DNA of 64,000 bases, from NCBI GenBank assembly GCA_902579395.1, contig CACHGK010000005.1:28481-92480 (forward strand). The letters run 5' to 3'. Position 1 is the stretch's first letter. Each line of letters starts with the position of its first letter. Made by a program: the position numbers and the translations under genes. A model generated the notes under the pieces. It was not told the DNA's origin. It saw only the letters and a program-made list of their open reading frames with translations, and did not search any database. This document shows positions 1-64,000 of this stretch, one piece after another. Source of the DNA: an uncultured Alphaproteobacteria bacterium (GTDB lineage: Bacteria; Pseudomonadota; Alphaproteobacteria; Methylaequorales; Methylaequoraceae).

Positions 1-851
1 AACTTTGATGTTACAGATCTTATTCTTTTATTGACAATTCTTATAACTTCATCTGATTTAAAATTGTCATTGAAGCGAACATTGAATTTCATATTAATTT
101 TTTCCGGAATAATATTTGTTACATCATTTAGAGTATCAATTGATGTTATTACAAGAGAGGTTGGTTGAAAATTCTTAGACCCTTTGTCGAAAGGTTCTTT
201 AAGTTTCTCGCAAATTTTGAGAATAATATCAATTGGATTTTTCGTTCTTTCTGGATACGCAACGTGCCCTTGAATTCCACAAATTTCTAGATAAAAGTTA
301 ATACTGCCTCTTCTTCCTATCTTAATCATCTCTCCGATTATATTTGGGTTTGTTGGTTCACCAACCAAGCAATAATCAATATTGATTTTCTTTTTTTTTA
401 ACCATTTAATTACACTTTTAGTTCCAAACTCAGCTTCACCCTCTTCATCTGCTGTAAAAAGCATTGCTATTGTTCCTCGGAATTTTGAGCCATTTTTTTC
501 TAAGAAATCCATGGAAGCTGCTATGAAAGCTGCAATGGCAGTTTTCATATCACACGACCCTCGTCCGTAAAGTTTGCCATTTTGAACAACTGCTTTAAAT
601 GGATCTGTCTTCCATTTTTTTAAATCACCGGGTGGAACTACATCTGTATGTCCTGCAAAACAAAATGTCGGTCCCTTACCACCTTTAATAAATGCATAAA
701 GATTTTTAACTTTAGATTTTCCAAACTCAAGCAAATGACATTCGAATTTATTTTTTTCAAGTAATTTTTTTAGATATTCAATTGAGCCAGAACTATTGGG
801 TGTTATGCTCCTGTAACCTATAAGTTTAGATGATAATTCTATGGGATCCAT
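1..851 (-). CDS. dapE: succinyl-diaminopimelate desuccinylase (partial, runs off window start)
   Basis: Reverse strand from ATG at 851 reads [31 protein letters not shown]...FAGHTDVVPPGDLKKW...GRGSCDMKTAIAAF; start overlaps dapD stop. Confidence 0.92.
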   Translation of the reverse strand, partial: MDPIELSSKLIGYRSITPNSSGSIEYLKKLLEKNKFECHLLEFGKSKVKNLYAFIKGGKGPTFCFAGHTDVVPPGDLKKWKTDPFKAVVQNGKLYGRGSCDMKTAIAAFIAASMDFLEKNGSKFRGTIAMLFTADEEGEAEFGTKSVIKWLKKKKINIDYCLVGEPTNPNIIGEMIKIGRRGSINFYLEICGIQGHVAYPERTKNPIDIILKICEKLKEPFDKGSKNFQPTSLVITSIDTLNDVTNIIPEKINMKFNVRFNDNFKSDEVIRIVNKRIRSVTSK

Positions 852-1702
852 TATGACCTTAGTAGATCATTAATTGATGTCTTTGATCTAGTTCTCGCAT
901 CAACTTTCTTAACAATTACAGCACAATAAAGACTTGGACCTGATTCTCCATTTGGCAATTTTTTTCCTGGAATTGAACCAGGAACTACCACCGAGTAAGG
1001 AGGTATTTTACCAAAAAAAATTTCACCACTTTCTCTATCTATAATTTTTGTAGATGCTCCAATATAAACTCCCATAGAAATAACACTTCCTTCTTCAACA
1101 ATAACGCCTTCAGCAATTTCTGATCTTGCACCTACAAAACAGTTATCTTCTATTATTACTGGATTTGCTTGAAGAGGCTCAAGCACACCTCCAATTCCAG
1201 CACCACCTGATATATGAACATTTTTTCCTATTTGCGCGCATGATCCAACTGTTGCCCAAGTATCTATCATTGTTCCAGAATCAACATAAGCTCCAAGATT
1301 TACAAATGATGGCATTAAAACAACATTTTCGGCAATAAATGATGAATATCTGATTATAGCTCCAGGAACTGATCTAAAGTTTCTTTTTGTCCACTCGTCC
1401 TCAATCCATCCTGATGTTTTTAGAAAAACTTTATCAAACCAACTATATTGTCCTCTACGACTATTAGAAATTCCACTTGAAAACATCATGTTATCTTGAG
1501 ATCTAAAAGACAAAAGAATAGCTTTTTTAATCCATTCATTTGTTATCCAACTGTTATCTACTTTCTCGCATACTCTGAGTTCACCTGAATCTAGAGATGC
1601 GAGAACAGATAAAATCTTTTTTTTTATATCTTCATCTGAAAAATTAATAGAATCTTTATTATCCCAAAATTTTTCTATTTCATTTTTAATCTCTGACATC
1701 AT
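851..1702 (-). CDS. dapD: 2,3,4,5-tetrahydropyridine-2,6-dicarboxylate N-succinyltransferase
   Basis: 283 aa hexapeptide-repeat acyltransferase; adjacent to dapE. Confidence 0.95.
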
Positions 1703-2373
1703 TATTCTTTTATTTTTAAACTTTTAATTATCATATCTAGTGCATTTATTATAGTTTTAAATCTAAAATCAATATACATTTTATAACTACTTTCATTTTC
1801 TTCAGAAATATGAATGGTAGTTACTCCATTTAAGAACGCAGTTTTTAGATTTTTATCTAAATCATCAAAATAAACAACCTCAGAAGTTTTTAGATCATAA
1901 AGACTAACTAGTTTTTCAAAAGATTGTTTCATTGGTTTTGGTATATAATTAGTCTTTCTTATATCAAAAATATCGTAAAAAACTCCATCAAGTCCCAAAG
2001 CATTTAGTAACTTTTTAGCGTAATCAGCATCTCCATTAGTATATAAGATTTTTTTTCCGGAAAGAAAATTAATTTTTTTTCTAAGAGAATCGGACTTTTT
2101 TAGATTTCGAAAATCAATATCATGAACAAATCTCAGAAATTCCTCAGGGTCACAATTGAAATTCCTCATAAGTCCAAAAAGTGTTGATCCGTATTTTTTA
2201 TAAAATTTTTTTTGAATATTGAAAGCCTCATTCTCGGAGATCTTTAATTTATTGGATATAAATTTTTTCATTCTAAAATCAATTTGTGAAAAAATTCCTG
2301 TTTTTGGAGAATAAAGAGTGTTGTCTAAATCAAATAACCATATATTTTTATTCTTAAAACTATTATTTAACAT
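1702..2373 (-). CDS. HAD-family hydrolase (pyrimidine 5'-nucleotidase-like)
   Basis: [10 protein letters not shown] motif, YFDDLDKN; between argB and dapD as in many Alphaproteobacteria. Confidence 0.85.
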
Positions 2374-3269
2374 TATTTGGTGATCAATGTTCCTACACCA
2401 CTCTCAGTAAACATTTCTAACAAAATAGCATGGGGTAGTTTGCCATTTAAGATAACTGCTGCCTTTACTCCTTTTTTTACAGCATCAATACATGTTTTTA
2501 CCTTAGGAATCATGCCTTCAGAGATAGTACCATTTTTAATAAGTTTTTTAATTTGATTTAATGAAATCTCAGTTAATAACTTACCTTTTTTATCCAAAAC
2601 CCCGTCTACATCAGTAAGAAGAATTAATCTTTCTGAAGAAATCGATGACGCAACACAACCTGACATTGTGTCAGCATTAATATTGAATGTATCATTATTA
2701 TTATTAAATCCAATTGGAGATATCACAGGGATAAAATGAGATTTTAAAAACCAATTAAGTAGATCTTCATTAATTTTAGTTGGCTCACCTACAAACCCCA
2801 GGTCTTTTGATTTGTGTTTCAATTGACTTTTTTCTTTAATTCTAATTTTTTTTGTTTCGGCTAGAAGGGCGTCTTTGCCAGATAAGCCAATTGCTCGTCC
2901 ACCTTCTTTATTTATTTCCATAACAATCTCTTTGTTTATTGAGCCGGATAGAACCATTTCAACTACATCCATAGTTTCTTTATTTGTTACTCTTAACCCG
3001 TTTATGAAATTAGTTTTCACATTTAATTTATCCAGCATTTTCTTAATTTTTGGTCCACCTCCGTGAACTACCACAGGATTGATTCCTACTTGTTTCAACA
3101 ACACAATATCTTTGGCAAAACTTGTGGAAAGATTTTTATCACCCATCACTGCACCACCAAATTTAATTGTGATATTTTTACCAGAATATCTTTGCATGAA
3201 GGGAAGCGCTTTTGACAGTATCGAGGCTTGATCGATAACATGTTTTGTATTTTTCTTGGAGATTTTCAT
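2373..3269 (-). CDS. argB: acetylglutamate kinase
   Basis: IKFGGAVMGD, VVHGGGPKI, LLTDVDGVLD motifs. Confidence 0.95.
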   Translation of the reverse strand: MKISKKNTKHVIDQASILSKALPFMQRYSGKNITIKFGGAVMGDKNLSTSFAKDIVLLKQVGINPVVVHGGGPKIKKMLDKLNVKTNFINGLRVTNKETMDVVEMVLSGSINKEIVMEINKEGGRAIGLSGKDALLAETKKIRIKEKSQLKHKSKDLGFVGEPTKINEDLLNWFLKSHFIPVISPIGFNNNNDTFNINADTMSGCVASSISSERLILLTDVDGVLDKKGKLLTEISLNQIKKLIKNGTISEGMIPKVKTCIDAVKKGVKAAVILNGKLPHAILLEMFTESGVGTLITK

Positions 3270-3270
3270 T

Positions 3271-3849
3271 TTACAAAGAATCCATTAAGAATTTTTTTAA
3301 TAAAATTATAGTATTAACTTCTTTAATACTAGTATTAAAGAATTTTTTATTAAAGTTCTCATCAGCCCTTTTATTAAGATCATGAAGCGATTGACGTTCT
3401 TTAGAATTTTTTAATCTGTCAGTTTTTGTAAAAATTAAGAAAATCTTATTTTGAAAATAAATCTCTAATTGTTTTATAATGAAATTATCAAGATCTTTAA
3501 AACCATGTCTTGAATCAATTAAAAGAAAAAATTTTGTAATATTTACTCTTTTTCTTAAATATTCGTCAATAAGTTTATCTAGCTTGTATTCATTAATTTT
3601 GGGTATCTTAGAATACCCATATCCTGGAAAATCAACTAACCTTAATTTCTTTTCTAATTGAAAGAATATTAAAGACCTTGTTCTTCCAGGAGATTTTGAA
3701 GTTTTGGCTATTTTTGATTTAGTTACAGCATTAATTAATGATGATTTTCCAACATTGGATCTTCCCCAAAAAATAACTTCGGGGATATTATCTTTAGGTA
3801 ACTTTCTAAAGTCGTGTATTTCGTCCAAAAATCTCCAGTCACTTCGCAT
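3271..3849 (-). CDS. engB: ribosome biogenesis GTP-binding protein YihA/YsxC
   Basis: GRSNVGKSSLIN P-loop, DFPGYGYSK, TKTDRLK. Confidence 0.95.
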   Translation of the reverse strand: MRSDWRFLDEIHDFRKLPKDNIPEVIFWGRSNVGKSSLINAVTKSKIAKTSKSPGRTRSLIFFQLEKKLRLVDFPGYGYSKIPKINEYKLDKLIDEYLRKRVNITKFFLLIDSRHGFKDLDNFIIKQLEIYFQNKIFLIFTKTDRLKNSKERQSLHDLNKRADENFNKKFFNTSIKEVNTIILLKKFLMDSL

Positions 3850-3874
3850 CAGTTTAACTAAATAAGTTAATTAT

Positions 3875-5551
3875 CTATTCATTCTTTCTTTGTTTTTTTA
3901 AAAGAAAATATTGTTGAGCGATAGAAAGAATATTATTTACAGTCCAATAAATCACCATACCCGATGGAAAAGTAGCTAATAAGAAAGTGAAAATTATTGG
4001 TAACATCATAAAAATTTTTGCTTGAATTGGGTCAGGTGGAGGGGGGTTGATCTTTTGTTGAAGGTACATCGAAAGTCCCATCAACAAAGGCCAGACACCA
4101 ATGGTCAGAAAAAGCGGTGGTGACCAAGGTATTAGGCCAAATAGATTGAAAATACTTGTTGGGTCTGGAGCCGAAAGATCTTTAATCCAACCAAAGAAAG
4201 GTGCATGCCTCATTTCTATTGAAACAAATAATACTTTATAAAGTGCAAAGAAAATCGGAATTTGAATTAAAATTGGCAAACAGCCCGACGCCGGGTTAAT
4301 TTTCTTTTCTTTATACATTGCAAACATTTCTTGATTCATTTTAGCCTTATCATCTTTATATCTCTCCCTTAATTTCTGAATTTCTGGGGTCAAAATTCTC
4401 ATTGCATTCATTGATTTGAAAGATTTATTAGCAAGTGGAAAGAGAATTATTCTAATACAAATTGTTAATATAATTATTCCGATTCCAAAGTTACCAAAAA
4501 GACCTGAAAGAAAATGCAGAGCATAGAATAGTGGTTTTGTTAGAAAATAAAACCATCCAAAATCGACTGACAAGTCAAGTTTATTGATATTTAATTCCTT
4601 AATATATTTGTCAATTAGAGGAACTTCTTTTGCACCTGCAAAAATAAAAGATTTGATTTTAAAACTTTCATTGTTTTGAAGAGTTTTTATTGAATCATTT
4701 ATAAAGTCTATTTGAATTGAATTTGGATCATTCTTCAAATTTTTAAATCTTGCTTTAAAGGGTTTGTCATTTTCAGGAAAAATTGCTACTTGCCAGTAAT
4801 GATCGGTAAAACCAATCCAACCGTTTTTTGTAGTTTCAATTATCTCATTCTCTTCTTCTATTTCTTCATATGAAACCTCTTTCAATGTGTCATTAAAAAC
4901 ACCTAAAGGACCCTCGTGAAGGATAAAAAACTTATTTTGAGGTTTATAATTTTTCCTGCGTAAGTAAGAAAAGTTTGTAATATCTATAGTTTTTCCTGTT
5001 TCATTTATTACTTCATCTTGAACAAGAATCATGAAATTAGAATCAATATTAATATTCCTTCTGAATTTTAAACCATTATCGTTGACCCAAGTAAGTTCTA
5101 TAATTTCATTTTCTCCGTAATTATTTTTTTTGGATTTCCACAAAGAATTTTTATCTGGCATTTGAATTGATCTATCTGTTGAAGCCCAACCAAGTCGGAG
5201 AAAATATGGTTGCGCAGAGTCTTCAGATGAAAGTATTTTAATTTTTTCTTTTTTATTGATTGTCTTGAAATAATCTTTAAGTAGCAGATCGTCAAGTGTG
5301 GCTCCGTATAAATTTATTGACCCTTGAAGTCTTCGCGACTCAAAATTTACTCTTTTTTCCTTAAACTTTTTTGAAATTGAAGGCTCTTTACTCTCAAGCA
5401 CAGGTATATTACTGTCTTCTTCATTTGAAATAAATTTATCTTCATTTTTTGGCTCATTTATTTTTTTTTGAGGATTAAAAAAGAAATCGTACCCTATTAA
5501 AACAATAAGAGAAAAGACAACGGCAAGCAGTAAATTTTTTTGATTATCCAT
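3875..5551 (-). CDS. yidC: membrane protein insertase YidC
   Basis: 558 aa; periplasmic domain followed by conserved PxxxxKSFKSMNAMRxLTPEIQKLRERYK core. Confidence 0.96.
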   Translation of the reverse strand: MDNQKNLLLAVVFSLIVLIGYDFFFNPQKKINEPKNEDKFISNEEDSNIPVLESKEPSISKKFKEKRVNFESRRLQGSINLYGATLDDLLLKDYFKTINKKEKIKILSSEDSAQPYFLRLGWASTDRSIQMPDKNSLWKSKKNNYGENEIIELTWVNDNGLKFRRNINIDSNFMILVQDEVINETGKTIDITNFSYLRRKNYKPQNKFFILHEGPLGVFNDTLKEVSYEEIEEENEIIETTKNGWIGFTDHYWQVAIFPENDKPFKARFKNLKNDPNSIQIDFINDSIKTLQNNESFKIKSFIFAGAKEVPLIDKYIKELNINKLDLSVDFGWFYFLTKPLFYALHFLSGLFGNFGIGIIILTICIRIILFPLANKSFKSMNAMRILTPEIQKLRERYKDDKAKMNQEMFAMYKEKKINPASGCLPILIQIPIFFALYKVLFVSIEMRHAPFFGWIKDLSAPDPTSIFNLFGLIPWSPPLFLTIGVWPLLMGLSMYLQQKINPPPPDPIQAKIFMMLPIIFTFLLATFPSGMVIYWTVNNILSIAQQYFLLKKQRKNE

Positions 5552-5597
5552 TTGAAAATTATATTATTATAGGATAGTGATCTATTTTTCAATATAT

Positions 5598-5930
5598 TTA
5601 AATTTCTAAGTTTTCAATTAACTTTGAAAAGTCCTGTTCTAACTCTAAAAACTTAATCCCTTCAATTTTTTTCTTAGGAATAATTTCAAGTTTAAAATGT
5701 TCTGTTAATTGATTTAAATTATTTCTCACAATAGACCTTAAGATTCTTTTTACATAATTTCTTGTTACAGCATTACCTATTTTTTTTGAGACGGTAAAGC
5801 CTATTTGTATTTCAGGTTTATTGCATTTTGAAAAGTTTATTATCAAATATTTCCCTTTTACAGATTTACCAGACTTTCGTAAAAATAAAAAATCTTTTCG
5901 TTTTTTTAAGCTAGTAAATTTTTTAGGCAG
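5598..5930 (-). CDS. rnpA: ribonuclease P protein component; start re-assigned upstream, probable non-AUG (CTG) start
   Basis: Track ORF (5598..5846) begins inside the protein; same frame upstream reads [35 protein letters not shown]...[23 protein letters not shown]; no in-frame ATG/GTG/TTG upstream. Confidence 0.8.
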
Positions 5931-6057
5931 AGAGTTTTTTTCTTCCTTTTTGCCTTCTTCTGCTAAGGACTTTAATACCGCCAGGAGTTGACATTCTTGA
6001 TCTAAAACCGTGTCTATTTTTTCTTACACGATTACTTGGTTGAAACGTTCTTTTCAT
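5923..6057 (-). CDS. rpmH: 50S ribosomal protein L34
   Basis: Short ORF absent from track: [44 protein letters not shown] (44 aa). Confidence 0.97.
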
Positions 6058-6110
6058 AATTTTATCCTACTGTTTTTTACAATACAAAATTCATTTTGTA
6101 AAATATTTAA

Positions 6111-7784
6111 TTATTTTCCCCTCACCGTTCCATCTCTTCTTGGGTCAGTGCCTCCGATGTAAAAACCATTTTCTTTTTTAATTACAGAAATTCCACTTGT
6201 AAGATTTCTTTTTTTACTCTTATGTTTTAAGTTTTTATTTAATATTTCGTCTTCAATAAAAGTTTGATTTTTGATTCTTATATAATTAGGACTTTCAATT
6301 GATTGTTTGATACTTTGTTTTTCAAATAATAAATCTACCAATGTCTTAAATACGTATGATATAATTGCTTTTCCGCCTGGTGATCCAACTGACAGAAAAA
6401 AATTTTTTTTTTCATCAAATACTATAAGAGGTGACATAGAACTTAATGGCCTTTTTCCACCCTGTGGTCTATTTTTTTTTAATTTTCCTTTTTTGTCTTC
6501 ATTCATAAAATCAAAATCAGTAAGTTGATTATTTAAAAAGAATCCATTTGTAAAGAGTCTAGAACCAAAAGAACTTTCAATGCTTGATGTTGCTGACAAA
6601 ACATTTCCATGGGTGTCTGCAATAGAAAAATGACTTGTTGAACTTAATACTTGATTTAAATTATCTATCTTCAAAACTTTTTGATTTTTATTTAATTCAC
6701 TAAAATGTCCATAAAGTTTTTTTTTATCAAATAAATCTTTTTCATTTATTTTTACAAATTTAGGATCTGCTAATTTAGAATCTCTAAGATAATAAACAAA
6801 ATTCAAAATATCTAAAATTTCATTCAAACTCACTTGATTTTTTTTTTGTTGTAAAATTTCATATAATATTAATCCTTGTATTAAACAAACTGTACCAGAG
6901 GACGGAAGATTTGGACCACAAATGAGATAACCAGAATCTAACTTGTAGCATAAAGCGTTATTTTTTTCTATTTCATAACTTTGTAAATCTTTTAATGATA
7001 GTTTGCCTGGATTTTCTGATTCTTTGACTGTTTTAACTATATCTTTAGCAATTTGACTGACATATAAATTATTATAATTTTTGGATATTTCTTTTAGTGT
7101 AAGGGTGTATTCAGGATTTAAAAATTTCTTATTAGTATCTTGAATTATTTTCTTAAAAATTGAATCAGGATAAATTTTAAATAAAAATTTTTCTTTTCTT
7201 AAGGCGTTTATCAATCTATTTGGTGGGAGAAAACCTTTATCAGAAAGATTTATGACTGGTTTTATAATTTCTTGCCATGTCAGTTTGCCGTGATCACTAT
7301 GAATACTATGCAAAGTTTTTAAAGTTGCGGGGACCCCAACAGAAGCACCACCAATGGCTGCATCAAAAAATTTTTTTGGTTGTCCTTTGTTTGTTAGAAA
7401 AATATTCTTTTTTAAGTTTTCAGGTGCTTTCTCTCTCCCTTCATAACTTAAAACTTTTTGAGTTTTATTATCTAAATAAGTGATAAATAGACCGCCCCCA
7501 AGACCAGAAGATTGAGGTTCAACCAAACCTAATGTTAGTTGAATGGCAACTGCTGCATCTGCAGCCGTTCCACCTTTTTCTAAAATCCCGTAACCTATTT
7601 TGGTTGCATAATCATTTGCTGTTACAACAATAAAATTTTTAGATTTTCCATATCTGAGTTTTGTTTCGAATTTTTTTTCTGAAATTTCTTCAGGCTGGAT
7701 TGTATGATAAACATTTTTAGAATAAAGATTTTTTGTTGTTACTGAAAGAAATAATATAAGATAAAAGATTATTTTTTTTTTCAT
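6111..7784 (-). CDS. ggt: gamma-glutamyltransferase
   Basis: AADAAVAIQLTLGLVEPQSSGLGGG, processing-site region STSHFSIADTHGNVLSATSSI, SSMSPLIV. Confidence 0.93.
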   Translation of the reverse strand: MKKKIIFYLILFLSVTTKNLYSKNVYHTIQPEEISEKKFETKLRYGKSKNFIVVTANDYATKIGYGILEKGGTAADAAVAIQLTLGLVEPQSSGLGGGLFITYLDNKTQKVLSYEGREKAPENLKKNIFLTNKGQPKKFFDAAIGGASVGVPATLKTLHSIHSDHGKLTWQEIIKPVINLSDKGFLPPNRLINALRKEKFLFKIYPDSIFKKIIQDTNKKFLNPEYTLTLKEISKNYNNLYVSQIAKDIVKTVKESENPGKLSLKDLQSYEIEKNNALCYKLDSGYLICGPNLPSSGTVCLIQGLILYEILQQKKNQVSLNEILDILNFVYYLRDSKLADPKFVKINEKDLFDKKKLYGHFSELNKNQKVLKIDNLNQVLSSTSHFSIADTHGNVLSATSSIESSFGSRLFTNGFFLNNQLTDFDFMNEDKKGKLKKNRPQGGKRPLSSMSPLIVFDEKKNFFLSVGSPGGKAIISYVFKTLVDLLFEKQSIKQSIESPNYIRIKNQTFIEDEILNKNLKHKSKKRNLTSGISVIKKENGFYIGGTDPRRDGTVRGK

Positions 7785-7838
7785 AATAAAAGTATAGTTT
7801 ATTAAAGATCTGATAAAACAAAAATTTATAGGAAAACC

Positions 7839-8630
7839 TTGAAAAAAAAAAATAAAAGCAATCGTTTTTCATTAAAAGAAGTACTAAAGAAAGATCCTAT
7901 AGTATGTCTGACAGCATACACAGCCCCAATTGCATCTTTAGTCGATAACTTTGCTGATGTTATCCTTGTCGGCGATTCATTGGGTCCAGTTCTTTATGGC
8001 TTTAAAACTACCCGTGAAGTCAATATGGAAATGATGATAAGGCATGCAAAATGTGTAGTAGAAAATACAAAAAAATCCATCATAGTCGTAGATATGCCCT
8101 ACGGTTCCTATGAAAGTTCTAAACATGATGCGCTGGAGAATGCCAAAAAAATAATTTCATCTACTGGAGCAATGGCTGTAAAGTTAGAGGGTGGAGAAAA
8201 AATATCAGAAACAATTAGCTTCTTGACTAAAAATAAGATAAAGGTCATGGGTCATCTTGGATTGTTACCACAGACTTTGTATGGAAAACCAAAAGTTTAC
8301 GGAAAAAATGAAAAAGAAAAAAAAAAAATATTTGAAGATTTAAGATCATTAGAAAAATCAGGTGTCTTTTCAGTAGTTATTGAATGTACAGTAAAAAGCT
8401 TGGTAGACAACTTAATTAATTCAACACAAATTCCTTTAATAGGAATTGGTGCGTCAGAAAAATGTAAAGGTCAAATAATAGTAACTGAGGATATTTTAGG
8501 TATGACCAATTTTTCCTCAAAATTTTCTAAAAAATATTTTGATTTTTTAAAAAAAGCACAAAAACCTATTGAGCATTTCGTAAAAGATGTAAAAAACAAA
8601 CACTATCCAAAAAAAACTCAATGTTATTAA
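7839..8630 (+). CDS. panB: 3-methyl-2-oxobutanoate hydroxymethyltransferase
   Basis: LTAYTAPIASLVD..VILVGDSLG..MGHLGLLPQ; TTG start. Confidence 0.95.
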   Translation: MKKKNKSNRFSLKEVLKKDPIVCLTAYTAPIASLVDNFADVILVGDSLGPVLYGFKTTREVNMEMMIRHAKCVVENTKKSIIVVDMPYGSYESSKHDALENAKKIISSTGAMAVKLEGGEKISETISFLTKNKIKVMGHLGLLPQTLYGKPKVYGKNEKEKKKIFEDLRSLEKSGVFSVVIECTVKSLVDNLINSTQIPLIGIGASEKCKGQIIVTEDILGMTNFSSKFSKKYFDFLKKAQKPIEHFVKDVKNKHYPKKTQCY

Positions 8631-9496
8631 TTAGTGATCCTTATATTTTATCTTCTAGACTTTTAGAGTTTAAAAAAAAAGGAAGAAAAATAAGTTTTAT
8701 CCCAACTATGGGAAATCTTCACAAAGGTCACTTAAAACTGATTAGAGAGGGGAAAAAAGAGAATTTCATCACACTTTTGAGCATTTTTGTAAACCCTCTT
8801 CAATTTAATGATATTAATGATTACAAGAATTACCCAAGGACACTGGAGCAAGATAAAAAATTGGCATTTAAGGAGGGTATTGATATATTATTCAATCCAA
8901 ATGACCATTTTATTTTAAAAAAAAAAAAATCATTTAAATTGGGAGATATTTCAAAGAAACTATGTGGAAGCTTTAGAAAAGGACATTTTGAAGGAGTTTC
9001 GGCAGTTGTAATAGAGTTTTTAAATTTAATTAATCCAGATCTAATCTTATTGGGGGAGAAAGACTTTCAACAAACAATTGTTATAAAAAAAATTATCAAG
9101 AACTTAGATTTTAAGGTTAAGGTAAAAATGATTCCAACCGTTAGAGATAAAAATGATGTTGCTCTTTCATCAAGAAATAAATTACTTGGAGCAGATTCTT
9201 CACTTGCTGTTTTAATTCCTAAAACACTTAATCAAATGATTAGAGAGATAAAAAATGGAAATTTTAAATTTTCAAGAATTGATGAACTTAAAAGTAATTT
9301 GATAGATAACGGTATCCAAAAAGTAGATTATCTAGAAATTTTGAAAGAAAAAGATCTAAACTTTCCAGACAGTCAATTTGATTTTTGTAGAGTTTTCATT
9401 TCTGCAAAAATTAATGGTATCAGGTTGATAGATAATATGAGATTGAATAAAAAGGTTAAAATAAGTAACGAGAAATTTTTTGTAGAAAGAAATTAG
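8621..9496 (+). CDS. panC: pantoate--beta-alanine ligase
   Basis: FIPTMGNLHKGHLKLI, GEKDFQQ; overlaps panB end. Confidence 0.95.
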   Translation: MLLISDPYILSSRLLEFKKKGRKISFIPTMGNLHKGHLKLIREGKKENFITLLSIFVNPLQFNDINDYKNYPRTLEQDKKLAFKEGIDILFNPNDHFILKKKKSFKLGDISKKLCGSFRKGHFEGVSAVVIEFLNLINPDLILLGEKDFQQTIVIKKIIKNLDFKVKVKMIPTVRDKNDVALSSRNKLLGADSSLAVLIPKTLNQMIREIKNGNFKFSRIDELKSNLIDNGIQKVDYLEILKEKDLNFPDSQFDFCRVFISAKINGIRLIDNMRLNKKVKISNEKFFVERN

Positions 9497-10656
9497 TTCT
9501 TCAGATAAATATGGACCTCTTCAGCTTGGGCAGAAGAGCTTGTTGATGACGCTATCGAAAGTCTTTCGGTGGGAACGCCCATTTCAACAATTTTTGAGAA
9601 AACGTCGGTGGCCCTACTTCTAGCTTGATCAGCGTAACTTGATCCTCCAGCCGGACTGACAGCAACCACCTCGAAACCAGCAGATGGCATTTGTTCTAGT
9701 GCTCCAGAAATTGACTCGAAGAGAGCGGTTGAATAATCGAAGTTAGAATCGTCAAATTTTATTACTAATATTGCATTATCGTAGTTAATTGGTACAACCT
9801 TGGTTTGTTTTGTAGAGGGCTCAATTTCAGTTTTTTTTGATTCTACTGATGATTTTGTAGGAGGAGTGCTAACTGTACCACCAAACTTACCAACTTCTAC
9901 ATCTTCAGCAAGTTGTTTCATGTATTGTCTTTCATCATTAAGAATTTGAATTTCTCTTGTTATTTTATCCTCAAGCTCTGTCATTAAACGATCATAAAGA
10001 ACAGATGTTCTTTGAACATCATCTTTAAGGACTTTAAGTTGGTTGTGGTCCTCATCAATGGCACCAGAGATGAAGAAGCTAGAATCTATTGCATTTTTTA
10101 GGTGTCCGATAAGTGCTGCATCTGCGGTTACTCTATTGTTGACTATTTGTAAGTTGTTAACATTATTTTGTATATCTTCAAGAGCTCTTTGTGCATCATT
10201 CCATTGTCCAACTAAAATCGGATTTCCAGGAGTTGTGCCAATTTGAAGACGTGACCTTATAGCACTGGAAAGACCCTGATAGACCGATGTTTGTTCATCG
10301 ACCAGATCTTTAAATCTTAAAAAATCGTTGTTGTGAGAAGAAATAGCATTTTGAATACTGGTTAAGTCTGCTCTAAATTGATTGATTTTACCTCCAACAA
10401 ACGTTCCTGTCGGACCGGTATCATTAACAACCTGTGGTGGGGTCATTGTAGGGGGAGGTGCGTACTGGGATGGCGGGATTTCTTGAGCAACTTGTTGATT
10501 TACATCTTGAACAGCAGCTGGGACTTCATCAAGAGCAGGAGGTGCGGCTACCTCTTCATCTGATAATGAAGGGAAAACGTATTCTTGAACGCCAGTGCAA
10601 GAGTAAACAAGTAATACAAAAGTTAGTGAAATATAGTTGAAAATTTTTTTAATCAT
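9493..10656 (-). CDS. uncharacterised lipoprotein with coiled-coil middle and small alpha/beta C-terminal domain
   Basis: Lipobox-like LLVYSC; Pro-rich linker; helical region; C-terminal AILVIKFDDSNFDYSTALFESISGALEQMP...; family not recognised. Confidence 0.6.
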   Translation of the reverse strand: MIKKIFNYISLTFVLLVYSCTGVQEYVFPSLSDEEVAAPPALDEVPAAVQDVNQQVAQEIPPSQYAPPPTMTPPQVVNDTGPTGTFVGGKINQFRADLTSIQNAISSHNNDFLRFKDLVDEQTSVYQGLSSAIRSRLQIGTTPGNPILVGQWNDAQRALEDIQNNVNNLQIVNNRVTADAALIGHLKNAIDSSFFISGAIDEDHNQLKVLKDDVQRTSVLYDRLMTELEDKITREIQILNDERQYMKQLAEDVEVGKFGGTVSTPPTKSSVESKKTEIEPSTKQTKVVPINYDNAILVIKFDDSNFDYSTALFESISGALEQMPSAGFEVVAVSPAGGSSYADQARSRATDVFSKIVEMGVPTERLSIASSTSSSAQAEEVHIYLKN

Positions 10657-10820
10657 GATTTTTTAAGCTTAATTAATAATTATATTGTTAACATATGTCT
10701 AATTTTATAATTTATAGCGTATTAAAAAATTAAAATAAACAAAAAAAAATTTTAATAAATTTATTATAATAATTAAAATTGATAAATATTTTTTTAATTT
10801 TGGTAAATGAGTTTTTTTTT

Positions 10821-10897
10821 GTGCCCGTAGCTTAATTGGATAGAGCATCTGACTACGAATCAGAAGGTTGGGAGTTCGACTCTCTCCGGGCACGCCA
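10821..10897 (+). tRNA. tRNA-Arg (anticodon ACG), CCA encoded
   Basis: Acceptor GTGCCCG/CGGGCAC, anticodon arm TCTGA-CTACGAA-TCAGA, T-arm GGTTCGA-like GAGTTCGACTC, then G-CCA. Confidence 0.95.
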
Positions 10898-10917
10898 AAA
10901 AAAAAAAAAAAACTTTG

Positions 10918-10964
10918 ATACTATAGGTTGACAATATTTTTACTTTTATTACTATATGTTGTGT
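10918..10964 (+). promoter_or_regulatory. nrdAB promoter with tandem NrdR-like boxes
   Basis: ATACTATAGGTTGACA (10918-10933) and TTACTATATGTTGTGT (10949-10964), 31 bp start to start; TTGACA (10928) and TACTAT (10950) with 16-bp spacer overlap the boxes. Confidence 0.75.
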
Positions 10965-10991
10965 TTACAACTTTTTAGGTAGGAAATTTTA

Positions 10992-12854
10992 ATGAATCCA
11001 ACAAATTTAAATGTTTTAAATCTAGTCGATGATAAACTTGAAGACAAAAAATTAAAAACAAATCATTCTGATCTTAGTGTAGACAAATCTAGAGACAGAT
11101 TTCTAACAGAATTTGGTAAGGCAACATTGCAGGACAGATATTTATTACCGAATGAAAGCTTCCAAGATATGTTCATGAGAGTAGCTAAATGTTACAGCGA
11201 TAATGATCTGCATGCCCAAAGAATATATGACTACATTTCTAAATTATGGTTTATGCCTGCTACACCAATACTTTCAAATGGTGGTGCAAAAAGGGGGTTG
11301 CCTATTTCATGTTTTTTAAATACTGTTCACGACAGTCTAGATGGAATACTTTCAACTTGGGGCGAAAACGTCTGGCTAGCATCTAATGGTGGCGGTATAG
11401 GAACGTATTGGGGTGAGGTAAGGTCTATAGGTGAAAAAGTAAAAAAATCAGGTCAAACATCCGGAATCATTCCATTTGTCAGAGTTATGGACTCTTTGAC
11501 TCTAGCAATTTCTCAAGGATCATTGAGAAGAGGTTCCGCAGCTTGTTATCTAGATATTCATCACCCAGAAATTGAAGAGTTCTTGGAGATAAGAAAGCCA
11601 TCTGGAGATTTTAATAGAAAAAGTTTAAACCTTCATCACGGCATCAACATTACCGATGAGTTTATGGAATGCGTAAAGCACAATAAAGAATTTAGCTTGA
11701 GAAGTCCTAAAACTAATGAAACTTTGAGAAAAGTTAATGCAAGAGAACTCTGGCAGAAGATTTTAGAGACGCGAATGCAAACTGGAGAACCTTATTTGGT
11801 TTTTATGGATACAGTAAATAAGAATATGGCTAAGCATCAAAGAAAGCTTGGAATGAGTGTGAAAACTTCAAACTTATGCAGTGAAATTATGTTACACACT
11901 GGTCTTGATCACCACGGAAAAGAAAGGACAGCGGTTTGTTGTTTATCTTCTGTAAATTTAGAAAAATGGGATGAGTGGTCCAATGATAGTCAATTTATAG
12001 AGGACATTATGAGATTTTTAGATAATGTATTAGATGATTTTATAAAAAATGCTCCCGACTCAATGAAAAATGCTATTTATTCTGCAAGAATGGAACGCTC
12101 AGTTGGCTTGGGTGCAATGGGCTTCCATAGTTTTTTACAAAAAAAAGGAATACCTTTTGAAAGTGCTCTTGCTAAAAGCTGGAATTCAAAATTTTTCAAA
12201 CATCTCAAAAAAGAAGCCGACAAAGCTTCATTAATTCTAGCTATGGAAAAAGGAGCTTGTCCGGACGCTCAAGAATTGGGAGTAAAGTCTAGATTTAGCC
12301 ATAAACTAGCAATTGCTCCAACGGCCTCAATAAGCATTATCTGTGGAGGAACAAGCGCTTGTGTCGAACCTATTCCAGCAAACATTTATACACATAAAAC
12401 ATTATCTGGATCATTTACCGTTAAAAATAAATATCTTGAAGATCTGTTAGATTCAAAAGGATTAAACAACGAAAAAATTTGGCAGAGCATTTTAGAAAAC
12501 GATGGTTCGATTTGCCATCTGTCAGAATTGAACGAAGATGAAAAAGCTGTATTTAAAACCGCATTCGAAATTGACCAGAGATGGATTGTTGAAATGGCTG
12601 CAGACAGAACACCATTTATTTGTCAAAGTCAATCAATAAATCTTTATCTATCAGCTGATATTGACAAATGGGATCTTATGATGCTTCACTGGAAAGCCTG
12701 GGAACTTGGAATAAAAAGCTTATATTATTGCAGATCAAAATCTATTCAAAGAGCTAGTTATGCCGGAGTAGAGGCAGATAATACTAAAAACTGGCCAGCT
12801 AAAAATATAGTTGATGATAAAACAGATTATGAAGAATGCTTATCATGTCAGTGA
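10992..12854 (+). CDS. nrdA: ribonucleoside-diphosphate reductase alpha subunit
   Basis: 620 aa; NGGGIGTYWGEVRSIGE, PTASISIICGGTSACVEP, C-terminal CLSCQ. Confidence 0.95.
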   Translation: MNPTNLNVLNLVDDKLEDKKLKTNHSDLSVDKSRDRFLTEFGKATLQDRYLLPNESFQDMFMRVAKCYSDNDLHAQRIYDYISKLWFMPATPILSNGGAKRGLPISCFLNTVHDSLDGILSTWGENVWLASNGGGIGTYWGEVRSIGEKVKKSGQTSGIIPFVRVMDSLTLAISQGSLRRGSAACYLDIHHPEIEEFLEIRKPSGDFNRKSLNLHHGINITDEFMECVKHNKEFSLRSPKTNETLRKVNARELWQKILETRMQTGEPYLVFMDTVNKNMAKHQRKLGMSVKTSNLCSEIMLHTGLDHHGKERTAVCCLSSVNLEKWDEWSNDSQFIEDIMRFLDNVLDDFIKNAPDSMKNAIYSARMERSVGLGAMGFHSFLQKKGIPFESALAKSWNSKFFKHLKKEADKASLILAMEKGACPDAQELGVKSRFSHKLAIAPTASISIICGGTSACVEPIPANIYTHKTLSGSFTVKNKYLEDLLDSKGLNNEKIWQSILENDGSICHLSELNEDEKAVFKTAFEIDQRWIVEMAADRTPFICQSQSINLYLSADIDKWDLMMLHWKAWELGIKSLYYCRSKSIQRASYAGVEADNTKNWPAKNIVDDKTDYEECLSCQ

Positions 12855-12885
12855 ATATTTTTAAAATTTTAAAGGAGATATAGTA

Positions 12886-13917
12886 ATGGATGGAAACGAG
12901 AAAAGAACCAAAATCATTAAACCTGGATTGCTGACTTCATCGCACTCCTACAAACCATTTAGATATCCGTGGGCTTATGATTTTTGGAAAAGACAGCAGC
13001 AAGTTCATTGGATGCCTGAGGAGGTGCCTCTAGGAGAAGATTGCAAGGATTGGGTTGTTAAGTTAAATGATAATGAGAGGAACCTTCTAACTCAAATATT
13101 TAGATTTTTTACACAATCTGATGTTGAAGTTAATGATAATTACATGGAAAGATATTCTCAGGTGTTTAAACCAACCGAAGTAAAAATGATGATGTCGGCC
13201 TTTTCAAATATAGAAACAGTTCACATTGCTGCCTATGCCCTTTTATTAGAAACGATTGGCATGCCTGATACGGAGTTTTCCGCATTTTTAAAATATAAAG
13301 AAATGTCTGATAAACATGATTATATGCAACAATTTACTGTTGATTCTAATCACGAAATTGCGAAAACCGTAGCTATGTTTGGAGGATTTACAGAAGGATT
13401 ACAACTCTTTGCTAGTTTTGCAATGCTACTAAATTTTCCAAGACATAATAAAATGCGGGGTATGGGTCAGATCGTTACATGGTCTGTTAGAGACGAATCT
13501 TTACATTGTGAGGGTATGGTTAAACTTTTTCATGAGTTTGTAAAAGAAACTAAATGCATGACTCCAAAACTGAAAAAAGAAATAATTGAATGTTGTGAAA
13601 AGGTAGTAGAACTAGAAGATAATTTTATAGATCTCGCTTTTGAAATGGGGCCTGTAGAGGGGATGAATCCAGAAGATATAAAAAATTATATCAGATATAT
13701 CGCTGATTGGAGGCTCAAACAATTAAGTTTAGAACCAATGTTTGGAATTAAAGAACATCCTCTGCCTTGGCTAACTGAAATATTGAATGGTGTGGAACAT
13801 GCTAATTTCTTCGAAGCCAGAGCAACTGAATATTCAAAGGTAGCTACATCTGGAAGTTGGGAAGGTAAAGACGGGGTTTGGAAAAACTTTGACCAAAAAG
13901 TGAAAAGTTTTGGCTAG
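12886..13917 (+). CDS. nrdB: ribonucleoside-diphosphate reductase beta subunit
   Basis: ETVHIAAYALLLETIG, RDESLHCEGM; follows nrdA. Confidence 0.95.
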   Translation: MDGNEKRTKIIKPGLLTSSHSYKPFRYPWAYDFWKRQQQVHWMPEEVPLGEDCKDWVVKLNDNERNLLTQIFRFFTQSDVEVNDNYMERYSQVFKPTEVKMMMSAFSNIETVHIAAYALLLETIGMPDTEFSAFLKYKEMSDKHDYMQQFTVDSNHEIAKTVAMFGGFTEGLQLFASFAMLLNFPRHNKMRGMGQIVTWSVRDESLHCEGMVKLFHEFVKETKCMTPKLKKEIIECCEKVVELEDNFIDLAFEMGPVEGMNPEDIKNYIRYIADWRLKQLSLEPMFGIKEHPLPWLTEILNGVEHANFFEARATEYSKVATSGSWEGKDGVWKNFDQKVKSFG

Positions 13918-13922
13918 AAAAT

Positions 13923-15014
13923 TTATTTTTCAATATATAAAGATTGAGAAGGAAAAGCGAAAGAACCTTTTCGTCTCTCAACAATCTTTTTGATTTCAAT
14001 AGCTAATCGATCTTTAGTTTCAACAAAATTGTTGTAATCATTAGTTTTAGTAAAACATCGAACAAGAAGATCAATTGAGCTAGGTGCAAATTCATTTATT
14101 TTAACTATCACAGGGGTAGACTCTGAAACGGAAAAATCATTTTTATTAGAACGAATAGAATTTTCTATATCCTGACAAATATTTTTTAATTGAGAAATAG
14201 TGCTTTTATACTCTACTCCGATAATCCAATTTATTCTTCTATTTGAGATTTCAGTTATGTTTGTGACAGCGTTCTCAGCAAATTGGAAATTTGGGATGAA
14301 GCATAGTGATTTATCAAATTTTCTTATAGCCGTCGATCTAAATCCAATTTTCTCAACTGTCCCTTCAACAATGTTATTGATAAAAATAACATCGCCCTTT
14401 TTGAACCTTTTTTCTACTAAAACTAAAATTCCTGAAATTAAGTTTTTGAAAAGATCTTGCGCTCCGAGTGCAACTGCCACCCCAAATAAACCTAATCCAG
14501 CTATAATTGGTCCAACTTTTATTCCCCATAATTCAAGTACTGCAGAAAACCCAAGAATAAATATCAAAATTTTAACAGCACTTATAATCCAATCCAAAAG
14601 ATCTTTAGTTAGAATAGTTTTTATATTTTTAATTTTCTGACTTAATGGTTCGGCAATTTGTATAAAAACCCAGAAAACAATAATTGTAAAAAAGGAAAGA
14701 TTAAGATTATTTAAAAATATATTAATTTTTTCAGATGCATTTAAAATATTAGAAGCAATAAAAAAACCGAGAGTGAAGACTAAAAATTCAGTAGGTTTAA
14801 AAAGTGAATCTGAAAATTTTTTTTTTGAATCATCATTGCTAAATTTTATCAATAGACAAAAGTTTTTTAGAAGTAAATTTCTTATTATTTTTTTTAAGGT
14901 AATAAAAATTAAAATTATAAAAAGAGCAGATAATAAATTAAATAATTTTACTCCAAAGAGTAGTTCATAATTTAATAGTAATAAATTATGATATATTTTA
15001 TTAAAGTTCTCCAT
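13923..15014 (-). CDS. MscS-family mechanosensitive channel
   Basis: GLGLFGVAVALGAQDLFKNLISGILVLVEKRFKKGD and VEKIGFRSTAIRKFD. Confidence 0.9.
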   Translation of the reverse strand: MENFNKIYHNLLLLNYELLFGVKLFNLLSALFIILIFITLKKIIRNLLLKNFCLLIKFSNDDSKKKFSDSLFKPTEFLVFTLGFFIASNILNASEKINIFLNNLNLSFFTIIVFWVFIQIAEPLSQKIKNIKTILTKDLLDWIISAVKILIFILGFSAVLELWGIKVGPIIAGLGLFGVAVALGAQDLFKNLISGILVLVEKRFKKGDVIFINNIVEGTVEKIGFRSTAIRKFDKSLCFIPNFQFAENAVTNITEISNRRINWIIGVEYKSTISQLKNICQDIENSIRSNKNDFSVSESTPVIVKINEFAPSSIDLLVRCFTKTNDYNNFVETKDRLAIEIKKIVERRKGSFAFPSQSLYIEK

Positions 15015-15528
15015 TTGAAATTAATTTTTTTAATATCTCTTTAGATTCGTAGTATTCAAAGCCTTGGTTTGCAAGTTTCCTTAATATATTATCAAAAAGT
15101 TGTTTTTCTGAAATATTTAATTTTTTTTGTTTTTCTATAATTTTTGATTTTTTTAAATAGTTTCGTAAAAGTAATTCAGGAAACTTTTGATTTTCAAACA
15201 TTTTGTCTAAAAACGAAGAGGCCATAGGTTCCTCAAATTTAAGATCTATAATTTTGTGTTTAATTTTTTGTTTTGAATAGCCTTTGTTGACATAATTTTG
15301 AAAGGTTACTTCAATCAGTATTTTTTCATTAAATGCTCCTAACTTTTCAAAAACTTCAACTACATCAGATACTTGATTTTCAAGATCAATTCTTTCATCT
15401 AAATTTAATTTTTTTTCTAAAAAATCCTTGGTGATTTTTTTTTTTAGGATATCCTGAAATTTTTTTTTGGTTACAGAATAACGTGTCAAATAATAAGTTG
15501 AATATTTTTTTAAATAATCAGATATCAT
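15001..15528 (-). CDS. recX: RecX-family regulatory protein
   Basis: YYLTRYSVTKKKFQDILKKK; repeated three-helix pattern of RecX. Confidence 0.75.
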   Translation of the reverse strand: MISDYLKKYSTYYLTRYSVTKKKFQDILKKKITKDFLEKKLNLDERIDLENQVSDVVEVFEKLGAFNEKILIEVTFQNYVNKGYSKQKIKHKIIDLKFEEPMASSFLDKMFENQKFPELLLRNYLKKSKIIEKQKKLNISEKQLFDNILRKLANQGFEYYESKEILKKLISNGEL

Positions 15529-15568
15529 TTCATACTCATTATCAAAATTTAAACAGCAATTTCAAGTT

Positions 15569-16357
15569 ATGCATAAAATAAGAAGTTTTAAAGGTTTTAA
15601 TTGGATGGGATTCTTCACACTTTATAAAAAAGAAGTGCTAAGATTTTTCAATGTATTTGCACAAACTATTTTAGCCCCAGCTTTCACTACCATTTTATTT
15701 TATCTAATCTTAACGCTATCAATTGAAAGAGAGTTTTTAGTAAATAATAATTATTCATATTCAGAATTTTTAGCACCTGGCTTGATCTGTATGGCAATAA
15801 TGCAGAATGCTTTTGCTAATACGTCGTCCTCCATTCTTATATCAAAAGTTCAAGGAAATATTGTTGATGTTTTAATGCCACCAATGTCTGAACTAGAATT
15901 AACATTTTCATACTCACTGGGGGGAATAACTAGAGGAATATTGGTGGGTATCTCAGTTTTTATTTTGATAAATATTTTCGTTACTATAGAAATTGATAAT
16001 TTTTTATTAATCACCTTTTTTGGAATAACCTCTGCAAGCTTATTATCTTTATTAGGAATCCTTTGCGGAATATGGGCAAAAAAATTTGATCACATGGCTT
16101 CAATAACCAACTTTGTTATATTACCACTAACATTTCTATCAGGAACTTTCTACACGATTGACAGACTACCTGATATTTGGAAATTTTTGGCAATCTGGAA
16201 TCCTTTCTTCTACATCATTGATGGATTTAGATATGGATTCTTGGGTCAAGGTGAGAGTAATTTAATCATAGGTTGTGCTATAATGTTAATAAGCAATTTG
16301 TTTTTTATAATAATAACAATTTATGTGTTTAAAAAAGGATATGGACTGAGATCATAG
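15569..16357 (+). CDS. ABC-2 type transporter permease
   Basis: 262 aa, multi-spanning; FLAPGLICMAIMQNAF, LPLTFLSGTFY, NPFFYIIDGFRYGF. Confidence 0.88.
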   Translation: MHKIRSFKGFNWMGFFTLYKKEVLRFFNVFAQTILAPAFTTILFYLILTLSIEREFLVNNNYSYSEFLAPGLICMAIMQNAFANTSSSILISKVQGNIVDVLMPPMSELELTFSYSLGGITRGILVGISVFILINIFVTIEIDNFLLITFFGITSASLLSLLGILCGIWAKKFDHMASITNFVILPLTFLSGTFYTIDRLPDIWKFLAIWNPFFYIIDGFRYGFLGQGESNLIIGCAIMLISNLFFIIITIYVFKKGYGLRS

Positions 16358-17521
16358 ATGAGTGTTTTAGGAGTATATAATCCACTGAATATTGATGTAG
16401 ACCATGGTGATGGAGTATATCTTTACTCAAAAGAGGGAACTAGATATTTAGACTTTACAAGTGGCATAGGAGTAACAAGTTTGGGTCATAGTCATCCTTC
16501 TTTGGTTTCAGCACTTAAAACTCAAGCGGAAAAAATTTGGCATTGTTCAAATTTATTTAAAATTGAAAGTCAACAGTTAGTTGCTGATAGAATTGTGAAA
16601 AATTCTTTTGCACACTCTGTTTTTTTTTGTAATTCAGGAACGGAAGCAATTGAGGCTGGTATAAAAGTAATCAGAAAGTTCTTTAACGACAAAAAAATAA
16701 AAAAGTCAAAAATAATCTGTGCAAATAATGCTTTTCACGGTAGGACGTATGCCGCAATATCAGCTAGTGGCAAATCAAAATTAACAGAGGGTTTTGAACC
16801 CTTATTAACTGGCTTTAAACAAGTTGAGTTTAATAAAACTAGTGAAATTTTAAAAAATTTAGATGAACATACTGCTGCTATAATGATTGAGACAGTCCAA
16901 GGCGAGGGTGGAATAACACCTGCGGAAAAAAAATATCTAAGAGACGTTCAAAAAATAGCAAGTGATAACGATATTCTTTTATTTTTTGACGAGGTACAAT
17001 GTGGAGTTGGAAGAACAGGAAAATTTCTTGCAACAGAATGGGTGAAGGAATTACAACCAAATTTAGTTTCAATTGCAAAAGGAATTGGAGGAGGTTTTCC
17101 TTTAGGAGCTCTTTTATTAGATAAAAAAACTTCTAAATCAATGTCTCTTGGTTCACATGGTTCAACATTTGGAGGTAATCCGCTTGCAATGGCGGTAGCT
17201 AATGAAGTTCTTAATTTTGTTTTAAATGAAGATTTTTTAGATCATGTAAGAGAAGTTGGATATAATCTAAGAAAACTTCTCAAGAGTGAAATAGTAAAGA
17301 AGTTTCCAAAACTTGTTTCTGGTGTGAGAGGTATTGGATTAATGATTGGTTTAGAGGCTTTAGAAAATAATGAAATTTTGATAAAATCTCTGATTAATCA
17401 AAAGTTACTTACTGTAAAAGCTGGACAGAACGTTATAAGAATGCTTCCACCATTAATTCTTGAAATGAAACATGTGGATGAAGCAATTTCAAAAATAGAT
17501 AAGGCATTTTCAAATTTTTAG
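16358..17521 (+). CDS. argD: acetylornithine aminotransferase
   Basis: FCNSGTEAIEAGIKV, FDEVQCGVGRTGK, class-III PLP lysine region. Confidence 0.93.
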   Translation: MSVLGVYNPLNIDVDHGDGVYLYSKEGTRYLDFTSGIGVTSLGHSHPSLVSALKTQAEKIWHCSNLFKIESQQLVADRIVKNSFAHSVFFCNSGTEAIEAGIKVIRKFFNDKKIKKSKIICANNAFHGRTYAAISASGKSKLTEGFEPLLTGFKQVEFNKTSEILKNLDEHTAAIMIETVQGEGGITPAEKKYLRDVQKIASDNDILLFFDEVQCGVGRTGKFLATEWVKELQPNLVSIAKGIGGGFPLGALLLDKKTSKSMSLGSHGSTFGGNPLAMAVANEVLNFVLNEDFLDHVREVGYNLRKLLKSEIVKKFPKLVSGVRGIGLMIGLEALENNEILIKSLINQKLLTVKAGQNVIRMLPPLILEMKHVDEAISKIDKAFSNF

Positions 17522-17528
17522 GTAGAAT

Positions 17529-18434
17529 ATGAACAATCGATTCAAACATTTCTTAAATTTAGATGAAATAAGTAAAAATGACATCAATTTAATTTTATCA
17601 GAAAGTCACAAGATAAAAAAAAAATCAAGTGATCACACATTTAAGAAAAAAAAAATTTTAGCAATGATTTTTGAAAAACCCTCCACAAGAACAAGAGTCT
17701 CATTTGAGGTTGGAATGAAGCAACTTAATGGCGATGTTGTAATCCTAGATCATGCTGACTCTCAACTTGGGAGAGGTGAGTCTTTAGAAGACACTATAAA
17801 AGTTCTTTCAAAGTATGTGGATATAATTTTATATAGAGGATCCTGTGAGGAAAAGATGTATGATTTAAAAAACTTTTCCACAGTTCCTATTATTAATGGA
17901 CTAACTGATCAAAGTCATCCCTGTCAAATTATAGCTGATATTTTAACTCTTCAGGAAAACTTTCCAACCTTAGATAATTTAAATATTAGCTGGGTTGGAG
18001 ATGGGAATAACGTTTGTAATTCATGGATTCATTCGTGTAAGCATTTTAATTTTAATCTTAATATTGCTTGTCCGGAGAATAGTTTTCCAGATCAAAAAAT
18101 TCTTAAAAAGTATAAATCATCTAAAATCAATATTTTTAAAGACCCCTATGAGGCTGTTAAAGGAGCAGACGTAATTGTTACGGATACTTGGGTATCAATG
18201 GGAATGAAAGATGATCCTGACAGAATAAAAAAATTTAAAAAATTTCAAGTCAATAAAAAACTCTTAGAAAAGACAAGCAAGGAAACTTTTTTTCTTCATT
18301 GTTTGCCTGCTCATAGAGGCTTTGAGGTAACTAATGAAATTATTGATGGTAAAAATTCTCTTGTTTGGTCTGAGGCTGAGAATAGATTATATGCCCATCA
18401 AGCAATTTTATTATGGTGTCTAAATAAAATTTAA
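17529..18434 (+). CDS. argF: ornithine carbamoyltransferase
   Basis: FEKPSTRTRVSFE, HPCQIIADILT, HCLPAHRG. Confidence 0.96.
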   Translation: MNNRFKHFLNLDEISKNDINLILSESHKIKKKSSDHTFKKKKILAMIFEKPSTRTRVSFEVGMKQLNGDVVILDHADSQLGRGESLEDTIKVLSKYVDIILYRGSCEEKMYDLKNFSTVPIINGLTDQSHPCQIIADILTLQENFPTLDNLNISWVGDGNNVCNSWIHSCKHFNFNLNIACPENSFPDQKILKKYKSSKINIFKDPYEAVKGADVIVTDTWVSMGMKDDPDRIKKFKKFQVNKKLLEKTSKETFFLHCLPAHRGFEVTNEIIDGKNSLVWSEAENRLYAHQAILLWCLNKI

Positions 18435-18442
18435 AATTTATT

Positions 18443-19891
18443 CTATCTTTTCCATAATTGAGGAGATAAAAGTATAAGTATAGGAAAAAGTTCAAGTCTT
18501 CCAACAAGCATCCCAATACATAAAAAACATTTTGTAAAATTTGATATTGATGAATAATTGCCACTTGGTCCTATTGCCTCGTTTAAACCTGGCCCTACAT
18601 TTGCTAAAGTAGCTGCGGCACCGGACAAGGATGTTAATATTCCTTGACCGTCAAATGCTAAAATTAAACTGAGAATTGCAAAAATAAATATATAAAGAAA
18701 AAAATATCCTGTTACAGAAGTTAGAATATCTTCACTAATTTCTCTTTGATTATAAGTTGGAATAAAAACACCTCTTGGTTGAATTATTTTTTTTATGATA
18801 TTTAGTGAAGATTTAATAAGAATTTGAACTCTAAAGATTTTCAAACCACAACTAGATGAACCAGAACACCCCCCAATTAGCATTAAAAAAAGAAATAATA
18901 GGGTTGTAAAAGAACCCCAAACACTAAAATCATATGTGCTAAAACCACTGCCAGTTGAAATTGAGACTACAGCAAATGCTGATATTCTTAAAGATTGAAA
19001 AAAATCTACTTCGTAGTATCTTTTAAGCCAAAATGCTACAACAATTGTAATAATTAAAATTAAAATTAAAAAAAACTGAACCTGAGAACTCATAATAACA
19101 TCTAATAACTTACCTCTCAATAATTGAAATAGTAAAATGAAAGGTAAAGATGATGTAATCATAAAAAAGATAGTAATAAGTTCTGTATAAAGGGAGTCAA
19201 AAAATCCTATAGACATATCTTTAGTTGAAAAACCACCTGTCGCAATGATTGTCATTCCATGTGCTATGCTGTCAAAAAAACTCATACCTGAAGAATATAA
19301 AAGAATTGAGCAGAGTAGTGTTAACAATAAATATACAAATCCAATTCCTGTTGCAATTTTTGTTGTTCTAGGGAGAACTTTCTCTTCTTTAGAGCTAAAT
19401 TCACTTTGAAATAATTGCATACCACCGATTTTTAGAATAGGAAATATTGCAATTGCTATTACAATAATTCCAATGCCACCAAGCCATTGAAGCATAGCCC
19501 TCCATATGAGTATTGATTGAGATGTAGTATCTAAATTTTGTATAACTGTAGCTCCAGTTGTTGTTAGGCCTGACATAGATTCAAAGAATGCATCTGCTAA
19601 AGAAAGAGAAGTTGAACCTAAAAAAAAAGGAAGTGCTCCAATAAAAGTAAGAATTATCCAAGATATCAATGTTAATAAAAAAGCAGAAAGTACTTCAACA
19701 TCCTTGTTCTTTTTCTTAAAAATAAATGAAACATTTAATCCGGTAAATAAGCAAACAATTGAAATTACAAAAAATACAACCCAATCTGTTCCATTGTTAA
19801 AATAATCAAAAACTCCAGGTATAAAAGAATATAAGGAAAAAAAAACTAGAAGATTACCAATTATGAACAAAGATGATTTTAAGTTTTCCAT
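18443..19891 (-). CDS. trkH: TrkH-family potassium uptake protein
   Basis: TTTGATV, ATGGFST, STGSGFSTYDF, ATLANVGPGL selectivity repeats. Confidence 0.93.
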   Translation of the reverse strand: MENLKSSLFIIGNLLVFFSLYSFIPGVFDYFNNGTDWVVFFVISIVCLFTGLNVSFIFKKKNKDVEVLSAFLLTLISWIILTFIGALPFFLGSTSLSLADAFFESMSGLTTTGATVIQNLDTTSQSILIWRAMLQWLGGIGIIVIAIAIFPILKIGGMQLFQSEFSSKEEKVLPRTTKIATGIGFVYLLLTLLCSILLYSSGMSFFDSIAHGMTIIATGGFSTKDMSIGFFDSLYTELITIFFMITSSLPFILLFQLLRGKLLDVIMSSQVQFFLILILIITIVVAFWLKRYYEVDFFQSLRISAFAVVSISTGSGFSTYDFSVWGSFTTLLFLFLMLIGGCSGSSSCGLKIFRVQILIKSSLNIIKKIIQPRGVFIPTYNQREISEDILTSVTGYFFLYIFIFAILSLILAFDGQGILTSLSGAAATLANVGPGLNEAIGPSGNYSSISNFTKCFLCIGMLVGRLELFPILILLSPQLWKR

Positions 19892-19893
19892 CT

Positions 19894-20280
19894 TTAATTA
19901 AGTTTGTTTTGTTTATTAGGTATATCTAATGAAAATGCAGGTATAGTTACTTCAAATTCTTTACCATCGTAACTTTGCATCTGATAGCTACCATGCATCA
20001 TGCCTGAACTTGTTTTTAGAGGTGTTCCACTTGTATACTCAAATTCATCTCCAGGCTCAATTGTAGGCTGTTCACCAACAACTCCCATTCCTTTTACTTC
20101 TTTAAAATTCCCATTAGAATCAAAAATTTTCCAGTGTCTACTAATAAGTTTTACCTTTTCACAACCATGATTTTTAATTTTTACCTTATACGCCCATAGA
20201 TATGAATCTTCCATAGGGTCTGAATGATCTTCAAGGTAAAATGGTTCAACCATTACAGAAACTTTATAGTTTTTTATCAT
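19894..20280 (-). CDS. apaG: Co2+/Mg2+ efflux protein ApaG
   Basis: MVEPFYLEDHSDP...YLWAYKVKIKNHG...GVVGEQPTIEPGDEFEYTSGTPL. Confidence 0.95.
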   Translation of the reverse strand: MIKNYKVSVMVEPFYLEDHSDPMEDSYLWAYKVKIKNHGCEKVKLISRHWKIFDSNGNFKEVKGMGVVGEQPTIEPGDEFEYTSGTPLKTSSGMMHGSYQMQSYDGKEFEVTIPAFSLDIPNKQNKLN

Positions 20281-20283
20281 AAG

Positions 20284-21477
20284 TTAATTTTTCTTTAATT
20301 TTTTTAGTGAGTTGTCTATGTCATTTATCAAATCGTCTGGATCTTCTAAACCCACAGATAGTCTAATTAAATTTTCTGAAATAGATAGATTTTTTTTCTC
20401 CATTTTATTTAATCTATGATGTGTTGTTGTATCTGGGTGAGTAACCAATGATTTTGTATCACCCAGATTATTTGAAATACTTATCAGAGACAAATTATTT
20501 AAGAAAGAGAAAGCATTACATTTTCCTTTATTCTTCTTTGAGGCTATCTTAAATGAAACTATATTTCCACCACCTGACATTTGTTTTTTTGCTAAATTAA
20601 ATTGAGATGAACTTGCAAGATGTGGATAATAAATTTTTTCTATAAATTTTGACTGTTCCAAATAATTAATAATTATTTTAGTATTCTCTGTTTGTTTATT
20701 AATTCGAAGTTCAAGGGTATCTAATCCTTTTATTAGTATCCACGCATTGAAGGGACTTATTGATGGCCCGGTATTCCTTATAAAAGGTTTGATGAATTCT
20801 TGACAATATTTTCTTTTCCCAAGTATTGCACCGCCTAAAACACGTCCATGACCATCGATGTGCTTTGTGGCTGAATACATAACAACATCGGCACCAAATT
20901 TTAAAGGTTTTTGTAAAATAGGAGTTGCAAAAACATTGTCAACAACAACCAACACCTTTTTAACTTTGGCTAATTTTACAACATTTTCTATATCTATTAT
21001 CTCTAAACATGGATTAGATGGTGTTTCAAAAAAAATCATATGAGTTTTTTTTTTTAATGCTTGTTCCCAAGATTCTAAAGATCTTCCGTCAATTAATTCA
21101 ACGTCAATACCAAACTTGGGAAGAATAACTGTGAGTATGTGATGACAACTTCCAAAAAGAGCTCTGCTTGCTACTATTCTGTCACCTTTCTTTAGATATG
21201 ACATAAAAATTGTAAAAACAGCTGACATACCAGATGCAGTAGCCCAACACTCCTCAGCACCTTCGATATCAGCTAGTTTTCTTTGAAGCATCTCGACAGT
21301 AGGGTTTCCAAACCTGGAATACATAAATCTTTTTTTTTCTTCTTTGAAAGCTTGTTCTGCCTCTTTAGCTGTTTTGTAAGTAAAGCCAGATGTAAGAAAT
21401 AAAGATTCGCTCGTTTCCATAAACTGGGTTTGGTTGATACCGGACCTGATAAGTTTAGTAGAAATTTTTTTTTTCAT
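20284..21477 (-). CDS. metZ: O-succinylhomoserine sulfhydrylase
   Basis: Cys/Met metabolism PLP enzyme: YSATKHIDGHGRVLGG, SKHP-type signature; N-term IRSGINQTQFMETSESLFLTSGF. Confidence 0.9.
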   Translation of the reverse strand: MKKKISTKLIRSGINQTQFMETSESLFLTSGFTYKTAKEAEQAFKEEKKRFMYSRFGNPTVEMLQRKLADIEGAEECWATASGMSAVFTIFMSYLKKGDRIVASRALFGSCHHILTVILPKFGIDVELIDGRSLESWEQALKKKTHMIFFETPSNPCLEIIDIENVVKLAKVKKVLVVVDNVFATPILQKPLKFGADVVMYSATKHIDGHGRVLGGAILGKRKYCQEFIKPFIRNTGPSISPFNAWILIKGLDTLELRINKQTENTKIIINYLEQSKFIEKIYYPHLASSSQFNLAKKQMSGGGNIVSFKIASKKNKGKCNAFSFLNNLSLISISNNLGDTKSLVTHPDTTTHHRLNKMEKKNLSISENLIRLSVGLEDPDDLINDIDNSLKKLKKN

Positions 21478-21526
21478 ATAATTTTAGGTTAACATTTACT
21501 AAAATTTATTTATAGTAAGTAAAATA

Positions 21527-22795
21527 ATGAGATCAAATAAATTTTTTTATAAACTTTTTATTCTTATTGTTTTTCTTTCGTTTTATTCAGAGTCAAGGGA
21601 ACTTTCTATCAAACAACTTGAAGAAAGAAAACAGTCCGATTTGGAAAGGCTTAAAGAAAGAGAAAAAAAAGGGAAAAAAAAATTCTCAAAAGAAATTTCT
21701 ATTTCTTCAACACTAATTTTTTTAAGTAAAGAAAGAAAAAACCCCCCTGTTCTTTCAAACCTTGACCCTATTTTAGATGATGAGGGTTTTTATGGTGTGA
21801 AGTTAGCTATAGATGACAATCTAACGACAGGAAGATTTGTAGGTCATGATTATAAATCAGAGTTTCACAGAGTAATGCTTAATGAAAACTTAGTTGAGGA
21901 ATTTGAAAAGTTAATAAAGGCAGGAAATAAGTTTTTTATTGTAGATTTGAACGAAGAAGAAATACAATCTCTTTTTGAAATACCAGGTTCAAGAGATGTT
22001 TTAATAATTAATGTAAGGTCAAAATCAGATTCATTAAGAAATGAAAATTGTAAAGATAACCTTTTGCATATACCTCCAAGCTATTCAATTCTGTCAGATG
22101 CATTAACCCAATATTTGGTTAAAAAAAAATGGAATAAGTGGTTCCTAGTTACTGGACCCGATCAAAATGATAAGAAATATTCTGAAGCACTAAAAAAATC
22201 AGCAAAGAAATTTAACATAAAAATTAAAAAAGAAAAAGTATGGGATTTTACAGCCGATTTGAGGAGAACAGCTGGGAAGGAGGTACCAATTTTTACTAAA
22301 GGTGAAAAATATGACGTTTTAGTAGTTGCTGACGAAAAAGGAGAATTTGGTGAATACTTATCATACAGAACCTGGGATCCAAGACCGATTGTAGGAACTC
22401 AAGGTTTGAAACCCACATCTTGGCACAGAACCCATGAACAGTGGGGGGCAACACAAATGCAAAATAGATTTAGAAGAGAAAGTGGAAGATGGATGACAGA
22501 GGTAGATTATCATTCTTGGACTGCAGTAAGATCAATTGGTGAGGCTATTACTAGAACTAATAGTAATGACGTAAACGATGTTAAAAAATATTTGTTAGGA
22601 GATAAATTTGGTTTAGGAGCGTACAAAGGAGTAAAAGTTTCATTTAGGTCATGGAATGGTCAACTAAGACAGCCAGTTTTGTTGGCAGCCCCAAGATCAA
22701 TGGTCTCAGTATCTCCTCAGGAAGGTTATATTCATCCAAAAAGTGAATTAGACACAATGGGTAAAGATAAGCCTGAATCTACTTGTAAATTTTAA
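21527..22795 (+). CDS. PQQ-associated ABC transporter substrate-binding protein
   Basis: Periplasmic binding fold; DPRPIVGTQGLKPTSWHRTHEQWGATQMQNRF; followed by beta-propeller, ATPase and permease as in quinoprotein clusters. Confidence 0.85.
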   Translation: MRSNKFFYKLFILIVFLSFYSESRELSIKQLEERKQSDLERLKEREKKGKKKFSKEISISSTLIFLSKERKNPPVLSNLDPILDDEGFYGVKLAIDDNLTTGRFVGHDYKSEFHRVMLNENLVEEFEKLIKAGNKFFIVDLNEEEIQSLFEIPGSRDVLIINVRSKSDSLRNENCKDNLLHIPPSYSILSDALTQYLVKKKWNKWFLVTGPDQNDKKYSEALKKSAKKFNIKIKKEKVWDFTADLRRTAGKEVPIFTKGEKYDVLVVADEKGEFGEYLSYRTWDPRPIVGTQGLKPTSWHRTHEQWGATQMQNRFRRESGRWMTEVDYHSWTAVRSIGEAITRTNSNDVNDVKKYLLGDKFGLGAYKGVKVSFRSWNGQLRQPVLLAAPRSMVSVSPQEGYIHPKSELDTMGKDKPESTCKF

Positions 22796-22816
22796 AAATT
22801 TAAATACATTAAAATA

Positions 22817-23782
22817 ATGATTAATATTATTTTGTACTTATTTTTAGTATTCTTTGTTAAAGATTCCTTTGCCAACCTAGCCTATATTACCAATGAAAAA
22901 GATAATACTGTTAGTATTGTTGATATAAATAAAAAGAAAGTCATAAAAACAGTTGAAGTAGGGCAAAGACCTAGAGGCATTATAATGTCCAAAGATGGAA
23001 AACTTGTCTTAATTTGTGCATCTGATGACGATAGAGTAGAAGTGAGGGAAGCTGAAACACTAAAACTGAAATACTATTTACCATCTGGACCTGACCCAGA
23101 ATTATTTATTTTATCACCAGAAGACGATATTCTTTACATTGCTAATGAAGATGATGCAATGGTTACAGTTGTAGATATGAATGACAAAATGATAATTGAT
23201 GATATACCTGTAGGTGTGGAACCGGAAGGAATGGGGTTAACGAATAATGGGAAAGTTTTAGTTAATACATCTGAAACAACCAATATGGCACATTTTATTG
23301 ATACCGACACCCTAGACATTACGGAAAATGTTCTTGTTGATGCCAGACCAAGAGTCGCAATGTTCACACCTGATGATAAAGAGGTTTGGGTTTCAGCTGA
23401 GATAGGTGGAACAGTTAAAGTAATAAACCCTGTGTCTAAAGAGGTAACACACACAATTGGCTTTGAAATTCCAGGTGTTAATGAGGAAAGTATTCAGCCT
23501 GTTGGAGTAAGACATACAAATGATGGAAGGTACACGTTTGTTGCTTTAGGACCTGCAAACAGGATTGCAGTCATTGATCAAAAGACAAAAAAAATACTTA
23601 AGTATTTATTAGTAGGACAAAGGGTTTGGCAAATGGCTTTAACACCCGATGAAAAAACATTACTAAGTACAAATGGTGTTAGCAATGATGTATCTATAAT
23701 TGATGTTGATAAACTTAAAGTTCAAAAATCACTTAAGGTTGGTCGTTTTCCTTGGGGTGTTGTAATAAGTCCAGAATCTTAA
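22817..23782 (+). CDS. PQQ-dependent catabolism-associated beta-propeller (YVTN-type) protein
   Basis: Signal peptide then repeats of NEKDNTVSIVDINKKKVIKTVEVGQRPRG. Confidence 0.88.
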   Translation: MINIILYLFLVFFVKDSFANLAYITNEKDNTVSIVDINKKKVIKTVEVGQRPRGIIMSKDGKLVLICASDDDRVEVREAETLKLKYYLPSGPDPELFILSPEDDILYIANEDDAMVTVVDMNDKMIIDDIPVGVEPEGMGLTNNGKVLVNTSETTNMAHFIDTDTLDITENVLVDARPRVAMFTPDDKEVWVSAEIGGTVKVINPVSKEVTHTIGFEIPGVNEESIQPVGVRHTNDGRYTFVALGPANRIAVIDQKTKKILKYLLVGQRVWQMALTPDEKTLLSTNGVSNDVSIIDVDKLKVQKSLKVGRFPWGVVISPES

Positions 23783-23807
23783 AATTTAAGTTTTAAAATT
23801 AACCCCT

Positions 23808-24539
23808 ATGAGTTCTGCTCTTGAAATCAAAAATGTTACACATAAGTTTGGTAAATTTAGAGCATTAAATAACGTAAGCGTATCTATAAACGTAGGTGAT
23901 TTTACCGTTCTACTTGGTCTTAATGGAGCTGGTAAAACCACTCTTTATTCTTTAATAACAAGGCTTTATAATAATAATACAGGTTCAATAAAAATACACA
24001 ATTTTAATGTTAGGGAAGATTCATCTAATGCCCTTAAAAGAATTGGTGTTGTTTTCCAGCAGCCAACTTTGGATTTAGATCTTAGTGTAGAAGAAAATCT
24101 TTATTATCATGCCTCTTTGCATGGAATAAGCACAGCTGATGCTAAGCTAAGAATAAATGAGGAAATTGGAAGAATTAATTTAATTGAAAAATTAAAGAAT
24201 AAAGTTCGTTCACTTTCTGGAGGTCAAAGAAGAAGAGTTGAGATTGCAAGATCCCTTCTTCATAAACCTAAATTATTGCTTTTAGATGAACCTACAGTAG
24301 GATTAGATATTGGATCAAGACAAATGATACTTAAACACGTCAAATTACTTTGTAAAAAAGGGGAATTAGCAGTATTATGGGCAACACATTTGATCGATGA
24401 AATAGATAAAGGCGAAAAAGTTATTGTAATTGACAAAGGTCAAATACTTGAATCAGGTGATGTTACAAAAATAATTAAAAAAACAAGACAAAAAACTATA
24501 AGAGATGCCTTTAATAAACTAGTAGGTATTAAGATATGA
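23808..24539 (+). CDS. ABC transporter ATP-binding protein (PQQ-associated)
   Basis: LNGAGKTTL, LSGGQRRRVEIARSLLHKPKLLLLDEPT. Confidence 0.93.
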   Translation: MSSALEIKNVTHKFGKFRALNNVSVSINVGDFTVLLGLNGAGKTTLYSLITRLYNNNTGSIKIHNFNVREDSSNALKRIGVVFQQPTLDLDLSVEENLYYHASLHGISTADAKLRINEEIGRINLIEKLKNKVRSLSGGQRRRVEIARSLLHKPKLLLLDEPTVGLDIGSRQMILKHVKLLCKKGELAVLWATHLIDEIDKGEKVIVIDKGQILESGDVTKIIKKTRQKTIRDAFNKLVGIKI

Positions 24540-25339
24540 GTCCTATAATTTACTTTAGGTGTTTTAGAGGAATAGTTTTAAGAGAAGCGTTGAGATTCGT
24601 TCACCAAAAGGAGAGATTTTTTTCTGCTTTAGTAAGACCATTGGTTTGGCTAGGAATTTTTGCAGCAGGTTTTAGATCAGTTTTAGGGGTTGCAATAATA
24701 CCCCCGTATGAGACTTATATTCCCTATGAGGTTTACATTGCGCCTGGTCTTATTGCAATGATACAACTATTTAATGGAATGCAAAGTTCATTATCTATGG
24801 TTTATGACAGAGAAATGGGGAGTATGAAAACTATGCTGGTTAGTCCTATTCCTAGGTGGTTTTTGTTAATATCAAAATTACTAGCTGGCGTTTTTGTATC
24901 TATTTTGCAGGTGTATGCCTTCTTAATTATTGCTTCATTTTGGGATATTATACCTCCAATAACCGGTTATTTTACAATACTTCCGGCCTTAGTAATTTCT
25001 GGTTTAATGTTGGGTTCTTTAGGAATGTTTCTCTCTTCAGCAATCAAACAACTTGAAAATTTTGCTGGGGTAATGAATTTTGTTATTTTTCCAATGTTTT
25101 TTGCCTCCTCTGCTCTTTATCCATTATGGAAAATTGAAGAAACAAGTGAATGGTTGTACTATATTTGCTTTTATAACCCTTTCACTTATGCTGTTGAATG
25201 CATAAGATTTTCTCTATATTCTCAATTTAATTTGGAATATGGTTTAGGTATATTAATTTTTAGTGTTATATTTCTTATTTTGTCAATTTTAGGGTATGAT
25301 CCTGCAAGGGGATCGTTACAGAAAAAAGGAGGAAAATAA
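24536..25339 (+). CDS. ABC-2 type permease (PQQ-associated)
   Basis: LVRPLVWLGIFAAGFRSVLG, YEVYIAPGLIAMIQLFNGMQS; overlaps ATPase gene. Confidence 0.9.
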   Translation: MSPIIYFRCFRGIVLREALRFVHQKERFFSALVRPLVWLGIFAAGFRSVLGVAIIPPYETYIPYEVYIAPGLIAMIQLFNGMQSSLSMVYDREMGSMKTMLVSPIPRWFLLISKLLAGVFVSILQVYAFLIIASFWDIIPPITGYFTILPALVISGLMLGSLGMFLSSAIKQLENFAGVMNFVIFPMFFASSALYPLWKIEETSEWLYYICFYNPFTYAVECIRFSLYSQFNLEYGLGILIFSVIFLILSILGYDPARGSLQKKGGK

Positions 25340-25343
25340 AACT

Positions 25344-25760
25344 ATGAAATTTTTGTTAATGTTATTATTTTTATTTCACTTTGCAGATAATGTGAATGCA
25401 GAAGGAGACCTATCTATTAGATCAAAGAAATTAGTTTTAAACCTAGGTTCAGATAAAAGTGATTATGACATGTCACAAAAGATTTTTCACATGGAAACAG
25501 GAAAAGCTTACAGACTTGAAATTACGAGCATGGGTTTCAAAGAATACGAGTTGGAAGCTGAAGAGTTTTTTAGAAACATCTGGATCCGTTCAATTGAAAT
25601 TGAAGGTGTTGAAATTGATGCCCCAATATTAAATGAAATCGAATTTGAGAGGGAAGGCGAGATTGAAATAAAGTTTGTACCAATAAGGCCGGGTGAATAT
25701 GATTTTGAAATTGAAAGATTACAAAGTAAAGGAATGGTTGGTAAATTTATTGTTAAATAA
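25344..25760 (+). CDS. secreted cupredoxin-like protein lacking recognisable Cu ligands
   Basis: Signal peptide; start placed at MKFLLMLLFLFHF rather than 25296; C-term ..IERLQSKGMVGKFIVK resembles cupredoxin end without Cys/His. Confidence 0.65.
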   Translation: MKFLLMLLFLFHFADNVNAEGDLSIRSKKLVLNLGSDKSDYDMSQKIFHMETGKAYRLEITSMGFKEYELEAEEFFRNIWIRSIEIEGVEIDAPILNEIEFEREGEIEIKFVPIRPGEYDFEIERLQSKGMVGKFIVK

Positions 25761-25775
25761 TCAAAAGGAGGAAAT

Positions 25776-26420
25776 ATGAAGTGTATTAATATTTTAATTT
25801 GGGTTATAACTTTTGTTATAACAATTGATTGTTCCATGGCTGCGCCGCCTGAAAAGCCACCAAAAAAATGGCCATGTGATCAAGTGTACAATCCTAAATT
25901 AAATTTAAGTTCAATTTGGCAGGGACCAGAAATAGAACAGGCACTCAAAGATTGGTGGAAAAATGATGATGTTATCAAATATGTAAATATCTTATCCAAT
26001 CCGGTTTTAAAAGAAGAAGATGGGGTGCCAATTATTGAGGAATTTGCAAAAAAATATACTTATTTTGGTATTCTTAAAAAATCAGAGCAAAAAGAAATGT
26101 TAGTTTACTTATTTGCTGGTCTTTATCAAAAAGCAAAAGATAGAAGAAATAGACAGTATACTGGTATTATAAAGTTCGTAGATCGTCAAGAAAGTTTGCG
26201 AAAGGCAATTGGAGATTCGTCAAAGTTAATAAGAAAGTATCGAAAAGAAAAAGTAAATATAAAAGACAAAAAATTTCTTGATGCAAATGCAAAGTTAGAA
26301 TGGAATACAAGAGTGTTTGACCAAAGAACTAGGTTGACTGAGTATGTTTGTGAGGAACCTGTATTTAATACTCAAAGATTAGGTTATCAAGCGAGAAAAA
26401 TTCTTTCTTATATTAATTAA
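25776..26420 (+). CDS. uncharacterised secreted protein between PQQ-ABC genes and pqqA
   Basis: Signal peptide; SSIWQGPEIEQALKDWWKNDDVIKYV...; SD AAGGAGG upstream; family not recognised. Confidence 0.65.
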   Translation: MKCINILIWVITFVITIDCSMAAPPEKPPKKWPCDQVYNPKLNLSSIWQGPEIEQALKDWWKNDDVIKYVNILSNPVLKEEDGVPIIEEFAKKYTYFGILKKSEQKEMLVYLFAGLYQKAKDRRNRQYTGIIKFVDRQESLRKAIGDSSKLIRKYRKEKVNIKDKKFLDANAKLEWNTRVFDQRTRLTEYVCEEPVFNTQRLGYQARKILSYIN

Positions 26421-26503
26421 CCATCGGTAAAATGGTAATTTTAATGAATCCTGAATGAATAAAAAAATCAGGTTATCTTAATAAATGTTAAGTATAAATA
26501 TCA

Positions 26504-26521
26504 TAGCCCGCGGTTGGGCTA
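26504..26521 (+). promoter_or_regulatory. GC-rich hairpin in pqqA leader
   Basis: TAGCCC-GCGGTT-GGGCTA inverted repeat 30 nt upstream of pqqA start. Confidence 0.55.
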
Positions 26522-26551
26522 ATTAATCTAAACCATAAAAAGGAGTAAATT

Positions 26552-26629
26552 ATGGCTTGGACAAAACCAATGATTTCTGAGATCTCTGTAGGTCTAGAAA
26601 TCAATTCATACGCTTGCGCTGAGAAGTAA
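26552..26629 (+). CDS. pqqA: PQQ precursor peptide PqqA (25 aa)
   Basis: MAWTKPMISEISVGLEINSYACAEK, conserved E-x3-Y; AAAGGAG SD; not in ORF track. Confidence 0.96.
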   Translation: MAWTKPMISEISVGLEINSYACAEK

Positions 26630-26648
26630 TTCTAGCAAATAGCAACTG

Positions 26649-26678
26649 GCCCCTTAGGTCTAATTTGATTTAAGGGGC
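26649..26678 (+). promoter_or_regulatory. pqqA-pqqB intergenic hairpin (transcript attenuation/stabilisation candidate)
   Basis: GCCCCTTA ... TAAGGGGC 8-bp perfect stem, 14-nt loop, no T-run after it. Confidence 0.6.
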
Positions 26679-26682
26679 ACGT

Positions 26683-27627
26683 TTGAGGGTGAGGATGTTA
26701 AAAATTTTAGTATTAGGTTCAGCTGCTGGTGGAGGTTCTCCGCAATGGAATTGTAACAGCGAAGTAAGTAAAGCTGTAAGAGAAAGAAAAAATGGTGCAT
26801 CACCTAGAACACAATCCTCAATTGCAGTAACTTCTAATGATATTAATTGGTTTTTATTTAATGCCTCGCCGGATTTAGGCTCACAAATTCTTAATAATGA
26901 ACAGATGCATCCAAAAAAAGATTTAAGACATAGTCCAATAAGTGGTGTGGTGCTTACAAATGGTGATGTAGATCACGTAGCAGGATTATTAACTTTAAGG
27001 GAGAGACAGAATCTTTCCGTTTACGCACATAAAAGGGTTCACTCAGTTTTAAAATCTAACTCAATATTTAACGTTTTGAATCCAGAATATGTTGATAGAA
27101 GAGAGATGATGATGAATGAAAAATTTGAACTTATGGACAAAAAAGGTGATGGAGTTGGACTTGAAGTGGAAGCTTTTGAAGTACCAGGTAAGATTGCACT
27201 TTGGCTGGAAGATGAGTCTAAGGGCAAAGATTTTGGAACCCAAGCTGGGGATACTATAGGTCTTAGAATTTCTTCAAAAGAAGCTGGAGAATCTTTTTAT
27301 TATATCCCGGCATGTGCAAGGATGACAGATGATCTAGCTAATAGAATTGAGGGCTCTAAAGTGGTTTTATTCGACGGAACTTTATGGCAAAATGACGAAA
27401 TGGCTTCAAGTAGAGTAGGAGAAAAAACTGGACAAAGAATGGGGCACATGAACAACTCAGGAAATGACGGTTCTATTGAGGCGTTTAAAGATTTAGGTGT
27501 AAAAAGAAAGATTTTTATCCATATTAATACTACAAATCCTATTTTGTTAGAAGATTCAGATGAGAGGAAAATAGTTGAAGAAAATGGATGGGAAGTAAGT
27601 TATGATGGAATGGAGATTGAAGTATGA
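26683..27627 (+). CDS. pqqB: PqqB, pyrroloquinoline quinone biosynthesis (start may be 26695)
   Basis: LKILVLGSAAGGGSPQWNCNS, TNGDVDHVAGLL. Confidence 0.96.
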   Translation: MRVRMLKILVLGSAAGGGSPQWNCNSEVSKAVRERKNGASPRTQSSIAVTSNDINWFLFNASPDLGSQILNNEQMHPKKDLRHSPISGVVLTNGDVDHVAGLLTLRERQNLSVYAHKRVHSVLKSNSIFNVLNPEYVDRREMMMNEKFELMDKKGDGVGLEVEAFEVPGKIALWLEDESKGKDFGTQAGDTIGLRISSKEAGESFYYIPACARMTDDLANRIEGSKVVLFDGTLWQNDEMASSRVGEKTGQRMGHMNNSGNDGSIEAFKDLGVKRKIFIHINTTNPILLEDSDERKIVEENGWEVSYDGMEIEV

Positions 27628-28406
27628 GTAATTTAGCAGAAAACCAAATTAAAACAGATTCTTTAATGACAAAAAGTCAGTTTGAACAAAGACTTAGAGA
27701 TATTGGTGCACAAAGATATCATGATAACTGTAAGTTCCATCACTTATTGCATTCTGGAAAACTTAATAAAGGTCAGGTACAAGCATGGGCCATAAACAGA
27801 TATTATTATCAAATAAATATTTCCATAAAAGATTCGGCATTAATGTCTAGGATTAAAGATCCATCACTGAGAAGAATATGGATAAAAAGAATTTTAGATC
27901 ATGATGGAAGAAAAGGTGATGAAGGTGGTATTGAGAGATGGTATAAATTAACAGATGGACTTAATCTAGATAGGGAATATATAAAATCAACTAATGGAGT
28001 CTTACCTGCCACGAAGTTTGCCGTAGATGCATATGTTAATTTTGTGAAAGAAAAATCTTTATTAGAGGGTGTAACCTCATCGCTTACTGAACTCTTTGCC
28101 CCAAAAATTCATAAAGAAAGAATTGTTGGTATGCTTGAAAATTATGATTTTATCAATGATATAACTATGGCTTATTTTAAAAAAAGAGTTGATCAAGCAA
28201 CTGATGATGCCGATTTCGTTCTAGATTATGCACTTAAGAATGCAAAAACAAGGGAGGAACAAGAATCAGTCTGTAGTGCACTTAAGTTCAAAACAGACGT
28301 TTTATGGGTAATGCAGGATGCCTTATACCACTCATACATCAACGGTCACATCCCTCCAGGAGCATTCTTACCAGAGGATTTTGATGACAGATATATTGAA
28401 GATTAA
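27624..28406 (+). CDS. pqqC: pyrroloquinoline-quinone synthase PqqC
   Basis: RYHDNCKFHHLLHSGKLNKGQVQAWAINRYYYQ. Confidence 0.96.
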   Translation: MSNLAENQIKTDSLMTKSQFEQRLRDIGAQRYHDNCKFHHLLHSGKLNKGQVQAWAINRYYYQINISIKDSALMSRIKDPSLRRIWIKRILDHDGRKGDEGGIERWYKLTDGLNLDREYIKSTNGVLPATKFAVDAYVNFVKEKSLLEGVTSSLTELFAPKIHKERIVGMLENYDFINDITMAYFKKRVDQATDDADFVLDYALKNAKTREEQESVCSALKFKTDVLWVMQDALYHSYINGHIPPGAFLPEDFDDRYIED

Positions 28407-28677
28407 TGATAAAACTATTCCCAAATTTCCAAAGCACGTTAGATTTAGACATAATAAAGCAAGGGACGAATGGGTTGTTCTGGCACCTGAAAGGCTTGTC
28501 AAACTTGATCCAATTGCGGTGGAAATTTTGCAGTTGGTTGATGGAGAAAGAGAAGTGAAAATTATAGCCTCTCTATTAAGTAAAAAATTCAATGCACCTG
28601 AGGAAACGATTTTAGTTGATATTATAGAGATGCTTCAAAATCTTTCAGATAAAGGATTCATAGAAGAAAATGGATGA
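28384..28677 (+). CDS. pqqD: PQQ peptide chaperone PqqD
   Basis: MTDILKINDKTIPKFPKHVRFRHNKARDEWVVLAPERLVKLDPIAVEIL; start re-assigned from track 28318. Confidence 0.92.
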   Translation: MTDILKINDKTIPKFPKHVRFRHNKARDEWVVLAPERLVKLDPIAVEILQLVDGEREVKIIASLLSKKFNAPEETILVDIIEMLQNLSDKGFIEENG

Positions 28678-29815
28678 CGTAAAAGAAAAAAAATTAAAAA
28701 CTGCCTCCGAACATGGAATTCAAGCTCCGTTGGCTCTCTTGGCTGAACTATCACATAGATGCCCTCTTCAGTGTCCATATTGTTCAAATCCTGTGCAGCT
28801 TGAGAAAAAAACAGGAGAGTTAACTACTGACGAATGGAAATCAGTTGTGGATCAAGCAGTTGAGATGGGAATGCATCAAATTCATTTATCAGGAGGAGAA
28901 CCAACAGTAAGACATGATCTTGAAGATATTGTGGAGCATTGCACTAAACAAGGTCTGTACACAAATCTAATAACTTCTGGAGTTTTACTAAATCCAGATA
29001 GATTGAGGAAGTTAGAGTCTCTTGGTCTCGAGCATGTGCAACTTTCGTTTCAAGATACCGAAAAAGAAAATGCGGACAGAATTGGGGGTTTTAAGGGTGG
29101 TCACGAAAAAAAACTTGAAGTCGCTAAATGGGTGCGAGATGTTGAGTTGCCACTTACATGTAATTGCGTGGTTCACAGACAAAATATTGATAACCTAGAA
29201 AATTTTATTCAAATGGCATTAGATCTCGATGCTGAAAGAGTTGAAATAGCTCAGGTTCAATATTACGGATGGGCTTTGAAAAATAGAGCAGCATTTATTC
29301 CAACTCCTGAGCAACTTGATCATGCTACAGAAATTGTAGAGAAGGCAAGAGTTGATTTAAAAGGAAAACTAGTGATCGATTATGTTATTCCAGATTATTA
29401 TGCTAAACACCCAAAAAATTGTATGGGTGGATGGGGTAGACGTTTCCTTAACATGAATCCAAAAGGAGATGTCCTTCCTTGTCATGCTGCAGAGACAATT
29501 CCTCATCTTAAATTTGATAATGTTAGAGAGCACAGCTTGAAATGGATTTGGGAGAATTCTGAAGCATTTAACTTATATAGAGGAACTGACTGGATGCCTG
29601 AACCTTGTAAATCGTGTGATAGAAAGGAAATAGATTGGGGTGGATGCCGGTGCCAAGCAATGGCCTTAACAGGCGATGCTAAAAATACTGACCCTGCCTG
29701 TTCAATATCACCTCTTCACAGTGAAATTTTTTCTATGGCTGCTGAAGAGGCTAGAAGAGCCCCCCCAGAATTTATTTACAGAAGATATGGAGTAAGATTC
29801 AACTCACCAATATAA
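28670..29815 (+). CDS. pqqE: radical SAM enzyme PqqE
   Basis: ELSHRCPLQCPYCSNP, SPASM-type Cys cluster CKSCDRKEIDWGGCRCQA. Confidence 0.97.
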   Translation: MDDVKEKKLKTASEHGIQAPLALLAELSHRCPLQCPYCSNPVQLEKKTGELTTDEWKSVVDQAVEMGMHQIHLSGGEPTVRHDLEDIVEHCTKQGLYTNLITSGVLLNPDRLRKLESLGLEHVQLSFQDTEKENADRIGGFKGGHEKKLEVAKWVRDVELPLTCNCVVHRQNIDNLENFIQMALDLDAERVEIAQVQYYGWALKNRAAFIPTPEQLDHATEIVEKARVDLKGKLVIDYVIPDYYAKHPKNCMGGWGRRFLNMNPKGDVLPCHAAETIPHLKFDNVREHSLKWIWENSEAFNLYRGTDWMPEPCKSCDRKEIDWGGCRCQAMALTGDAKNTDPACSISPLHSEIFSMAAEEARRAPPEFIYRRYGVRFNSPI

Positions 29816-29913
29816 TGATTTTGGTTGATAGACATTATCAATTGTCATTGACAAATACTCTCTAAGTCATTAATTATTATCTATTATAAGAACTTTTTAT
29901 ATAAGGACATAAA

Positions 29914-30345
29914 ATGAAAAATTTTTTTTTAACTCTGTTTTTCTTATTGTTTTCTGGAAGTGCGTTTTCAGCAGATGTTACAATTGAGATGCTGAATAAA
30001 AACAAAGAGACAAAGAAGAGAATGGTTTATAGCCAAGAATTAGTAAAAATTGATGCCGGTAAGTCTATTGAGTGGGTTGCAACAGATAAAGGACATAATG
30101 TTGAGATGCTTGCTGGCCCGGATGGTTATGAACTCCCCAAGAAAACGAAACTTGGTGATAATGTTACCATTAAATTTTCTGTACCTGGAATTTATCTTTA
30201 TCAGTGTTCACCTCATGCAGCTATGGGTATGATTGGTATAGTGGTTGTAGGTGGAGATACATCTAATATGGCTGCTATCGAGTCAAAGAAAGTTACTGGT
30301 AGTAAGTCTAAAAAGAAAGTTAAAAAACTTTTAAGCGAAATATAA
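29914..30345 (+). CDS. pseudoazurin-like blue copper protein
   Basis: ATDKGHNVEML (His) and YLYQCSPHAAMGMIGIV (Cys, His, Met ligands); signal peptide. Confidence 0.88.
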   Translation: MKNFFLTLFFLLFSGSAFSADVTIEMLNKNKETKKRMVYSQELVKIDAGKSIEWVATDKGHNVEMLAGPDGYELPKKTKLGDNVTIKFSVPGIYLYQCSPHAAMGMIGIVVVGGDTSNMAAIESKKVTGSKSKKKVKKLLSEI

Positions 30346-30361
30346 TTTTTTTTTTAAATTT

Positions 30362-30393
30362 AAGGCTCATTATAAAATTTATAATTGAGCCTT
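30362..30393. terminator. bidirectional terminator between convergent cupredoxin gene and xoxJ
   Basis: AAGGCTCAttataaaatttataatTGAGCCTT with T-rich flank. Confidence 0.8.
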
Positions 30394-30395
30394 TT

Positions 30396-31268
30396 TCATT
30401 TAACAGGTGCTCTACCTTTTATTAAAGCGTCAGTTGTGCTGTCGGATTTTTTTCTTTTACCAGGTCTTAAACTAAGGGTAGGTATATTGTGTTTTGCTAG
30501 AATTGAATCTATTTCTTTTTGATTTTCTTTAATAAATCTATTAAGTTTTTTCTTCCAGTCTGTTTCACCATCTCTTACACCCATGGTAGTGTAATAATCC
30601 ATTCTACCCCAACCTTGATCGGTTGTTTCTAAAGGTATAAATGTATAGTCATTGTTACTAAGCCCCTTTTTCGTTAAGTAATAAACAGCAATTGGTCCTG
30701 ACATGAAAACTACATCCACCAAACCGTCAATTAAATCTTCAATCATAGATTCGCCTATGACTGCTTTTCTAGGGTCAAAAGTTAAGTTATAAGGTCTAAC
30801 CCTACCCATTAAATTATATCTTTGTAGTACAAATGTCGGAGGTGTGCCAGCTTGAACTCCCAAACTTAAATCCGCTAATTGTGGGTGATTAGGTCTATCA
30901 ACTTCAATGCCATTATCTTTGAGATAAATCATTCCATACGACCATCTCATGTATGGAACTGTATTCAAAACTAAATCATTTCCTGCTGTTATACCAATTA
31001 TTATATCACATTTCTTTTTATTCAAAGTATTTCTGACATATCCGATAACTTGTGGAAAATATTCATACACCACAGGTATCTCTAATTTTTTTCCAAGTAA
31101 CTCCGCAATATCATTTTCAAATCCTTCACCATTTTCATTTGAGAAGGGAAGGTTTGAAGGGTCAGCGCAAACTCTTAAATTTTTAGTATCAACGGCCTCT
31201 ATAGCAGATTCTCTTGCATTGGTTTGGGAACTTAAAACCAATGCGAGAATAACTATTAATAATTGCAT
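30396..31268 (-). CDS. xoxJ: XoxJ-like periplasmic substrate-binding protein
   Basis: RVCADPSNLPFSNENGEGFENDIAELLGKKL; downstream of xoxG/xoxF. Confidence 0.88.
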   Translation of the reverse strand: MQLLIVILALVLSSQTNARESAIEAVDTKNLRVCADPSNLPFSNENGEGFENDIAELLGKKLEIPVVYEYFPQVIGYVRNTLNKKKCDIIIGITAGNDLVLNTVPYMRWSYGMIYLKDNGIEVDRPNHPQLADLSLGVQAGTPPTFVLQRYNLMGRVRPYNLTFDPRKAVIGESMIEDLIDGLVDVVFMSGPIAVYYLTKKGLSNNDYTFIPLETTDQGWGRMDYYTTMGVRDGETDWKKKLNRFIKENQKEIDSILAKHNIPTLSLRPGKRKKSDSTTDALIKGRAPVK

Positions 31269-31277
31269 TTGAGAAAT

Positions 31278-31892
31278 TTATTCTACTTCTTTAAATTTTG
31301 GAAGCTTAGGTAATCTAACACCTCTTCTAATTTTACCTTCAGCTCTTGCTTTAACATATCTGTACATATCTTCGACATGAGGGGCGACGTTAGTATTAGC
31401 ACCGAAAGCAGGCATTACATTTCCTTTTTGGGCACCTTCGGCTTCACCCCTTCCATTCATGATAACATTAAAGAAGTCATCATAGGACAATCCCTCTTGT
31501 AAAGAAACCATCAATGATGGAGCATAAGTACTCCCCATTGCATCTGGACCATGACATACGTGGCACTCAGCATGATAGGCTCTCCAACCTTTATAAGTTG
31601 CGAAATCCATCCATCCATATTGCATTTCTACAAGACTGTCGTCTGCTCTGCATTCTTCAAGTTCTTCTTCAGAAACCATATCCACAGCTTTGTCTTTGCA
31701 TTTTATTTGGATTAAGTTAAGAGGTGTGCCGTCAGCTTTTAGTCTATCACCTTTTCCATATTTAATTATATAGGTCGGGTTATCATCTTCGTCAAAAGCT
31801 GGCTCTACTGCTTCAGGTGTTGGTATTGCCTTAGCGCTGAAACTAACGATTAGAGTTGCAGCTAAAGCGTATTTGTTTAATTTAAAATTCAT
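31278..31892 (-). CDS. xoxG: cytochrome c of the XoxF system
   Basis: YHAECHVCHGPDAMGSTYAPSL (CxxCH); next to xoxF. Confidence 0.87.
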   Translation of the reverse strand: MNFKLNKYALAATLIVSFSAKAIPTPEAVEPAFDEDDNPTYIIKYGKGDRLKADGTPLNLIQIKCKDKAVDMVSEEELEECRADDSLVEMQYGWMDFATYKGWRAYHAECHVCHGPDAMGSTYAPSLMVSLQEGLSYDDFFNVIMNGRGEAEGAQKGNVMPAFGANTNVAPHVEDMYRYVKARAEGKIRRGVRLPKLPKFKEVE

Positions 31893-31990
31893 ATTTCAAA
31901 GTCCTAATTAATCATTAAATAAATATTAGTTATTAATATTGTAAATTATATCAAAATCTCAAGAATTTTATCAATTTTTTTTTCAAAAAA

Positions 31991-32017
31991 AAAGCCCGAC
32001 TGAATAAGCCGGGCTTT
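31991..32017. terminator. Rho-independent terminator downstream of xoxF
   Basis: AAAGCCCG-actgaataagc-CGGGCTTT; T-run on minus strand. Confidence 0.85.
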
Positions 32018-32037
32018 TTAAAATACTGTTTACGCTA

Positions 32038-33870
32038 CTACGGTAAAGCGAAGACAGTTAATACGCCACCTAGTGCAGTGTGGTTACTTAGTGCAGAATA
32101 TGCACCAACAGCACCCAAACCTGCAGTTGGATCAGTTAAACCAGCAGCTAGACCAATTCCAGCCCATCCACCAACACCTGATAAGATACCAACATATTGC
32201 TTACCTTTATGAGAGTAAGACATGAAGTTACCGATAATACCAGAAGGTGTTTTGAACTTGTATAGTTCTTTACCAGTTTTACTGTTAACAGCTTTAGCAT
32301 AACCTTCTAACGTACCGTAGAAAGTAATTCCACCAGCTGTAGCTAAAGCACCACTCCATACAGAGAAAGGCTCAGGGTTAGACCATACGATCTTACCTTT
32401 GTCAGCATCCCATGCAATGAAGTTACCTAGGTGAGTTCCGCCTGGAGCTGGGTACATTGATAATGTAGCACCAACATAAGCGTTACCAGCTACGTAGTCT
32501 ACCTTGAATGGCTCATAGTCCATACAAACGTGGTTTGTTGGAACCATGAATAAGCCAGATAGTCTGTCATAAGCAGCAGGCTGTTGGTCTTTTGAACCTA
32601 AAGCTGCTGGGCAGATGTTAGTAGTGTTAACATCTTCACCTTGATGTGCAGTTGAATATCTGTCTACTACTTGTGGACGACCAGTTTTCATGTCAACGTG
32701 AGTTGCCCAGTTTACAGCAGGATCATACTTCTCAGCTACTAATAGTTCACCAGAAGCTCTATCCATTGTGTAAGCAAAACCATTTCTGTCGAAATGCACA
32801 AGTGCTTGACGGTTTTTACCTTTTACTTTCATGTCAACAAGAATCATCTCGTTAACACCGTCGTAATCCCACTCATCGTAAGGAGTCATTTGATATAACC
32901 ATTTAGCCATACCATTGTCAGGGTTACGAGCGTTAATAGTCATAGACCATTTGTTGTCACCAGGACGAACAACTGGGTTCCATGTTGATGGGTTACCAGT
33001 ACCGTAGTACAATGAGTTTAATTTAGAGTCATAACCGTAGAAACCCCAAATTGAACCACCACCAATTTTCCATGCATCACCAGGCCAAGTTTTCAATGAA
33101 GAATCTTTACCAATTGGTTTTAGCATAGATGTAGTTTTGTTTGGATCAACAAGCATATCCTTATCTGGACCCATGCTGTATGCTCTCCAAAGTCTTTTAC
33201 CACTGTTGATGTCATAACTTGTCCAGTTACATCTAACACCAAATTCAGCACCAGAACAACCAACACCTACAGTATCTTTGATAATGAAAGGTTGACCTGA
33301 ACCAGTAGACGCAGATACACCATATTTACCAGTACCAGCGTGTAGATTTGTAGTAATCCACTTTTCTTTACCAGTTTTAGCATCTAACGCAATTACTGAA
33401 GTATCAGCAGCGTGTAAAACGATAGTACCATTTGGATGATAGTTAACACCACGGTTTACGTTGTCACAGCACATTACTGAGATAACTCTGTCCATAGTTT
33501 CACCACCAGGATATTTACCACCCTTAACTGGGTTGTATTTCCAAATGATTCTTTGGTTATCATTTAGGTCTAAAGCGTACACAATATTTGGAATAGCTGT
33601 ATGTACATACATAACATCACCAATTACTAGTGGACCACCTTCGTGACCTCTAAGAACACCAGTAGAAAAAGTCCAAGCGACTTTCAAGCTACCAACATTA
33701 CTTTTATTGATTTGATCTAGGTTAGAGTAACGGTGACCAGCGTAATCGCCAGACTGTTGTACCCATTGTCCTGGATCTTTCATCATTTTCTCTAGCTTAG
33801 AGTTAGCACTAACCGCGAACGGAAGGGCTAAAGCAGCAGAAGCAATGATGCTTTTTTTCAAAATACTCAT
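32038..33870 (-). CDS. xoxF: lanthanide-dependent PQQ methanol dehydrogenase XoxF
   Basis: 610 aa quinoprotein; [10 protein letters not shown] vicinal Cys; [13 protein letters not shown] with extra Asp diagnostic of Ln-type enzyme. Confidence 0.97.
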
Positions 33871-33902
33871 AAAGTATTTCTCCTTTATTACGATTAATAT
33901 TT

Positions 33903-33960
33903 GGGCGAAAGCCCGATTACATCGATTGGAATCAAATATAACAAAGGTTATTTGATTTCC
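33903..33960 (-). promoter_or_regulatory. structured 5' leader of xoxF (two hairpins)
   Basis: GGGC-TTTC-GCCC (minus strand of 33903-33914) and imperfect GGAAATCAAATAAC/GTTATATTTGATTCC (33928-33960). Confidence 0.5.
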
Positions 33961-34005
33961 TCCCGTTGTTTATATTATGTATGAATAATGCAAATTCAAG
34001 CCAAA

Positions 34006-34038
34006 AATATGAATGCAATATGAACAAAATATGTTAGA
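34006..34038. repeat. three 11-bp phased AATATG repeats upstream of xoxF
   Basis: AATATGAATGC-AATATGAACAA-AATATGTTAGA; further AATATGAACAG at 34134. Confidence 0.5.
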
Positions 34039-34303
34039 TAAATGCATCTATGCTAAAATGTTAATATAATCAATAACATAGTGCAATATTTCTGCAAAAA
34101 AAAAGTTGTGGATAACTTGAAAAAAAATTGGAAAATATGAACAGTAGATGAATGTAAAAATTAACATTTGTTCAGAAATTAAAAAAATCAAGTAAAATCA
34201 TATATTTATAGATCAAAAAAAGCATTGAATTATCACTAATATTTTTTTTATGCGTTTAAATAATGTTTTCGTTACAATTATTGCTAAAACATACTATATT
34301 AAG

Positions 34304-35125
34304 TGCATGTATTCTTATTTTTATTTTATAGCTGCTTTTCTTTTTTTGTTTTTAACAGGCCAAGTAAAAGCTGAATCACCAGAACCTCTAACATGGAAAA
34401 ATAGTGTCAAAGCCTTAATATATGATGAGGGTGAAGAAATATATGACGGTTCGAGTCTCATGAAACTTGAAACTCCCTACAGAGCATTGGATGCCGCTAT
34501 TGTTCCAATAACTGTAAAATTTAATAACAATCAAAGTGCTTCTAAGTATATTAAATCTCTAATTTTGGTAGTTGATGAAAATCCATCTCCAATTGTTGGT
34601 AAATTTAATTTTTCTCCAAAAACAGGTAACCCATCATTAACCACAAGGATAAGAATCGATAAATATACTTATGTTAGGGCAATTGCAGAGTTTAATAATG
34701 GAGAAAAATTTATGGTTTCTAATTTTGTTAAAGCAGCAGGCGGCTGCTCAGCTCCAAGCTTAGCTGATATGGATGCTGTAATGGCTCGGCTGGGAAAAAT
34801 GAAAATGAAATTTATTAAAACTATGGAAACATCCAAAACAATCAACAAAGCTAGATTTTTAATAAGTCATCCTAATTATTCTGGTTTACAATTTAACCAG
34901 CTAACAAGGGCAGAAATACCTGCACATTTTGTTAATTATATAAAAATTGAGCAAGATGGTGAATTAATATTAGAAGCAACTCCAGATATCTCGTTATCAG
35001 AGGATCCTTCACTTACTTTCCATTACTTAAATACCGGAGGACCAATCAAAGTAACAGTTAATGACAGTGAAGGTCAAAAATTTTCTAAAGAATTTTCAAT
35101 CAGACAGAAATTCTCTAAACATTAA
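34304..35125 (+). CDS. quinoprotein-associated SoxYZ-like carrier protein
   Basis: Signal peptide MYSYFYFIAAFLFLFLTGQVKA; SoxY-like AAGGCSAP and SoxZ-like C-terminal half; start re-assigned from 34250. Confidence 0.82.
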   Translation, partial: CMYSYFYFIAAFLFLFLTGQVKAESPEPLTWKNSVKALIYDEGEEIYDGSSLMKLETPYRALDAAIVPITVKFNNNQSASKYIKSLILVVDENPSPIVGKFNFSPKTGNPSLTTRIRIDKYTYVRAIAEFNNGEKFMVSNFVKAAGGCSAPSLADMDAVMARLGKMKMKFIKTMETSKTINKARFLISHPNYSGLQFNQLTRAEIPAHFVNYIKIEQDGELILEATPDISLSEDPSLTFHYLNTGGPIKVTVNDSEGQKFSKEFSIRQKFSKH

Positions 35126-35472
35126 AAACATTCTAGTTCAGAAGCTGCTTGAGCTCTGAATAATTTATCCATTTTTTCTTTAGATAGGCCTACGCTTTTA
35201 AATGCTTCTTCTCTAGGACTTGCACCTTCCCAAAGTCTTGCTATAGCCTCTGCTTGAGCATACTCTTCGTATGATATTCGTTTTGAGATTTCATCAATTG
35301 CACAAGAACATTTAGCCATAAAATCTCTGTTAGAAGCATTAGAACTCATGCAAGCAAAGACAAATTCTGATCTTGCTAGCGTTGGAAAATCATTTGATTT
35401 AGAGTTATCAGAAAAAAAGAGGACCAATCCAAAAAGCATCAAGGATATATTTCTAGTTTTAATATTTATCAT
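35122..35472 (-). CDS. small secreted Cys-containing protein, unknown function
   Basis: FACMSSNASNRDFMAKCSCAIDEISKRI; signal peptide; convergent stop-overlap with SoxYZ gene. Confidence 0.65.
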   Translation of the reverse strand: MINIKTRNISLMLFGLVLFFSDNSKSNDFPTLARSEFVFACMSSNASNRDFMAKCSCAIDEISKRISYEEYAQAEAIARLWEGASPREEAFKSVGLSKEKMDKLFRAQAASELECF

Positions 35473-36302
35473 GATTTGTTATTCTCCTTTCTATTTTTAT
35501 ATTCTTCTCGTAATTCCTTATTGGTTCTTATACCTTGAAATTGCAATGTTTCCTTAACCATATCATCAGGATCCTCTAGATCTTTTATAAAGGTTTCAAT
35601 TTTATAAATAAACCCTGGAATTTCATGAGACATTACAATCACAAATTTTTTTGTTTTATATCTTGAAACTCTATTTTTTAATTCAGTTTTTGTAAATGGC
35701 TGAAAAGAAATTTCCTTGGCAGGAATTTTCTTATTTTTGTAATCGATTTCTATATTTTTGATGTCGGTTGCGGCTATTGTATGCCTAATTCTACTTCTAA
35801 AAAACAAAGCATTACCACCAGTAAGCCTTTGCATATCTCTGGAGTCTCTTTCAAAAAATAACATGAACACTGGATTACCTTTAGCTCCTATTTGAGGGGG
35901 GAATCTAACTTTATTTCTACCTTTAAGGTATCTAAAAGTAATATGTTTGGTGTTATCGTCATCTATTTTAACAATATTTAATACAACATTACCTATAAAG
36001 TTATCTTCTCTTGTAGATTCCTTTTCAAACTTATAATAAATCCTGGAGGGTTCTTTGATAGTTTGCAAATGCTCATCAATAAACAAGGCGATATTTGCGC
36101 TTGACATTTCTTTAATTAATTCAAGCTTAAATTCCTCAGTGCCCCATTTGGCTCTTTTTTCTTCAGCATCCTCAGCGTTTGAGAAATCATCATTTAATTC
36201 TTTTTTATCTTCTGCTTTAGAGTGAGTATTTGTAAAAGATACTAAAGAAATGATTATACATAAGAGGTAAATTAAAGAAATTGATTTGTTATTACTATTC
36301 AT
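35469..36302 (-). CDS. secreted outer-membrane lipoprotein-sorting-like protein
   Basis: Beta-rich exported protein (RYLKGRNKVRFPPQIGAKGNPVFMLFFERDSRDMQRLTGGNALFFRSRI). Confidence 0.5.
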   Translation of the reverse strand: MNSNNKSISLIYLLCIIISLVSFTNTHSKAEDKKELNDDFSNAEDAEEKRAKWGTEEFKLELIKEMSSANIALFIDEHLQTIKEPSRIYYKFEKESTREDNFIGNVVLNIVKIDDDNTKHITFRYLKGRNKVRFPPQIGAKGNPVFMLFFERDSRDMQRLTGGNALFFRSRIRHTIAATDIKNIEIDYKNKKIPAKEISFQPFTKTELKNRVSRYKTKKFVIVMSHEIPGFIYKIETFIKDLEDPDDMVKETLQFQGIRTNKELREEYKNRKENNKS

Positions 36303-36355
36303 TACGCTATATTTATGGTTTATAATTTAATTTTTTTCAACAAAGATTTTAAAAT

Positions 36356-36850
36356 ATGTCGAATAAGTATAAAAATATTTCAGTAATATCTACAGGCTCG
36401 TGGGTGCCTGCAAGCTTTGGTGGGATAAAAAATACGAAAGACACATATCAAATCCAAATTAATAGATTGATTTTGAAAATCTCAATTGGGATTCATGAAC
36501 ACGAAAAACAGAAAAAACAAAGGGTAGCAATTTCCTTATCAATTAAAGCAATTGACAACCTCAATATTGTTAATGAGTCAATATCTAATGTTGTTTCATA
36601 TGAAAATATAATAAAGAAATTGAAAAATATAACTTCAAAAGGACATATTGAGCTTTTAGAAACACTTGGAGAAAAAATATTAAGTATGTGTTTTCAAGAT
36701 GATAGGGTTCTGTCTGTATGGATGAAACTAGAAAAACTCGATGTTTTTAAGGATACCGACAGTGTCGGGATTGAAATTATAAGAGATAGAACGGATAATC
36801 TACGAAAAAAACAGAGTTCGATAAATATCGAAAAAATTAAAAAAAAATAA
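36356..36850 (+). CDS. FolB-like dihydroneopterin aldolase family protein (H4MPT cluster)
   Basis: LKISIGIHEHEKQKKQRVAISLSI; VVSYENIIKKLKNITSKGHIELLETLGEKI. Confidence 0.8.
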   Translation: MSNKYKNISVISTGSWVPASFGGIKNTKDTYQIQINRLILKISIGIHEHEKQKKQRVAISLSIKAIDNLNIVNESISNVVSYENIIKKLKNITSKGHIELLETLGEKILSMCFQDDRVLSVWMKLEKLDVFKDTDSVGIEIIRDRTDNLRKKQSSINIEKIKKK

Positions 36851-36863
36851 TTCCATTAAAATC

Positions 36864-37475
36864 ATGTGGATAATTAAGATAGGTGGAAGTTGGATTACGA
36901 ATTCTAGGCTTAATGCTCTCTTGGTTTGTTTATCAAAAATTTCAACTGAAAATCAAATTATAATTGTTGTTGGTGGAGGATGTTTTTCTGATGCTGTTAG
37001 ATTCGTATTCAAAAAAAAATATATGTCGGAGAAAACCGGGCATTATTTAGCTTTAAAGGCAACTGAAATGTTCTGTCATTTAGTTAAAGAAATTAACAAA
37101 GATTTTTATCTAGTATCAAAAATAAGTGAATTGAGAAAAAATGAAAATAAAATTAAAATTTGGATGCCATCAATTATACTAAAAAATGAATCATCATTTT
37201 TAAAAACCTGGGAATCAACATCAGATTCTGTAGCTGCATGGTTGCATAAAAAAATAAACTCAGATGGTTTGCTTTTTATAAAATCGTTAACTCTTGAAAA
37301 TGATTCTTACAGACTGAATCAACTGCAAAAAAGAGGGATTCTTGATGACAATGTAGATCAGTATCTTTATGGACAAAAAAATATTAAAATAATAGGACCT
37401 GAAATCATTGACCTGTTTAATGATTATTCAAGTTGGAAGCAACTATTTTTAAAATTTAAAAAGGTTATAATTTGA
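36864..37475 (+). CDS. amino-acid-kinase family protein (H4MPT/methanofuran-type cofactor synthesis)
   Basis: IIKIGGSWITNS, IIVVGGGCFSDAVR. Confidence 0.8.
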   Translation: MWIIKIGGSWITNSRLNALLVCLSKISTENQIIIVVGGGCFSDAVRFVFKKKYMSEKTGHYLALKATEMFCHLVKEINKDFYLVSKISELRKNENKIKIWMPSIILKNESSFLKTWESTSDSVAAWLHKKINSDGLLFIKSLTLENDSYRLNQLQKRGILDDNVDQYLYGQKNIKIIGPEIIDLFNDYSSWKQLFLKFKKVII

Positions 37476-38029
37476 GTAAGAAAAAAAATATTAAGAAATG
37501 GGCATGGGTCTTAACTGGATCGGGCCATTTTTTTACCGAAACGATAGATCTTATAAATAAATTAAAAGAAGTTGATTTGTTTGTCTCTAAGGCAGCCGAA
37601 GAGGTTTTGGTAATGTATAAAAAAAAAGGTAAAATCTCAGAGACAGTAAGAATTTATCAAGACAATTCTGCTAGTTCAGCCTCGGTGGGGAAATTTTACA
37701 AAGGAGCATATCACACTGTTGTGATGGCCCCGACTTCAAGCAATACCGTTGCAAAATGTGTGTACGGAATTTCAGATAGTTTGGCTACTAATATATTTGC
37801 TCAATCAGGAAAATGTAAAGTTGAGTGTATTTTTTTTCCATGTGATACGGCTCCGGAATTGAAAACAATGGCGCCAAGTGGGATGGTAGATGTATATCCA
37901 AGGGAAATAGACTTAGAGAATGTAAAGAAATTAAAAAAATTTCAATTAACCGAAGTTGTTGAGAGTTTTAAACAACTTGAAGAAAAAGTAATGGAAAGGA
38001 AAAGATGTCTGAGAAAATTTTATTCTTAA
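37472..38029 (+). CDS. flavoprotein, DmrB/AfpA-like
   Basis: WVLTGSGHFFTETIDLI, VVMAPTSSNTVAKCVYGISDSLATNIFAQ; TTG start. Confidence 0.78.
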   Translation: MSKKKNIKKWAWVLTGSGHFFTETIDLINKLKEVDLFVSKAAEEVLVMYKKKGKISETVRIYQDNSASSASVGKFYKGAYHTVVMAPTSSNTVAKCVYGISDSLATNIFAQSGKCKVECIFFPCDTAPELKTMAPSGMVDVYPREIDLENVKKLKKFQLTEVVESFKQLEEKVMERKRCLRKFYS

Positions 38030-39387
38030 CTGGAAAATTAGCTGAGCGTCAACTAAAGAGAATACTGTCTTTAATGAAGCCTGAATTTAGTTACCGAATA
38101 AACCAGATTGGTGTAAATGTGGCTGCATTAATGTCAGAAAATATTATTATGAGAAGACTACAAAAAGAACAAGATGTAGATAGAATTATAATTCCAGGTA
38201 AATTTAGAGGAAATTTAAAGAAATTAACTAGATATTTTAATATTCCGGTTGAAAGAGGCCCAGATGATATTTCTCATTTACCTGATTATTTTGGTCTTAA
38301 AAAGCCTGAAGAAAAACTTGAAGAATATGATTGTGAAATATTTGCAGAAATAGTTGATGCAGCTGATATAAGTACTCAAAAAATTCTTAAATTAGCAAAA
38401 AATTATGCAGACCAAGGCGCTAATGTTATTGACTTAGGATGCATGCCTGATACTTCTTTTGAGCACCTTGAAGATACTGTAAGAGCTTTAAAATCCAAAG
38501 GGTTTAAAGTCTCAGTTGATTCTGCAAATAAAGACGAATTAATTAGAGGAGCTAACGCGGGTGCTGACTTCGTATTAAGTGTAAATGAAAAAAATATCAA
38601 CATATTAAATCATATAAAAAGTATTCCTGTAATCATTCCATCCAAACCAGGAGATTTTAAATCTCTTGAAAGATTAATAAAGATTGTAAAAGAAAAGAAA
38701 ATTGATTTTTTTGCTGATCCGATTTTGGATCCAATTCATTATGGTTTCGCAGATTCAATTGAAAGATACATAAAATTGAGAAAAAATCATCCAAAAATAA
38801 AAATATTTATGGGTACCGGCAATCTTACGGAACTCACAGACAGTGACTCTGCCGGAGTAAATGCAACCTTGATGGGATTAGCATCAGAATTATCAGTTGA
38901 CGCTGTCCTTGTTGTTCAAGTGAGTGGTCATTGTAAAAATTCAATTAAAGAAACGGATGCAGCTAGAAAAATAATGTATTATTCCAAAAAAAATAAAAGA
39001 TTACCTTTCAGAATTGATAATTCATTAATGGCTATGTCTGAAAGAAAACCGACTAGAAAAACAAAAAAAGAAATTAATGAAATAAGAAATTTTATAAAAG
39101 ATAAAAATTATAGAATTTTTTTAACTGAGAACGGAGTTAATATTTTAAATTCTGAAACACATATAATTAATTCTGATCCATTTGATTTCTATGATAAACT
39201 AAAAGTTGAAAACGACGCAAGTCATGCCTTTTATCTAGGAGTAGAATTGGCAAGAGCCCAAATAGCTTGGCAATTAGGAAAAAATTATGATCAAGATAAT
39301 GAATTAGAGTGGGGAATTGCAACACCGAAAAAAAATAAAAATCTAACAAAAAGACCAAAGTTAAAGTCAACTCAAAAAAAAAATTAA
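38005..39387 (+). CDS. dihydropteroate-synthase-like protein of H4MPT clusters
   Basis: ANVIDLGCMPDTSFEHLEDTVRALKSKGFKVSVDSAN; FMGTGNLTELTDSDSAGVNATLMG. Confidence 0.82.
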   Translation: MSEKILFLTGKLAERQLKRILSLMKPEFSYRINQIGVNVAALMSENIIMRRLQKEQDVDRIIIPGKFRGNLKKLTRYFNIPVERGPDDISHLPDYFGLKKPEEKLEEYDCEIFAEIVDAADISTQKILKLAKNYADQGANVIDLGCMPDTSFEHLEDTVRALKSKGFKVSVDSANKDELIRGANAGADFVLSVNEKNINILNHIKSIPVIIPSKPGDFKSLERLIKIVKEKKIDFFADPILDPIHYGFADSIERYIKLRKNHPKIKIFMGTGNLTELTDSDSAGVNATLMGLASELSVDAVLVVQVSGHCKNSIKETDAARKIMYYSKKNKRLPFRIDNSLMAMSERKPTRKTKKEINEIRNFIKDKNYRIFLTENGVNILNSETHIINSDPFDFYDKLKVENDASHAFYLGVELARAQIAWQLGKNYDQDNELEWGIATPKKNKNLTKRPKLKSTQKKN

Positions 39388-39942
39388 ATGATCTTAGAAA
39401 CTATAATTGCAACCACAAACAAAAAAGGACAAGTTAACTTTGCTCCTTTTGGAATCAGAAAGGATAAAAATTTTTTATTTATATCACCATATATCCCATC
39501 TCAAACTTTACTCAACCTTGAGGAAACCATGCAAGCAGCAGTAAATTATGTGAATGATTCATCTTTCTTTGTTAATTGTATTCTTGGTAAAAAAAACTTT
39601 AAAAAAGAAAAATGTGTAAAGATAAAAGGATTTTTTTTAAAAGGAGCTGAGGCACATGACGAGGTTGTTGTTGACTCAATTATTAAAGACAGAATTAGAC
39701 CTACCTTCAAATGTAAAGTAGTACGAAGAATTTATCATAAAAGGTATGAGGGTTTTAATCGTGCTGATGGTTCTATAATCGAGGCATGTATTTTGGCATC
39801 AAGAGTTAAAATTTTAAAAAAAAAAAAAATTTTAGTTAGTCTCAATAATTTAAAAAACTCAGTTGTAAAGACAGCAGGTGATAATCAGATAAAAAGCTGG
39901 AATTTAATTAGAAAATATATTTTGGACGAAGCAAAGGATTAA
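39388..39942 (+). CDS. DUF447-family protein
   Basis: MILETIIATTNKKGQVNFAPFGIRKD; EACILASR. Confidence 0.78.
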   Translation: MILETIIATTNKKGQVNFAPFGIRKDKNFLFISPYIPSQTLLNLEETMQAAVNYVNDSSFFVNCILGKKNFKKEKCVKIKGFFLKGAEAHDEVVVDSIIKDRIRPTFKCKVVRRIYHKRYEGFNRADGSIIEACILASRVKILKKKKILVSLNNLKNSVVKTAGDNQIKSWNLIRKYILDEAKD

Positions 39943-39958
39943 GGGAGCATTAAGCTAT

Positions 39959-40678
39959 ATGAATTTTTTGGTTAGTGTGAAAAATATAAGTGAAATTTCT
40001 GATGAGTTATTAAATGAGATCGATATACTTGATTTAAAAGATCCGTCGAAAGGATCTATTGGCGCATGGAATAATTTGGAAATAAAAAAAGTAATAACAC
40101 GATTTAAAAATAGGACGAAAATTTCGGCAACTCTTGGTGATATATTTAATAATAAAAAATTTAAAGAAAGCTTAGAGAGTTTTGACAACTTAAATTTAGA
40201 TTTTGTAAAATTCGGTTTACTATCATTTGCTAATGAAAATTTATTTGAAAAATTGAGATTAATTTCTTTAAAAAAATTTAGAACCAAATTGGTATGTGTT
40301 GTTTTTGTTGACCATAAAGAAACATTTGATCGGGTGAATAGAAGTATAAAAATTTTTTTAGATGCTGGAATTGAGTTTATTTTACTTGATACTTTTAGAA
40401 AAGATGCAGGCAATCTTCTAGATTTTTGTAATAGGAAGTATTTGGAGAAATTTATATCGAAATGTAAGCATTTCAATATTAAAGTTGGACTAGCTGGCGG
40501 GTTAAAAGAATCTCAAGTACCAACTTTATTATCTTTAAAACCAAATATAATTGGTTTTCGATCAGCTGTTTGTGAATTTTATAAAAGAGAATCGTTAATA
40601 AAACTCAAAAAGGTAAGAAGGATTTCATTTCATTTTAATTCTTTCAGAAGTAATGCAACTGAAAGAGCAGGTGCATGA
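39959..40678 (+). CDS. mfnB: (5-formylfuran-3-yl)methyl phosphate synthase-like (MfnB)
   Basis: LLVSV..DILDLKDPSKGSIGAW; VGLAGGLKESQVPTLLSLKPNIIGFRSAVC. Confidence 0.85.
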   Translation: MNFLVSVKNISEISDELLNEIDILDLKDPSKGSIGAWNNLEIKKVITRFKNRTKISATLGDIFNNKKFKESLESFDNLNLDFVKFGLLSFANENLFEKLRLISLKKFRTKLVCVVFVDHKETFDRVNRSIKIFLDAGIEFILLDTFRKDAGNLLDFCNRKYLEKFISKCKHFNIKVGLAGGLKESQVPTLLSLKPNIIGFRSAVCEFYKRESLIKLKKVRRISFHFNSFRSNATERAGA

Positions 40679-41655
40679 TAGGAAGCCTTTATATTTAGGT
40701 TTGATTTTTTTAAAAATGAATGAAGATATTTGGTTTTATATTTTTTTTGCTTTAAGAAATTCGTAAGAACCTCTTGACCTATCCCAGAAGTGACAACAGT
40801 GAATTTTTTTAAGTCAAAATTACATCTAAGTTTCTCTATAGTATCTGAAATAGTATTAAGTTGAATTGAAGAAATCCTTTGGCAAATTTTTAACAATCTT
40901 TCTTTCATGTTTTCGTTATAATCAAATCCGAAGCTTCTTGATAATCTTTTGAGACTATTGCGTATTGTTTTATTAGATCCATCCGCCGTTACGTCTAAAT
41001 CAATTTTTCTATTCAATTTTTTTAATATTCTATATATATCAGATGAATCAGAAAAAAACTCTGGTATAATTTTTAGTCGTTGGTTTTCTAAATTAATTTC
41101 AGAAGTTATTCCAAATAAAGGAGTTCTAGTGAAACCGGTATAAAGAAGTTCAAGATTTTTTATTCTTGAAAAATCATCAAATGATTCATTTAATAGTTTT
41201 CCATCTTTAATACATATTAGATCTGTTGTTGTGGATCCAAAATCCACAATTATTCCATTCCTAATTTTTTCTTTAAAAAAATTTCCTATACTATGCCAAT
41301 TCATAGATATCAATTCATGATGTTTTGGTTTTTTTAAAAAAGTTTTGGATGAAGTTACATAGAAGAAATTATCAAAGTTAAGAAATTTGCAATATTCCAT
41401 TATTGTGGATACTCCATGTTTTCTATTTTTGAAATTATCACATAGCTCAGCTGACATCGTTAAACCACATTTTATTTTTTTTTGGGGTAATAATTTATTT
41501 AACTCTAAGAACTTATTTTTCAAAGTTTTAATATCTTTCCATATTTTGCAACTTGAATAATCTACGAATCTGATTATCTCATTTTCGTCAACACCAATTA
41601 TTTTTAAATGTGCACCGCCAATATCAATTCCTAAGTGAGAAACTTCTTTTGTCAT
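40630..41655 (-). CDS. hydantoinase/oxoprolinase-like H4MPT-linked C1 transfer pathway protein
   Basis: LGIDIGGAHLKI, GLTMSAELCDNF, IVDFGSTTTDLI. Confidence 0.83.
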   Translation of the reverse strand: MTKEVSHLGIDIGGAHLKIIGVDENEIIRFVDYSSCKIWKDIKTLKNKFLELNKLLPQKKIKCGLTMSAELCDNFKNRKHGVSTIMEYCKFLNFDNFFYVTSSKTFLKKPKHHELISMNWHSIGNFFKEKIRNGIIVDFGSTTTDLICIKDGKLLNESFDDFSRIKNLELLYTGFTRTPLFGITSEINLENQRLKIIPEFFSDSSDIYRILKKLNRKIDLDVTADGSNKTIRNSLKRLSRSFGFDYNENMKERLLKICQRISSIQLNTISDTIEKLRCNFDLKKFTVVTSGIGQEVLTNFLKQKKYKTKYLHSFLKKSNLNIKASYHAPALSVALLLKELK

Positions 41656-42614
41656 TAAAAAATATATTTGAATTTTTTTAGTAACTTGGGATAAATATTT
41701 TCTAATTCTTTATTTAAGTAAAAATTAGTAATTGCATCGATAGTTTTTTGGTCATAAGACATCTCAATACCACAATATGAACTTGTGAATCTCGAATTTA
41801 TTTCTAAAACTAACCATTTTCTTTTATGTAAAATTATGTCAACACCAATTATACCAAATAGTCCTTTGAATGTTCTACTTATTTGATTTGCAAGATATTC
41901 GATTTCTTTTCTATTATTTTCCAATCCTCCCATTAAACAACCGATCTGATAAATTCTATTTTTTTCAAGTTTTATTATTTGTTCATTACAACAAATAACT
42001 CTATTTTCTCCATTTTTACATAACATTAAAAAGCTTCCCTTTTTACCTGAATAAAATTTTTGAAATATATAATTTTTATCTCTTTTTATATCTTCATAAT
42101 TTAGTATTCTTACATTATCTGATCCTGCACCATATTCCGGTTTTGAGACGAATTGTGTATTTAATAAAATTTTTTTGTCTCTAATTGTTTTAACTGTTGG
42201 TATTTCATATTTATTTAAAAAATCAATTGTTTTTATTTTAGATGAGAAAATTTTAATGCAATCAAAACTCGATCCCAAAGTTTTAAACAACTTATTTGTA
42301 ATTTTAAAAAGGTCGATATGGATTTTACTAGTTTCGGGAGCTACAAGAATTACTTCATGATCAGCGTCTAATTTATTTAAAATGTCAATAAATGAAACAT
42401 TTATACTAGTAAAATAATATTTTACTTTTTTAAATTTTTGAGTATTAAGATTTTTATTTCGCAAAACAATAATATTTTTGATTCTATCACTTTTTACAAA
42501 ATTCTTTATTATGGAATTAGTGATGTTGAGAGCCTCTTCAAATATTTTTTGGTTTTGGCGTTTTTCAATATTCGATTGCGCTGTAAAATATTCTAAAATA
42601 ACTAACTTTTTCAT
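41655..42614 (-). CDS. ATP-grasp protein (H4MPT cluster)
   Basis: VSKPEYGAGSDNVRI, GLFGIIGVDIILHKRKWLVLEINSRFTSSY. Confidence 0.82.
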   Translation of the reverse strand: MKKLVILEYFTAQSNIEKRQNQKIFEEALNITNSIIKNFVKSDRIKNIIVLRNKNLNTQKFKKVKYYFTSINVSFIDILNKLDADHEVILVAPETSKIHIDLFKITNKLFKTLGSSFDCIKIFSSKIKTIDFLNKYEIPTVKTIRDKKILLNTQFVSKPEYGAGSDNVRILNYEDIKRDKNYIFQKFYSGKKGSFLMLCKNGENRVICCNEQIIKLEKNRIYQIGCLMGGLENNRKEIEYLANQISRTFKGLFGIIGVDIILHKRKWLVLEINSRFTSSYCGIEMSYDQKTIDAITNFYLNKELENIYPKLLKKFKYIF

Positions 42615-42629
42615 CCACTGAAATTCTTT

Positions 42630-43325
42630 ATGAAAATTATATTAGCAGTTGATATATTGAATGGCAAAGTTGTAAAAGCTTTTGCAGGTTTAAGAATGAA
42701 TTACAAACCACTTTTAATTCAAAATAGAGATTTTTCAGATGCTATTAAATTGATAAAGGAGGTAAAAAAAAGAACTCTCTTGAAAGAAGTATATATTGCA
42801 GACCTAAATTCAATTAATAAAAAAGGAACCAACAATCAATATATAGAAAAAGTTCTTAGAAATTTTCCTGAATTAATTTTTCTTATTGATGCTGGTTTCG
42901 ACTATCCGATTTCAGTTTACAAATATCACAAAAGGAAAGAATATAAAAATTTAAAAAACTATGAGATCGTATTAGGGACCGAGACTTTAAGAAATTTTAA
43001 ACTGTCATCTTTTAAACAATCAAAAAAATTTCAGCTTTCTATTGATTTTAATGGTGAACAAGAAAGTTGGTTAAGAAAAATTAGAAAGGAAAGGGTGGAC
43101 TGCAATATTATTTTGATGTTTTTGGAAAAGATTGGTGGACGTGGACTGGACTTACCTCTCATAAAAAAAATTATAGGTCTGTTAAATTCAAGCAAGGTTA
43201 CGGTCGGCGGTGGCTTGAAAACAGAGGGACAAATTTCGCAACTATCCAGAATCGGCGTAGAGAGTGTGCTCTCTTCCACTCTCTTACATCGAAAAATATC
43301 TAGGGACGAAATTTTTGGTCCCTAG
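42630..43325 (+). CDS. HisA/HisF-related TIM-barrel protein (H4MPT cluster)
   Basis: ILAVDILNGKVVKAFAG, GRGLDLPLIKKI, VTVGGGLKTEGQI. Confidence 0.82.
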   Translation: MKIILAVDILNGKVVKAFAGLRMNYKPLLIQNRDFSDAIKLIKEVKKRTLLKEVYIADLNSINKKGTNNQYIEKVLRNFPELIFLIDAGFDYPISVYKYHKRKEYKNLKNYEIVLGTETLRNFKLSSFKQSKKFQLSIDFNGEQESWLRKIRKERVDCNIILMFLEKIGGRGLDLPLIKKIIGLLNSSKVTVGGGLKTEGQISQLSRIGVESVLSSTLLHRKISRDEIFGP

Positions 43326-43328
43326 ATT

Positions 43329-43400
43329 TTAACTTCCTTTAAAAAAAGAGAACAACCTTGAAAGCCATCCGCCACCACTAGCTTTTGTTGATGGCTCCAT
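43329..43400 (-). CDS. putative 23-aa microprotein downstream of fae
   Basis: MEPSTKASGGGWLSRLFSFFKGS*; same strand, 12 nt after fae stop; not in ORF track. Confidence 0.45.
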   Translation of the reverse strand: MEPSTKASGGGWLSRLFSFFKGS

Positions 43401-43412
43401 GTCGGATGTACT

Positions 43413-43922
43413 TCATTTTGCAGCGAAAGGATGTTCTGCAGAATCTTTTTCAGAAACAACATCTTTGGCTTTTGGTTCACCAGCAACTGCTCTTTCAATA
43501 GATTCTTTTGTAGCTTGATAGTTATATTCTTGGATTTTTTTATCATCTTCTGCTAACCAGTGAATGAAAACTCCAACAGATATAAATAAATCATCGGCTT
43601 CATCAGCAGGAATTGTTCCTTCTGCAACACAATCCATAACAGCTTTGGCAACACCATGTTGTGCTGGACCGAACATTTGTACTGCTTGTTTTGCGCCTTT
43701 TATTGTTACTTTGTTAAACATACAAGTTGCTGGTTTGGTCATTAGGTTTGGTGCAACAACCGCAAGAAGAGCAGTAAAGCCATCTTTATTGTTTGTTAAA
43801 CTATTTGCAAAAGCGGTTTCGGCTGGAGTGCCTCTTGGTCCAATTATTAAGTCGATGTGAGCTACTTCGTTTCCATCACCAACTAATGATTCGCCTACTA
43901 GCATTTTTGTGATTTTTGCCAT
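43413..43922 (-). CDS. fae: formaldehyde-activating enzyme
   Basis: [51 protein letters not shown]. Confidence 0.97.
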
Positions 43923-43965
43923 ATTTCCTCCGTATTGAGATTATTATAACTTCCAGTATAAATTA

Positions 43966-44805
43966 TTATAAAGGAAACTTGAATATATCTCTAATTTTGT
44001 GTATTAGCAAGGTTGTTACTGTTAAATCAGCACAAGTTCCTGGATTGTAGTTTAATTTTTTTAGATAATGATCAAAATTCTTCAGTAAACTATGATTATT
44101 TTTATACATATTTAATTTCTTTTTTAGTTCGCAGCATTTTTTAAATACAATGTTGGCTTTATATTGACCAAATTTTCTTTGAATGTGACTATCAGTTGAT
44201 GTGGATAAAAAACTTATATATAAAATTTCGATAGCAACCTTTCTTGAAGTGCATCTCAATAAATATGTAAAAATTGGCAAGCCAAAATCAAAGATTTCCT
44301 TATAGTTGTTATTGTAGCATTTTGATATTCTATCCCATTCTGAACTTATCTTAATCATTTTTGAGAAGGAAATTTTTTTTTTATCAAAAATATTTCCAGG
44401 TCCTTTGTAATTTTTTAAACCAGCTGGTGAAGCAAATTCTATAGCTTTAGTAAAAAGTTCACCATCTTTTTTCGAAACATTCGATAATAATTTTTCCAAG
44501 TCTCTTTTGAAGTTTTTAGTGCCACTGAGACTAATTCTTATTAATGGTGTGCATAATAAGATAATACCTAAATTATAATTTGAGTTTAATTCTGTTTTAC
44601 ATTTTTTTGTTGACAGAAATATAGATTCTCCAAAACTTAAATTTTTATTTGTTATTATCTCGGAAGAGATTTTAGCTGCATAACGAAATTTTTTTTCGCT
44701 CATACCATGAATTTTGGAAAAAATACTATGGTTGCCAGGTTTAAATGCTGTTAATTCCTCACAACAAGACTGATAATACAATTTCTTTAATATTTCAGAA
44801 GACAT
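43966..44805 (-). CDS. triphosphoribosyl-dephospho-CoA synthase (CitG)-like protein of H4MPT clusters
   Basis: ELTAFKPGNHSIFSKIHGM, CTPLIRI, NPGTCADLTVTTLLIHKI. Confidence 0.83.
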   Translation of the reverse strand: MSSEILKKLYYQSCCEELTAFKPGNHSIFSKIHGMSEKKFRYAAKISSEIITNKNLSFGESIFLSTKKCKTELNSNYNLGIILLCTPLIRISLSGTKNFKRDLEKLLSNVSKKDGELFTKAIEFASPAGLKNYKGPGNIFDKKKISFSKMIKISSEWDRISKCYNNNYKEIFDFGLPIFTYLLRCTSRKVAIEILYISFLSTSTDSHIQRKFGQYKANIVFKKCCELKKKLNMYKNNHSLLKNFDHYLKKLNYNPGTCADLTVTTLLIHKIRDIFKFPL

Positions 44806-45664
44806 TTTTTTTCATATTATTGATGAAATCCTCAACTAAAATCTCTGACAAGTTTTTACTTTCAAGTTCTTGAATTGATTTCCACGATGGGATGCTGTTC
44901 ACCTCTAGTACATAGTATTCATCTTCAAAAAATTTAAGATCAATTCCTCCATAACCCAGATTGAATAACTTTGATACTTTTCTGCTTAAGTAACTAATTT
45001 CATTATTTATTTTCATTTTTTTTATAAATGCACCTTGGTATGCATTTGTGATTATTCTATTAGATAATCTTTTCATAATTGCAATAGGTTCATGGTTACT
45101 TACTAACACTCTTATGTCACAATGTTTTTTTTTATTTACATCCCCTAAAAATTTTTGAAGATAGTAAACATTTCCTACTGCGTCTGATTTTTTTAAATCA
45201 CTGAGACTCTTAATTAAAAGTATATTTTTTCCTTGAGAACCAAATATTGGTTTTAGCAAGAAATTATTTTGACTGTTTAATTCTTTAATTTTCCCTATTC
45301 TGACCATGGTCTCTGGAGATCTAATCTTATTTATTTCAAGAAGCCCAGTTGTTCTGACTTTATCCACGGTTTTTTCTATTGTATCTGCCGAATTGTGAAT
45401 ATAAATTCCTTCTTGTTTTAAAAGATGTAAGAATGTCAATTTTGTTGTTATTTCTTCCAATGAACCATTTTTTATAAACCTTACCCAGATTCCATTAATA
45501 TTTTTTAATGCTTTATTGAAATGAAAGATTTTCTCTTTACTGAACATGGCATATATTTCATCGTAATTTAATTTTATAACTTTACACTTTTTTTTTAGAA
45601 GATTCGATTCTAACTGCTGACTGTGCCAATCATGAATATCACTGATAATTGCTACTGAATACAT
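44795..45664 (-). CDS. RimK/MptN-like ATP-grasp ligase
   Basis: FLLKPIFGSQGKNILLI, LFNLGYGGIDLKFFEDEYYVLEVNSIPSW. Confidence 0.85.
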   Translation of the reverse strand: MYSVAIISDIHDWHSQQLESNLLKKKCKVIKLNYDEIYAMFSKEKIFHFNKALKNINGIWVRFIKNGSLEEITTKLTFLHLLKQEGIYIHNSADTIEKTVDKVRTTGLLEINKIRSPETMVRIGKIKELNSQNNFLLKPIFGSQGKNILLIKSLSDLKKSDAVGNVYYLQKFLGDVNKKKHCDIRVLVSNHEPIAIMKRLSNRIITNAYQGAFIKKMKINNEISYLSRKVSKLFNLGYGGIDLKFFEDEYYVLEVNSIPSWKSIQELESKNLSEILVEDFINNMKKNVF

Positions 45665-45665
45665 A

Positions 45666-46616
45666 TCAGTTAGTAAATGATTTCTCCACTAAATCAAAAT
45701 TTACTTTTCCAGAGGTATAAGACATACCAGTTTTTTTTGAATTAATTAGCACACATGCTGGACTGAATAGTGATCCATCTATTTTATAGAAATCCTTGTC
45801 ATAATCTAAAAAGATTTGTTTGAATGGTTTGCCATAATCTTTAGAGTTAAAACTAGGTAAATTTTCTGATAGTTTTATTATTTCGCTTTCATCCCCATCT
45901 ATACAAATACTAACCTTTCCGCCGTAAATTATTGCATCATTTGTTCTACCCATCCCAGAGATAAAGTCATTTGCAATAGGAGGTATTGGGGCAGTTGCAA
46001 AACCATGAAGAATTTTGTTTAATGGAAATTTAAGTTCATGCATCTTATGAATTGCAACCTCTAGGACTCTTGATACAACTTGGATGGTTCCGCAGAGTGA
46101 TGTAGTTGGTGTTAGGATAAATGTAATGTTTTTTGGCAGAACTTTACAATCATTTGATATTTTTCTTACTATTTCTTCTGGAGGATTTGTTCCAACTTCT
46201 AAAACAATGCAAGTAGAAGAACTTTTATCTTTATAATTAAGTTCTTTAAAAATTTCCTCCTTCTGAGCTAAAGATCTAGCTGGTCCCGAACCAAGTGAAA
46301 AAAAATTATTATGATTTAAACTCCAGCCAGCATATTGAGATCCCAAACATGCTAAAACAGGATTTGAGGCATGAACAGACACACTTTTATATGATGAATT
46401 GAAATTAAATTCTGGAACAATATTGACATAACCTAAACCACCCAGACATATCTCAGCTATTTTTCTTCCACCTTCAATACTTCCGAAGGAGTTTATTCCT
46501 GCATCAATAATTTTAGACCCAAGAGGTCCTGTAGAAATCGACAATCCAAGCTTATTACTTTCTTTTTTAAGATCATCTACTAAAAGATTAGTTTCTTTAT
46601 TTAAGCTATAACTCAT
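45666..46616 (-). CDS. mch: methenyltetrahydromethanopterin cyclohydrolase
   Basis: KIAEICLGGLGYVNIVPEF, VHASNPVLACLGSQYAGWSL, GTNPPEEIV. Confidence 0.96.
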   Translation of the reverse strand: MSYSLNKETNLLVDDLKKESNKLGLSISTGPLGSKIIDAGINSFGSIEGGRKIAEICLGGLGYVNIVPEFNFNSSYKSVSVHASNPVLACLGSQYAGWSLNHNNFFSLGSGPARSLAQKEEIFKELNYKDKSSSTCIVLEVGTNPPEEIVRKISNDCKVLPKNITFILTPTTSLCGTIQVVSRVLEVAIHKMHELKFPLNKILHGFATAPIPPIANDFISGMGRTNDAIIYGGKVSICIDGDESEIIKLSENLPSFNSKDYGKPFKQIFLDYDKDFYKIDGSLFSPACVLINSKKTGMSYTSGKVNFDLVEKSFTN

Positions 46617-46623
46617 ATATTAA

Positions 46624-47688
46624 TTAATCTAAATTATTTAAAATTATATACGATAATTTTTTAAATTTTTTTTTTAATTTTTCTGTATCGTTTGATTCTA
46701 AATGAATAAGACAAATTGGTTCATTTTTGTTTATTTTTGCATTTTCTAATGGAAGTTCTGAAAATGAACGTGAATTTTTGAGACTTTTTATGAAATCAAA
46801 TTTTTTTCCATTGATTAGTATTTTTTTTTTACTGTAAATAATTTGTGTCCCAAAAAATCTTTTGATTGTATTTTCTTTATTTCTAAAATTAACATCTTTA
46901 TATATATTCCTGTGAATTTTATAAATTAAATTTGTACTTAATCCTGGTCTCCCGTTTAATTCGGCAATATAAATCTTCTCTGTTTCAAGTTCTAAAATTA
47001 AATCTAAATTGTTTATTCCATTTAAATTATAAATTTGCGTTACTTGTTTACATATTTTAGAAAGTTTATCAAAAAGCGAACAATTTATCTTTTTAGTTAT
47101 GATGCCTTTAATTAAAAAAGGTTTATAAGTATCTTCTTGAAAATATTGATTACATATAGTCAGCACTTCTATTTTTTTATTAAGTACAAAAAATTGTATT
47201 GAAAGATGCTCACCAAAAATTTTTTTCTGATAATATTCATCTTGCTTCAATGAATTAGATTTAAGGTTTTTAATAAATACTCCTCCGTATGATTTAAATT
47301 TTTTTATCAAATATTTGTCATTAATTGGTTTTTTTCTAGACCATTGTGGCACACGAATTCCTTTTTGTTTTAAATCTTGGAAGAAGGCTTGTGAATTAAT
47401 ATCTTTCAAAATATTGGAACTATTCCCTCTGTTTTTTCTTCTAGATATAAGATCATTTTCATTGATTAATTCAGCAAAACCAGAGCCAATCAATATTTCC
47501 ATTTTTTCTTCAGAATCTAAAAAGTTAAGAATTTTTTTTAATTTCTGGATATTATAATTAATTTGGAAAACTTTCTGGCAATACTTTTGTAAATTTAAAC
47601 TTCTATATTTACATATTGCATAGACTAAATAATTTTGCTTAAAAAAAATCTTCGCTAAATCTTCGCATGAAGAAGCAACAATTATGAT
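46624..47688 (-). CDS. ATP-grasp protein; N-terminus extended upstream of track ORF, no canonical start codon
   Basis: Open frame upstream of 47502 reads IIIVASSCEDLAKIFFKQNYLVYAICKYRSLNLQKYCQKVFQINYNIQKLKKILNFLDSEEKMEILIGSGFAELI, a plausible N-terminal lobe; no ATG/GTG/TTG. Confidence 0.7.
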   Translation of the reverse strand: MIIVASSCEDLAKIFFKQNYLVYAICKYRSLNLQKYCQKVFQINYNIQKLKKILNFLDSEEKMEILIGSGFAELINENDLISRRKNRGNSSNILKDINSQAFFQDLKQKGIRVPQWSRKKPINDKYLIKKFKSYGGVFIKNLKSNSLKQDEYYQKKIFGEHLSIQFFVLNKKIEVLTICNQYFQEDTYKPFLIKGIITKKINCSLFDKLSKICKQVTQIYNLNGINNLDLILELETEKIYIAELNGRPGLSTNLIYKIHRNIYKDVNFRNKENTIKRFFGTQIIYSKKKILINGKKFDFIKSLKNSRSFSELPLENAKINKNEPICLIHLESNDTEKLKKKFKKLSYIILNNLD

Positions 47689-47699
47689 TTCTTTTTTTC

Positions 47700-48596
47700 T
47701 TAAAGATCTAATATTTCTCTTGCGGTTGTTAAAGCTTCATCAAAATTAAGATAAAGCGGTTTTTCTGTAGAACACATTTTTTCAAACATTTTATATTGTG
47801 TCTTTACTTTTATATCACCAGAGGTCAGAGGACCTATTGAAAAAGCTCCGCAATCGTGCTTTTCATCATTATCGTTCAAATTTACACCTTCTAACCCTGC
47901 CGGAGGAACGGCATTTACATCTGCTAAAATCATTGCTTTTTTAGCAATACCTAATTGTTTTTTGCTTATTACTTGCGTCCCAGCTCTGGCAGCACAAAAT
48001 ATGATATCCGCATCAGGGAGGTAGGATGAATTAAGTTCATCTGATGAACCGTCACCGGGGATTATTTCAACATTAAACCTAGATTGGTATTCATTTGCTT
48101 TTTTTTCAACATTTGTTATGCCATCATAACCGACAATAGTGCATTTTGAACCTTCTTTTGCGCACATTATAGCGGAAATGCCTCCAACTATTCCTTTACC
48201 ACCATAGATAATAATGTTTTTATTTTTAAAATCTGTTTTAAACTTTTCCTTCAAAGTTTTTTCTGTACAAGCAACCATGGCGGCGGCTGTTGTAAACGAG
48301 CCTGCTGGATCAGGAAAGACTGAAATTTCAAATGGAGGCACCATTGACTTTTTTGCCATATCCATCATATCAAGCGCAAGCGAAGCGTCTTTTCCGCATA
48401 TAAAAATCCCTGTCTTTTTTGCATTATTTACAGATCTAGAAAATATAGCATCTTGCACAAGACCTTTAACATCAGTTAAGTTTACATTAGTATAAGGAAT
48501 TACAACATCATATCCAGCATCGCATGCCATATTGACGTCGAAAGGGCTTACATTTCCCTGAGGGCTTATCATGTGAAGAATATTTTTTTTTGACAT
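47700..48596 (-). CDS. mtdB: NAD(P)-dependent methylenetetrahydromethanopterin dehydrogenase
   Basis: ILHMISPQGNVSPFDVNMACDAGYD; FPDPAGSFTTAAAMVAC; IIIYGGKGIVGGISA. Confidence 0.95.
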   Translation of the reverse strand: MSKKNILHMISPQGNVSPFDVNMACDAGYDVVIPYTNVNLTDVKGLVQDAIFSRSVNNAKKTGIFICGKDASLALDMMDMAKKSMVPPFEISVFPDPAGSFTTAAAMVACTEKTLKEKFKTDFKNKNIIIYGGKGIVGGISAIMCAKEGSKCTIVGYDGITNVEKKANEYQSRFNVEIIPGDGSSDELNSSYLPDADIIFCAARAGTQVISKKQLGIAKKAMILADVNAVPPAGLEGVNLNDNDEKHDCGAFSIGPLTSGDIKVKTQYKMFEKMCSTEKPLYLNFDEALTTAREILDL

Positions 48597-49570
48597 TATT
48601 TCACCTTTTTTTTAGTTATTAATTTTCCTGAGTTTCTTCCATCTATTTTTATAATCTCGACCCCATTTATATCATTTAAATTAATATATTCTTCCAAATA
48701 TTTTGACAACTCATTTCTTTTTTTTGAATTTTCACAAAATACGAATCCAGTTGGTCCCCAAGAGGATTGACCAAAACACTTGATGCCTTTTTTTTTTAAA
48801 CTTGTAAATATTCTCTCTACTTTTTGGCTAGCATATTTTGTGCTTTTTCCATAAAAGGTTTGCGACATCATATCTTGAATTGTTCTTATTCCATTTGAGA
48901 ATTCTCTAAAGTTTTTTTCTATTAAACCAGGAATGACATTCATTAATAAGGCTTTGCAATTGGCGTTTGTTTTATAATTATCAACTTTATTTAAATCTTT
49001 GAATTCTTGGATTTCTCTATTCCCGTGAATTCCTTTCACGCTCTTATCAAAAATCATCAAAATTTTCCAATCTTTGGGCCATTTAATATTAAGTATATTC
49101 AATGGAGGGTTTTTTGATCTTTTTGATTTTCCTACATCTACATTGAATCCTCCATTCTTAAAAGATTCAATTCCAATTCCCGATCTTTTACCTCTTTTTA
49201 AAAGACAAGCAATTTGATTAATACTTAATTTAAGTTTATCAAATTTAGCTATCAAATATCCCACTGATAATGCAAGCTGAGTTCCTGAACCAAGGCCGCT
49301 ATGTGCGGGTATCTGGTTTAATACTGAAATTTTAAAATTTGATAAATTATGGTTTTTTTTTAAAATTTTTATGATTTTTAAAATCCTTGATTTAGTCAAC
49401 TTGTCTAAACATAAAATTTCAAATCTATCAGAACTTTCAATTTGTAATTTTAAAAAAAAATTTGATATAGTTAAACCAATGCTGCCATATTTTCGATGGC
49501 TTTTTTTCTCCAAGTCAAGAAATCCTAAATGAATTCTTGCTGGTGAAGTTAGACTTAAAATTTTTTTCAT
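48596..49570 (-). CDS. mptG: beta-ribofuranosylaminobenzene 5'-phosphate synthase-like GHMP kinase-fold protein
   Basis: SPARIHLGFLDLEKKSHRKYGSIGLTI; IPAHSGLGSGTQLALSVG; GQSSWGPTGFVF. Confidence 0.88.
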   Translation of the reverse strand: MKKILSLTSPARIHLGFLDLEKKSHRKYGSIGLTISNFFLKLQIESSDRFEILCLDKLTKSRILKIIKILKKNHNLSNFKISVLNQIPAHSGLGSGTQLALSVGYLIAKFDKLKLSINQIACLLKRGKRSGIGIESFKNGGFNVDVGKSKRSKNPPLNILNIKWPKDWKILMIFDKSVKGIHGNREIQEFKDLNKVDNYKTNANCKALLMNVIPGLIEKNFREFSNGIRTIQDMMSQTFYGKSTKYASQKVERIFTSLKKKGIKCFGQSSWGPTGFVFCENSKKRNELSKYLEEYINLNDINGVEIIKIDGRNSGKLITKKKVK

Positions 49571-49664
49571 AATTTTATTTATTTAGTATATTTATTAATT
49601 AGAATTTTAAATATACTATGATTTTGAATTACATTTCATATTAAAAAAAAACAAAGGAAATTAA

Positions 49665-50036
49665 GTGAATAAAATTAAAGTTTTTAGCCAGCCTGAGATA
49701 GAAAGTTTTTTAAACAAAAATTTAGATGGATGGAGTTATGACGGTAAATGGATTAGAAAAACATACAAAACGCATAGCTGGAAGTCCACTTTGATGGTTA
49801 TCAACGCAGTAGGTCATCTAGCTGAGTCGGCATGGCATCACCCAGATATACAAGCATCTTATGCTTTTGTTGAGGTAAAGTTGATGAATCATTCAGAGAA
49901 AGGAATCACTCAATTAGATTTTGATTTGGCCAGGAAGATTGATGAGTTTATTTTGTGGAATCCAAGAAATGAGGAATCTCCTTTAGAGGGCACTCCTTCA
50001 GATCCTCGTTTTGCCTACATAAAATATAACAAGTAA
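49665..50036 (+). CDS. 4a-hydroxytetrahydrobiopterin dehydratase (PCD/DCoH) family
   Basis: GWSYDGKWIRKTY, AESAWHHPDIQASYAFVEVKLMNHSEKGIT. Confidence 0.9.
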   Translation: MNKIKVFSQPEIESFLNKNLDGWSYDGKWIRKTYKTHSWKSTLMVINAVGHLAESAWHHPDIQASYAFVEVKLMNHSEKGITQLDFDLARKIDEFILWNPRNEESPLEGTPSDPRFAYIKYNK

Positions 50037-51133
50037 TGAGACTAAATCTTGAAGATTTTTTTTGGTTTGGATCAACCGTTGAAAAAAACTTCGTTGATAC
50101 ATTAGAAAAAGATTATAAACTCAACTCTTCGCCACTTATTCGAGGAAAAAAAGCTTCTTTAAATGAGGTCATAAAAGAAATCAAAAAAATATTTAACAAT
50201 AGAACTTTGACTCATTTTGATGGGCTGAGTTGTGATCAGAAATCTTTAAATTCTATCTTTAATCTTGCAGAAAAAAATAGATCATCCCTTAACCATGCTG
50301 AGTCAGAGGAAATAAACAATTTTTATTCAGCTTTCCAAAAGTATGGAGGGTCATTGATTTCGTATAATGAGATTAAGAGAAGATCTGATTTGATTATATT
50401 TGTTGGAAGTTTTGATGATTTTCAGGTTAAGAGATTTGTGAATAAAATTGATTGGGATAAATCCAAAATTAACAATAATATATTTGTGATTGGTAAAAAA
50501 AAAATTGAATCATTGAAAAACAATTTGAAAGTAGAAAACTTATCAGATCTTGGTGGCCATATTCTTAATTGTTTCAAGAATGTTTCAAACAAGAAACAAT
50601 TCTCAAAATTACAAAAATCGATAATGTATTCAAAATATCCCGTGATAGTAATAAATTCAAAGACTGGTCTGATTTTTACAGAACATGTGTTAAGAGTTTT
50701 AGCATTAATAAATAATAATCTTAAGAAGGTTCGTTTATTTAGATTTAATGGATCAGATAATTCATCTGGTTTTGTCAATAGTTGTGTTACAAAAACTGGA
50801 TTTCCAAGTGCTGTTAGTTTTAATGATTGGGGAGTAACATATAATCCCACTGAGTATAATGCGAAAGAGCAAAAAAAAACAAAAAAAACACAGTTTTTCT
50901 TTTCAAATTTGAATCAAAATCTTAAGGTTGAAAAATTTAAGGAAAATATTTTCATAGGACATCCAAATTTGAAAAATAAAGAAGATTTTGATATTTATGT
51001 ACCAGTAAAAACGCCAGGGATAGATGTAGATGGGATAGTTGTACGATCAGATGGTGCTGGTGTTCTGAAGCTAGGAAAAAAAATTAATTCAAATTATATA
51101 GAACTAAACCAATTAATTAATCAATTGATGTAA
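50036..51133 (+). CDS. fhcB: formyltransferase/hydrolase complex subunit B (FwdB-like)
   Basis: FDGLSCDQKS region, IFIGHPNLKN, IYVPVKTPGIDVDGIVVRSDGAGVLKL; followed by fhcD. Confidence 0.85.
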   Translation: MRLNLEDFFWFGSTVEKNFVDTLEKDYKLNSSPLIRGKKASLNEVIKEIKKIFNNRTLTHFDGLSCDQKSLNSIFNLAEKNRSSLNHAESEEINNFYSAFQKYGGSLISYNEIKRRSDLIIFVGSFDDFQVKRFVNKIDWDKSKINNNIFVIGKKKIESLKNNLKVENLSDLGGHILNCFKNVSNKKQFSKLQKSIMYSKYPVIVINSKTGLIFTEHVLRVLALINNNLKKVRLFRFNGSDNSSGFVNSCVTKTGFPSAVSFNDWGVTYNPTEYNAKEQKKTKKTQFFFSNLNQNLKVEKFKENIFIGHPNLKNKEDFDIYVPVKTPGIDVDGIVVRSDGAGVLKLGKKINSNYIELNQLINQLM

Positions 51134-51134
51134 A

Positions 51135-52019
51135 ATGATTGATATTGAAGACACATTTGCAGAGGCTTTTCCGATGAAAGCATCAAGATTAATCATTACA
51201 GCTTTTAATAAAAAATGGGCTAAGAAAGCAGCTGAATCTTTTTGTGGATTTGCAACCTCAGTAATTGCATGTGGTTGTGAGGCAGGGATTGAAATCGATC
51301 TGCCTTCAAGTCAAACGCCAGATGGTAGGCCGGGAGTATCAGTTTTAGTTTTTGCTGTTTCCTCAAAAGAATTAGAAAAGCAACTTGTGAATAGAGCTGG
51401 TCAATGTGTTATGACAACACCTACTACTGCTATTTTTTCTGGTAATACAAGTGAAGATAAAATCCCACTTGGTAATGCTTTGAGATATTTTGGAGATGGT
51501 TTTCAAATCTCAAAAAGTCTAGGTGATAGAAGGTATTGGAGAATTCCAGTTATGGATGGTGAATTTATATGTGAAGATTTTGCTTATAAAATGAAAGGTA
51601 TAGGAGGTGGAAATTTTTTGATTCTAGGCGAGAATACAGAGTGTGTTTTGGGAGCAGCTGAAATTGCAGTTAAAAAAATGAACAAATTAAAAAACGTAAT
51701 TTTACCATTTCCTGGAGGAATTGTAAGATCTGGTTCCAAAGTTGGTTCTAAATATAAAAATCTTATAGCCTCTACAAACTTTGAATATTGCCCGAGTTTA
51801 AAGGGCGTTGTTAAATCAAAACTAGATAATAATACGAGATGTGTTTTAGAGATTGTGATTGATGGTATAAACGAAGAAGATATTTCTTCAGCAATGAGGC
51901 ATGGGATTTTGGAGATTATAAATTCAAAAGGGCTTAAAGGTGTAAGTAGAATTTCAGCCGGAAACTATGGAGGTAAGTTAGGCCCTCATTTATTCAAACT
52001 TAAGTCTGTAATTTCATGA
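51135..52019 (+). CDS. fhcD: formylmethanofuran:H4MPT formyltransferase
   Basis: DTFAEAFPMKASRLIITA, AESFCGFATSVIACGCEAGIE, ISAGNYGGKLG. Confidence 0.95.
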   Translation: MIDIEDTFAEAFPMKASRLIITAFNKKWAKKAAESFCGFATSVIACGCEAGIEIDLPSSQTPDGRPGVSVLVFAVSSKELEKQLVNRAGQCVMTTPTTAIFSGNTSEDKIPLGNALRYFGDGFQISKSLGDRRYWRIPVMDGEFICEDFAYKMKGIGGGNFLILGENTECVLGAAEIAVKKMNKLKNVILPFPGGIVRSGSKVGSKYKNLIASTNFEYCPSLKGVVKSKLDNNTRCVLEIVIDGINEEDISSAMRHGILEIINSKGLKGVSRISAGNYGGKLGPHLFKLKSVIS

Positions 52020-52831
52020 ATAGAATAACAATTAAATTAAAGAGAAATATAGATTCAGAATTGGATCTTAGAAATATCAGTAAAATTGATTTTGAAAATA
52101 ATTTGACTCAGATATCAAAAATTAAATTGCTTTTTCAGAATCGTGAAATAAATCTTGGCAAATTATTTAATTTAAAGATTAAAAAGATAAATGGAAAGAA
52201 TAATGAATTAATTGTTTTAAATTTAAATCAAAATTGCAACTATTTAGGCTGGAAGTGGAAAAAAGATATTTTAAAAGTTAATTCTAACGTTGGATCATTC
52301 CTTGGAGCTAAAATGAGTGGAGGGGAAATACATGTAAACGGTTCTGTTAAGAACTTTACAGGCTCTCAAATGACAAATGGAAAGATTTTAATAAAATCAA
52401 ATTCATTGGATTTTGTTGGCTCTTCTTTGCCCGGAAATAAAACAGGAATGTCAGGTGGTGTCATAATTATTAACGGAAATACAAGAGATTATTTAGGATT
52501 AAACATGAGAAAAGGGTTAATTTTTGTTGCGGGTAGTTCTAGAAATTATTGTTGTAACAACATGATAGCTGGAACTGTAATTATTAAAAATGGTATAGGA
52601 AAATTTTTTGGAATTGGCATGAGAAGAGGAACAGTATTTTCACATAAAAAAGTCTCAGTTGGAGATTTTTTTATTGAGAGTAATGAACTTCATCCTATTT
52701 TTTTTAATTTACTCTATAATTTTCTTTATAAAAATTATGGCTTGAAAGTTTTCAATAAAAATAAAATTTTCAGAAGGTTTTTTGGTGATAAGAATGTCGA
52801 TGGGGTTGGGGAGCTATTAATCACCAAATAG
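52016..52831 (+). CDS. fhcC: formyltransferase/hydrolase complex subunit C (FwdC-like)
   Basis: GXMXXG repeat region: GAKMSGGEIHVNGSV, GSQMTNGKILI, GLNMRKGLIFVAG. Confidence 0.92.
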   Translation: MNRITIKLKRNIDSELDLRNISKIDFENNLTQISKIKLLFQNREINLGKLFNLKIKKINGKNNELIVLNLNQNCNYLGWKWKKDILKVNSNVGSFLGAKMSGGEIHVNGSVKNFTGSQMTNGKILIKSNSLDFVGSSLPGNKTGMSGGVIIINGNTRDYLGLNMRKGLIFVAGSSRNYCCNNMIAGTVIIKNGIGKFFGIGMRRGTVFSHKKVSVGDFFIESNELHPIFFNLLYNFLYKNYGLKVFNKNKIFRRFFGDKNVDGVGELLITK

Positions 52832-52901
52832 TAAATTATAAATTATCAAAAATAATAAAATCGAACATTGTAAAAAAATTATAATTAATCAATTAAAGAA
52901 T

Positions 52902-53887
52902 ATGAATAAGAAAATTTTAGTTACCGGAGCAAATGGATTTCTAGGTTCAGCAATTACGAAGATTGCGCTGAAAAAAAAATATAAAGTAAGTGTTTTAGTC
53001 AGAGAAAAGGCCGACTTAAAAAATTTAGAACAAATTCAATCTAGCATTCAAATATATCGAGGAGATTTAAGAGAAATTGAAAGCTTTAGATACCCGATTT
53101 TAAAATCTGATATCATTTTTCACGTTGCAGCAGATTATAGATTATGGGCACGAAAGCCTAAAGAGTTGTATGACTCAAATGTAAGAGGCACAGAAAATGT
53201 ATGTTCCCTTGTAAGCGAACTCAACAAGAAATTAATTTATACTTCAAGTGTTGCAACTCTTGGATTGTCAGAGGGAAAAGAATCTAATGAGGATACATAT
53301 GTTAACTTTAAGAACATGGTTGGTGACTATAAAAAGTCTAAATATTTGGCTGAAAGAATTGTTCTTAAATTTGTAAAGAAAAAAAAACTTAAAGCTATAA
53401 TTGTAAATCCGTCAACGCCAATTGGTCCGGGCGATATCAAACCAACGCCCACTGGAAAAATTATACTGGATGTTTTAAGAGGAAAAATGCCTGCATACGT
53501 GGATACAGGGCTTAACCTGGTACATGTTGATGATGTTGCGGAAGGACATTTTTAGCTCTCAAATATGCAAAATACGGTGAAAAATACATTTTAGGTGGAG
53601 AAAATTTAGATTTTAAGGATTTTCTAGATTACATCTCAGAATATGGATCTGTAGCAAAAGTAAAGGTAAAAATTAATCCAAAAATTCTTTTTCCATTAGC
53701 TTATATAAACGATTTCATTTTTAGATTTTTAATTAATAGAACTCCATCTTTAACTGTTGACGGATTAAAGATGTCTACCAAGAAGATGTTTTTTTCATCT
53801 GATAAGGCAAAAAAGAAACTTCGTTATAGACCTAGATCAGTTAAAAATGCTATAAAAGACTCTGTATTATGGTTTAAAAAATTTTAA
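52902..53887 (+). pseudogene. hpnA: hopanoid-associated NAD-dependent epimerase HpnA, frameshifted in T-run at 53549-53553
   Basis: VTGANGFLGSAI...HVDDVAEGHF* then in another frame LALKYAKYGEKYILGGENLDFKDFLDYI...VLWFKKF*; adding one T restores one ORF. Confidence 0.88.
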
Positions 53888-53896
53888 GATATTAAT

Positions 53897-54865
53897 ATGG
53901 ATGATATAAATAAAGAACTCAGACCTTTAAAAGTTTTTTTAGCACAACCAAGAGGTTTTTGTGCAGGTGTTGAAAGGGCTATAGAGATTGTAGAAAGAGC
54001 CCTAAAAATATATGGTCCTCCGGTATATGTTAGACACGAGATAGTTCACAATAAAAGAGTTGTTAATAATCTTAGTTCTAAAGGCGCAATATTCGTTCAA
54101 GAGCTTGATCAAATACCACCAGGTGCAGTAACAATTTTTAGTGCACACGGAGTTGCACAGAAAATTGAAGATACAGCGAAAAATAGAAAGCTTCCTATAT
54201 TAGATGCAACATGTCCTCTTGTTGCTAAAGTTCATAGAGAAGGTCAAAGATATTCATCTAAAGGATATGAGGTTATTTTAATTGGACATGAGGGTCATCC
54301 AGAGGTGGAGGGAACAATGGGAAGAATTTCTGGAGATGTTTATTTGGTATCTAATACCGATGATGTATTTAAATTAAAAGTAAGGAACCCAAAAAAGTTG
54401 TCGTATATAAGTCAAACAACACTGTCAGTTGACGATACAAAAGTAGTAATAGAAGCCTTAAAAAAAAGATTCCCTGAGATTGAAGGCCCTGACGTTAAAG
54501 ATATTTGTTATGCCACTCAGAACAGACAATCAGCTGTTAGAGATCTTGTTAATCATGTAGACTTAATCCTTGTTGTAGGTGCAAAAAATAGTTCTAATTC
54601 AAACAGACTTCGTGATCTCGGAGAAGAATCCGGAGTTGACACTTATCTCATAGAGACAGCTGACGATCTTGATAGAAAATGGTTTGATAACGTAGAGTCG
54701 ATTGGCATTTCTTCTGGCGCATCAACTCCAGATGAACTTGTTAAAGAGGTAATAAAAAGGATTTCATCTTTTAGAGAAATAAAAATAGAAAAGAGGCCAG
54801 GAATTGAAGAAAATATTGTTTTCAAACTTCCTAAAGAGCTTACTAATATAGAAGCCATAAATTAG
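53897..54865 (+). CDS. ispH: 4-hydroxy-3-methylbut-2-enyl diphosphate reductase
   Basis: AQPRGFCAGVERAIEIVE, DATCPLVAKVH, ISSGASTPDELV. Confidence 0.97.
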   Translation: MDDINKELRPLKVFLAQPRGFCAGVERAIEIVERALKIYGPPVYVRHEIVHNKRVVNNLSSKGAIFVQELDQIPPGAVTIFSAHGVAQKIEDTAKNRKLPILDATCPLVAKVHREGQRYSSKGYEVILIGHEGHPEVEGTMGRISGDVYLVSNTDDVFKLKVRNPKKLSYISQTTLSVDDTKVVIEALKKRFPEIEGPDVKDICYATQNRQSAVRDLVNHVDLILVVGAKNSSNSNRLRDLGEESGVDTYLIETADDLDRKWFDNVESIGISSGASTPDELVKEVIKRISSFREIKIEKRPGIEENIVFKLPKELTNIEAIN

Positions 54866-54903
54866 CCTTTACATTTTAATTGCAATAATTTAAAAATAAA
54901 CTT

Positions 54904-56097
54904 ATGGGAATACCTTTAATACAGCAGCTAAGAGTAGGTTCTTACATACTCAAACAAAAAATTCTTGGGAGATCAAAATATCCACTTGTTTTGATGCTAG
55001 AACCTCTTTTCAGATGTAACCTTGCATGCGCTGGATGTGGCAAAATTGATTATCCTAAAGAGATTTTAAACCAAAGGCTTTCTACCCAGGAATGTATTGA
55101 TTCTGTTGAAGAATGTGGAGCGCCTATAGTTTCTATTCCTGGAGGTGAGCCACTAATTCACAGAGAGATGCCAGAAATTGTTAGAGAACTTATTAAAAGG
55201 AAAAAGTTTGTATATCTTTGCACCAATGCTGTTTTAATGGAAAAAAAACTTTATGATTACAAACCCAGTTCATATTTTACATGGTCAGTTCATCTGGACG
55301 GTTTGAAAGATGAACATGACAAAGCAGTTTGTCAAGATGGAGTATTTGATAGATGCGTATCTGCCATTAGAAAGGCCAAATCATTAGGCTTTAGATGTAA
55401 TGTGAATTGCACAATTTTTGATACAGCTGAAGAAGATAGGTTAAAAAATTTTCTTAACTACGTCACAGACGAATTAAAAGTTGATGGTATTACCATCTCA
55501 CCTGGTTTCGCTTACGAAAGGGCACCTGATCAGGAACATTTTATAAAAAGATCTAATACCAAAAATTTCTTCAGAAAAGTCTTCAAATCACGAGATTTTA
55601 AAAAGTGGGATTTCAGTCATTCAGGTCTATATCTTGATTTTCTTGCTGGAAACCAGTCATATAAGTGTACTCCTTGGGGAAATCCAACAAGAAATATTTT
55701 TGGTTGGCAAAAACCCTGTTATCTTCTTGGAGAAGGTTATGTAAAAACTTTTAATGAACTTATGAATGATACTGAGTGGGATAAATATGGTACTGGAAAC
55801 TATGACAAATGTTCAGACTGCATGGCGCACTGCGGTTACGAAGCATCAGCTGTAAAAGATGTTTTTACTAATCCACTTAAAGCAGTATCAGTTGCATTAA
55901 AGGGACCAAAAACAGAGGGAGCAATGGCCGAAGAGATTGATATAAGTAAATCAAGGGATCCTGACTTTTTTCATGATGCTCATGTAAGTGAAATGATGAA
56001 GAAACTGCATGCTCAAAAGCAAAACAAAACAAATAACTCACCTATTCCATCCGCTGGTGCAGCTATTAATCCAAAAAGTGATTTAGGAAAAAAATAA
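54904..56097 (+). CDS. hpnH: hopanoid biosynthesis radical SAM protein HpnH
   Basis: LEPLFRCNLACAGCGKIDYP; WGNPTRNIFGWQKPCYLLGEGY. Confidence 0.97.
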   Translation: MGIPLIQQLRVGSYILKQKILGRSKYPLVLMLEPLFRCNLACAGCGKIDYPKEILNQRLSTQECIDSVEECGAPIVSIPGGEPLIHREMPEIVRELIKRKKFVYLCTNAVLMEKKLYDYKPSSYFTWSVHLDGLKDEHDKAVCQDGVFDRCVSAIRKAKSLGFRCNVNCTIFDTAEEDRLKNFLNYVTDELKVDGITISPGFAYERAPDQEHFIKRSNTKNFFRKVFKSRDFKKWDFSHSGLYLDFLAGNQSYKCTPWGNPTRNIFGWQKPCYLLGEGYVKTFNELMNDTEWDKYGTGNYDKCSDCMAHCGYEASAVKDVFTNPLKAVSVALKGPKTEGAMAEEIDISKSRDPDFFHDAHVSEMMKKLHAQKQNKTNNSPIPSAGAAINPKSDLGKK

Positions 56098-56113
56098 AAC
56101 AGTTAAATTTTTA

Positions 56114-56785
56114 TCATAAGTTATTAACTAACCTCTCAAGAACTTTTCTACTTTTAAGAAATTTTGTATTTAATATCAGAAGGTCAGATATAGTTGATGG
56201 ATTTAGTGCCAACTTTCTCAAAAAAGTTACTATTTTAAGATCTCCATCTGCATTAACACATTCTTTTATAAAAAAAGGTATATCAAAAGAAAGATCATCA
56301 AAAATAACTTTTATAGATATCATTGGAATTTTTACTTTAAGGAGTTCTTTTTTAATATAAAAAGCTTCCATATCAATTACTGAGATTGATTTAAATTTTT
56401 TTACAAGATTTAATTTTTCTTTCTTATCAGATATAATTTTATTAACGGTAAGTAGATTGCCTTTGAAAAATTTGGATTTTTTTTCTAAATTTTTCACCAA
56501 GTCCTTTTCAATTTTTAAAATTGAAACTTTTTCTTTTTTTTCATTAAAAATTTGATCTATAAATACAATATCACCATTTTTTAAATTTTTAGAGATTGAA
56601 CCAGCAAACCCAAAATTAATTACAATGTCTACTCCGAATTTTATTAATTCTTGAGTTGCATTTTTTGATGCTTTCCCATAACCACAAACACAAACTATAT
56701 TATTGTTTTTGCATGAAACTAGTTTCATCTCTCTCTTCAATCCAAAAATAAAACCAATCTTTTTAAATTTTTTTTTAAGTTCCAT
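56114..56785 (-). CDS. hpnG: HpnG-like phosphorylase
   Basis: NFGFAGSISKNLKNGDIVFID; VIDMEAFYI; adjacent to shc. Confidence 0.83.
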   Translation of the reverse strand: MELKKKFKKIGFIFGLKREMKLVSCKNNNIVCVCGYGKASKNATQELIKFGVDIVINFGFAGSISKNLKNGDIVFIDQIFNEKKEKVSILKIEKDLVKNLEKKSKFFKGNLLTVNKIISDKKEKLNLVKKFKSISVIDMEAFYIKKELLKVKIPMISIKVIFDDLSFDIPFFIKECVNADGDLKIVTFLRKLALNPSTISDLLILNTKFLKSRKVLERLVNNL

Positions 56786-58685
56786 AATTTGGAAAAATCG
56801 AATTCTTTTTTAACTGATTTTTTATTTTTGAAATTGCAAGTAGAGGGAAATATTCAGCATAACCATGATATTTTAAATAGAAAACCTTTGGAAATCCAAC
56901 TGCTGTAAAGTATTTTTCTTCAAATTTAGAATCTTTTTTTGTAAGAAACTTCAAGCCTCTCTCAACTTCTATACTATCAATTTTACCAGCAGCTATAAGA
57001 CCCATTAACGCCCAAGCTGTTTGAGATGGTGTGCTTTTTTTATTTAAATTTTCATAACCCTTATAATATGATTTCCCATCCTCACCCCATCCTCCGTCTT
57101 TTCTCTGCATATTTACTAAATAGGTAATAGCTTTATTCATGACTTTATTTTTATTTTTGAAATCAACTAAATTTAAAGCAGAAAGAACTGACCATGTTCC
57201 ATATATGTAATTAGTTCCCCATCTTCCATACCAACTCCCATCTTTTTCTTGTTCTGAAACCAAAAATTTTACAGCTTTATTAATTGAAACGAAATCTTTT
57301 GGATCATTTAGTTGTTTAAGAAAACTCAAACATCTTGCTGAAACATCTGCTGTTGGAGGGTCAAGAAGGGCTCCATGGTCCGCAAAAGGGATAGAATTAA
57401 GAGCGTAATTTTGATTATCAATGTCAAATGCACCCCATCCACCATTTTTTGATTGCATAGATATTATCCATTTTCTGGTTCTTTGTATTGCCAGCGCAAC
57501 AGACTTATTATTTTTTGTTCTATTATATCTATCAAGAAACATTCCCACTAATGCCGTATCATCAACATCAGGATAATGAGGATTATTAAATTGAAAAGCC
57601 CATCCACCAGCTTTTACATCTTTTTTATTGAATGCCCAGTCTCCTTTTAGTTTTATTTCCTTTTTTAGAAACCAATTTACAAGGTCATCAACATTATTGT
57701 TATTTTCGAGTTTTACCAACCCCATCCATCCAGTATCCCAAACTGGAGAGAAGCATGGTTGACAATATGCATAGTTTTTCTTCTCAATAATTAATCTATC
57801 GATGGCTTTTCTTGCAATTTTGATTTCATCAATATATCTAACTTTATCTACAGTATTAAAGGCTATTAGGGAGTTTGCCATAGCTGGAAATATTCCACCC
57901 AAACCATCCTCGCCATTTAATCTTTCAAGAGTCCACCTTAAAGCCATGTTTTCACAAATTTTCTTATATTTTTGTGAGAAAAGAGGAAAAACTTTCCTTG
58001 CTATTCCGTCTAAGAAAATAAAAAATTTAGAAAGAGTTTTGTTTTTAGAGACCAGGTTTAATTTTCTTTTTTGGTTTTCTTGATTTAAAAATAATTCTGA
58101 TATTGAAATTTTGTTTGGATTTGAGGCAATTGGTTTCCTATTCATTATTACAAGAAGAGGCACTAAAACTGTTCTAGACCAATATGAAATTTTATAAATG
58201 TTAAAAGGAAACCAATATGGAAACTTCATTATTTCTATTGGCATGAATGGAATAGAATCCCATGAAATTTGTCCAAAAAGTGCAAGAGAAATTTTTGTAA
58301 ATACATTTACCTTTTCAGCTCCCCCTAAATCAATTATACATTTCTTTGCCTTAATCATTGGTTTAGATTTTTCATTCATACCTGATAGTTTTAGAGCATA
58401 ATAAGCTTTAACTGTTGCACTTAGATCTGTTTCTCCGTCAAAAAAGAGCGGCCACCCTCCGCTTTGATTTTGTTTGTTTAAAAGATAAGTACTTATTTTA
58501 TCTTGGAGCTTTAAATTTATTTCCCCTAAATAGTGCATTAATAAAATATACTCTGAAGAGATTGTAGAATCTGCTTCAAGTTCATAAACATAACAACCTT
58601 CTTTTAATTTTTTCGATTCTTGATTCTCAAGAAGTTTTCTAAATTGTTTCTCGCTAGAGTTTAAGATGCTTTTTAGATTATTCAT
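56775..58685 (-). CDS. shc: squalene-hopene cyclase
   Basis: QW repeats; catalytic DVDDTA; QNQSGGWPLFFDGETDLSATVKAYYALKL. Confidence 0.97.
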   Translation of the reverse strand: MNNLKSILNSSEKQFRKLLENQESKKLKEGCYVYELEADSTISSEYILLMHYLGEINLKLQDKISTYLLNKQNQSGGWPLFFDGETDLSATVKAYYALKLSGMNEKSKPMIKAKKCIIDLGGAEKVNVFTKISLALFGQISWDSIPFMPIEIMKFPYWFPFNIYKISYWSRTVLVPLLVIMNRKPIASNPNKISISELFLNQENQKRKLNLVSKNKTLSKFFIFLDGIARKVFPLFSQKYKKICENMALRWTLERLNGEDGLGGIFPAMANSLIAFNTVDKVRYIDEIKIARKAIDRLIIEKKNYAYCQPCFSPVWDTGWMGLVKLENNNNVDDLVNWFLKKEIKLKGDWAFNKKDVKAGGWAFQFNNPHYPDVDDTALVGMFLDRYNRTKNNKSVALAIQRTRKWIISMQSKNGGWGAFDIDNQNYALNSIPFADHGALLDPPTADVSARCLSFLKQLNDPKDFVSINKAVKFLVSEQEKDGSWYGRWGTNYIYGTWSVLSALNLVDFKNKNKVMNKAITYLVNMQRKDGGWGEDGKSYYKGYENLNKKSTPSQTAWALMGLIAAGKIDSIEVERGLKFLTKKDSKFEEKYFTAVGFPKVFYLKYHGYAEYFPLLAISKIKNQLKKNSIFPNYGT

Positions 58686-58692
58686 TTTAGAT

Positions 58693-59925
58693 CTAGTTCA
58701 ATAAGCACTGTTTCCCAGATAATATAGAACCCTCAATAGTACAAGGGAGTTCACTTTGGGTCCAATCGCCAGATATTTTTAGATTCTTTGGGAGTCCAGT
58801 CAATCCTTTAACAATCTTAAAGTTGCTTGGGGATTGAACAACAGTTGCCTTTTTTTCTTTTACAACCTGAAACTCTGGTACCGGAATATCAATTTTCATA
58901 TAACTACAAATTTCTTTCCATATAATATTAGCGATTTTCTCTGAGTCAAAATTATTATAGGAATTTGCATTACTGATAGTTACGGACATATGGTCCTTTT
59001 TGAAAAAAAGCCAGTGTGAATTTGTATTAATAAAGCCAATAATTTTTTTTGAAAAACGCTCATTTAAAGATTCAGGCATATTAAAGTGAACATTTACAAT
59101 TGAGTTATATTCTGTTGGTACCTCAATACTTGGAAATAATTTCTTAAGGTTTGAGGGAGGGACCGCCATAATCACTAAATCTTCTTTATTAATTTTAATT
59201 TTTATATCATCGAAATGCATAGTAGAAACATAATTATCTAAAATATCAAATTTTTTAAGTCTTTTTTTTAGTTTTATGTCACAACCTTTTTTCTCTAAGA
59301 AATTAACGCATGGATTAATTATCGTGTCATTCCAATTCTTTTTTGGTTGGTAAATATTACAATATTTATGTCCTTTGAAAATAGTTTTTTTTAAGACATT
59401 TGACAAAACTTTTGCAGATGCATAATCACTCGAGGTATTCATTACGCCCAATGTTAAAGGATCCCAGAATGTTTGAAATATTTTTGAGTTTCCAACTAAC
59501 TCCGCTACTGTTTTTTTTCTGTTCACGTACAAAAATTTTAAAATTGATAGATAATGAAATAAACTAGTTTGCGGGATTAAGTTCTTATCTCCTCTCAACA
59601 TTTGTAGAATATCAATTCTGCTTAGATCAAGATTCCAATACAATTTTTTTTTTAAATCAAAAAAATCTAAATTTGGAGGTAATGTTTCAATTTTATTAAC
59701 TGAATCAACAATCTTACATAGCTCATAAAAGTTTTCATTAGCTGAGAACACTAGATGATTTCCATTGTCTATTTCTATACCTAATTTCTTTTCGAAAAAA
59801 GATCTACATCTTCCACCAATTAAATTTGAGGATTCAAATAATTTAACATTAAACTTTTTCACTATAGCGTGAATCGAGGCTGATAGCCCAGACAATCCAG
59901 CACCAACAATATAGATATTTCTCAA
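58693..59925 (-). CDS. hpnE: hydroxysqualene dehydroxylase HpnE
   Basis: FAD-binding IVGAGLSGLSASIHA; GGRCRSFFEKKLGIEIDNGNHLVFSA. Confidence 0.93.
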   Translation of the reverse strand: MRNIYIVGAGLSGLSASIHAIVKKFNVKLFESSNLIGGRCRSFFEKKLGIEIDNGNHLVFSANENFYELCKIVDSVNKIETLPPNLDFFDLKKKLYWNLDLSRIDILQMLRGDKNLIPQTSLFHYLSILKFLYVNRKKTVAELVGNSKIFQTFWDPLTLGVMNTSSDYASAKVLSNVLKKTIFKGHKYCNIYQPKKNWNDTIINPCVNFLEKKGCDIKLKKRLKKFDILDNYVSTMHFDDIKIKINKEDLVIMAVPPSNLKKLFPSIEVPTEYNSIVNVHFNMPESLNERFSKKIIGFINTNSHWLFFKKDHMSVTISNANSYNNFDSEKIANIIWKEICSYMKIDIPVPEFQVVKEKKATVVQSPSNFKIVKGLTGLPKNLKISGDWTQSELPCTIEGSILSGKQCLLN

Positions 59926-59928
59926 AAC

Positions 59929-60765
59929 TTAATACCTCAAAAAAAATAAACACAGTATATGAATTTTTTCAAATGAGTTTAATTTTATTTTTTTTTTTAT
60001 ATTAATTGTCGTATTGAACATTTTTGAGTGCAAGGCTTTATAAAAAGACTTCATAATTTCTGATGCAATTATTTTTTTTTTATTAATTTTATTAGATTCT
60101 CTAGAGGATTTTTCATAATACTCTTGTGCTTCACTTAAGATATCTTGAAAAATGTTTTGTAATTTAGGTTCATTTGAAATTGTCATCAGGTTTTTTTTAA
60201 TTCCATATTTTGCTAAATAGTCAGTGGATATATAACATCTACCACGATTTAAATCTTCATGAAAGTCTCTGACTATATTAGTTAATTGAAAAGCTCTTCC
60301 AAGATAAAAAGCATACTTTTTTTCTTTATTAGATAATCCAAAGATTTTTATTGATAAATATCCAACTGCGACAGCAACCCTATCACAATATAAATTTAAT
60401 TCCTTTTTAGTTGGAAATTTTATATCTTTTTCTGCATCCATCATCATCCCGTCAATTATAGAAAAAAAATCTAATTTATTTAAGTTGTATGCTTTTATTG
60501 AATGTTTAAGTTCTTTTTCAATACTTGATGTAACTTGCTTGTTTTGATAGATATCTTCAATTTTTTTTTTCCATTCCTTTAGTTGAGTTTTTTTAATATT
60601 GATATTTTTTATATCGTCAGCAATATCATCAACAATTCTACAAAAGGCGTAAACTGAAAACATAGCTCTTTTTTTCTGGGGATTAAGTATTTTCATACCC
60701 CAGAAAAATGAGGTCCCTGAATTTTTTACTATGTTTTGAACTACAATTTGATCATCTACTAACAT
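59929..60765 (-). CDS. hpnD: presqualene diphosphate synthase HpnD
   Basis: SGTSFFWGMKILNPQKKRAMFSVYAFCRIVDDIADD; LTNIVRDFHEDLNRGRCYIS. Confidence 0.93.
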   Translation of the reverse strand: MLVDDQIVVQNIVKNSGTSFFWGMKILNPQKKRAMFSVYAFCRIVDDIADDIKNINIKKTQLKEWKKKIEDIYQNKQVTSSIEKELKHSIKAYNLNKLDFFSIIDGMMMDAEKDIKFPTKKELNLYCDRVAVAVGYLSIKIFGLSNKEKKYAFYLGRAFQLTNIVRDFHEDLNRGRCYISTDYLAKYGIKKNLMTISNEPKLQNIFQDILSEAQEYYEKSSRESNKINKKKIIASEIMKSFYKALHSKMFNTTINIKKKIKLNSFEKIHILCLFFLRY

Positions 60766-60782
60766 TTCAAAGTTAGGGGGAA

Positions 60783-62765
60783 TTATGCTCTTTCTAAAGA
60801 GATTTTTCTTGGATAGGTGATTCCAAGGGCTCCCAGGGCAGTTTTCACTATATTATCAACATCTACACCACATTCGATATTCTGTTGATCTGGTTTTCCG
60901 TGGTTTATAAACTTGTCTGGAAAAAAGATTGGTCTAAATTTAAGACCTTTATCAAGAGCTCCAGATTTAGCAAGAAAAGACATGACCTGAGCGGAGAAAC
61001 CTCCTATTGAGCCCTCTTCTACTGTTAATAAAACCTCATGATCTCTGGCAAGTTGAGTTATAAGTAATTGGTCTATTGGTTTCGCAAACCTCGCATCTGC
61101 AACAGTAGTAGCTAATCCATATGATGCTAAGATTTCTGATGCTTGAATTGAATCTTTGAGTCTTGTGCCAAGCGATAAGATACAAATCTTACTTCCCTCT
61201 TGAATGATTCTACCTTTTCCAATTTTCCATAATTCCGGTTGGTCATTTATTTGCACACCAACTCCTTCACCCCTTGGATATCTAAATGCAGATGGCTTAT
61301 CATTTATAATAGTAGATGTAGCTATAGAGTTGCATAATTCATTTTCATCGCTAGGAGCCATAACTATAAAGTTTGGAAGGGTACATAAATACGCTAAGTC
61401 AAATGAGCCTGCATGTGTTGCTCCGTCAGCTCCTACTTGTCCTGCCCTATCAATCGCAAATCTGACTGGTAAAGATTGAATTGCGACATCGTGCACTACC
61501 TGATCGTAGGCTCGTTGGAGAAATGTTGAGTAAATTGTAGCATAAGGCTTCATACCTCTTGATGCCAGGCCTGCAGCAAAAGTTACTGCATGCTGTTCAG
61601 CTATTCCCACATCAAATGTGCGTGTGGGATGTGCCTTTTGAAAAAGATCTAAGCCTGTGCCAGACGGCATCGCCGCAGTTATAGCAACAATTGATTTATC
61701 TTTTTTTGCTTGTTTGATGAGTGCCTCTGCAAAAACTTTTGTGTAGCTTGGAATCTTTGAAGAGGACTTAACTTGTTCGCCAGTTACAACATTAAACTTA
61801 CTAACTCCATGATATTTGTCTTCTGATTTCTCGGCGGGCTCATATCCATAGCCTTTCTTTGTTACGACATGGAGGAAGACTGGTCCATCCCATTTAGATT
61901 TTTCTAGATTCCTAAGAACTGGTAGTAAATGATCTAAATTATGTCCATCAATTGGACCTAAGTAAAAAAACCCTAACTCTTCAAATAAAGTTCCGCCAGT
62001 AACCATTCCTCTTACATATTCGTCTGCTTTTGCAGCCATATTTTGAAAACTTTTTGGGAATTTTTTTGCCATATGTTTTGCCAAAGTTCTTGCAGATTGA
62101 AAAGTTTTTGTTGATAATAGTCTTGATAAGTAAGCACTCATTGCTCCAACTGGTGGAGCAATCGACATATCATTATCGTTTAAAATTACAATTAGTCTTG
62201 CATTCATAGATCCTGCATTATTCATGGCTTCGTAGGCCATACCTGCACTTATTGCTCCGTCACCAATTACGCATATAACATTATGATCTTCTTTTTTTAA
62301 GTCTCTGGCTACTGCCATACCAAGTCCAGCAGATATTGATGTTGAAGAATGGGCTGCCCCAAAAGGATCGTAGTCACTCTCAGATCTTTTAGTAAATCCG
62401 TATAACCCGCCTGGCTGTCTAATGGTTCTGATTTTATTTCGTCTTCCAGTAATAACCTTATGTGGATAACATTGATGACCTACATCCCATATTAATTTAT
62501 CCTTTGGTGTATTAAAAACACTATGTATTGCAACAGTTAATTCGACAACACCCAGACCAGCTCCAAGGTGACCACCAGTTACTGAGACGGCATCTACGAC
62601 TTCGTTTCTGAGTTCTCTGCATAGAGTTTTAAGCTGACTATCATTTAATGATTTTAAGTCTTTCGGATATTTTATTTTATCTAAGAGAGCCGTTTGGAGT
62701 TTCATTTTTTTACTTTCACTTTTAGAATTAAACTCTAATCCCATATTATTCCTTTTATAAAACAA
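60783..62765 (-). CDS. dxs: 1-deoxy-D-xylulose-5-phosphate synthase (start may be internal, e.g. MKLQTALL or MGLEF)
   Basis: [36 protein letters not shown], transketolase C-terminal domains. Confidence 0.96.
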
Positions 62766-63592
62766 AAAATCAAATCAATACGTGATAATTTTATTTTTTT
62801 TTCTAATGGATCATTATTTTTTATCAGAAAACATAATCTTTTGGCAATATTAAATATAATTAGAGTTTCTTTTTTTAATCTCCATATATCTATCAATTTT
62901 AACCCTGTTTTTGAATTATTTAATAATTTTTCAGTTTTTTTTACCATTTCGTTCTTAAGTTTAATAAATCTTTCTGATGATTTCTGATTATTTAGATTTT
63001 TAATTTCAATTGAATATTTTTCAAATAATGACACTGGTATATATACTCTATCAAGTTTTTTAAAGTCTTCTTTACAGTCTTGGAGATGATTTATTATTTG
63101 AAGACATGTACATAAATTATCACTAGATTTAAAGATTTTTTCTTTATTAATGATTTTTTTTTTACTTTTTTGATAACTTAAATCTATAAAAAATCTTCCA
63201 ACTGGATTTGCAGAATATCTACAGTAATTAATTAGCTCAGACCAGTTTCTATATCTTTTCTTCGTTGCATCTAATTTAAATGCTTTAAGAAGATTTCGTG
63301 AATGTTTTTTTGCAAAACTAAGTTCTTTAAATGCTGATATTAAATTATTTAATACTAAAATATCGGTTTTAATTCCATTTTGGATTGAAAAATCGAAAAA
63401 ATTTAAAATTTTTAGTTTTTTATTCGAACCTAGCGAGGGATGGTCAGCAATATCATCAGCTGTTCTGGCAAAAAAATAGAAAATTCTGATAAACTTTTTT
63501 ATTCTACTTTTGATAATTATGGAAGCGACAGGAAAATTCTCATTCTTAAAACTTTTTCCAGAAAGATAACTTGAAATATTTTTTTGATTAAT
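62735..63592 (-). CDS. hpnC: hydroxysqualene synthase HpnC; probable ATT start
   Basis: Track shows only 62735..63034; frame is open upstream and reads [44 protein letters not shown]...; GGAAGGAG SD 8 nt before ATT at 63592; no ATG/GTG/TTG upstream. Confidence 0.85.
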
Positions 63593-63593
63593 T

Positions 63594-64000
63594 TTAATAT
63601 CTCCTTCCTTTCCATGTATTACCTGATAATAGAAAGTGATTAAAAGCAGAGGTTAAAGTCATAATGACGTAAACGAAAGCGGAAAAGGGGAGTGCGAGTG
63701 TGTAATAAATTTTTATCTTATAGAATTTTATAGTTGGCAGATAAACTATAAGCATTATTATGAATGAAATGAGATTTAAGATTAAAAGTTTTGTTGTGAA
63801 TTTGTCAACAGTGAAGCAAAGTGAGGTTAGTATAATCATTAATGAGGGAAACAAATAGATTAGGAACATTCCAATTACTGAAACAAAGAGTAAAATAACT
63901 GAATGACCTAATTGTTCAAAAGCTGTTCGAGACACCATTCTCGAAATACTTTTTAGATCTTCATACCTTCTTTCACTTGTAACCTGATTTGTTAGTCCGA
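63594..64000 (-). CDS. hpnB: hopene-associated glycosyltransferase HpnB (C-terminal part, runs off window end)
   Basis: Frame continues past 63938 as SERRYEDLKSISRMVSRTAFEQLGHS...; C-term AFVYVIMTLTSAFNHFLLSGNTWKGRRY. Confidence 0.8.
   Translation of the reverse strand, partial: GLTNQVTSERRYEDLKSISRMVSRTAFEQLGHSVILLFVSVIGMFLIYLFPSLMIILTSLCFTVDKFTTKLLILNLISFIIMLIVYLPTIKFYKIKIYYTLALPFSAFVYVIMTLTSAFNHFLLSGNTWKGRRY

Follow-up and report, generated by a model that had tools for sequence, protein, structure and literature searches.

The Fhc complex makes formate from formyl-H4MPT, with methylofuran (MYFR) serving as a formyl carrier that the complex binds tightly (PMC8141765). The reference system is FhcABCD of Methylorubrum extorquens (6s6y), and homologues of all four of its subunits occur in the alphaproteobacterial family described here. 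FhcD and FhcC match their M. extorquens counterparts, FhcB has the same fold with no visible cofactor motif, and the FhcA proteins of relatives are full length with the catalytic histidine, lysine and aspartate positions; the difference is that the family's fhcA lies outside the operon. The Sedimenticola-type Fhc of Gammaproteobacteria is also encoded by genes that are not all contiguous, with fhcB and fhcA together and fhcD approximately 15 kb away, and its FhcA falls on the family's side of the FhcA tree. However, its fhcA is beside fhcB, and the N-terminus of its FhcB keeps a CPFCxxxC motif. More distantly, the archaeal tungsten formylmethanofuran dehydrogenase FwdABCD (5t5i) has homologous A, B and C subunits, but the FhcB encoded by the window (the whole 64,000-nucleotide stretch of DNA that was analysed) is without the metal-ligand cysteine and the Fe-S motif of the archaeal enzyme.

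The window contains three fhc genes in uninterrupted succession, all on the + strand; one base separates fhcB from fhcD, and fhcD overlaps fhcC by 4 bases. These ORF coordinates agree with a preliminary description of this DNA, which placed the fhcB stop at 51133, the fhcD start at 51135 and a 4 bp overlap at the second junction, and which rightly reported that no ORF of the window encodes FhcA. The run is headed by a pterin-4a-carbinolamine dehydratase-like gene, which is conserved at the loci of relatives, and the features of the cluster are as follows:

40630..41655, - strand: Hydantoinase_A-family gene, putative MfnF/Orf9 candidate (PF01968, 28 bits)
41655..42614, - strand: ATP-grasp gene, putative candidate for MYFR/H4MPT biosynthesis (PF02655, 95 bits)
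42630..43325, + strand: His_biosynth-family gene (PF00977, 47 bits)
43413..43922, - strand: fae, formaldehyde-activating enzyme (PF08714, 241 bits)
43966..44805, - strand: CitG-like gene of the H4MPT cluster (PF01874, 135 bits)
44795..45664, - strand: MptN/RimK-like glutamate ligase gene (NF040720, 152 bits, under its cut-off)
45666..46616, - strand: mch, methenyl-H4MPT cyclohydrolase (TIGR03120, 386 bits)
46624..47502, - strand: ATP-grasp gene of the H4MPT/MYFR cluster (PF02655; position conserved in relatives)
47700..48596, - strand: mtdB, methylene-H4MPT dehydrogenase (PF09176, 119 bits)
48596..49570, - strand: beta-RFAP synthase family gene, H4MPT biosynthesis (TIGR00144, 158 bits)
49665..50036, + strand: pterin-4a-carbinolamine dehydratase-like gene (NF002017, 81.9 bits; cut-off 80)
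50036..51133, + strand: fhcB, divergent, 365 aa (TIGR03129, 72.7 bits; FwdB and 6s6y_B profile matches; AlphaFold fold)
51135..52019, + strand: fhcD, formyl-MYFR:H4MPT formyltransferase, 294 aa (TIGR03119, 414 bits; 6s6y_D, E 4e-86)
52016..52831, + strand: fhcC, GXGXG beta-helix subunit, 271 aa (TIGR03122, 186 bits; 6s6y_C, E 8e-30; PF01493)

FhcD and FhcC both exceed the curated cut-offs of their family models (TIGR03119 and TIGR03122, respectively). With fae, mtdB and mch all in the window, the cluster encodes a pathway that requires formyl release. For MYFR, the window holds candidate side-chain biosynthesis genes only. The glutamate ligase gene at 44795..45664 is probably myfB, which would supply the MYFR polyglutamate, MyfB being a glutamate ligase (PMC8141765); likewise, the His_biosynth-family gene at 42630..43325 is probably orf17 of MYFR biosynthesis, Orf17 being a PF00977 member (PMC8141765). 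Downstream of the cluster, hpnA (52902-53890) is broken in the window, its frame stopping at 53555, behind a homopolymer of five T, with the remainder lying in another frame. The HpnA of relatives is intact at 328-338 aa, and the break may be either a genuine frameshift or an error at the homopolymer. Most relatives also have an opposite-strand gene of approximately 200 aa between fhcC and hpnA, which is absent from the corresponding interval of the window (52831-52902).

The ORF at 50036-51133 falls below the curated cut-off of the FhcB family model (327.8 bits for TIGR03129). Nevertheless, a profile built from ten family FhcB members matches archaeal FwdB (7e-18) and M. extorquens FhcB (6s6y_B, 3e-5), and the AlphaFold model of the window protein (mean pLDDT 76.5) has M. 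extorquens FhcB as its top PDB match (6s6y, E 8e-20, TM 0.71). Because the profile search and the fold both match M. extorquens FhcB, the identification of this ORF as FhcB is secure, despite its weak family-model score. The preliminary description had advised checking FhcB for altered active-site residues, and the motif check found no CxxC motif, nor any cysteine aligned with the metal-ligand cysteine of FwdB. Such a protein would fit the expectation of a hydrolytic, rather than a redox, complex; since both the metal-ligand cysteine and the Fe-S motif are missing, a redox reaction would not be expected. One relative (L052) retains a CNFCxxxC remnant at the N-terminus of its FhcB. Across the family, alignment indicates FhcB evolves much faster than FhcD, with 31-55% identity to the window protein, as against 64-79% for FhcD. 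Relative to the M. extorquens complex, the FhcB and FhcC sequences are far more divergent than those of FhcD and FhcA.

The window is on contig C5 of a draft genome comprising 1,303,360 bases (1.30 Mb) in 25 contigs, with an estimated completeness of 79.8%. The preliminary description had proposed a genome-wide search with FhcA models, and no FhcA was found in the assembled ~80% using PF01979, PF07969 and TIGR03121. The genome has just two amidohydrolase-like genes (443-446 aa), both of which matched TIGR03121 over short stretches (15-21 bits), and one of them holds the stretch with the best score, 21 bits. A long DNA query, taken from the fhcA region of a relative, had no match, in a search with no working control at such divergence, and this result was given no weight. 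Genes that neighbour fhcA in relatives are similarly missing: there was no match in the genome to folE (TIGR00063) or to pgk (PF00162), whereas the same searches succeeded for folE in 11 of the 14 control genomes and for pgk in all 14. Correspondingly, a joined FolE, HisI, Pgk and Rpe query, with FhcD as an internal control, recovered FhcD alone.

Synteny was used to place the contig ends of this genome on contig C2 (184 kb) of the sister genome G002. Contigs C8, C11 and C15 tile the sister contig from 2 to about 90 kb, with C15 ending within a gene, and contigs C16, C14 and C17 tile it from 126.7 to about 169 kb; no contig of the genome was placed on the intervening ~90-126.7 kb. On that contig, G002 carries its fhcA at 107.2-108.8 kb, near the centre of the uncovered interval. 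Hence fhcA is absent here owing to a gap in the assembly, some 37 kb long, as the flanking contigs tile both sides, fhcA is mid-gap, and its neighbours are missing too. From the synteny and the missing neighbouring housekeeping genes, we infer that this individual genome carries fhcA within the gap.

The gene is widespread among relatives. FhcA was present, far above the cut-off, in 21 of 24 other family genomes (E < 1e-165): within the genus it was found in 11 of the 12 others, and elsewhere in the family in 10 of 12. The exceptions were a genus member at 60% completeness and two further members of the family at 56-66%. Both fhcA and fhcD were found in 14 relatives, on different contigs in every case, and in ten of these the contig ends permit a minimum distance between the genes of 29-165 kb. 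The fhcA locus is itself conserved, with the gene divergent from folE-hisI in 22 of the 23 named family loci, the 23rd being truncated by a contig end. None of the 23 has fhcD near fhcA within the flanks examined. Beyond fhcA, most relatives have an RND efflux gene, followed by rpe, fructose-bisphosphate aldolase, pgk and transketolase. Conversely, the order fhcB-fhcD-fhcC, with its flanking H4MPT genes, is common to the nine relatives examined, and the direct B-D junction is therefore a trait that the family inherited from its ancestor, rather than an assembly fault. The separation of fhcA from fhcBDC is a lineage-wide gene-order variant. In one family member (L050; G020:C5:50001-70000, ~13889), a further operon break was observed: TPR-like and ETF-ubiquinone oxidoreductase-like genes precede fhcD-fhcC, with neither fhcB nor the H4MPT cluster upstream.

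The FhcA proteins of relatives align over their full length with M. extorquens FhcA (6s6y_A, E 1.5e-126). Invariant in the family are HSH, the lysine of KVINAGG, HVHCNN, the histidine pair of MHLAH and the aspartate of TTDHPNG, and these motif residues, in and around the metal site, are also kept in nearly all other FhcA compared. Based on knowledge of the amidohydrolase fold, we take them to be the catalytic residues.

It is thus highly likely that this organism encodes an ordinary four-subunit FhcABCD from genes at two loci, with fhcA inside the gap in this assembly. The fhcB-fhcD-fhcC genes lie in the H4MPT/MYFR cluster of the window, and fhcA would stand alone at a second locus, at least tens of kb away, divergent from folE-hisI and adjoining an RND efflux operon. 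FhcD would take the formyl group off H4MPT and pass it to methylofuran; FhcA, the product of the distant gene, would act in trans and hydrolyse formyl-methylofuran to formate, with FhcB and FhcC as structural subunits. By analogy, the Fhc proteins would assemble and work as in M. extorquens. It is very unlikely that the permanently unlinked FhcA is instead a separate hydrolase, meeting a fast-evolving FhcBDC only transiently, or that it has its own role beside folE.

The preliminary description had envisaged that fhcA had moved, been replaced, or been lost. Relocation is what the loci of relatives display, with an intact fhcA elsewhere in the 14 related genomes that have both fhcA and fhcD; in this genome, the corresponding position is the gap. 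A true loss from the strain, leaving FhcBDC to act as a formyltransferase or carrier module that releases no formate, is highly unlikely. Although the available 80% of the genome is without FhcA, what the assembly lacks extends to pgk and folE, losses not expected of a free-living cell, and the synteny gap covers fhcA itself. Relatives retain the protein, and the low completeness of the three lacking it is as incompleteness predicts. The proposal that FhcBCD functions as a stand-alone formyltransferase or carrier, through which C1 units exit by a new route, is not supported, since the fhcA stretch is missing together with pgk and folE. Replacement by a non-homologous or paralogous hydrolase could call on the two amidohydrolase-family genes of the genome. 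However, their short, weak TIGR03121 matches and their lengths of 443-446 aa are as expected of dihydroorotase-type enzymes, equally weak matches occur in all 14 control genomes, and relatives have a true FhcA, making this substitution extremely unlikely. The adjacency of fhcA and fhcD in gammaproteobacterial, and most alphaproteobacterial, operons checked might suggest that assembly error had dropped fhcA from between fhcB and fhcD, and the preliminary description considered such an excision between 51133 and 51135. Yet the B-D-C order recurs in nine independently assembled relatives, in which fhcA is elsewhere, and the chance of such an error is negligible.

With the four subunits encoded at two loci, C1 units need no new way out of the pathway, and a false lead is removed. 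This streamlined marine alphaproteobacterial family retains the whole H4MPT route of formaldehyde oxidation, its fhcA occupying a second, conserved locus. Inferring gene loss from a single operon of a draft genome is an error that will recur. The 23 named fhcA loci come mostly from marine single-cell genomes labelled uncultured Alphaproteobacteria, with one labelled HIMB59-MED-G10; judging by these labels, the family is likely in or near the HIMB59 clade. No mention of the H4MPT formaldehyde-oxidation pathway was found in PMC10308909 and PMC3815206, which deal with the HIMB59/AEGEAN-169 clade.

Outside the family, the closest FhcA proteins are encoded by lone genes in gammaproteobacterial methylotrophs. 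That these represent the same split was ruled out, as 14 of the 16 gammaproteobacterial methylotroph genomes checked have two FhcA, one near fhcD and one distant. On the closed chromosome of Methylomonas sp. LW13, the two genes are 820 kb apart, and in one of the 14 genomes the FhcA near fhcD is broken into two frames. The FhcA tree separates an operonic type, with an HTHIGGGK-like motif, from a second type (HSHIAGGNV) comprising the family's FhcA, the lone gammaproteobacterial copies and the Sedimenticola type; the split has a support of 99, in a tree built by a quick method that gave long-branch warnings and from which 6s6y_A was left out. Most of the gammaproteobacterial methylotrophs checked have FhcA of both types. 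M. extorquens FhcA (6s6y_A) bears the second-type motif. The 80 loci compared were selected by their similarity to the family's FhcA, and hence are no basis for frequency estimates. The lone gammaproteobacterial FhcA (L080-L136, L211-L224) retain all the catalytic positions.
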